Shown here: positions 1 to 34,471 of the stretch, piece by piece | Numbering within the stretch: position 1 is the stretch's first letter | Layout of the letters: each line of letters opens with the position of its first letter | DNA from: Candidatus Poseidoniaceae archaeon | GTDB lineage: Archaea > Thermoplasmatota > Poseidoniia > Poseidoniales > Poseidoniaceae | Direction of reading: 5' to 3' | Assembly (NCBI GenBank): GCA_024958795.1 | Contig: JANXHP010000056.1 | Coordinates: 1-34,471, forward strand | Length of the DNA stretch: 34,471 bases | Program-made: the position numbers and the translations under genes | The notes under the pieces: generated by a model | Seen by the model: only the letters and a program-made list of their open reading frames with translations | Databases searched by the model: none | What the model was told of the DNA's origin: nothing

Positions 1-1
1 A

Positions 2-370
2 TTGGTTCATGCAGGATATGATCCAAGAACTGATTTGGATGATCAAGGAGAGCCTGAGCATTTGTGGATTCGTACTCCATTTCATCAATCTATTAAGGCA
101 ATAGATGAACAGAGAAGTGTTGTATTTGGACATACTCCAACGATGCTATTATTTGGTGATTCAGATGATTCCTATGGTAAGATTTGGTATTCTGATGTTA
201 AGTTACAAGATGGTAGAGCAGCATCTATTGGAATTGACACCTGTCTATTTCACAAACAACAATTACCAGCATGGCTAAGTGCAATCAATCTACAAACTAT
301 GGAGATTAAACAGATGCCAAGAGTTGAAGTTTGGAATGACCGAACAAGAAACTTAGCAAAAATTCCGTAA
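2..370 (+). CDS. Calcineurin-like / PPP-family metallophosphoesterase, C-terminal fragment (5' truncated by the window)
   Basis: VHAGYDP and VVFGHTPT motifs typical of PPP / diadenosine tetraphosphatase-like phosphatases; frame is open to the window edge; stop at 370. Confidence 0.7.
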   Translation: MVHAGYDPRTDLDDQGEPEHLWIRTPFHQSIKAIDEQRSVVFGHTPTMLLFGDSDDSYGKIWYSDVKLQDGRAASIGIDTCLFHKQQLPAWLSAINLQTMEIKQMPRVEVWNDRTRNLAKIP

Positions 371-405
371 ATGAATTGATGATGTAGATACCTTTGGCTT
401 GAATC

Positions 406-960
406 ATGGGCAAGCATCCAAGTGGTATTTTGGGTGATGCTAAGACTCCTAAACACGCCCCGCACCTTCCCGAAAACTTGGTTGAGAATGTAATTCAATC
501 ATTATCAGGGGAATTGGAAGCAGTGTTTACTCCTTGGATTGCAGATAGAATTGAATTGATTTGGCTAGAGGCTGATGATGACCGATTGGGAATGACTAGA
601 TTTGAAGAAGGTGCTAATGAGTTACTTCGCCGCCGCAGGTTGCGTCTAGACCCAGGAAGAGTAACGATTGGATTACACCCAGCACTTGCTGAGGATTTGG
701 CATTGTATGAGCATACATTTGTCCATGAGTTATTACATGCTAGCGGGCTTACTTTGCATTCAAAGAAACATGATGATCTTACCAATCAAATTGCACCTTC
801 TCCAAAGATGAGTGAATCTCCTCTATTACAAAAGATGAGAGAAGAGATAATTGGACAATCTGTTGTATCTCAGTGGAATTGTAAAAATTGTGGCTATGTA
901 TGGGACCGAAAAACGGTAACAAAGCCTAAGCGTTGCTTCAAGTGTGCAAAACCTCTATGA
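406..960 (+). CDS. SprT-like zinc metalloprotease domain protein with C-terminal zinc ribbon
   Basis: FVHELLHASGLTLHSKKHDD (HExxH-type) plus C-terminal CKNCGY...CFKCAKPL. Confidence 0.8.
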   Translation: MGKHPSGILGDAKTPKHAPHLPENLVENVIQSLSGELEAVFTPWIADRIELIWLEADDDRLGMTRFEEGANELLRRRRLRLDPGRVTIGLHPALAEDLALYEHTFVHELLHASGLTLHSKKHDDLTNQIAPSPKMSESPLLQKMREEIIGQSVVSQWNCKNCGYVWDRKTVTKPKRCFKCAKPL

Positions 961-1079
961 TTTATCAGAAATATTGCTTTTGAAGCATTTCTGGGTGGTT
1001 TTATTCTATTAAAATTTCATGCAATTACTGTTTGTTCATGTGCAACATTCATCAATAGTTGGCTACCGCCTGTGGATAA

Positions 1080-1153
1080 GGGCGTATAGTGTAGCTTGGA
1101 TATCACTTTGGCCTTCTAAGCCGAAAACTCGGGTTCGAATCCTGATACGCCCG
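1080..1153 (+). tRNA. tRNA-Arg(TCT)
   Basis: Acceptor GGGCGTA/TACGCCC; anticodon stem TTGGC/GCCGA with loop CTTCTAA; T arm TCGGG-TTCGAAT-CCTGA; no encoded CCA. Confidence 0.93.
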
Positions 1154-1275
1154 CTTCCAATGAGAGTTGTAAATAATGTGTCTTAGGACTATTTATTGGC
1201 TATTTTTGAAGAGGATTAAGTGCGGTATAACCCGATGCACTCATATATGAATGGTCAGTCGGCGACCTGTTCACT

Positions 1276-1383
1276 ATGAAGCGAGGTTCACGTGCTTGGA
1301 AGAAAACTGGAAACCAGCGGTGGAAGTGGCGACGCAAGAAGCTACGACGTCGTAAGCGCGCTCGCCGACAAGCCAAGGCTTGA
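1276..1383 (+). CDS. rpl41e: Candidate ribosomal protein eL41, 35 aa
   Basis: Hand translation MKRGSRAWKKTGNQRWKWRRKKLRRRKRARRQAKA*; C-terminal part resembles eukaryotic/archaeal eL41 (compare [25 protein letters not shown]); below the size cutoff of the supplied ORF track. Confidence 0.72.
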   Translation: MKRGSRAWKKTGNQRWKWRRKKLRRRKRARRQAKA

Positions 1384-1401
1384 TTTGGTGTGACAAACAA
1401 T

Positions 1402-1590
1402 GGGAGTATAGTATAGCTTGGTAGTATCGCGGGCTCCAGTTGCACAGGAATGACGACGAGTGGGTTTGCTGACAGTTGATGACCAACTGGAGCGCCGACC
1501 TGTTGCAATCCTGCAAACCGTAGCCTCATCTAGAGAGGTGGTTTCAGAAGAAATCCGCTGGGGGGGGTTCAAATCCCTCTGCTCCCACCA
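1402..1590 (+). tRNA. tRNA-Trp(CCA), intron-containing, with encoded 3' CCA
   Basis: Acceptor GGGAGTA (1402-1408) / TGCTCCC (1580-1586), A discriminator, CCA 1588-1590; T arm GGGGG-TTCAAAT-CCCTC; anticodon stem GCGGG/TCCGC; 5' exon ends CTCCAG (32-37), 3' exon resumes about 1553; intron about 1440-1552. Confidence 0.9.
1440..1552 (+). ncRNA. tRNA-Trp intron containing a box C/D 2'-O-methylation guide RNA (predicted targets C34 and U39 of tRNA-Trp)
   Basis: C box ATGACGA 1450-1456; D' CTGA 1469-1472; C' TGATGA 1477-1482; D-like CCGA 1495-1498; guide CAACTGGAGC pairs with GCTCCAGTTG and places C34 at D+5; guide GTGGGTTT pairs with AAATCCGC and places U39 at D'+5. Confidence 0.82.
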
Positions 1591-1636
1591 AATAACAACT
1601 TGATTGGCGAGTTTGTTATCTAATTCTTAGGATTAA

Positions 1637-2476
1637 TCAATCTGAAAGTGCCATTCCATCACCATCTCTAAAATTAGATGATGCTAATGCCAATATTGAT
1701 TCGATCAATGACCAAGGCCAAGTAATTAGTGTGCCTATGCCGAATGTGAGAATAGTCAGTAATAATTGTGTAATTCCCAATCCAGTTTTTCCAAGATAAA
1801 AGTTGTGAACTCCGAAAACTCCTAAGAAAAATCCTAGCAGGAATGTTACTATTTTGGATCTAGACCCAACACCAACTTGTTGCATCATCATTCCTTGTTG
1901 CCCATATGCTTGTACTGGTTGTCCTTGTCCATATGCTTGCATTGGCTGGCCTTGCATCATTGGTTGTTGCTGAGCAGCAAACTGCCCCATTTGTTGAGCT
2001 TGAGGCGGATGGGTTTGATGGACTATAGGTGGTGCGTAGGCTGCTGGAGAACTGATAGGTGCTGGTGATGGTTCTGATGAAACTCCGGTGCTAAAAAATG
2101 GACTCCATGAACCATCTGGATTAGGAGTGGAAGTAGATTCAAGTGCAGGAATTCCATTAATAATAATAAAATCATAGCGAACAGGGTCATATCCAATTGA
2201 AGGATTTGAATGAGCAATCACTTCAATAACTTGCCCATTATTTCGTATATCGGCAATAGTAAAAACTGCACCTTCGTCATCTGGATAACATTCTGCAGCA
2301 ATACGTTGGAAGTTTTGAGATATCCACGCATTATGATTGCCTACATTACCTACACTAGCAGTCGGGTTTAATGAAAAATCAGGATAGTACTGACGTGTAT
2401 GTTTTTGTGCGAATTCATCATCGAATCCCTGCGATTTTAGATTCTCAAAATAGGCCTGTGCTTCCATAGAAATCAA
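1637..2476 (-). CDS. TM2 domain-containing membrane protein with Gln/Met-rich linker
   Basis: C-terminal SKIVTFLLGFFLGVFGVHNFYLGKTGLGITQLLLTILTFGIGTLITWPWSLIE matches TM2 architecture; preceded by a Q/M/G/P-rich tract. Confidence 0.85.
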   Translation of the reverse strand: MISMEAQAYFENLKSQGFDDEFAQKHTRQYYPDFSLNPTASVGNVGNHNAWISQNFQRIAAECYPDDEGAVFTIADIRNNGQVIEVIAHSNPSIGYDPVRYDFIIINGIPALESTSTPNPDGSWSPFFSTGVSSEPSPAPISSPAAYAPPIVHQTHPPQAQQMGQFAAQQQPMMQGQPMQAYGQGQPVQAYGQQGMMMQQVGVGSRSKIVTFLLGFFLGVFGVHNFYLGKTGLGITQLLLTILTFGIGTLITWPWSLIESILALASSNFRDGDGMALSD

Positions 2477-2591
2477 TTCGCTGTTGAGGTCATTGCATTT
2501 TGTATTTTTGGGAAACTCACTATTCTGTTCAAATCCCTGTATGCAATATCTTGATGTGTGCGAGCATAGCCCTATGGGCTAAGGGGTTATT

Positions 2592-4769
2592 ATGCGAAGA
2601 GCAATAGCAATTTTCTTATTTTCATTATTGATGGGTCCAATGACCGGTTCATTAACGACTCAACAAGATTCTAATTTGTCTGATTGGATGGCAGTTGATG
2701 AGCAACAAATTCAGTGGATGAAAAAATCTTCAACCTTGCAAATACCACAACAACAGTTGCCAATTTGGACACAAAATTCGCAGCCTTGGTGGCAAGTAAC
2801 TACCTTAGATCAAAACCGTAATTCAATACATGATTCGCTTGAGAGTTTTGTTGGAATTACAGGGATCGGTCTTTCTTACGAGGAACCAGTTACGCAACAA
2901 AATATTGATGATTTAACTGAACTTGGCCTCTCAGTATCAGATACTATAGAATCTGTTAACGCAGTATTACTTGGACAAATCGATGCATCATTGGCTACAA
3001 CATTGTCTCAATTAGATGGAGTTGTAATGGTTGAAAGATATGGAGGAGTTGTTTTCTGGGGAGATGTACAAACTCAAGCGGTAAAGGCTCGTAATTCATC
3101 TCTTTATCCAGGTGCATGGGAATTTGGAGTTTCAGGAGAAGGCGTTGTAATTGCAATGGTTGATACCGGAGTCGATAATGAACATCCAGGTCTTAATCAA
3201 AAATGGGTTGCAGGTTATGATGCAGTTTGTTATGTTCATACTGACCCAACTTGTGTGTTTAACAACCCTAGTAGAGAAACCGATGGCTCATATGATCCAG
3301 ATGATGGTAATCAGCACGGAACAGCCTGTATGGGTATGGCAAGTGCAACCGGATTAGACGCTTCAGGGGCGCAAACTGAATTTTATGGTGCAGCACCAAA
3401 TGCATCTTTAGTCGATGTTAGAATCGGAACAGATGCAGGAGCAGGTCCTTTTGAAAATTACATTTTAGAACAAGAATTCTATGAATCTGCAATGAATGGT
3501 ATTCAATGGATTATTGACCATAAAGACGATGCGTGGGCCGGTGCTGATGAGTCAAATCATGGAATTGATATCATTTCTCTCTCATGGGGAATCACTAGCC
3601 ATGAAGGCGGCGGTTCAGATGGTGAAGACATGCACAGCCGAATTCTAAATGAAGCGATGGAAGCTGGAATCGTTGTTAGTGTCGCTGCTGGAAACGATGG
3701 TCCTGACAATGATGGATTGTCAGGAATGGGTTCAGGAAGTCTGGCGATTACAGTCGGTGCAACAGATGATATGAATTCTGTAGATAGGAATGATGACACA
3801 GTTGCAGGTTATTCTTCAAGAGGGCCACGACGCGATAATGGTGATAGCAATCCACTGAATGAACTAAAGCCAGAGCTTAGTGCTCCAGGCACTAATATCA
3901 TTCAAGCAGAAGGTTGTGTAACCTCTGGTCTTTGTAATAACTTATTCAATGATGCAAGTGAAAATGGCTACACTGGAAGAGGTTCAGGAACATCCTATGC
4001 TACACCTTCAGTATCGGGAATAATCGCATTAGTTCTTGAGATAAATCCAGACCTAACTCCGCTTGAAGTAAAAGAGATTCTCAAATTTACTGCAGAACGT
4101 CGTGGACCTGCAACTCAACCGGATGTAGACCCATTTTGGAATCGTGATTTTGGATGGGGTATGGTCGATGCTTACGAAGCGGTCAAACTCGCACAATACA
4201 TTAACCAAAGTGGATTGACTAGTTCATTGGATATCCATACTCAAGTTCACATTAGTAATTCAAGTATTAACCAAACAACCGGATTGCATGAATTAACTGG
4301 AGAAACTTGGGGACAAATGGGTTCGGTAAGTTCAGTTGAGTATAGAATCAATGATGGTGGTTGGAATAGTGCTTCATTCCAGATGGAAGACAATGTTTCT
4401 GCTTTACAAAGAATCAATTGGACTATCGCATTAGATCCAGCAAAGATTGGTAAAGGAAACCAGACTATTGAAATCCGTGCAATTAATTCTGAAGGCCTTC
4501 AATCTTTACCGATATTAACTCAGGTTGAGGGAACCGGTTTGGCATCCAGTTCTTCTCTATCATGGACAGTAGGGCAGTATGCAACCTTTGCAGGTGTAAT
4601 TGTATTAATTTGCTTGATTGGATTGATGTTCCAAGCACGTACTGAAAAACCATTGACTCTCAATCTCAATTATTCTGATGATGGAATTGAAGAAGTTTTG
4701 AAAACGGATAAAGATTTAGCTGCAATAGTTGATGCAGAGTTGGTCATTGATAATGATTCAAGCGGTTGA
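2592..4769 (+). CDS. Secreted subtilisin-like (S8) serine protease with C-terminal transmembrane anchor
   Basis: Signal peptide; catalytic Asp (VIAMVDTGVDNEHPGL), His (DGNQHGTACMGMA), Ser (GRGSGTSYATPSVSGI); TM segment TFAGVIVLICLIGLMF near the C-terminus. Confidence 0.93.
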   Translation: MRRAIAIFLFSLLMGPMTGSLTTQQDSNLSDWMAVDEQQIQWMKKSSTLQIPQQQLPIWTQNSQPWWQVTTLDQNRNSIHDSLESFVGITGIGLSYEEPVTQQNIDDLTELGLSVSDTIESVNAVLLGQIDASLATTLSQLDGVVMVERYGGVVFWGDVQTQAVKARNSSLYPGAWEFGVSGEGVVIAMVDTGVDNEHPGLNQKWVAGYDAVCYVHTDPTCVFNNPSRETDGSYDPDDGNQHGTACMGMASATGLDASGAQTEFYGAAPNASLVDVRIGTDAGAGPFENYILEQEFYESAMNGIQWIIDHKDDAWAGADESNHGIDIISLSWGITSHEGGGSDGEDMHSRILNEAMEAGIVVSVAAGNDGPDNDGLSGMGSGSLAITVGATDDMNSVDRNDDTVAGYSSRGPRRDNGDSNPLNELKPELSAPGTNIIQAEGCVTSGLCNNLFNDASENGYTGRGSGTSYATPSVSGIIALVLEINPDLTPLEVKEILKFTAERRGPATQPDVDPFWNRDFGWGMVDAYEAVKLAQYINQSGLTSSLDIHTQVHISNSSINQTTGLHELTGETWGQMGSVSSVEYRINDGGWNSASFQMEDNVSALQRINWTIALDPAKIGKGNQTIEIRAINSEGLQSLPILTQVEGTGLASSSSLSWTVGQYATFAGVIVLICLIGLMFQARTEKPLTLNLNYSDDGIEEVLKTDKDLAAIVDAELVIDNDSSG

Positions 4770-4832
4770 AGTTTCATAAAACAAATGTGAATCTTCACGA
4801 TGATTGAAATGTAAAATAGGAATCGGGTTATT

Positions 4833-5987
4833 ATGGCAACATTCAGTGATAGGGCTCTTTCAATACAGCCAACAGGCGTTCGAAAGATGTTTGATTTAGC
4901 GGGAGATGATGTCATTTCTTTTGGTTTGGGTGAGCCAGACTTCCAACCACCTGATATTGCGATAGAAGCTTTCTATCAAGCAATGAAAGATGGACATAAC
5001 AAGTATACTACTACTGCTGGATTACCTGCTTTAAGACAACAAATTGCAGAGAGTTGGAATAGTTATCAAGATGGACTTAATTCAGATAATGTTTGTATTA
5101 CAATGTCGGGAACAAATGCAATACTCAACCTATTTTTGACATTTGTAAATCCAGGAGAAAATGTATTAATTCCAGAACCGTATTTTCCATTGTATGGTCC
5201 AGATGCAAAGTTATGTGGTGGTGATGCCAATTATTACCCTTGTTTGTTTGAGGATGAGTTTATTCCACAAGTTGAAAAATTGGAACAACTTGTAAATGAA
5301 AATACTGTGGCAATATTGTATAATTTTCCAAGTAACCCAACAGGGGGAACACTGAATGTTGAGCAGAGAGATGAATTACTTGATTTTGCAAAAAGGCATG
5401 ACTTATGGCTGATTACAGATGAAGTATACGACCGTATTGTATTCGAAGGAGAACATGTTTCATTCATGGGTACTGGATATGATAAAGTGATGTTGATCAA
5501 TTCCTTTTCCAAAACATTTGCAATGACTGGTTGGAGAATCGGATATGTTATGTCAACTAATATTGAAGCGATGAAACAAGTAATAAAAATGCAATATTAT
5601 ATCACTGCGTGCTCAAATGATGCAATGCAATACGGAGTTTTAGCAGCAATGCAAGAAGCCTCTGATTATCCAGATATTGTTGCTGCAGAATTCAAACAAC
5701 GTTGTGACTTGATAGTGGAGAGACTAAACAATATGGAAGGAGTTGAATGCCATAAACCGAAAGGTGCAATCTATGTCTTCCCGAAAGTTGAGGTCAATGG
5801 GTTGTCTAGTGAAGACATCGCTATAGAATTGCTCAAAGATGGAGTATTATGTTCCCCTGGTAGTGCATTTGGTTCAGCCGGTGAAGGGCATCTAAGATTT
5901 GCATATACTATTTCCCAGCAAGATATTATTCGGGGAATGGATAAGGTTGAGGCTACATTAAAGCGTTTGAGAAATAATGAGGATTGA
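4833..5987 (+). CDS. Pyridoxal-phosphate aminotransferase class I/II (aspartate aminotransferase-like)
   Basis: FGLGEPDFQPP, NFPSNPTGG, ITDEVYDRIVFEG, SFSKTFAMTGWRIGY (PLP lysine), LRFAYT. Confidence 0.93.
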   Translation: MATFSDRALSIQPTGVRKMFDLAGDDVISFGLGEPDFQPPDIAIEAFYQAMKDGHNKYTTTAGLPALRQQIAESWNSYQDGLNSDNVCITMSGTNAILNLFLTFVNPGENVLIPEPYFPLYGPDAKLCGGDANYYPCLFEDEFIPQVEKLEQLVNENTVAILYNFPSNPTGGTLNVEQRDELLDFAKRHDLWLITDEVYDRIVFEGEHVSFMGTGYDKVMLINSFSKTFAMTGWRIGYVMSTNIEAMKQVIKMQYYITACSNDAMQYGVLAAMQEASDYPDIVAAEFKQRCDLIVERLNNMEGVECHKPKGAIYVFPKVEVNGLSSEDIAIELLKDGVLCSPGSAFGSAGEGHLRFAYTISQQDIIRGMDKVEATLKRLRNNED

Positions 5988-5989
5988 AT

Positions 5990-6568
5990 ATGCTTGGTTC
6001 AATTATTCTTTTTATTTTGGGTTGTTTTATTGGATTTATTAGTCCAAGACTTCCAGTATTAATTATCACTCGCGCAAAGGGGTTTAACTATCATTTCTCA
6101 CAACACCCAGAGCCAATTTCACTCAGCCCACATCTAACTCAAAGATTGATGCATATGAGGACATTTTACTGGTTAGGCATTGGATTTGCACTTATTCCTA
6201 TTGCAGCTGGTTATACATCTTTAGTTTGGGGTTCAGCATCACTTGGATTTGGATTATGGTTAAGTTCTGGGTGGTCAATTATTAGCAAACTTCAAACATT
6301 TATTGGTGGGAATCACCCTGCTTGGACCTATGATATGGCAGTTAGGTTACAGGTTGTTATGAATAATTCAAAGCAAGATCCTTGTTGTGATTTTCCCGAA
6401 CCAGAATGGCAATTAACAGCAGTTCGTTGTGCATCTTGTAACATTACACTCGATGAAATGGCGAGGCCAGATTTAGGCCGAAAAAGGTCTGATGGATTCA
6501 TAATGGGAAGTATCCGGATTTTAGCCAGCGACGGTCATCCAATTGTGAGTGAACCAGGTAATGATTAA
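5990..6568 (+). CDS. Uncharacterised membrane protein with C-terminal Cys motif (RCASC)
   Basis: Hydrophobic segments LGSIILFILGCFIGFI and GIGFALIPIAAGYTSL; start ATG at 5990 overlaps the upstream stop region. Confidence 0.65.
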   Translation: MLGSIILFILGCFIGFISPRLPVLIITRAKGFNYHFSQHPEPISLSPHLTQRLMHMRTFYWLGIGFALIPIAAGYTSLVWGSASLGFGLWLSSGWSIISKLQTFIGGNHPAWTYDMAVRLQVVMNNSKQDPCCDFPEPEWQLTAVRCASCNITLDEMARPDLGRKRSDGFIMGSIRILASDGHPIVSEPGND

Positions 6569-6673
6569 TCTTGTTTTTTCAATAATTCCGTAAAATAGTA
6601 TACCTGTCTAAATAGCACTTTTTTGGCTGTTTTGAAGGGCAACCTTTGAGGATTGAAGCAATGCCCGAAGGTT

Positions 6674-8002
6674 ATGGGAAGGAACTCTAGCAAGGGTCCG
6701 TTAAGCACAAGGTTGTGGTTAACTATTATCGCCTTTGCACAAATTTTCCTAACTCCACTCGTTGCTTTTTCAATGACTTATCTTGTCGATTTCCACAATA
6801 CTGGTGATTCAATATCTTTATCTTTTCAACTTGAAATGATTCCTTGGATTGGAGCAGCATCATTGTTTTACGGAATGTTAGCATTATTCTTAGCATTGAT
6901 TATGGGTGGATATACACCGGTTACTGTAATCGAAAAGGGCGGATGGAGAAGATTTTTTGGACTAAGTCGTAATCCCAGAAATGCTCATCAACGTAGGGAG
7001 TCAAGAAAGACGGCAGCAAACTCACCACATGGGCAATTAGCAATATTGGCATATGATAGAGATGTGATGGGATACAAATTCCTCTCAACTCATGGTGGTT
7101 TGATGCTATTAGCAGTACCTTTCCAAGTTTTATTAGCAACGATTCCATTAGTTATTCTGTTAGTTCTTCCAAAAGACTTTGTTCGAAATGATAGAGGATT
7201 GGAATTAGCATTATTAATTTACATGATTTGTCTTATTTTCGTTATGAAATATTTTCCAAAAATTGCATACAAGTATATTGGTGCAGCAGCTGTGACAAGA
7301 AAGTGGTTAGTTTCCATGACTCGACTATCTTGGTTGGCTCCTATCTTAGTTCTGTATATGATGGGGCGTATGGCTGCAGTAGTTGTTCTTGGTTGGATAG
7401 GCGCAGATAATGGGTTGAGTTTTTCTTTTGAGAAAAATTTCTTTGAATCACTATTGGGAGTAGCCGCTATTCCAGATACTTCTTTCATAGATTTGCTTAC
7501 CGCGTTAGCGGTCATGCCAATGGCTGCATTCACGACTCTTGCAGTATTGGGTGGGTGTTCAGGAGAACCTCCTGAATGGATGAGAATGGGTAGTGAACCG
7601 ATTATTGAACAAGTGGATGAAGAAAACGACAAGCCCGCATTCCTTGACAGCATGGTGGTCAAAGGTGCGGGCATGGTATTAGCAGGAAGCGCTACAGCAG
7701 CTGTAGTTGCAGCGACGGGTGTTGCTGGTAAATCACAAATGGCAGTTCAAAGCATTGGTGCGATGGCTGCGGGAGCACCTGGAGCAACATCAGCTGCAAC
7801 TCAGGGCGTTGGAATGTTATCTAGTGGTGATGATATTGTTGGTGCTACTGACATTATTGGTGATTCAAGCGATCCTCTTTCATCAATAACAGACTTGCCT
7901 CAAACTGAATTTGATGTTGGCAATATTGATGATATTATCTCAGAAAACACTGAATTAGAAGACCACAAAAAGCCTGCGATTAAAGGCTTAGGGCCAAATT
8001 AA
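6674..8002 (+). CDS. Uncharacterised multi-pass membrane protein (Yip1-like topology possible)
   Basis: Several hydrophobic segments; Ala/Gly-rich region near the C-terminus; first ATG in frame at 6674. Confidence 0.65.
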   Translation: MGRNSSKGPLSTRLWLTIIAFAQIFLTPLVAFSMTYLVDFHNTGDSISLSFQLEMIPWIGAASLFYGMLALFLALIMGGYTPVTVIEKGGWRRFFGLSRNPRNAHQRRESRKTAANSPHGQLAILAYDRDVMGYKFLSTHGGLMLLAVPFQVLLATIPLVILLVLPKDFVRNDRGLELALLIYMICLIFVMKYFPKIAYKYIGAAAVTRKWLVSMTRLSWLAPILVLYMMGRMAAVVVLGWIGADNGLSFSFEKNFFESLLGVAAIPDTSFIDLLTALAVMPMAAFTTLAVLGGCSGEPPEWMRMGSEPIIEQVDEENDKPAFLDSMVVKGAGMVLAGSATAAVVAATGVAGKSQMAVQSIGAMAAGAPGATSAATQGVGMLSSGDDIVGATDIIGDSSDPLSSITDLPQTEFDVGNIDDIISENTELEDHKKPAIKGLGPN

Positions 8003-8046
8003 TTTCTTCAATAAATCATTTGAAAACTAAGATAGTTTCCTCCTTT

Positions 8047-8061
8047 GACCCCATAGGGGTC
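8047..8061 (+). terminator. Terminator-like hairpin between the membrane protein gene and the large secreted protein gene
   Basis: Perfect GACCCC-ATA-GGGGTC stem followed by cagTTTTTg. Confidence 0.4.
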
Positions 8062-8131
8062 CAGTTTTTGTGATAATCATATGACGGCCACCTTCATAAC
8101 CCGAACCAATGTCCGATAGGCGTTGGTGCTT

Positions 8132-11100
8132 ATGCGTCGTGTCTCAAATGTTGCCCTTGTTGCTTTATTACTGTTACAAACTATGGCTTTAGGATTATCT
8201 TTTCCAGTCACTGCAGGTGGTCAGAATGATGATTTCAGAGTCTCTGGAATATCTATCGGAAATGGTAGTGTGATGCCCGATACATGGGTTCAGTCCGATG
8301 GTTCTACTATCGATTATATCTTTGAACTAGCGCCAATTGAAATCTCAATGTCTATTGTACGTGGAGGAAGTTCACTAAGTGCAAAGGCAACGAATGCAAC
8401 TTTGGAAGTCGTCCATCCAATAGGTTTCGTGATGGAAACATATAGTTGGAATAGCGGTGATTTGATCGGTGGCCAAGGTGCATCCGTATCTTATGTGTGG
8501 ACTCCAACCGCAGCACATTCAATCCTTAACACAACAACAAATGATCTCAGTGGAGGATTAATCCTTAGAGCAACTGTAAGTTTCCCAGGAGATGACAGAA
8601 ATGATAATGACGAAATGGAAAAAGCAGTTCCAGTTGCAATCGCAGAAGACATCTTTGATGGTTGGGCTGGCGCTGGAAAGTTATCTTTCCTATCAGCGCG
8701 TTACCCTGTAAATGGTGGAGATGCTACTGCAGCGGGTTCATGGCAAGATGATACTGGTGCAGCAATTGGTTCAAAGCATTGGAGGCATTCAGCACCAGGA
8801 GGTTCTGATTATCCATCAAGTGCAAATGACCGCTTAGTAAACATGTATCAAGTCAGTGATGGACAATGTGGCGTCGATGGTCAAATTGATGCAGGAATGT
8901 CTCAAACTTACCAAATGTGGGTTTGCCGCAAGCAATTTTTCTCAAGTAATTATGTCTCATCACAATTCCATATTCAAGCATGGGGAAGTATGGCAGCAGG
9001 AGATAGTGTTTCAATTGAATTATGGCGCAGTTCCGGAAATATCAGTAACCCAATGGAGTCTGTACGCTGGGATATCGCAAATGGTAACCCAAGTCCAGCA
9101 CCAGGTCAGTGGTCTAACTTATCATGGGACCCACAAGCAACGTGGTCACAGATTCCAGGTTTGAATAACCCTGACTTATTCCTTGGTGGCAACTCATTCT
9201 TCTTGGGAATGCTTTTCAATTCGGACTCAAGTAGTGCAAGTGAAGGATTCCACATTGATGATTGGATTCAATTTGGTATCACCAAAGTTTCTGATTATAC
9301 ATTAGAAATGGATTGTGATAATCCAGCAGGAGGATATTCAGGTCCACCTTTGGGTCTTCTTCAACTGAAGTGTGATATTACCAATAATGGATATACTTCT
9401 GCACTAGTAAGAGTTGAAACAAATGTAACAAATACATCATGGATGAATCCTCAGATGCCAGCGATTAGAATTGAAGTCGCTGACTCTAACGACCACGATT
9501 TAGATGTGCTTATGCCTGCGATTCCAGCAGGAGCAACTCGTGAAGTTTATGTTAATTTGAGTATTCCTGCAGGTGCAGATGTACAACAACAGATTTGGCA
9601 GGTATGGTTTACAGATGCTAGCGGTGCTTCCACAGGTGAGAAAGGAAGATTGATGATGGATGTTGCAGTTTCTGAACAATTTGGAGTCTCACTCACATCC
9701 TCTGTACCTCTTAATGCAGCTACTCTCAGTCCAGGTGAATCTGGAACTATTCCATTTAGACTACAAAATTCAGGCAATAAGGATGCAGCATTTAATCTCG
9801 CTGCAACTTTTTCTGAAGATGGATGGACTGCAATTGTTGAAAATGAAACCGGTGTAATTCAACCTACTCCAATCACTCTCAATAGAGGTGAGCAAGATGA
9901 TTTCATGCTCAATATTACTGCACCAAGTGATTCGACGCCAGGTGTTGTTTCTTTCAATTTGAGAGCAACTTGCGGACCATGTGGGGCATTGTTTGGAAAT
10001 GATGTACTTGTGCGTAATATTAATGTTCCAGTATTCCGTCAAGTCTCGCTAGAATCAGATGTTATCAGTATTGAAGGAGCAGCAAATGGTGTAATGAAGA
10101 AGGTTTACATTACAATTCTAAATCAAGGAAATGATGATGAAATATACAATTATTCTATTGTTCAATCTAACTGGTTACTGCATGCAGAAATAACCGCTGC
10201 TCAAAGTCCAGTCATGGACGCATGGGATGGAGAATCAACCATTATCCTCAATCTACCTATGCCGATTGGAGTTGTGCCAGGTCTATACAGTGTCAGAGTT
10301 ATCGCTACCAATTCGATTGACGATTCAATCAGTGAACAAATAATAATCACAGTTGAAATTCTTGACACAGCAGCAGTGTGGGTTTCTGATGAAGATGCTG
10401 AACAATCCTATATTCCAGGTGATCCGGCTCAAACGATGGAATTTGAAGTTAGAAACGATGGAAACAATCCAGACCGCTTCACAATGTCATTGGATGTACC
10501 TGATGGAATGAATGCTGAATTCACCAATCTGATTGATGGAAGAACGCCAGAAATAGAGACAGGTGCTAGTTTCAATGCATCGGTTAGATTTTCATTCAAT
10601 GAAGGAACAGATGGAGAGAGAACACTCGGTGTAATTGCAACCAGTTATGCTGATACAGATGTCTCAGCAAGAGGAGAGGCAGTATACTCAGTAGGTTCAC
10701 TTGGATGGTTGAGAATTGTTTACAATCAACCACCATTACAAATAATGGATTCGGAAGAAGATTATACAATTACAGTATCGGTTAGAAACCAGTACACCTC
10801 AGCACAATCAGTTGCTATGGAATTAGATAATGGAGCGTCCAGTTCTTGGTTCCAAGCAAGAATAGAATCTACTGATAGAGGATTTATTTTGCAAGAAGGT
10901 GAAGAGCGCTCTGTTACCATCATCTTTGAGATTTCAGAGACTACACTGCTAAACCTTGATTCAGATACTCTTTCAACAAATCTCACTTTGTGGGCACGTT
11001 CAGAGACTGTTAGTGATGCAGCCAATTATAAATTACAAGTTGTAATGACGAAAACGGATTCAATTACTGATGGTTCAGTAGATGCACAGGGTTCCTCTTT

Positions 11101-11506
11101 CGAATTCCAGAATATTTTGACTTGGATTATTTTCATTGTCATCATGGGTGTTGGAGGAGTATTCCTCAAGAATTTGATTTTCGTTGAAGAAGAAGAAGAC
11201 GACTATGGCGGCTGGGGAGAAGAAGGCTATGAAGAGAGTTTACAATCTACATACGGTTCTGTAACTGCGGCTCCAACTGTCAATTCTCAAGGCGTATTCA
11301 CTGCACCAGAGCCCGCAAAGATGGTGCCTCCGGTATCAATGCCACCTGCAGCAGCACCTCCAGCGGCTGAAGTACCAGTTGCTCCGGCTCCGGCCCCAGT
11401 TGTTGAAGCACCACCTGTACCTGCAGAAGGTCTTCCAGAAGGCTGGTCTATGGAACAATGGAATGCATATGGTCAAATGTGGTTAGAGCAAAATGGCCGA
11501 GTTTGA
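8132..11506 (+). CDS. Large secreted/cell-surface protein (about 1124 aa), NPCBM-associated/CARDB-like Ig-type repeats, C-terminal TM and Pro/Ala-rich cytoplasmic tail
   Basis: Signal peptide; repeated PGxxxxxxxxxxNxGNxxD-type units; TM ILTWIIFIVIMGVGGVFLKNLIF; tail ends AEGLPEGWSMEQWNAYGQMWLEQNGRV. Confidence 0.75.
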   Translation: MRRVSNVALVALLLLQTMALGLSFPVTAGGQNDDFRVSGISIGNGSVMPDTWVQSDGSTIDYIFELAPIEISMSIVRGGSSLSAKATNATLEVVHPIGFVMETYSWNSGDLIGGQGASVSYVWTPTAAHSILNTTTNDLSGGLILRATVSFPGDDRNDNDEMEKAVPVAIAEDIFDGWAGAGKLSFLSARYPVNGGDATAAGSWQDDTGAAIGSKHWRHSAPGGSDYPSSANDRLVNMYQVSDGQCGVDGQIDAGMSQTYQMWVCRKQFFSSNYVSSQFHIQAWGSMAAGDSVSIELWRSSGNISNPMESVRWDIANGNPSPAPGQWSNLSWDPQATWSQIPGLNNPDLFLGGNSFFLGMLFNSDSSSASEGFHIDDWIQFGITKVSDYTLEMDCDNPAGGYSGPPLGLLQLKCDITNNGYTSALVRVETNVTNTSWMNPQMPAIRIEVADSNDHDLDVLMPAIPAGATREVYVNLSIPAGADVQQQIWQVWFTDASGASTGEKGRLMMDVAVSEQFGVSLTSSVPLNAATLSPGESGTIPFRLQNSGNKDAAFNLAATFSEDGWTAIVENETGVIQPTPITLNRGEQDDFMLNITAPSDSTPGVVSFNLRATCGPCGALFGNDVLVRNINVPVFRQVSLESDVISIEGAANGVMKKVYITILNQGNDDEIYNYSIVQSNWLLHAEITAAQSPVMDAWDGESTIILNLPMPIGVVPGLYSVRVIATNSIDDSISEQIIITVEILDTAAVWVSDEDAEQSYIPGDPAQTMEFEVRNDGNNPDRFTMSLDVPDGMNAEFTNLIDGRTPEIETGASFNASVRFSFNEGTDGERTLGVIATSYADTDVSARGEAVYSVGSLGWLRIVYNQPPLQIMDSEEDYTITVSVRNQYTSAQSVAMELDNGASSSWFQARIESTDRGFILQEGEERSVTIIFEISETTLLNLDSDTLSTNLTLWARSETVSDAANYKLQVVMTKTDSITDGSVDAQGSSFEFQNILTWIIFIVIMGVGGVFLKNLIFVEEEEDDYGGWGEEGYEESLQSTYGSVTAAPTVNSQGVFTAPEPAKMVPPVSMPPAAAPPAAEVPVAPAPAPVVEAPPVPAEGLPEGWSMEQWNAYGQMWLEQNGRV

Positions 11507-11596
11507 GTATAATTTAGTATAATTATTCACTTAGCGAATAAGCGTAGGGTTCAAGGCGAGAGAGTCGTCGGCAAAAATACAGGGAGGTTCAATCCG

Positions 11597-13228
11597 ATGT
11601 ACGGCAATGGACAAGCACCAATTTTTATTCTAAAGGATGGCACACAAAGAACTCGTGGACGAAGTGCACAATCAAACAATATTGCAGCAGCAAAAGCAGT
11701 TGCAGATGCAGTTCGCTCAACACTAGGCCCAAAGGGTATGGATAAGATGTTGGTCGATTCGATGGGAGATGTAGTAATCACCAATGATGGAGCAACTATA
11801 CTCAAGGAAATGGATATAGATCATCCTGCTGCTAAAATGATTATTGAAGTAGCTAAAACTCAGGAACAGCATTGCTATGATGGAACTACTACTGCAGTAG
11901 TCCTCTCAGGTGAACTGTTGAAGAGAAGTGAGGACTTAATTGACCAAAATGTACATCCAACTGTTATTTGTGAAGGATTCCGTCTTGCTGCAGAGAAAGC
12001 GGTTGAGTTGTTGGATAGTCATGGAATTTCTACCGATAATGATGACAAGGTATTGTTGGAAGTAGCAAAGACTGCACTAACTGGGAAATCTGCTGGTGCA
12101 GTGAAGTCCTTCATGGCTGACATTTGTGTTCGCGCAGTAAATGCAGTAGGGATTGTTGAAGGTGATGAAAGAATCATTGACCTTTCCGACATTAAAGTTG
12201 AGAAGCGTCAAGGTGGTTCAATAAAAGATTCAAGTTTAATCGATGGAATTATTCTAGATAAAGAAAGAGTACATGCTGGTATGCCTCGTTCTCTGGGAGA
12301 TGCAAGAATTGCATTGGTTAACTCTGCTATTGAAGTAAAGAAGACAGAAGTAGATGCTAAAATCCAGATTACAGACCCTAATCAATTAGCACAATTCTTG
12401 GAAGAAGAAGAAAACTATATCCGCGGTTTAGTAATAATGATTCAAGAAAGTGGTGCAAATGTATTGGTTTGTCAAAAGGGAATTGATGAACTTGCACAGC
12501 ATTACATGGCAAAGGCAGGAATAATGGCTATTCGCCGTGCTAAGAAATCTGATATGGAAGCACTTTCAAAGGCTACTGGTGGAAAGATTGTTACTAACTT
12601 AGATGATATTACTGCAAGTGATTTAGGTCATGCTGCTAAGGTTGAGGAAAAGAAAATTGGAGAATCCAATATGACTTTCATTACTGGCTGTCCAGAAGCA
12701 AAATCAGTATCCGTACTACTTCGCGGTGGTACAGAACACGTTGTTGATGAGATCCGTAGAGCATTCGATGATGCTGTTGGAGTCGTTTCAGTCGCTTGGG
12801 AAGATGGTGCAGTTCTAACCGGTGGTGGCTCTGTATTAGCCGCATTATCAAGAGACTTGAGAACATTTGCAGAAACTGTTGGTGGATTAGAGCAAATGGC
12901 TATTGAGGCTTTTGCAAGTGCATTGGAAATAGTTCCTCGTACTTTGGCAGAAAATGCTGGACTTGACCCAGTTACTACTCTAATCGAACTTCGTAAGGCA
13001 CATGCTGATGGTGCAAGTCATACAGGAATCAATGTCTATGAAGGTGGAGTAATAGATATGAAATCCAAGAATGTTCTTGAGCCAATGCGAGTTGTTGAAC
13101 AAGCGATTCAATCAGCGACTGAAACTGCAATAATGATTTTGAGAATAGATGACGTCATTTCATCCAAGGGAGTACCTATGGGTGACGATATGGGCGGAAT
13201 GGGTGGAATGGGCGACTTCCAAATGTGA
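11597..13228 (+). CDS. ths: Thermosome subunit (group II chaperonin)
   Basis: [62 protein letters not shown]-terminal GGM repeats. Confidence 0.98.
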
Positions 13229-13361
13229 AACGCTTTACCATAATTCAAACAATATTATTATATTTTATTAGCCCAATTTTAAGGCTGTTATGTGGTAACC
13301 TTGAAAGGCCGTTCTAAGGTGGAAAGATTGCTCAGCGTGTGCGTGAGCGTCAGTGGTCCAT

Positions 13362-15326
13362 ATGTCCGTTATCGCAAAGGTTTGGATTGAAGAGGATTGT
13401 ATCACCTGTGATGCGTGTGAAGACATATGTCCTGAAGTATTCCAATTAACTGATGAAACTTCTCAAATTGTTGCCGCAGTACGCGTAGATGGACAATTTG
13501 ACCGCAATACTGGAGGCGCTCTTCTAAAGGCAAACTTTGGTGCTGAATTCGCAGAATATATTGAGGAGGCTGCAGAAGCATGTCCAGTTGATATTATCAA
13601 ATTCGAAGTTGCTGGAGGTGCAGCACCTGCTGCTGAAGAAGCAGCAGCACCAATTGTAGAAGCAGCACCGGTTGCAGCAGCACCAGTTGAAGCTTCAGCA
13701 GGAACAAGTGAAGCATTAGCAGCAGTATTTTCCGGTGATAGAGCACTAACTATTCTGTTCGGTTCACAAACAGGTAATGCTGCAGGTCTTGCAGAAAAGA
13801 CTGCAAAGATGGCTGCCAATTATGAGTTGACTGCGAGCGTAGTTGACATGGATGGATATGATCCAGCAAGTTTAGTAGGTTCCAAGAGAGTACTGATTAT
13901 TACCTCAACTTGGGGTGAAGGTGATATGCCAGATAATGCAGAAGATTTCTGGCAAAATGTAAACAAATCATCACCTGCATTAGCAGGAGTAAATTATTCA
14001 GTTTGTGCAATTGGGGATACTTCATATGATGAGTATTGTAAAGCAGGAATTGATTGGGATAACAAATTTTCAGCATTAGGTGCAACCTCGGTTCAAGAAA
14101 TCCAACTTTGTGATGTTGACTTTGACGAGCCTTGGACTGTATGGGTTAATTCGGTATTACCTCGTATTGCTTGTGTTGATGGTTCAGGGCAATTCCAAGA
14201 ATCACTGGTTGAGGAAATGAGTGCATATGGTGCTGGAGGAGATGAGGAAGTATCTTCAGGTGATTTCACTCCAGGAACTGTGTTAATGGATGAGATTTCA
14301 GTAACGATTGAACTGTTCAGATACTGCCCAAGTGCAGCAGAATCAGGTTGGGATACAATTTCATGTGCAGTTCCTGCTCATGCAACGGTTGAAGATTTGC
14401 TTATTGCAATCCAGCAAGATGTTGATGGAAGTTTAGCATTCCGAAGAGGAACTAATGGCGGAACACCTACCACTGGAATTCGAGTAAATGGAAGAATAGT
14501 TCTTGCAGATATTGCCCGAATATCAGATGTCATTGGTTCAAATGCTAATCTAAAGATTGAGCCAGCACCTGGATTACCTATTATCCGCGATTTAATTGTT
14601 GATTTATCTGGATTTGAGGCTGCAAGAGCAAGAGCTGAGCCATGGATGAGGGCAGATCCAAGAGAAGGCGCTCGCTTGTTGAATGATGCAGCAGTTGGTA
14701 CAATGGATGCAGCAATCGCTACACAATTACATCAAAAGAGTGATATTTTGTCCTATCAATTAGTTCAATCAATGTCCGATACATCAGGTTATGACAAGGC
14801 TTACGAAGGACCTGGCGTTCATTTGCAGCAGTGGTTACGCGCTGAAGACCCAAGATGTGGAGAGGAACAAAGAAACAACATTCTCTCTTCACTGAATGAA
14901 ACTGATGGTATCTGGGCAGAGGCAGATTTGTCTTCTATTGCTCGTTATGGTTCTGATGGAAAACTTGCAGCACGTGGATTGAATGAAGCAAGAGCCCATC
15001 TACTCAATACAAGTAACTACAGTGGTAAGCACGGTCGCTTAGTAAAGTGGTATGGACGCAGTGTTAAGTGGACAGGAAATGTCAATGAAACTACACTATA
15101 TCGTCAAGTTCTCGGACCACTTGGTTTGGTTAGCAATATCTTCAATGGTGTTTCTGCCCGTATGGTATTAGGATTCACTCGTAATGGTGGACCGCCAATT
15201 CGGGGACTACAAGGATTATTGATGCCTCCAGCAGGTGTTGGTAAGATTCCAAATATGATTAATTCAAAGGTTGATGCTCATCATGAGGTAGTCAGCCTAT
15301 TCAATGAAATCGACAAGAGGTTCTAA
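13362..15326 (+). CDS. Multidomain fusion: [4Fe-4S] ferredoxin + flavodoxin-like + SdhB/FrdB-like region lacking cluster cysteines
   Basis: Ferredoxin CITCDACEDICPEVF...EACPVDII; Ala/Pro linker; flavodoxin LTILFGSQTGNAAGLAEKTA and ITSTWGEGDMPDNAEDFW; then VTIELFRY...DGSLAFRRGTNGGTPTTGIRVNGRIVLADIARI...IEPAPGLPIIRDLIVDLSGF...GPGVHLQQWLRAEDPR, an SdhB-like backbone. Confidence 0.8.
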   Translation: MSVIAKVWIEEDCITCDACEDICPEVFQLTDETSQIVAAVRVDGQFDRNTGGALLKANFGAEFAEYIEEAAEACPVDIIKFEVAGGAAPAAEEAAAPIVEAAPVAAAPVEASAGTSEALAAVFSGDRALTILFGSQTGNAAGLAEKTAKMAANYELTASVVDMDGYDPASLVGSKRVLIITSTWGEGDMPDNAEDFWQNVNKSSPALAGVNYSVCAIGDTSYDEYCKAGIDWDNKFSALGATSVQEIQLCDVDFDEPWTVWVNSVLPRIACVDGSGQFQESLVEEMSAYGAGGDEEVSSGDFTPGTVLMDEISVTIELFRYCPSAAESGWDTISCAVPAHATVEDLLIAIQQDVDGSLAFRRGTNGGTPTTGIRVNGRIVLADIARISDVIGSNANLKIEPAPGLPIIRDLIVDLSGFEAARARAEPWMRADPREGARLLNDAAVGTMDAAIATQLHQKSDILSYQLVQSMSDTSGYDKAYEGPGVHLQQWLRAEDPRCGEEQRNNILSSLNETDGIWAEADLSSIARYGSDGKLAARGLNEARAHLLNTSNYSGKHGRLVKWYGRSVKWTGNVNETTLYRQVLGPLGLVSNIFNGVSARMVLGFTRNGGPPIRGLQGLLMPPAGVGKIPNMINSKVDAHHEVVSLFNEIDKRF

Positions 15327-15336
15327 GGTGATTAGT

Positions 15337-16194
15337 ATGGCAAAGGTCGCATATTATCCAGGCAATACAGCAAGGGCTGCTTCAATGGAAGTTGAGGATT
15401 GTATCGTTCCATTGTGTAAAACACTTGGAATTGAGTTAGTTGAAATTCCAAAAGCATCGAGTGATGGTGGAAATGTCATTAGTCAAGCTTCAGCGAAATT
15501 ACAGCATTCATTAGTTGCTCGTAATCTTGCACTTGCTGAGCAAAAGGGCATTGATATAATGACAACCTGTGCAACATCACACGCAATCATGTGTGATACT
15601 GCAGATACACTTGCTTCTAATTCAATATATACTTCACAATTGAACAATCTAATTTATCGTACATCTGGAATTGAATATACTGGAGAGTCAAGATCTCGCC
15701 ATCTTCTTCATTACTTAGTAGAAGAGATTGGTTTGGATAAGATTAGAGATGTGGTGATTAATCCGATTAAACTCAATGTTGCTGGATATTATGGTTCTAA
15801 TATGCAAAGAGAAGGCGCTTGTGGGGATGATGATGCATTCCTTCCAAGTTATTTGGAACAGTTGATTACAGCATTGGGTGGAGTGCCGATTGATTTTGAA
15901 CTAAAATGCCAAAGTGTTGGTGCGCCTTCATTACTAACTCTTGAGGGAACTGCAATGGCAATGACTGCAGCAGTTCTTTCTGATGCAAAACAGAATGGTG
16001 CTGATATTATGGTTAGCGCTTGTACAATTTCTCATTCAAATCTTGATTCTTATCAATCAAGGGCTGGTAAACTAACTGGAAAAGATACTGCAATGCCCGT
16101 AGTCCATCTTGCAGAATTAGTAGCATTTGCTTTAGGACACTATCCAGATAGATTTGCACAATTAAAAACACGTGCAATAGTTATTGGAAGTTGA
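15337..16194 (+). CDS. HdrB / SdhE-type CCG-domain protein, degenerate in cluster ligands
   Basis: VAYYPGNTARAA, CKTLGIELVEIPKASSDGGN, LVARNLALAEQKGIDIMTTCATSH, VAGYYGSN, VSACTISHSNLD align with the HdrB fold signatures YYPGC, NCCG, CxxC, YYGC and CPxCxxNLD. Confidence 0.78.
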   Translation: MAKVAYYPGNTARAASMEVEDCIVPLCKTLGIELVEIPKASSDGGNVISQASAKLQHSLVARNLALAEQKGIDIMTTCATSHAIMCDTADTLASNSIYTSQLNNLIYRTSGIEYTGESRSRHLLHYLVEEIGLDKIRDVVINPIKLNVAGYYGSNMQREGACGDDDAFLPSYLEQLITALGGVPIDFELKCQSVGAPSLLTLEGTAMAMTAAVLSDAKQNGADIMVSACTISHSNLDSYQSRAGKLTGKDTAMPVVHLAELVAFALGHYPDRFAQLKTRAIVIGS

Positions 16195-16213
16195 ATCGCA
16201 AGTATTGAACTTT

Positions 16214-18100
16214 TCAATCATCAGCATCTTGCTGTTTTGTACCATCTAAGACAACATTCCATCTAGATTTCAATTGTTTTTCTTCACCAATAACCTCATC
16301 TTTTACAGGCTCATTTTGATCCTTAGTAATGAATGATTCTAAACCCATCTGATTACTCGGTCTTCGCATTGCTGGGCTGATGATTGGAATGCTACTGCCA
16401 TCGTTTTTTGCATCCTTATCCTTCTTTTTCTCAACCTCGGGCTTCACCTTTTCTATCACTGGGAATAATTTCCCAAGTCGCTTTTCTTCAGTGGTTAAGA
16501 ACTCAACTGCAGATACAATCACTCCTTCACTATCAACAACAGAAAAGTCAGATAGTACTTCCGTTGGAGGAATATCGAATATCAATCGGCCTCCACCTTT
16601 TATTTCATCTAGAAGAACATACATTTTCTCTTCTCTACGTTTTGAGGCCATATAGACGAATACATCTCTGGTATCACTTGTGATTAGAATATGTACTGCA
16701 CCATCTCTTTGCCTTGCAGTTCTACCTCTACGTTGAATAGTACGGATAGCGCTTGGAACCGGCTCATATAAGATTACCAAATCTGCTGCAGGAACATCTA
16801 ATCCTTCTTCTCCAACAGAAGTAGCAACTAGAACATTGATATCGCCTTCACGGAATCGTTGTAATTGTGCTAATTGTTGTTTTTGATTCATTCCTTTTCT
16901 TTTTCCAGTTCCAGATTGACCAATAAATCTATCAGCAGCAACTCCTTCTATAGAATTGAGTTTCTCAGTAAGTAATTCAACAGTATCTCTATATTCAGTG
17001 AAAATTAAGACCTTACTTTCTGGAGAATCTCTCAACTGTTGAGATACTAGTCCTGCCGTATGTGATGGCTTTGGATGTAATTCATCCAACTGCTTTGAAA
17101 CATTTCTAAAATTGTGAATACATGGTAATGCAATGAAACTATTCGTTCCCCTTTGCCCACTACGGCCATCCTCTTCAGCTCTATCAACAAAAGCCTGAGC
17201 AGACTTCAACCCCTGAGTTCTAAGCAGGTCTAGCAAGATGTGAATTCTGCGTAGATTTGAAATCTTTCTCGCAGCATTATAGCCCCGAGTATCTCTTCTT
17301 TGGATAGCAATACTCGCTCTACGCTGTGCATCTTCTATCAATTTAGAAGTCAAATGTCCAGTAGGGGCCAAGAATCCCATTTTTCTTAATTGTTCAGCCT
17401 CTAAGTTTTGATGCTCTTCTAAAGGCAAGATTATTCCTTTCAATTCATCATCTAGTTCAAGATAATGAGGTATAATTTTCATATTAACTTGATATGCTTG
17501 CAAGAGAGAACTTTCCTTCTTACTGATTGAGAAGGTTTTGACATCCAAATTATTAGCGACTTGTAATATTCCTGCCTTGGTTGAACCTGGGCTTGCAGTT
17601 GCGCCAATAATGAAACAATCTCGGTTGTCCTTTTTCATTAATATTCCAACTTGAGAATAAGCATGGTTTCCTGTTGCATGATGTGCTTCATCAAAGATTA
17701 GTAAACCCAAATCGGCCAAATCAATTAATCCATTTTGTACATCATTACGAATCACCTGTGGTGTTGCGATTATGATTCTACCCGATTTCCATAATTCAGG
17801 CCTTTTGGCTGGAGCGTTTTCACCAGTATAGGTGATAATTTGATCGCCATCAATATCGATCATCTCTCTTGCCATTCTCTGTTGTTGGTCAACCAAACCA
17901 GTCGTTGGTGCAATTAGTAGAACTTTACCTGAATTTTTTTGAAGACAATTTGCCATTGCCATCCATTCAACTGCAGTTTTTCCAAAACCGGTAGGCATCA
18001 CCATCAAAGTCGATGAAGATAAACAGTATATCAGGGCATTTAATTGGTATGCCCTCGCCTCAACACCCTCTTTCAAGAATGGATGTTGAACTGTTGCCAT
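16214..18100 (-). CDS. hef: Hef/FANCM-type SF2 DNA helicase, apparently without the XPF-like nuclease domain
   Basis: Walker A MPTGFGKTA, DEAHHATGNHAY, GATASPGSTK, FTEYRDTVELL, GEEGLDVPAADLVILYEPVPSAIRTIQRRGRTAR; C-terminus is short and lysine/acid-rich. Confidence 0.85.
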   Translation of the reverse strand: MATVQHPFLKEGVEARAYQLNALIYCLSSSTLMVMPTGFGKTAVEWMAMANCLQKNSGKVLLIAPTTGLVDQQQRMAREMIDIDGDQIITYTGENAPAKRPELWKSGRIIIATPQVIRNDVQNGLIDLADLGLLIFDEAHHATGNHAYSQVGILMKKDNRDCFIIGATASPGSTKAGILQVANNLDVKTFSISKKESSLLQAYQVNMKIIPHYLELDDELKGIILPLEEHQNLEAEQLRKMGFLAPTGHLTSKLIEDAQRRASIAIQRRDTRGYNAARKISNLRRIHILLDLLRTQGLKSAQAFVDRAEEDGRSGQRGTNSFIALPCIHNFRNVSKQLDELHPKPSHTAGLVSQQLRDSPESKVLIFTEYRDTVELLTEKLNSIEGVAADRFIGQSGTGKRKGMNQKQQLAQLQRFREGDINVLVATSVGEEGLDVPAADLVILYEPVPSAIRTIQRRGRTARQRDGAVHILITSDTRDVFVYMASKRREEKMYVLLDEIKGGGRLIFDIPPTEVLSDFSVVDSEGVIVSAVEFLTTEEKRLGKLFPVIEKVKPEVEKKKDKDAKNDGSSIPIISPAMRRPSNQMGLESFITKDQNEPVKDEVIGEEKQLKSRWNVVLDGTKQQDADD

Positions 18101-18270
18101 ATCGTTCCCTTTGCGGCGAGGGTAAAAAAGGATGATGCGAGGAATAGCTGAATTTAGAAAATAAAATTTGTAAATAATTGAAAAAATAGGTCATGTTTTT
18201 ATGTAATTATTTGGCGGATAGAATATTCAAGAACCACGCTACTAAGCCGCATTTAGAAACCGAACTCCTC

Positions 18271-18300
18271 ATATAGGGGAGGTTGGTCGGAGGGTTGCTT
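18271..18300 (+). promoter_or_regulatory. Conserved 30-nt element upstream of the uL3 operon (copy A)
   Basis: ATATAGGGGAGGTTGGTCGGAGGGTTGCTT; 26/30 identical to 33065-33094. Confidence 0.6.
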
Positions 18301-18416
18301 AAAGGTGAGTAGCCAGACACACAGGACAATCCCATGAGGATTCCTATAGTCTTGTTTCCCAACAGTGGAAATGGGGCGCAGTGTCACGGCTTCTCCTACC
18401 CTGAGAGCCCTCGTAT

Positions 18417-18432
18417 GCCCCTTCGGTGGGGC
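18417..18432 (+). other. RNA hairpin in the uL3 leader
   Basis: GCCCC-TTCGGT-GGGGC, about 35 nt upstream of the uL3 start. Confidence 0.45.
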
Positions 18433-18466
18433 CAATTCGTTGTAACAAAAACTGGAGGAATCCCCA

Positions 18467-19498
18467 ATGGCAAAGAGAAGTCACCCACGACGTGGATCGA
18501 TGGCGTTTAGCCCGCGTAAGCGGTCTGCACGTACGTTTGGACATGTAAAATCGTGGCCTACAACCGATGCGAGCGAAGTAAGAGTGCAAGGATTTGCTGG
18601 CTGGAAAGCTGGTATGACACACATTCTTTCTCGTGATTTAAACCCAACAAGTCCATCTGCAGGTCAAGAAGTCCGTGTTCCAGTAACCGTTGTTGAATGT
18701 CCTAAGATGAGAATTCTTGGCGTTCGAGGATACGAGATGACTCCATACGGTAAGAGAGCAGTCGGTGAGGCTTGGTCTGATGCCAGTCAAATTTCCGATG
18801 CTTTCCCAGAATTATTCAAGCGCCTACCAGAGCGTAAAGAGCACGATGCAGATAAGCACTTTGAGAATCTAAATAATGCAGATCTATGTGAAGTGCGCCT
18901 AATCGTTGCAACACAACCTTCTACAGTTTCAGGAGTTCCTACAAAGGTTCCTGATGTAATGGAGATGGGTCTTGATGGTGGCGATTTCTCAGAACAACTT
19001 CAATTCGCTAAGGAAAAGTTGGGTGAAGAGTATTCTTTCAAAGAAGCATTTGAATTCGAAGAAGGAAAAGGTGGATTAACCGACATCGTCGCTGTAACCA
19101 AGGGTTACGGATGGCAAGGTGTTATCAAGAGATTCGGTGGAAAACTTCTATCTCACAAAAACTCAAAGAAGCGCCGTCAACATGGAAACATGGGTGCTTT
19201 CGGTGATGGATATGTCCGTAAGTCTATTCGTCAAGGTGGACAAACTGGATATCATCAAAGAACTGAGTACAACAAGCGTATTCTACGTGTATCAAATCCA
19301 GAGAAGCATTCAATCACTCCTGCTGGTGGATTCCTTCACTATGGTGAAGTGAAGTCCGATTATATTCTAGTTCATGGTAGCGTCCCTGGTCCTGCAAAGC
19401 GCTTGATTAGGTTCCGTGACGCAACTCGTGGTAGCGATAAGGCGCTACATGATTACGAGATTACCTATGTAAGTACAGCATCTAAGCAGGGGGTCTGA
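18467..19498 (+). CDS. rpl3: Ribosomal protein uL3
   Basis: AKRSHPRRGSMAFSPRKRS, GWKAGMTH, first gene of the archaeal S10-type cluster. Confidence 0.97.
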   Translation: MAKRSHPRRGSMAFSPRKRSARTFGHVKSWPTTDASEVRVQGFAGWKAGMTHILSRDLNPTSPSAGQEVRVPVTVVECPKMRILGVRGYEMTPYGKRAVGEAWSDASQISDAFPELFKRLPERKEHDADKHFENLNNADLCEVRLIVATQPSTVSGVPTKVPDVMEMGLDGGDFSEQLQFAKEKLGEEYSFKEAFEFEEGKGGLTDIVAVTKGYGWQGVIKRFGGKLLSHKNSKKRRQHGNMGAFGDGYVRKSIRQGGQTGYHQRTEYNKRILRVSNPEKHSITPAGGFLHYGEVKSDYILVHGSVPGPAKRLIRFRDATRGSDKALHDYEITYVSTASKQGV

Positions 19499-19500
19499 GC

Positions 19501-20382
19501 ATGAAGGTTACAGTTATGGATATTACAAATAATGTCAGTCAAGATGAACTTGATGCAGGACGCCTTCAAGAAAACTTCTCTGTTGAAGTTTCAAAAGGAA
19601 AGAAAGTAACACTACCTGAGGCATTCTCAGCACCACTTCGTATGGACATGATAAAGTTGGCAATAGCAAGCGCTCGTGCTAACCGCAGACAAGCATACGG
19701 TTCAAGGGCACACGGTGGAAAGCGTGCACCTATGGCTGGTATGAAGCACTCTGTCGAATGGTGGGGCAAGGGACGAGGTGTTTCTCGTATTATGCGCCGT
19801 ACTGGTCAAAGCCGTGGTGCTCAAAACCCACACACACTAGGCGGTCGCCGTGCTCATGGTCCAAAGGTTGAGAAAATCTGGGCTCGTAAGTTGAACTCTA
19901 AGGAACGCAGAATCGCAAGAGATTCAGCACTATCTGCAACTACTGATATTGAAGCAGTAGCAAATCGTGGACACCGTTTCTCAGATGATATTACTTCACT
20001 TCCACTAGTTCTAGGAAATTATGTAGAAGTACGTGATGGAAAGACCGAAGAATTTGATATTGAACAATTCAATCACGGTAGTGCTACTAGAAAGGTAGTA
20101 TCTATCTTCAATGAGATTGGACTTGGTGAAGATCTACGCCGTGCTAGTGAAGGAAGAAACATTCGTGCTGGAAAAGGAAAAATGAGAGGGCGTGTTCACA
20201 AGACACCTAAGTCCATTCTATTGGTTGTTAAGGAGAAATCCGGACTTGCAAATGCTGCAAGAAACCTACCTGGTGTAGATGTAGTTGCTGCTTGCAACCT
20301 TTCTGCTGAAGATTTAGCTCCTGGTGGCGACATTGGTCGTCTAACCGTCTTTACTAAGGCTGCTATGGAGGCACTCAACTGA
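19501..20382 (+). CDS. rpl4: Ribosomal protein uL4
   Basis: Operon position; RRQAYGSRAHGGKRAPMAGMKHSVEWWGKGRGVSRIMR. Confidence 0.96.
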   Translation: MKVTVMDITNNVSQDELDAGRLQENFSVEVSKGKKVTLPEAFSAPLRMDMIKLAIASARANRRQAYGSRAHGGKRAPMAGMKHSVEWWGKGRGVSRIMRRTGQSRGAQNPHTLGGRRAHGPKVEKIWARKLNSKERRIARDSALSATTDIEAVANRGHRFSDDITSLPLVLGNYVEVRDGKTEEFDIEQFNHGSATRKVVSIFNEIGLGEDLRRASEGRNIRAGKGKMRGRVHKTPKSILLVVKEKSGLANAARNLPGVDVVAACNLSAEDLAPGGDIGRLTVFTKAAMEALN

Positions 20383-20392
20383 GGTGATTATC

Positions 20393-20650
20393 ATGGACGC
20401 ATACAATATTATCATTCAACCATGGCTAACAGAGAAGTCAATGGAGGCTCGTTCAAGTCACAGCCGCCTTGAGTTCATTGTCCATCGTAGTGCAACTAAG
20501 CATCAAATCGCGAGAGCGGTTGAAACACTTTTCGAAGTTGAAGTTGCAAAAGTAAACGTTCGTAACACAAAGCATGGAAAGCACGCATCAGTGCGCCTTG
20601 CTGAAGGTTACGATGCCGAGGACGCGGCTATGCGTCTAGGAGCATTCTGA
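20393..20650 (+). CDS. rpl23: Ribosomal protein uL23
   Basis: NIIIQPWLTEKSMEA, FEVEVAKVNVRNTKHGKHA; operon position. Confidence 0.95.
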   Translation: MDAYNIIIQPWLTEKSMEARSSHSRLEFIVHRSATKHQIARAVETLFEVEVAKVNVRNTKHGKHASVRLAEGYDAEDAAMRLGAF

Positions 20651-20661
20651 GGTGATTTATC

Positions 20662-21378
20662 ATGGGTAAGAGAATCCGAGCACAACGAAAAGGTTCCTCA
20701 CCACGTTACCGCGTGGCGAGTCATCGTTTCCCTGGTGCCAATCGCATGCCACGCGCAACCGATGTTGTCGGTGAAGTAACTGAACTATTACATTCTCCAG
20801 TACATTCAGCTCCACTCGCAAGAGTCAAGATGCCTGATGGAGAATCTACACTAGTAGCAGCAACAGAAGGAATTGCAATTGGAAGCAGTGTCGCAGTTGG
20901 TGACAATGTTTCTCTAAAGCCTGGTAACATTACCAGACTTGCAAATATTCCAGAAGGAACTGCAATCAACAATCTTGAACTTCGTCCAGGTGATGGAGGA
21001 AAGGTTGCTCGTTCAGCAGGAAACTCCTGTATTGTAGAGGCAAGAGTCGGAGAAAGAGTTCGAGTTCGTCTTCCATCGGGAGCGCTAAAAGAACTTCCAG
21101 AAAACTGCCGTGCTACTATCGGAGTCTTATCTGGTCACGGTCGTGATGAGATGCCACTTCGTACTGCAGGAGCAGCATATTACAAGGCTAAGGCTCGTGG
21201 TAAATTGTTCCCTCACGTAAGTGGTGTTGCAATGAATCCAGTGGATCATCCACACGGTGGTGGAAATCATCAGGCTGTCCACGGTCCAAGCTCAGTCGCA
21301 CGTGGAACTCCTCCAGGTGCTAAGGTCGGACTTATTGCACCAAGCCGCACAGGTAGAGGCCGCGGCAAGAAAATTTGA
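20662..21378 (+). CDS. rpl2: Ribosomal protein uL2
   Basis: GKRIRAQRKGSSPRYR, GVAMNPVDHPHGGGNHQ. Confidence 0.98.
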   Translation: MGKRIRAQRKGSSPRYRVASHRFPGANRMPRATDVVGEVTELLHSPVHSAPLARVKMPDGESTLVAATEGIAIGSSVAVGDNVSLKPGNITRLANIPEGTAINNLELRPGDGGKVARSAGNSCIVEARVGERVRVRLPSGALKELPENCRATIGVLSGHGRDEMPLRTAGAAYYKAKARGKLFPHVSGVAMNPVDHPHGGGNHQAVHGPSSVARGTPPGAKVGLIAPSRTGRGRGKKI

Positions 21379-21389
21379 GGTGAATTATT

Positions 21390-21887
21390 ATGGCAAGAAA
21401 GAAGAAGAAGTCGTTTATGACCCCAAAGGCAAGCCGTCGAAAGGCACGCAAGCGCCTTTCAACTGCAACAGGTCGTGTAAAGAAGGAATTCACATACCGC
21501 GGATATACTGTCGCGGAGTTAACAGAAATGCCACTATGGCCTACTGAAGAAAGTCCTGATTCACCATCTGTAATCACTCTACTACCATCTCGTGCTCGCC
21601 GTTCTATTGCACGTGGACTTTCTATTGAAAATGAACACTTTTTGGAAAGAGTTCGTCGTTCAACTGGAAGAACTATCCGTACACATCGCCGTGATATGCC
21701 AATTCTACCAGAGTTCGTTGGTAAGAGAATCGCAATTTACAATGGTCAAAAGTTCGTTGAACTAGATATTACCCCTGAAATGATTGGGCATTATCTTGGT
21801 GAATTCGGACAGACTCGTCATAGTGTCGCTCACAGCGGCCCGGGTGTTGGTGCAACTCGTTCGTCCAAGCACGTAGCATTGAAGTGA
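21390..21887 (+). CDS. rps19: Ribosomal protein uS19
   Basis: HRRDMPILPEFVGKRIAIYNGQKFVELDITPEMIGHYLGEF. Confidence 0.96.
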   Translation: MARKKKKSFMTPKASRRKARKRLSTATGRVKKEFTYRGYTVAELTEMPLWPTEESPDSPSVITLLPSRARRSIARGLSIENEHFLERVRRSTGRTIRTHRRDMPILPEFVGKRIAIYNGQKFVELDITPEMIGHYLGEFGQTRHSVAHSGPGVGATRSSKHVALK

Positions 21888-21897
21888 GGTGTTTATT

Positions 21898-22494
21898 ATG
21901 GCTAAAGCAAAAGATTTAGACAGACGCAGCAAGAGAAGTGCTCTTCCTCAAAAGGGATACACACAACTCCTACAAGGTAGTCATTTAGCAACAGCTCGTT
22001 CAGTAGACGAAGATATGCACGTTAAGCATTGTTTCGAAATTTGCCGTCATATCAAGAATATGAAGGCTGGTGAGGCGATTAACTTCCTTAACCAAGTACT
22101 GAAAATTGATTCAGACCGCCCAGACATTCGTCGTAAGGCAGCCGCAGTCCCATTCCGTTTGGGAAGTGGTAACAAGAAGAGAAAGCGTTCTGGACCGAGT
22201 ATGGTCGGACACCGCAAAGGTGGAATTGGACCTGGTCGTTACCCAGTTAAGGCAAGCCGCGCTATCATCAAGTTGATTGAGAGTGCAATGGAAAATGCAC
22301 GCCATCAATACGAAGATGTCGATGCAGAGGAAATGGAGATTACACATATCGCAGCACACCGAGGACAAATCAAGAAAGGCTGGATTCCTCGTGCTCGTGG
22401 TCGTGCAACTCCAAGCAACCACTACCGTGTTAATCTAGAAATCTTCCTTGAAGATTTCAACGCAACTGACGATGAGTTAGAGGATGAATTCTGA
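21898..22494 (+). CDS. rpl22: Ribosomal protein uL22
   Basis: Operon position; RRSKRSALPQKGYTQ...IAAHRGQIKKGWIPRARGRATPSNHYRVNLEIFLED. Confidence 0.94.
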   Translation: MAKAKDLDRRSKRSALPQKGYTQLLQGSHLATARSVDEDMHVKHCFEICRHIKNMKAGEAINFLNQVLKIDSDRPDIRRKAAAVPFRLGSGNKKRKRSGPSMVGHRKGGIGPGRYPVKASRAIIKLIESAMENARHQYEDVDAEEMEITHIAAHRGQIKKGWIPRARGRATPSNHYRVNLEIFLEDFNATDDELEDEF

Positions 22495-22504
22495 GGTGAA
22501 TATT

Positions 22505-23182
22505 ATGGGTAAGCAAAGTACAATCCGAACAATAGTTGACCGCAATGTCGAACGCCATCTGGTAAAGGAATTCTTGATGAATAACACAAAGGGTGCTGGT
22601 TTTGGTAGTCTTGAGTTTGAAAGAGTTCTGGACAGAAAAACCAATCAACCACAAGATATCATTACAGTGAATGCAGATAGACCAGGAATGGTAATCGGTT
22701 CAAAAGGAAAGATCATCAAAGAACTTCAACGCCGTTTGAATGAAGAGTACAGTCTTTTACAACCTAAGTTAATGGTTGAAGAAATTGAGAATGCAACACT
22801 AAATGCACAAGTAATGGCTGAGAAGATTGCAAGCGCTATGGAGCGTGGTTGGTATTACCGCCGTGCTGGTGCAAGTGCAGCAACCAACATTATGGATGCA
22901 GGCGCACGTGGTGTTTTGATCACAATCGCTGGAAAGTTGACCGGTTCAAGAAACCGTACTCAGAAATTCTTATTGGGTCACGTAAAGTTTTGTGGTGAAA
23001 CCGCATTACAGCACATGGACAAAGGATACGCTGTTGCAATTAAGAAACTTGGAACAATTGGTGTAACTGTTGAAATCATGCGCTCAGGAACACGCCTACC
23101 TCACGAGATTAGTATTTTCTCTGAAGAGGAATTGAGAATCAGAGCAGCACAAGAAGAAACTTCAAAGGAGGCGAGTCAATGA
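22505..23182 (+). CDS. rps3: Ribosomal protein uS3
   Basis: KH-domain motif RPGMVIGSKGKIIKELQRRL; operon position. Confidence 0.97.
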   Translation: MGKQSTIRTIVDRNVERHLVKEFLMNNTKGAGFGSLEFERVLDRKTNQPQDIITVNADRPGMVIGSKGKIIKELQRRLNEEYSLLQPKLMVEEIENATLNAQVMAEKIASAMERGWYYRRAGASAATNIMDAGARGVLITIAGKLTGSRNRTQKFLLGHVKFCGETALQHMDKGYAVAIKKLGTIGVTVEIMRSGTRLPHEISIFSEEELRIRAAQEETSKEASQ

Positions 23183-23370
23183 CCCACGTCTCCAACAGAG
23201 AAATAGAAGCAATGAGCCAAGATGCTCGCGAATCACGTTTAGAAGAACTTCGTGAAGAGTTGCTTCAACTTCGTGCAGAACAGGCTCTTGGTGGTACACC
23301 AGCGAGTCTTGGAGAATACAAGGCAACACGCAGAAGTATTGCCCGACTTCTAACACATTTGAATAATTGA
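23179..23370 (+). CDS. rpl29: Ribosomal protein uL29
   Basis: ELREELLQLRAEQALGG...YKATRRSIARLLTHL; ATGA overlap with rps3. Confidence 0.93.
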   Translation: MTHVSNREIEAMSQDARESRLEELREELLQLRAEQALGGTPASLGEYKATRRSIARLLTHLNN

Positions 23371-23390
23371 TTAAAGGGAGGTGATTGAAT

Positions 23391-23690
23391 ATGGCAGCAA
23401 TTTGTAACGTCTGTGGACTTCCTGACGAATTATGTATTTGTCAAGAGATCGCTAAAGAGCAGCAGTGTGCAATATTGTCTACCGACCATCGCCGATATGG
23501 AAAAATCGTCACAAAGGTGGAAGGAATTGAAGATGCAGCTATTGATATTAACAAACTCGCTAAACTTCTCAAGAATAAATGCGCTGCTGGTGGAACTGTA
23601 AAAGGACGAGTAATCGAACTTCAAGGAGACCACAAGAAAAAGGCTGCAGGCGTTCTAAAGGATAACGGATTTAATGTGGAGGTGCGCTGA
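23391..23690 (+). CDS. Translation initiation factor eIF1/SUI1-like
   Basis: CNVCGLPDELCICQEIAKE...YGKIVTKVEGI...KLLKNKCAAGGTVKGRVIELQGDHKKKAAGVLKDNGF. Confidence 0.95.
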   Translation: MAAICNVCGLPDELCICQEIAKEQQCAILSTDHRRYGKIVTKVEGIEDAAIDINKLAKLLKNKCAAGGTVKGRVIELQGDHKKKAAGVLKDNGFNVEVR

Positions 23691-23691
23691 T

Positions 23692-23949
23692 ATGAATATC
23701 TACAACTCTACATGGATTGGTGAGCAACTGACAGTCGTTTCATCACCAGACTCTTCCCTATTGGGTCGTAGCGGTGTTGTTGTTGACGAGAGCAGAGAAA
23801 CTATTACAATAATCGAGGGAAGCAATGAAATCAACCTCGGAAAACAAAGTATTGATTTCAAAATCGGCGACAGTGATGTTGTCATAAATGGGGCACGTGT
23901 TGGACAACGCCCGGAAGACCGAATCAACAAAAAATACAGGATGGCATGA
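23692..23949 (+). CDS. rnp1: RNase P protein component 1 (p29/Pop4-like)
   Basis: Operon position between SUI1 and uS17; WIGEQLTVVSSPDSSLLGRSGVVVDESRETITI. Confidence 0.9.
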   Translation: MNIYNSTWIGEQLTVVSSPDSSLLGRSGVVVDESRETITIIEGSNEINLGKQSIDFKIGDSDVVINGARVGQRPEDRINKKYRMA

Positions 23950-23953
23950 TATA

Positions 23954-24289
23954 ATGCGAGACATCGGAGTAGACGTAAAGGTACCTTCAGGGGAATGGGA
24001 TGGAGACGTTAATTGTCCGTTTTACGGCAGTTTGCGTTTACGCGGACAGTTGTTAGAGGGTACAATTTCTAGCGTTGGAATGAATGGAACGATCACTATT
24101 GAGCGACATAATGTTCGATATATGCAAAAGTATGAGAGATTCGAAAAGCGCACAAGTGCACTTTCCGCACATCTTCCTACCTGTGTCGGTGAAGTTAATG
24201 TTGGCGACACAGTCAAGGTAATGGAATGCAGACCACTTTCAAAGACAGTTTCGTTCTGTGTTATAGAAGTAAGTGGAGGTGAGGCTTAA
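23954..24289 (+). CDS. rps17: Ribosomal protein uS17
   Basis: DVNCPFYGSLRLRGQLLEGTISS...ITIERHNVRYMQKYERFEKR...VGDTVKVMECRPLSKTVSFCVIE. Confidence 0.95.
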   Translation: MRDIGVDVKVPSGEWDGDVNCPFYGSLRLRGQLLEGTISSVGMNGTITIERHNVRYMQKYERFEKRTSALSAHLPTCVGEVNVGDTVKVMECRPLSKTVSFCVIEVSGGEA

Positions 24290-24687
24290 TGAAGGGAATC
24301 GCAGGAAAGCAAACACGTGGTTTACCAACCGCAGCACGACTTCATGTCGCAGATAATACTGGTGCTAAGGTTGTTCAAATCATTAACATTCTAAATCTAG
24401 GTGGTACAATGCGCCGTTACCCTGCTGGTGGCGTAGGTGACCTTGCTAAGGTTACAGTCAAGAAGGGTACACCTGAGACTCGCCGACAAATGTTCAATGC
24501 GGTAATAATCCGCCAACGCAGACCTTTCCGTCGTGTTGATGGTACTTGGGTACAATTCGAAGACAATGCTTGTGTCATTACTAATGAAAAAGGCGATGTC
24601 CAGGGTTCCGATATCAAAGGGCCTGTATCAAGAGAGGCAGCTGAACGCTGGCCTCGTATCGCAGCTAATGCGAAACAGATTATTTGA
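24289..24687 (+). CDS. rpl14: Ribosomal protein uL14
   Basis: LHVADNTGAKVVQIINI; operon position. Confidence 0.97.
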   Translation: MKGIAGKQTRGLPTAARLHVADNTGAKVVQIINILNLGGTMRRYPAGGVGDLAKVTVKKGTPETRRQMFNAVIIRQRRPFRRVDGTWVQFEDNACVITNEKGDVQGSDIKGPVSREAAERWPRIAANAKQII

Positions 24688-24697
24688 GGTGAATTGA

Positions 24698-25105
24698 ATG
24701 GTAAAGAGTATGAAACCAAACAAGCAACGCAAGGCGTACTATAATGCTCCTCTTCATGAGAAGCGTAAGCGTATTGCAGCAAGACTACTTCTAGACAAGC
24801 CTGATGCACGCTTTGCCGGTGTTCGCACCGTCACAGTTCGTGTAGGTGACACAGTTCGTGTTATCCGTGGTGATTTCTCCCATGGTGGAAAGCGTCATGG
24901 TGGAAAGCGTAATGTAGATTCTCTAACAGGATCTGTAATAAGAATTGAATCAGAAACTGGCCGCATTTTCATTGAAGGTGCAAAAGGAAGTAAGTCTGAC
25001 AATAAGGAAGAAGCAATACCGGTACATTCTTCCAATGTTGTAGTCGTCAAACTTGACGAAACTGACAAGTTGCGTGTGCAACAATTAACCGGTAACAGGA
25101 GTTGA
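24698..25105 (+). CDS. rpl24: Ribosomal protein uL24
   Basis: KQRKAYYNAPLHEKRKRIAARL...VRVGDTVRVIRGDF. Confidence 0.95.
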   Translation: MVKSMKPNKQRKAYYNAPLHEKRKRIAARLLLDKPDARFAGVRTVTVRVGDTVRVIRGDFSHGGKRHGGKRNVDSLTGSVIRIESETGRIFIEGAKGSKSDNKEEAIPVHSSNVVVVKLDETDKLRVQQLTGNRS

Positions 25106-25110
25106 ATGAA

Positions 25111-25812
25111 ATGGGAAGCAGTAATCACTTGAAACGTCTAGCAATGCCACGTAGTTGGCCTCTTCCACGTAAGACCACAATTTGGGTAACACGTGCAGCA
25201 CCTGGTGCTCACGCTCTTGAAACTTGTATGCCAATCAATGTAATCATTCGTGATATTCTTGGATTTGCACATTCAACTCGAGAAGTTCGTCATATTCTAC
25301 ATAATGGATTAGCATTGGTCGATGGTCGTATCTGTAAAGACACACGTCGTGGTGTTGGTCTAATGGATGTTCTAACAATTGGTGAAAACAATTACCGATG
25401 TATTCTTGATATCAAGGGCAGACTAAGATACCTACCTATTTCTGCTAAGGAAGCAGCTTGGAAGGTTTGCCGTGTTGATGGAAAGACTACCATCAAGGGT
25501 GGTAAGACACAAATTAACCTACACGATGGAAGAAATATTCTATGCGATGATGCAGCAGAATACAATACTGGAGATTCAGTCAAGATTTCTCTACCATCTC
25601 AAGAGGTTATTGAGCACATTCGTTTCGCTGAAGGAACTCGTTGTTTCTTCACTGGTGGTTCTCACGTTGGAGAATTTGCTGAAATCAAGGACCATATCAT
25701 TAAGCGTTCAAGTATGCCTAATGAAGTTCAATTTGAGACATTTGGTACTACTATGGAAAATGTATTCGCAGTAGGAAAAGTTTCTCTTCCAAGTTCAGAG
25801 GTGAGTGAATGA
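25111..25812 (+). CDS. rps4e: Ribosomal protein eS4
   Basis: GSSNHLKRLAMPRSWPLPRKTTIWVTRAAPGAH; central S4e domain; operon position. Confidence 0.97.
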   Translation: MGSSNHLKRLAMPRSWPLPRKTTIWVTRAAPGAHALETCMPINVIIRDILGFAHSTREVRHILHNGLALVDGRICKDTRRGVGLMDVLTIGENNYRCILDIKGRLRYLPISAKEAAWKVCRVDGKTTIKGGKTQINLHDGRNILCDDAAEYNTGDSVKISLPSQEVIEHIRFAEGTRCFFTGGSHVGEFAEIKDHIIKRSSMPNEVQFETFGTTMENVFAVGKVSLPSSEVSE

Positions 25813-26336
25813 GTGAGACAATGAATCCAATGTCACAGCCAAGGATTACCAAGGTATCGGTTAACATCGGTGTTGGAGAAGGTGGAGATCGCCTTGTCAA
25901 TGCAGAAAGTGTACTACAATTGGTAACTGGTGTTAAGCCACAACGTACTCTTGGACGTATTCAAAACCGTGATTTAAAAGTCCGTCAAGGTGCTCCAATT
26001 GGTTGTAAAGCAACAATGAGAGACTCAGACACGATTAAGAAGTTCTTGACCGATGCTTTCTGGGTTCGTGAAAATATTATTCCTACATGGAACTTTGACC
26101 GTTCAGGCAATCTTTCCTTTGGTATTAGTGATTACACTGATTTCCCAGACCAGAAGTATAATCCAGATATTGGAATCTATGGAATGGATATCACTGTAGT
26201 TCTAGAACGCCCAGGACACCGTGTTTCACGCCGAAGAAGGGCCAAAGCAAAAGTCGCTATGACCCATCATGTTACTGCTGATGAAGCAAGAGAATGGTTC
26301 AAAGAGAACTACAATCTACAAATTTTGGAGGACTGA
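25809..26336 (+). CDS. rpl5: Ribosomal protein uL5
   Basis: [35 protein letters not shown]; operon position. Confidence 0.96.
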
Positions 26337-26338
26337 AA

Positions 26339-26491
26339 ATGGCAAGAGATCATGGAGAAAGAATTGGCCGTACAATCGGCTGCCGACGTTGTGGACGCAA
26401 GAGAGGAATGATTCGCCGTCATGGGCTTCGCCTATGCCGTCAATGTTTCCGAGATGTTGCACCATCGATCGGATTTAAGAAAATGAGTTGA
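26339..26491 (+). CDS. rps14: Ribosomal protein uS14 (zinc-binding form), 50 aa
   Basis: [55 protein letters not shown] upstream. Confidence 0.96.
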
Positions 26492-26504
26492 GGAGGGAAA
26501 AAAT

Positions 26505-26894
26505 ATGCAAATAGATCCACTAAATGACGCTCTAATTAAGATGTACAATGCAGAACAGGCTGGTAAGTTCAATGTTGAACTTGCTCCTGCAAGCAAATTG
26601 CTTGGTAATGTACTAGAAATCATGCAAAAGTCTGGCTACGTTGGCGCTATTGACCGAACAGAAAACGGTCGTGGCGGAACATACTTGGTCGAACTTCGCG
26701 GTGCTATCAATCGCTGTGGTACGGTAAAACCTCGTCACAGTGTTCGTCGCCAAGAATATGACCAGTGGGAGATACGATATCTTCCTGCTCAGGATTTTGG
26801 CCTTTTGATATTAACAACAAACTCTGGTGTAATGCATCACTATGATGCAAAGGATGCCCGTATCGGTGGTAAGCTTCTCGCTTACGTATATTGA
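26505..26894 (+). CDS. rps8: Ribosomal protein uS8
   Basis: DPLNDALIKMYNAEQAGK...LLAYVY; operon position. Confidence 0.96.
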   Translation: MQIDPLNDALIKMYNAEQAGKFNVELAPASKLLGNVLEIMQKSGYVGAIDRTENGRGGTYLVELRGAINRCGTVKPRHSVRRQEYDQWEIRYLPAQDFGLLILTTNSGVMHHYDAKDARIGGKLLAYVY

Positions 26895-26904
26895 GGTGAA
26901 TAAT

Positions 26905-27447
26905 ATGGTAAAACTCGACAGAATCGAAAAATCAGTAACCATCCCTGAAGATGTGAATGCATCGATTAGTGAAGATGGCGTCGTAACAATTACAGGCACA
27001 AAAGGAACACTATCTCGACAATTCCAAAGTCCAGTAGTAGAACTATTACAAGATGGTTCAGGAATAATTGTTCGCGTAGATATGCCACGCCGTAAGCAAG
27101 CAGCATTGGCAGGAACCTGGGAAGCACACTTGAATAACATGATAAAGGGAGTAACACAAGGTTTCACATACAATTTGAAAGCCTTCTATTCTCACTTCCC
27201 TATGACACTTGCACAAAAAGGAGACCAATTTATTGTAAACAATTATTTCGGAGAACGTGTTCCACGTACTGCAGCAATTCTTGATGGAGTTACTGTAAAG
27301 ATCAACAAAAAGGTCGAAGTAACAGTAACTGGAATCGACAAGGAAAAGGTAGGTCAAACAGCAGCAAATATTGAACGCTGTACTACGGTAAAGAACCGTG
27401 ACCGACGTGTTTTCCAAGATGGTATATATTTACTAACCAAGGAGTGA
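26905..27447 (+). CDS. rpl6: Ribosomal protein uL6
   Basis: VTITGTKGTLSRQF, operon position; start ATG at 26905. Confidence 0.95.
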   Translation: MVKLDRIEKSVTIPEDVNASISEDGVVTITGTKGTLSRQFQSPVVELLQDGSGIIVRVDMPRRKQAALAGTWEAHLNNMIKGVTQGFTYNLKAFYSHFPMTLAQKGDQFIVNNYFGERVPRTAAILDGVTVKINKKVEVTVTGIDKEKVGQTAANIERCTTVKNRDRRVFQDGIYLLTKE

Positions 27448-27452
27448 TTTGA

Positions 27453-28088
27453 ATGGCAGAAGATTTTGAAAAGATGACCGTCGCTGAACTTAAGGTTCTT
27501 CTAAGGGAAGCAGGACTACCTGTTTCTGGAAAGAAAGCAGAACTCATCGCTCGTTTGAGCGATGCAGGTGAGGAGCCTGAGGAAGAAGAAGCAGTCGTAG
27601 AAGAAGCAGTTGTCGAAGAAGATGATAACTGGGACGATGAAGAAGACTGGGACGATGAAGTTACAGAAGGACATGTCGCTAGGCAGAAGCCAGTACTAGA
27701 TGATGCAACTAAGGCAGCACTCGCACTACGAGTAGAGCAAAAGAAGGCAACTCCTTCATTCCGCCGTACTGAGTGGTATCGCTACAAGCGTCTATCACGT
27801 TCTGGATGGAGAGCACCTCACGGAATGGATAACAAACAACGTAAGAACCTCAAGTATCGTTCTTCACTAGTTAGAGTAGGTCATGGAAAAGTTTCCGCTG
27901 CTCGAGGACTACATCCATCTGGATTTAGAGAGATAATGGTTCATAATGCTGGAGATTTAGAAGTAATCGACCCAGAGACAGAAGCAGCACGTGTTGGTGG
28001 AACTGTTGGTGGAAGAAAGCGTGAAAATATTTACAGCCGAGCTGATGAATTAGGTATCCGTGTTCTTAACCGAAGGAGGGATGTTTGA
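27453..28088 (+). CDS. rpl32e: Ribosomal protein eL32 with N-terminal SAP-like domain and acidic linker
   Basis: N-term MTVAELKVLLREAGLPVSGKKAELIARLSDAG (SAP-like), acidic EEPEEEEAVVEEAVVEEDDNWDDEEDWDDE linker, then FRRTEWYRYKRLSRSGWRAPHGMDNKQR (eL32). Confidence 0.93.
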   Translation: MAEDFEKMTVAELKVLLREAGLPVSGKKAELIARLSDAGEEPEEEEAVVEEAVVEEDDNWDDEEDWDDEVTEGHVARQKPVLDDATKAALALRVEQKKATPSFRRTEWYRYKRLSRSGWRAPHGMDNKQRKNLKYRSSLVRVGHGKVSAARGLHPSGFREIMVHNAGDLEVIDPETEAARVGGTVGGRKRENIYSRADELGIRVLNRRRDV

Positions 28089-28549
28089 TGCAAATTACTA
28101 ATCAAAAGCGTTTAGCTGCAAGAATTCTAAAGTGTGGTGTTAACCGAGTTTGGATTCATCCATCATATGTTGACCAGGTTGCAAATGCAGTACAAACTGA
28201 TGATATTCGTGAATTCATTGAAGAAGGCTGGATTAAGGCAAAACCGATCAAGGGAACTTCCCGTGTTCGTGCTCGCCTACGTCTTGCACAAAAGCGCAAG
28301 GGGCGCCGTAAGGGACAAGGAACAAGAGCTGGAACCGCTAATGCTCGTAATCCAAGAAAGAATCGTTGGATGAGAACTATCCGTTCCCAGCGACGTGTTC
28401 TCAAAGGACTTCGAGAAGATGGAACTATTGAAGCTTCACAATACCGCCGTTATTATCTAAAGGCAAAGGGTGGTTCATACCGTTCAATCGCTCACATGCG
28501 CTCACAGATGACTATTGATGGTGTAACTTTCACTGGAGGTGAACAATGA
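28088..28549 (+). CDS. rpl19e: Ribosomal protein eL19
   Basis: NQKRLAARILKCGVNRVWIHP...KRKGRRKGQGTRAGTANARNPRKNRWM. Confidence 0.96.
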   Translation: MQITNQKRLAARILKCGVNRVWIHPSYVDQVANAVQTDDIREFIEEGWIKAKPIKGTSRVRARLRLAQKRKGRRKGQGTRAGTANARNPRKNRWMRTIRSQRRVLKGLREDGTIEASQYRRYYLKAKGGSYRSIAHMRSQMTIDGVTFTGGEQ

Positions 28550-29058
28550 TGCGAACAACAAGACGACGCTCAGTATTAAGACGACGCAGATTAGGTTTGA
28601 CCGATTACCGTCGTAGATTGAAGTTACTTCGTGGACTAAAGCCACGTGCAGTAGTTAGAGTCTCAAACACACGAACAACTTGCCAATTAGTAACTTGGGC
28701 AAAAGATGGAGATGTAGTTTCAGTTACTGTTACTGGCTCTGATTTGCTAAAGAAATACGGATGGCCTGAGAATTTCTCTCAAAAGTCTGTTTCCGCTTCA
28801 TACCTAGTTGGTTTCGCAATGGGTAAGGCAGCCATGGCATCTGGAGAAAGTGAAGCAGTATTGGACATTGGTCTTGCTGCAAGTACTCCAGGTGGAAGAG
28901 TTTTCTCTGCCCTAAAGGGTATGGTTGATGCAGGATTGGATATTCCACATGGTGATAATGTATTGCCAGATGATGAAAGGCTAGCAGGTGCTCACATTAG
29001 TGATGCAGTTGCAGCAGCAGTTGAATCAACAAAAAATGCAATAGAGGAGGCTTACTGA
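28546..29058 (+). CDS. rpl18: Ribosomal protein uL18
   Basis: RRLGLTDYRRRLKLLRGLKPRAVVRVSNTRTTCQLV. Confidence 0.96.
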   Translation: MMRTTRRRSVLRRRRLGLTDYRRRLKLLRGLKPRAVVRVSNTRTTCQLVTWAKDGDVVSVTVTGSDLLKKYGWPENFSQKSVSASYLVGFAMGKAAMASGESEAVLDIGLAASTPGGRVFSALKGMVDAGLDIPHGDNVLPDDERLAGAHISDAVAAAVESTKNAIEEAY

Positions 29059-29059
29059 T

Positions 29060-29824
29060 ATGAGTGACGAAGAAGTAAAAATCATGGCACCAGGTTTAAT
29101 TCAGGCCTTTGCACCTGAAGACCAAGAAGAACAACCTGACCGCCGTCGTAGAAGAAAGCAGAACGATCCTATCGCTAATTTGCGTAAGTGGGAACCTCGT
29201 ACTCGTCTTGGCCAAAAGGTCATGGCAGGGGAAATCATCACCTATGAACAAGCTTTGAGTTCTGGACTTCCTATTAGAGAAGTTGAAATCGTTGATGCAC
29301 TAATTCCAAATCTTGAGGATGAAGTAATTCAAGTAAATATGATTCAAAGAATGACTGACAGTGGACGACGTGTCCGATTCAATGTAATGGCTTGTGTAGG
29401 CAACCGTGATGGATATGTTGGTCTAGGAATGGCAAAGGCAAAGGAGGTCGGACAAGCGATTGAAAAGGCTATTGTCGCTGCAAAACTAAAGGTAATTTCA
29501 GTACAACGTGGAAACGGTTCTTGGGAATCATCCATGGGTCCAGGAACTTCTATTCCTTTCAAGATTAAGGGACGTTCAGCATCTACTCGTGTAACTCTAA
29601 TGCCTGCACCATCTGGTAAAGGATTAGTTATTGGTGAAACTGGAAAGCGTGTTCTTGAACTTGGTGGAGTTACTGACGTTCTATCAAGAACTAAGGGACA
29701 AACTCGAACTACAATCAACTATGCAGCAGCAACATTTAACGCTCTAAAAAATCTAAACACTACTCGTGTTTCTAAAGAACAAACAGAACGTTTGTTTATT
29801 CACAAAGGGAGGATGATTGAATGA
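29060..29824 (+). CDS. rps5: Ribosomal protein uS5
   Basis: RMTDSGRRVRFNVMACVGNRDGYVGLGMAKAKEVGQAIEKAI. Confidence 0.97.
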   Translation: MSDEEVKIMAPGLIQAFAPEDQEEQPDRRRRRKQNDPIANLRKWEPRTRLGQKVMAGEIITYEQALSSGLPIREVEIVDALIPNLEDEVIQVNMIQRMTDSGRRVRFNVMACVGNRDGYVGLGMAKAKEVGQAIEKAIVAAKLKVISVQRGNGSWESSMGPGTSIPFKIKGRSASTRVTLMPAPSGKGLVIGETGKRVLELGGVTDVLSRTKGQTRTTINYAAATFNALKNLNTTRVSKEQTERLFIHKGRMIE

Positions 29825-30291
29825 GTTTTATCGTAGTACGTGCACGAAGCAATGTTGGTGTTGAAAGATCCATTAGAGAGACAATGGGTCATCTAAACCT
29901 AACCAAGGTTAACCATGCAATTATCATTCCAGATAATGCACAATACCGTGGTATGCTACAGAAGGCTAAGGATTACATCACTTGGGGAGAAGCAACTGAG
30001 GAACTTGTTGAGAAAATGCTTGCAGAACGAGGCCGTATGGTCGGTGACAAGCCTTTGACAGATGCAATAGTTGCAGAACATACTGATTTCAAGAATATCA
30101 AGGCTTTTGCTAAGGCAATATGCGCTGACAAAGCTACTGTTAAGGCAGTACCTGACTTGAAGCGTGTTTTCAGATTACATCCACCAGTTGGAACAAAGGG
30201 ATGGGGCGGAATCAAGCGCTCATTCGTTGTTGGCGGTGGACTTGGCCCTCGTGGGGATAAAATTACAACTCTTGTAGAGCGTATGATTTGA
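29821..30291 (+). CDS. rpl30: Ribosomal protein uL30
   Basis: IRETMGHLNLTKVNHAIIIPDNAQYRGMLQKAKDYITWGE. Confidence 0.96.
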   Translation: MSFIVVRARSNVGVERSIRETMGHLNLTKVNHAIIIPDNAQYRGMLQKAKDYITWGEATEELVEKMLAERGRMVGDKPLTDAIVAEHTDFKNIKAFAKAICADKATVKAVPDLKRVFRLHPPVGTKGWGGIKRSFVVGGGLGPRGDKITTLVERMI

Positions 30292-30302
30292 GGTGATTTT
30301 GA

Positions 30303-30722
30303 ATGGGAACTAAAGCAAATAAGCATCGTGGACGCAATCGCTACCACGGTCGTGGAAAGAAAGCAGGTCGAGGAGCAGGAAAGCGTGGTGGACGTGGTAA
30401 TGCGGGTATGAATAAGCACCGTGTAATGTACCGTAATAAGTACATGCCTAATCACTGGGGTATGCACGGTTTCAACCGACATCCTACACTTAGAAACTTC
30501 AATGTTACAGTAAATGTAAGTCAACTTGCAGATATGGCAGATGGTGCAGATTCATTGAATTTGACTGAAATGGGAATTGACAAGGTTCTCGGAAGTGGAA
30601 GAATCAATGTTGCACTAAAGGTAGTCGTTGATGAAGCAAGCGCAAAAGCAGTCGAGAAGATAGAGGCTGCTGGCGGTTCTTTAGAAATGGCTGCTGGCGA
30701 CGATGAATGGGTTGAGGAGTGA
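30303..30722 (+). CDS. rpl15: Ribosomal protein uL15
   Basis: GTKANKHRGRNRYHGRGKKAGRGAGKRGGRGNAG; operon position. Confidence 0.95.
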   Translation: MGTKANKHRGRNRYHGRGKKAGRGAGKRGGRGNAGMNKHRVMYRNKYMPNHWGMHGFNRHPTLRNFNVTVNVSQLADMADGADSLNLTEMGIDKVLGSGRINVALKVVVDEASAKAVEKIEAAGGSLEMAAGDDEWVEE

Positions 30723-30790
30723 AACATTCCAACAGTTTGAACCTCAATACTGATAACTAAAAATAAAAACCAAGAATAAGGGGCGATTTT

Positions 30791-32734
30791 ATGAAACACA
30801 AGTCAATACCATGGGCAATCGGATTAACCGGTGCATTATACTATGCATTGATGATCTATTGGCAATCAGATGCTCTAGCAGCTGAAAGCGGTCCAGCATT
30901 TGAAGCAGCAGTAGTCGGTTTGATTTTCTCAGCACTTTATATTGCATTCCTAATCTTCTGTTTCAAAACAGATGTTCCAAGTAATTTAAAGGAGAAATTC
31001 ATAGGACGTTATGGTAAATTATTAGTGTGGTTAGCCTTCGTTGGCTTCGCCGTTTACTATGTTCGACCAGCTGCATGGGGTGGCTATGATGAAGCAGTAG
31101 GATTCTTCCTAGTAGGTGTTATTCTTCTTGGATTCGGTGCTGCTGCTATTCTTACATGTTTCATGTGGAGTGGAGAACAGAGCAGTCGTTTGTACGCTCT
31201 ACGAAGATTCGTGGATGTATATCCAACTATTACCAAGCCAGACAGACACGTTAGATTTAACGAAAAAATGTGGACAACAACTTTCGTTTTGATTATTTAT
31301 TTCGCAATGACCAATGTTATGCTATTCGGTTTATCCGGTCAAGCACTTGACTTGTTCAGTGGTTTCCGTTCCATTATGGCTGGTGCTTCTGGTACCATTA
31401 TGCACTTAGGTATTGGTCCAATCGTTACTGGTTCCATTATTATGCAATTATTCGCTGGTGCTAAAATTATCCGTTTAGATTTACAAGATTCAGAGGATAA
31501 GGCACTTTACCAAGGTGTTCAGAAACTACTTGTTTTGATTATGATTCCAATTGAATCTATACCTCAAACATATGGATTCTTAGACCCTAGTGAGTGGCTA
31601 ATCGATGCATATGGAATGGGCTGGGCTAACTTCGTTATCGTCGCTCAATTATTCGCCGGTTCATATCTTGTATTCCTTCTTGATGAACTTGTCAGCAAGT
31701 GGGGTATAGGATCTGGTATATCCTTATTCATTGCCGCGGGTGTTGCACAATCAACATTCGTTGGAACACTCTCTCCGCTTCCTGCAACTGCAGGTCAAGC
31801 ATACAGCCTTGCTAACCCACCATCGGGAACATTACCAATGATTTTCTATATGTTTAGGGAGGCGACGGCAAGCCAAATGATAGATATGGGCAGTGGCCAG
31901 AATGGTTTTGAAACCATATTGCTGACGCACGTAAATCCTATGGCTGCGCTATTCTCTTCCATCATTGTGTTCCTTGTTGTTGCATATGCAGAATCAAGTA
32001 AACTGGAGCTTCCTTTGACCCATGGTAAAGTCCGTGGTCATAGAGGAAAATACCCAATCCGTTTAGTATATGCGAGTAACATTCCGGTCATTTTAATGGC
32101 TGCATTATTGGCTAACGTCAACATGTTTACTCTATTGTTCTGGAGTCATCCAACGCTATCACAGACACCAATATTGGGTCGGGAGGGTATTGCTTCAATG
32201 TCGAAATATATTGGTACATATGACCAGGGTCAAACGACGGCTTCGGGTGGATTTGCCTGGTATGCAAGTATGGTCAATGGGGTGAATGATTGGTTCATGC
32301 CGCTGCTCAATCAAACGGGTGATCAATTCGGTCATTCTTTGACTCAAATAATGCTCCACGTCGTATTTTATGTAGCACTGATGACCGCAGGTTCGATGGT
32401 TTTCGCTAAGTTCTGGATTGATACTACAAATATGGGTACAAAGGATGTTGCAAAGCAAATTGAGAGAACTGGAATGCAGATTCCAGGTTTCCGTAAGAAT
32501 CCAAAGGTCTTGGAAAAGATTCTTGAGAATTATATTCCTCCAGTAACCTACTTCTCGGGTGCTTTCGTAGGTCTATTGGCGGCTGGTGCCGATTTGTTAG
32601 GTACGGTAGGTAATGCTACGGGAACGGGTCTTTTGCTTGCTGTTGGTATTATTTTGCGTACATATGAGCAGATTCAGAAAGAACAGGCGATGGAAATGCA
32701 TCCAATGATCCGTCAATTCTTTGGTGCTGATTAA
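30791..32734 (+). CDS. secY: Preprotein translocase subunit SecY
   Basis: Multi-pass; LGIGPIVTGSIIMQL, WGIGSGISLFIAAGV, KFWIDTTNMGTKDVAKQIERTGMQIPGFRKNPKVLEKIL; end of the spc cluster. Confidence 0.97.
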   Translation: MKHKSIPWAIGLTGALYYALMIYWQSDALAAESGPAFEAAVVGLIFSALYIAFLIFCFKTDVPSNLKEKFIGRYGKLLVWLAFVGFAVYYVRPAAWGGYDEAVGFFLVGVILLGFGAAAILTCFMWSGEQSSRLYALRRFVDVYPTITKPDRHVRFNEKMWTTTFVLIIYFAMTNVMLFGLSGQALDLFSGFRSIMAGASGTIMHLGIGPIVTGSIIMQLFAGAKIIRLDLQDSEDKALYQGVQKLLVLIMIPIESIPQTYGFLDPSEWLIDAYGMGWANFVIVAQLFAGSYLVFLLDELVSKWGIGSGISLFIAAGVAQSTFVGTLSPLPATAGQAYSLANPPSGTLPMIFYMFREATASQMIDMGSGQNGFETILLTHVNPMAALFSSIIVFLVVAYAESSKLELPLTHGKVRGHRGKYPIRLVYASNIPVILMAALLANVNMFTLLFWSHPTLSQTPILGREGIASMSKYIGTYDQGQTTASGGFAWYASMVNGVNDWFMPLLNQTGDQFGHSLTQIMLHVVFYVALMTAGSMVFAKFWIDTTNMGTKDVAKQIERTGMQIPGFRKNPKVLEKILENYIPPVTYFSGAFVGLLAAGADLLGTVGNATGTGLLLAVGIILRTYEQIQKEQAMEMHPMIRQFFGAD

Positions 32735-33036
32735 TTAACCAATTCCTAATATTCAGGCGGTTAATCAATCGCATGAGTGCAAGTTTGCTAGTGCTTAATA
32801 TGAGCACTCTATGCTGATTGATCGTAAAATATTATTAATTAATAGAAGTTAATAATTCGCTAAAGTGCAAGTTTTCTATTGTTCCTAAATCATTCAATAA
32901 AATGGAAAAAAGTGTTATATTATTGCCATAAAAGTCAGTCATTTTTCAATAATTTTAACAATTATTTCTGAGGGTTTATTATCATATTGAAAGTGTCAAA
33001 AATTATTGCTGTAAATTGCTTAGCAGTGTATCATTT

Positions 33037-33080
33037 CTCACCTCCTTTAGAATAGGTTATCTTGATATAGGGGAGGTGAG
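33037..33080. repeat. 9-bp inverted repeat overlapping the 16S upstream element
   Basis: CTCACCTCC (33037-33045) and GGAGGTGAG (33072-33080), perfectly complementary, 26-nt spacer. Confidence 0.6.
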
Positions 33081-33094
33081 TCGGTGGCTTGCTT
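33065..33094 (+). promoter_or_regulatory. Conserved 30-nt element upstream of 16S rRNA (copy B)
   Basis: ATATAGGGGAGGTGAGTCGGTGGCTTGCTT; 26/30 identical to 18271-18300. Confidence 0.6.
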
Positions 33095-33353
33095 GCGTTG
33101 TGTAGAACGGCGTTGGCGGCTGAGTTCCTCGGAGCAATGACTGCCGCCATCCTCTGCATACGTGAAGCCGAAGCCATTGCGATTCCGAGAAACCTCCTGT
33201 TGGAGCAAGCTCGGGGTCAGGAAGGTGATCGAGATTATGACGTATTTTGTGCAAGAAGCTCAAGTGCATTATTTTCTCGCCAATTTTTTTAGGAACAGCA
33301 ATTCATTAAATTGAATACAGCGACAAGTAGCCCAAAGGATCGTAACAAGAGAA

Positions 33354-34471
<1,118 letters not shown>

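Follow-up and report, generated by a model that had tools for sequence, protein, structure and literature searches.

A conserved, cluster-ligand-poor SdhB-SdhE-like protein pair in the Poseidoniales, a candidate iron-poor electron hub derived from an SdhABE-type complex II

Two adjacent genes of the marine archaeal order Poseidoniales encode proteins, here called P1 and P2, that look, from their sequences, like a relic: the SdhE and SdhB, respectively, of an SdhABE-type complex II, left after the loss of SdhA. The pair has shed most or all of its inherited iron-sulfur cluster ligands, is under strong purifying selection, and carries exchangeable ferredoxin and flavodoxin domains. We judge the chances about even that it operates as an SdhABE-derived, iron-poor electron hub together with a CysJ-type NADPH-FAD reductase. 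Poseidoniales are uncultured and are among the most abundant marine archaea. Little is known of how they handle reducing power, and a pair that is present in every high-quality genome, has no functional annotation and has a testable candidate partner in the CysJ-type reductase opens that question. The analysis started from one contig of a Candidatus Poseidoniaceae archaeon (JANXHP010000056.1, assembly GCA_024958795.1), the whole 34,471-nucleotide length of which is referred to as the window; its relevant features are collected in Table 1.

Table 1. Features of the P1-P2 region, in window coordinates
Feature	Position	Strand	Basis
P2, fusion of ferredoxin, flavodoxin and ligand-free SdhB-like part, 654 aa	13362..15326	+	Pfam/NCBIfam; 0/12 SdhB ligand Cys
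P2 domain A, [4Fe-4S] ferredoxin, four Cys ligands	13389..13601	+	Fer4_13 4e-9
P2 domain B, CysJ-like flavodoxin (FMN)	13752..14123	+	Flavodoxin_1 6.4e-30; TIGR01931 cysJ 2.2e-36
P2 SdhB-like N-domain, plant-ferredoxin fold, without [2Fe-2S] ligands	14307..14615	+	Fer2_3 4.9e-11; ligand columns
P2 SdhB-like helical C-domain, without [4Fe-4S]/[3Fe-4S] ligands	14649..14981	+	dhsB match, residues 330-518
P2 C-terminal extension	14982..15323	+	alignment; common to SdhB of SdhABE-type operons
P1, HdrB/SdhE-like, with 2/10 CCG-cluster Cys	15337..16194	+	profile, PDB, fold and alignment matches
P1 Cys78 codon	15568..15570	+	invariant, 152/152 readable sequences
P1 Cys229 codon	16021..16023	+	invariant, 153/153 sequences
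Hef-like helicase	16214..18100	-	Hef model positions 3-505 of 781 only
1127-aa open reading frame	8123..11506	+	weak Ig-like domain matches

P1 had been predicted to be an HdrB/SdhE-like protein with degenerate cluster motifs, and its reading frame, coordinates and motifs were all re-found, with the exception of the ligand reading of one motif discussed below. Its ATG at 15337 had been placed about 10 nt past the stop of P2, and the measured distance is 10 nt; a second in-frame ATG occurs at 15304, and the start at 15337 is preferred because the alignment backs it. Homology to HdrB and SdhE spans the entire 285-residue protein. Profile searches matched TIGR03288 (6.5e-36) and NF042965 (1.1e-32), in both cases under the family cut-off, and a sequence search matched HdrB chains of the PDB (3.5e-31). 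An AlphaFold2 model of P1 alone, with 27 orthologues included in the input, reached a pLDDT of 89.3 and a pTM of 0.89, and aligned with the solved HdrB structures 8rvy_B and 5odc_B at a TM score of 0.86. The sequence matches are beyond chance, and together with the predicted structure they uphold the family assignment; the model indicates that P1 retains the overall HdrB/SdhE fold.

HdrB-type proteins use five cysteines in each half as cluster ligands. An outgroup alignment defined these five columns per half, and in the P1 of the window the N-terminal half reads C10>N, C42>S, C43>D, C78 kept and C81>S (NSDCS), while the C-terminal half reads C154>S, C193>S, C194>V, C229 kept and C232>S. Two of the ten non-cubane-cluster cysteines are thus left, each the first of a CxxC, and no cysteine other than these two is invariant in the order-wide alignment. 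The original prediction read KCQSVGA as standing in place of KCCGA. The C191 of this motif is no ligand position; in the alignment of RVMCCGFP with KCQSVGAP the two adjacent cysteines fall on S193-V194, so that the C-terminal CC is wholly gone. That neither CCG motif is intact in this protein was, on the other hand, read correctly. The five-cysteine C-terminal CCG motif is gone in 153/153 P1 sequences; all five N-terminal cysteines are present in 11/153. In HdrB, Cys81 and Cys234 are the two bridging cysteines that hold the catalytic iron (PMC13083937), and both equivalents are serine in the window. On these ligand counts the P1 of the window was rejected as a cluster-bearing heterodisulfide reductase or SdhE member.

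P2 had been described as depleted of cysteines. This is true of its SdhB-like part, where none of 12 ligand columns for the [2Fe-2S], [4Fe-4S] and [3Fe-4S] clusters is kept (the columns being the cysteines common to SdhB proteins of SdhABE-type operons), but not of its N-terminal ferredoxin domain, the four ligands of which are intact. The P2 proteins of two further loci (L042 and L066) likewise have 0/12 SdhB ligand cysteines, and the SdhB-part ligands are absent order-wide; the ferredoxin domain has all four ligands (CITCDAC...CP) in 27/27 loci that possess it. A weak model of the SdhB-like part (pLDDT 62.5) matched SdhB folds with E-values of about 1e-10 to 1e-7, the best being 4.5e-10, and TM scores of about 0.45, and the C-terminal extension is of low confidence or disordered when folded alone. 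Across genera domain A is interchangeable, being a [4Fe-4S] ferredoxin, a second flavodoxin, or missing. Ferredoxin and flavodoxin are known to replace each other under low iron (PMC7039249); here the two are swapped in place on one protein. One P2 (L057, genome G019) has the ferredoxin and no flavodoxin, and its genome has no Flavodoxin_1 match at all.

P1 was found in 184/195 genomes of the order, in 34/34 high-quality genomes and in all 21 genera. P2 adjoins it on the same strand in 79/80 named loci, the remaining locus being cut by a contig edge, and the gene order thermosome (TCP1)-P2-P1-Hef-like helicase (opposite strand)-uL3 occurs in both families. The proposal that the two genes form a conserved unit is therefore borne out by the adjacency and synteny kept in the loci compared. 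Median pairwise NG86 omega, taken over pairs with dS of 0.1-1.0, is 0.030 for P1 (75 pairs) and 0.046 for P2 (66 pairs), so that dN/dS across the order, at about 0.03-0.05, reflects strong purifying selection and is not near 1; P1 also has invariant residues outside the ligand positions. The pair was not found in any MGIII genome tested. One genome (G005) encodes P2 fused to P1 in one 997-aa reading frame (L053:4841-7831), with a P2 C-terminus about 35 residues shorter; unless it is an assembly error, this fusion supports a physical partnership. As for the flanking genes, the helicase of the window apparently lacks a nuclease domain, and in most of the loci that were compared the 1127-aa reading frame is conserved on the upstream side of the thermosome gene.

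The closest homologues found in other Thermoplasmatota are encoded in SdhA-SdhB-SdhE operons and have every cysteine present. The homology of P2 to the SdhB of these operons is full-length, C-terminal extension included. The normal SdhB of the Poseidoniales lacks that extension; it occurs in every Poseidoniales genome tested and lies beside SdhA in G002. No SdhA or other sdh gene was found in the conserved P1-P2 neighbourhood of the loci compared. The shared extension and the separate normal SdhB argue against the pair being a damaged duplicate of the resident succinate dehydrogenase (SDH). Furthermore, a conserved unit, strong purifying selection and ancestors that were partners in an SdhABE operon favour repurposing over random decay. 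The original prediction had arrived at a repurposed complex, and the omega values, adjacency and ancestry agree with it; its suggestion of a TfrB-like association with an SdhA partner finds no support, as the neighbourhood contains no SdhA and the one in the genome belongs to a separate SDH.

Parallel ligand loss in the two partners had also been proposed. The loss is real in both but was not simultaneous, because the N-terminal CCG is intact in six genera (g5, g6, g8, g10, g16 and g21): order-wide loss applies to the ligands of SdhB and to the CCG motif of the C-terminal half, and the N-terminal loss is limited to part of the order. Among the 46 order members of the first P1 tree, 10 keep all five N-terminal cysteines. 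Their motifs read YFPGC, ACCGAG or SCCGAG, and CATC or CASC, and two such proteins that were scanned gave clear CCG-domain matches (2.3e-19 and 2.1e-15); a cluster could still take part in these P1 proteins. In the lost type, position C10 is Asn in every case. In the P1 tree the intact copies of both families group together (one change, SH-aLRT 99), also when the ligand columns are removed, whereas the same states require four changes on a flanking-gene tree and three on a tree of the SdhB-like part, both of which follow the families; all three are quick trees. Since the P1 and flanking-gene trees disagree, it is likely either that P1 alone was exchanged while the locus around it stayed fixed, or that its ligand columns arose by convergence. 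Within genus g5, one locus (L041) has a lost-type P1 with a flavodoxin-flavodoxin P2 and its two sisters (L039 and L040) have an intact-N P1 with a ferredoxin-flavodoxin P2 at the same syntenic position, which suggests allele replacement. Of the readable loci, 9/9 with an intact P1 also have the ferredoxin domain, as compared with 18/32 for lost types (Fisher 0.017, a test that ignores relatedness).

A CysJ-type FAD-NADP(H) reductase (best model cysJ, 1.4e-118) is encoded in 24/24 Poseidoniales genomes tested, and mostly lacks an FMN-binding flavodoxin domain of its own. A P2 flavodoxin was found in 23 of these 24 genomes, and in 13 of them, including that of the window, where domain B is the sole match in the assembly, P2 is the only carrier of Flavodoxin_1. 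In several genomes of the second family (f2) the reductase does bear a flavodoxin, which belongs to the subfamily of P2 domain A in one supported clade; a stand-alone flavodoxin of that subfamily in G003 falls within the same clade. When 60 genomes were classed by ORF length, a proxy for domain content, and by flavodoxin count, a flavodoxin-bearing reductase occurred in 0/25 with a ferredoxin-flavodoxin P2, 9/26 with a flavodoxin-flavodoxin P2 and 7/9 with domain A missing (P2 with against without ferredoxin, Fisher 4.6e-5, which ignores relatedness). Such traffic of flavodoxins between two proteins is classic evidence, although not proof, of functional coupling, and the CysJ-type reductase is a likelier partner of P2 than is SdhA. 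The two genes are not neighbours. The reductase may have other partners, since two MGIII genomes have it without P2 and without a Flavodoxin_1 match, and since the P2 of G019 has no flavodoxin. Every genome tested from the Poseidoniales and from MGIII has it, at L194:28-1314 (-) and at equivalent places in L218-L233. Sulfite reductase was rejected as the acceptor, as no NIR_SIR hemoprotein domain occurs in any of 26 genomes.

We propose that the SdhE and SdhB of an SdhABE-type complex II lost SdhA in an ancestor of the Poseidoniales and became a platform for carrier domains. P2 would have acquired an FMN flavodoxin (domain B) and, as domain A, a second electron carrier, either another flavodoxin or a ferredoxin with a [4Fe-4S] cluster. 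The cluster wire of SdhB and the C-terminal SdhE cluster would have been lost, while both folds would persist and probably also the contact between SdhB and SdhE. The FMN of P2 would exchange electrons with the separate NADPH-FAD reductase, which would be the half that P2 lacks in comparison with a diflavin reductase; the source would be NADPH or, in reverse, reduced ferredoxin, and P1 with the SdhB-like part would dock the module to a membrane or an acceptor enzyme. The data establish where the pair comes from, that it is conserved, that its ligands are lost, that its carrier domains are swapped and that each Poseidoniales genome tested encodes the reductase; the formation of a P1-P2 complex, the flow and direction of electrons through it, its acceptor and the selective cause are the parts that we infer. 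The loss of cysteines, the strict conservation and the fusion to carrier domains make P1-P2 probably a repurposed, iron-sparing hub. Non-cubane clusters are oxygen-labile and flavodoxin is iron-free; cluster loss and the replacement of ferredoxin by flavodoxin would agree with a selective pressure in surface waters towards a low need for iron and tolerance of oxygen. A bolder version, possible but doubtful, is that iron was removed stepwise from a complex II module which yet remained essential, serving a split NADPH reductase as its FMN/ferredoxin half. The series would run from an SdhBE with clusters in both proteins, through ferredoxin plus N-terminal CCG and then ferredoxin only, to a flavodoxin-flavodoxin form with no iron ligands. 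P1-P2 offers natural intermediates of an iron-sulfur complex that loses its clusters and is itself kept and, if stepwise stripping is true, an electron hub redesigned for an iron-poor, oxic surface ocean.

Other readings of the pair must be weighed against such a hub. Loss of the cluster ligands is what decaying pseudogenes of an old complex II would display, but dN/dS of about 0.03-0.05, order-wide retention, fixed synteny and invariant non-ligand residues refute decay, which we regard as practically out of the question. A non-redox scaffold, in which the SdhB and SdhE parts are structural and the flavodoxin and ferredoxin serve an unrelated partner such as a radical SAM enzyme, would account for the order-wide loss of all SdhB ligands and for a conserved neighbourhood without an acceptor gene; the carrier domains nevertheless retain their cofactor motifs, and P2 shares a flavodoxin subfamily with the NADPH reductase, which leaves this reading rather unlikely.

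The pair might instead be an accessory or regulatory part of the resident SDH or of another SdhA-like flavoprotein, its carriers feeding or draining that enzyme. An SdhB fold predicted to be conserved without ligands, and a normal SdhB in all genomes of the order that were tested, are in keeping with this, yet the conserved neighbourhood has no sdh gene, P2 traces back to another type of SdhB, the resident one having no extension, and nothing ties the pair to SdhA; we find such a role improbable. Still more doubtful is that P1 continues to hold a non-standard Fe-S cluster and acts as an ordinary electron-transfer subunit in the manner of EtfD, which after loss of one ligand binds a linear [3Fe-4S] cluster (PMC13083937). 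A cluster is expected in the six genera with all five N-terminal cysteines. The P1 of the window, however, has one cysteine per half and no further invariant cysteine, whereas in EtfD the linear cluster still has four ligands and the non-cubane cluster five cysteines plus a histidine.

The HdrB/SdhE, SdhB, flavodoxin and CysJ families are already known; what appears new, within a limited search of the open-access literature in which no precedent was found, is a ligand-free SdhB-SdhE pair that spans a whole order and is fused to carrier domains which can be exchanged. Among known systems, SdhE/MfrE, the CCG anchor of SdhABE complex II and of 8-methylmenaquinol:fumarate reductase, resembles P1 in fold, length and SdhB-SdhE order, and the C-terminal extension of its SdhB partner is homologous to that of P2. 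P1 differs in lacking an adjacent SdhA and the C-terminal CCG, and in the window also the N-terminal CCG; it scores 113.8 against a family cut-off of 500, and other Thermoplasmatota members also fall below. HdrB is alike in sequence and fold, but P1 has few of its ligands, serines for its bridging cysteines, and no HdrA or HdrC nearby. TfrB, an SdhB-HdrB fusion, has the architecture of P2-P1 as fused in one Poseidoniales genome; unlike the pair, TfrB retains its clusters. An uncharacterised 514-aa Helicobacter pylori protein (PDB 3kwl), compared by fold only, matches P1 at a TM score of 0.75 and, weakly, the low-confidence model of the SdhB-like part of P2, and may be a bacterial parallel. As in CysJ and the diflavin reductases, the P2 flavodoxin and the FAD-NADP reductase both best match cysJ, but in most Poseidoniales genomes the FMN and FAD halves are on separate proteins, with no sulfite reductase hemoprotein. 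Finally, mycobacterial EtfD has altered CCG ligands in an aerobe, a proposed adaptation to oxic conditions (PMC13083937); EtfD shares an altered-ligand CCG domain with P1 but keeps clusters and a membrane part, whereas P1 has almost no ligands left.

Follow-up and report, generated by a model that had tools for sequence, protein, structure and literature searches.

A probable core promoter class dedicated to ribosome and translation genes of the archaeal order Poseidoniales

In eukaryotes, the TCT initiator of ribosomal protein (r-protein) genes is an element of the core promoter confined to translation genes, while in bacteria the GC-rich discriminator associated with stringent control is a GC-rich melted region common to rRNA, tRNA and r-protein promoters. 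Amongst archaea, the stable-RNA promoters of methanogens contain box B, which resembles the TTGC at the predicted start site described below. In Halobacterium, TFB and TBP occur as paralogues, with multiple TFBs per cell as possible selectors of promoter classes (PMC3542263). The balance between rRNA and r-protein synthesis in archaea is poorly known at the level of transcription. A sequence-defined promoter class common to rRNA, r-protein, elongation factor and some tRNA genes would provide a direct handle on ribosome-gene transcription, and would yield predictions of the start sites, of a regulon and of a reader that can be tested. The Poseidoniales (marine group II archaea) are abundant ocean archaea for which we found no reported promoter map in open-access papers. 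Here we analyse an element that occurs in a 34,471-nt stretch of the genome of a member of this order (hereafter the window), which, from sequence comparison, very probably represents a class of core promoters that the Poseidoniales dedicate to their ribosome and translation genes.

Copies of the element and layout of the promoter

A preliminary description of the window had drawn attention to a 30-nt element upstream of an r-protein operon (18271-18300) that recurs upstream of 16S rRNA (33065-33094). Both copies lie at these positions and align without gaps, with 26 of 30 nucleotides identical. Their distance from the genes, given as about 200-290 nt, measures 196 nt for the ATG of uL3 (18467) and 288 nt for mature 16S rRNA, which starts at 33353 according to Rfam SSU_rRNA_archaea. 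When up to 3 mismatches are allowed, the pattern derived from the pair has these two matches in the window and none elsewhere in it. As neither 100 dinucleotide-preserving shuffles nor reversed-pattern controls gave a single match, an origin of the pair by chance or as a repeat was rejected. The nearest named relatives of the uL3 protein in the window belong to records of 'Candidatus Poseidoniales archaeon'. The host genome (1.88 Mb in 146 contigs) contains five copies of the pattern, which precede 16S, uL3, 23S, eS19 and uS13, and none of the reversed control pattern; over 31 genomes the control had 0 matches, compared with dozens for the real pattern.

A sequence-only model built on the five copies in the host genome (R1) added sites at eS1, uS12, eL15, uL11-uL1 and, weakly, at 1243-1272 on the forward strand of the window; copies in the host genome also precede EF-1alpha and uS2. 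The window therefore has three copies rather than two, the third being a weaker one that the preliminary description had overlooked, 3 nt 5′ of a 35-aa ORF (1276-1383). A second model (R2) was derived from a 23-site alignment of pattern hits, with gene identity as no part of the input. The site at 1243-1272 is one of its 23 training sites, and because the model was made from pattern hits, there is some circularity in the E-values that R2 assigns to close copies. The features of the window are as follows.

1232-1272, forward strand: predicted promoter of the third copy, with CCGA, ATATA and a spacer containing GTCGG; predicted start G 1269 (R1 E 0.06, R2 E 9.8e-7)
1276-1383, forward strand: eL41 (aL41/eS32) gene, 35 aa, identified from its translation and a sequence match to eL41, and presumably driven by the third copy
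18260-18263, forward strand: CCGA, upstream edge of the predicted uL3 operon promoter, in BRE position (-37 to -34 from the predicted start)
18269-18275, forward strand: putative TATA box of the uL3 operon, TCATATA (ATATA near-invariant over 23 sites)
18276-18290, forward strand: conserved spacer of the uL3 operon promoter, GGGGAGGTTGGTCGG (consensus GGGGAGGTnRGTCGG)
18295-18300, forward strand: putative initiator TTGCTT, predicted transcription start G 18297 (TG invariant in 23 sites)
18297-18466, forward strand: 5′ leader of the mRNA from the uL3 operon, predicted to be structured, 170 nt (covariation)
18467-19498, forward strand: uL3 gene, first of the r-protein operon (Pfam Ribosomal_L3, E 8e-84)
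33055-33094, forward strand: predicted 16S rRNA promoter, with upstream GG, TATA box TTGATATA, spacer GGGGAGGTGAGTCGG and initiator TTGCTT; predicted start G 33091 (R2 E 9e-10)

The 23-site alignment is gapless in every site and reads CGAnnTnTTC-ATATA-nGGGAGGTnnGTCGG-nGGnTTGCTT. The G in its second column is invariant, as is GTCGG in the spacer (23 of 23 sites), and ATATA or ATAAA is held in fixed register 26 bp 5′ of the invariant G that we take as the probable start. The conserved unit reaches upstream beyond the 30-mer, since in 65 dereplicated uL3 loci conservation climbs abruptly at -38, at the edge formed by CCGA, to 1.9 bits per base from a level of about 0.3; this conserved CCGA (-38 to -34) is unlike the usual purine-rich BRE. 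Comparison of orthologous uL3 upstream regions across the Poseidoniales found the motif in register at all 78 loci with enough upstream DNA, with ATAAA replacing ATATA in one, and with the G located 165-172 nt from the ATG. An apparent exception (L235) was rejected, as the motif is there and the distance is shifted by a run of N. For most genes the predicted +1 G lies 1-50 nt from the start codon (7 nt at eL41, 15 nt at eS19), and it lies 5 nt 5′ of both tRNA genes (tRNA-Glu and tRNA-Pro), which leaves scant space for another start. The earlier suggestion of a start near TTGCTT can be narrowed to the G within TTGC, which is position 27 in the 30-mer; with this G as +1, the ATATA that had been proposed as TATA core falls at -26, in the usual position of archaeal TATA boxes, about 22-30 bp before the start. 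Sequence evidence of this kind supports the interpretation of the element as a core promoter in fixed register, consisting of CCGA, a TATA box, a G-rich spacer and TTGC with the predicted start.

The motif contains GGAGGT, a core similar to a Shine-Dalgarno sequence, as might be expected if transcription started upstream of the motif and the motif worked in the RNA as part of a 5′ leader. This is extremely improbable, and we rejected it as a reading of the 30-mer, since the motif precedes tRNA genes, two of them by 5 nt, and rRNA genes, which are untranslated; it also has a TATA box in fixed register and its conservation ends at -38. A separate repressor or activator might instead bind the spacer (-21 to -7) as an operator, and block or aid the polymerase at an otherwise ordinary core promoter. 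The spacer is conserved as a specific sequence rather than for its GC content alone, with GTCGG unchanged over the 23 sites, it is absent at ordinary genes, and CCGA and TCGG form an imperfect dyad around the TATA box in many sites, all of which would suit an operator. However, its register to the TATA box and to the predicted start is constant to the base in the aligned sites, where operators usually allow shifts, and no candidate regulator gene was identified; we regard an operator as possible, if somewhat unlikely.

The composition of the spacer raises the alternative of a discriminator-like region, in which GC-rich melted DNA and a G at the start would give unstable open complexes, so that initiation tracks GTP or an alarmone, in the manner of bacterial rRNA promoters. 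The GC-rich stretch from -11 to -7 and the invariant +1 G accord with this, and archaeal promoters are typically A/T-rich at that position, in the proximal promoter element (PMC3542263). Composition alone, however, would not keep the exact sequence GGGGAGGTnRGTCGG, and we judge this alternative very unlikely. Control of transcription by alarmones is, to our knowledge, not an established mechanism in archaea, which also counts against it.

Gene specificity and taxonomic range

The targets of the motif were determined by running R2 to E 10 on four genomes and on the single-contig genome G043, and reading the downstream genes. Of the 65 sites examined (12 of 12 in G000, 12 of 12 in G003, 15 of 15 in G043, 16 of 21 in G027 and 10 of 13 in G022), 58 directly precede 16S, 23S, tRNA-Glu, tRNA-Pro, r-protein or EF-1alpha genes. 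Amongst R2 matches to E of about 0.2, translation genes account for 12 of 12 in G000, 12 of 12 in G003 and 13 of 15 in G043. The genome-wide search proposed in the preliminary description thus finds matches almost all at translation genes. Most gene identities come from Pfam, NCBIfam and PDB sequence searches, while eL37 and eS8 were named from their translations, without a library search. As the eL37 and eS8 genes lie in between, purF and SRP19 were rejected as targets, and two hits that seemed to lack a gene resolved to tRNA-Glu and tRNA-Pro. The remaining 7 of the 65 sites precede NDK (two), Sec61-beta (two, assigned by a family match under the Pfam cut-off), Rpb7 and FKBP, or represent one duplicated eL15 promoter; in another relative, NDK has an aIF5B-like ORF next in line. 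The sites before Rpb7, FKBP, Sec61-beta and NDK count against a dedicated class, as does a weak form of the motif at tRNA genes (see below). The second eL15 promoter in G043 (C1:455808-455846, L154) precedes an unrelated ORF at a distance of 2.5 kb upstream from the genuine copy, and is apparently a local duplication.

For ordinary genes, we sampled 20 evenly spaced 20-kb stretches of G043 (400 kb), which provided 198 first-gene upstream regions. A single one of these scores, that of eL15 (35.4), and the runner-up reaches 5.1, a gap of 30 bits. Random scattering in the genome, which according to the preliminary description would speak against a shared promoter, is therefore not what this 400-kb sample shows. 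Expectation maximisation (EM) yielded no spacer consensus in 190 ordinary upstream regions, and in ordinary upstream regions the sense counts of GTCGG and GGG[GA][AT]GG equal the antisense counts, without enrichment. A general promoter of the lineage was rejected on the basis of the 400-kb sample and the EM analysis. The 30 sampled tRNA upstream regions contain a degenerate form, with CCG and a TATA-like sequence followed by aGGC...TCG. The motif is graded, being strongest at rRNA and r-protein genes, weaker at EF-1alpha and a few tRNA genes, and absent at ordinary genes; given the weaker form at tRNA genes, the border with the general promoter is gradual there. All targets of the motif are genes that are highly expressed in most cells and tRNA promoters have a degenerate form of the same layout, as would be the case if the element were no more than the best version of the general promoter, found at the most expressed genes and devoid of regulatory meaning. 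We consider this unlikely, since ordinary first genes are without a trace of the spacer and are separated by the 30-bit gap in score.

In a phylum-wide sample, R2 matches were found in all 53 Poseidoniales, in 1 of 143 genomes of the phylum outside this order and in none of the 5 genomes from the sister order of the same class. A fuller sample of Poseidoniales has the motif in 88 of 88 genomes, with fewer and weaker matches in family f2 and just 2-5 in genus g4. The motif is undescribed in the open-access papers that we searched. Gene specificity, register and conservation in the order support the original proposal of a promoter shared by 16S rRNA and the r-protein operon.

The ORF downstream of the third copy in the window translates as MKRGSRAWKKTGNQRWKWRRKKLRRRKRARRQAKA, residues 1-33 of which match eL41 of solved archaeal ribosomes (E 0.0014). 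This gene, missing from ORF lists because it is short, came to light via its promoter, an example of how the motif helps to spot overlooked genes. The motif also precedes eL41 in G003, G022, G027 and G043, the gene being kept in at least 4 relatives. Just 3′ of eL41, at about 1402-1590, the window contains a probable intron-containing tRNA missed by ARAGORN, with the 5′ half GGGAGTATAGTATAGCTTGG and the 3′ end CCACCA, which by eye looks like tRNA-Trp with a C/D-box-like intron.

Other gene arrangements were observed at the targets. The 16S (window 33353) and 23S (L003) genes have a promoter copy each and are located on different contigs, which suggests that they are transcribed separately. The uL11 gene before uL1 (L014:1559-1837, also L093 and L145) encodes just 93 aa, which match the C-terminal RNA-binding part (profile positions 71-158 of 164), the N-terminal domain being missing; the promoter is directly 5′ of this short ORF in three genomes. 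The eS1 (S3Ae) gene (L011:1576-2556) encodes a C-terminal SAP domain (E 4e-13), an unusual fusion for an r-protein.

The uL3 leader, a second TFB and a proposed mechanism

Amongst 20 uL3 leader sequences from both families of Poseidoniales, 35 consensus pairs are 95.5% kept, and 15 of the 35 exhibit compensatory change with both sides altered; the covariation score was reached by 0 of 500 shuffles. Slid structures fall to at most 49% of pairs kept, a control somewhat in favour of the structure since this was taken from the same alignment. The single-sequence fold shows a modest gain over shuffled sequences (z -1.5), and Rfam gave no leader match to E 1 at positions 18200-18480. In the last helix, CCUC pairs with the GAGG contained in the GGAGG that precedes the ATG, and this helix appears, in the model, to sequester the Shine-Dalgarno site. 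The leader looks like a candidate autoregulatory r-protein leader, which would permit feedback by a protein of the operon. Its first stem includes the predicted +1 G, which counts in favour of the promoter reading.

Poseidoniales have two TFBs. The second, TFB2 (G000 C97:36804-37811, equivalent to L297:305-1312; 336 aa), contains TFIIB repeats and a zinc ribbon, is Arg-rich between the zinc ribbon and the first repeat, and scores well under the NCBIfam cut-off for canonical TFB. Orthologues (E below 1e-55) are present in about 78 of 88 Poseidoniales and in 0 of 143 other genomes of the phylum, where the best match outside the order (1.9e-54, 39% identity) is no nearer than canonical TFB. The motif and TFB2 co-occur at the level of the order. 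A correlation between loss of TFB2 and loss of the motif within the order was rejected, as exceptions of both kinds occur in a larger sample. In G082, 13 sites are found in the absence of TFB2, probably an effect of an incomplete assembly, and G240 encodes TFB2 alongside 2 sites. TFB2 is thus a candidate reader of the spacer only. More specifically, TFB2 might, through a diverged reader/linker and recognition helix, read the GTCGG spacer together with CCGA and so act as a joint switch for rRNA, r-protein, EF-1alpha and some tRNA genes, a tentative scheme that we think rather improbable. If it is correct, ribosome synthesis in an archaeon would have a general factor of its own, with tasks divided in a way that recalls eukaryotic polymerases I-III.

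In a dedicated promoter class, the reading that we prefer, TBP would bind the TATA box and a TFB the CCGA/BRE side, with the G of TTGC as the first transcribed base. The 15-bp spacer, which lies between the TATA box and this start, would be a sequence-specific part of the promoter; as it is lacking at ordinary genes, it would single out the genes for rRNA, r-proteins, EF-1alpha and some tRNAs, which would share strong, probably growth-linked transcription. The presence of the motif before rRNA, r-protein and other translation genes suggests that ribosome parts are probably made in step. The sequence itself, its fixed register, its specificity for these genes and its occurrence as a conserved feature inside the order but not beyond it are direct observations, from which we infer the start site, a spacer-reading protein and common regulation of the target genes.

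Comparison with known promoter systems

Bacterial control at the discriminator depends on composition together with ppGpp and DksA, whereas here the sequence itself is conserved. Compared with the TCT initiator, the Poseidoniales motif differs in sequence and position and retains a TATA box; it also covers rRNA and some tRNA genes, which are the task of other polymerases in eukaryotes. In contrast to the TFB and TBP regulons of Halobacterium, what is observed here is a co-occurrence of the motif and the order-specific TFB2. With the archaeal core promoter the motif shares a TATA-like box, about 26 bp before a predicted pyrimidine-purine start, and an upstream element located in the BRE position. 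For Sulfolobus and halophiles, the region from -12 to -1 is reported to be A/T-rich (PMC3542263). The Poseidoniales promoters differ from the archaeal core promoter in having a 15-bp conserved G-rich spacer confined to translation genes, and the novel features are this conserved spacer and its gene specificity.
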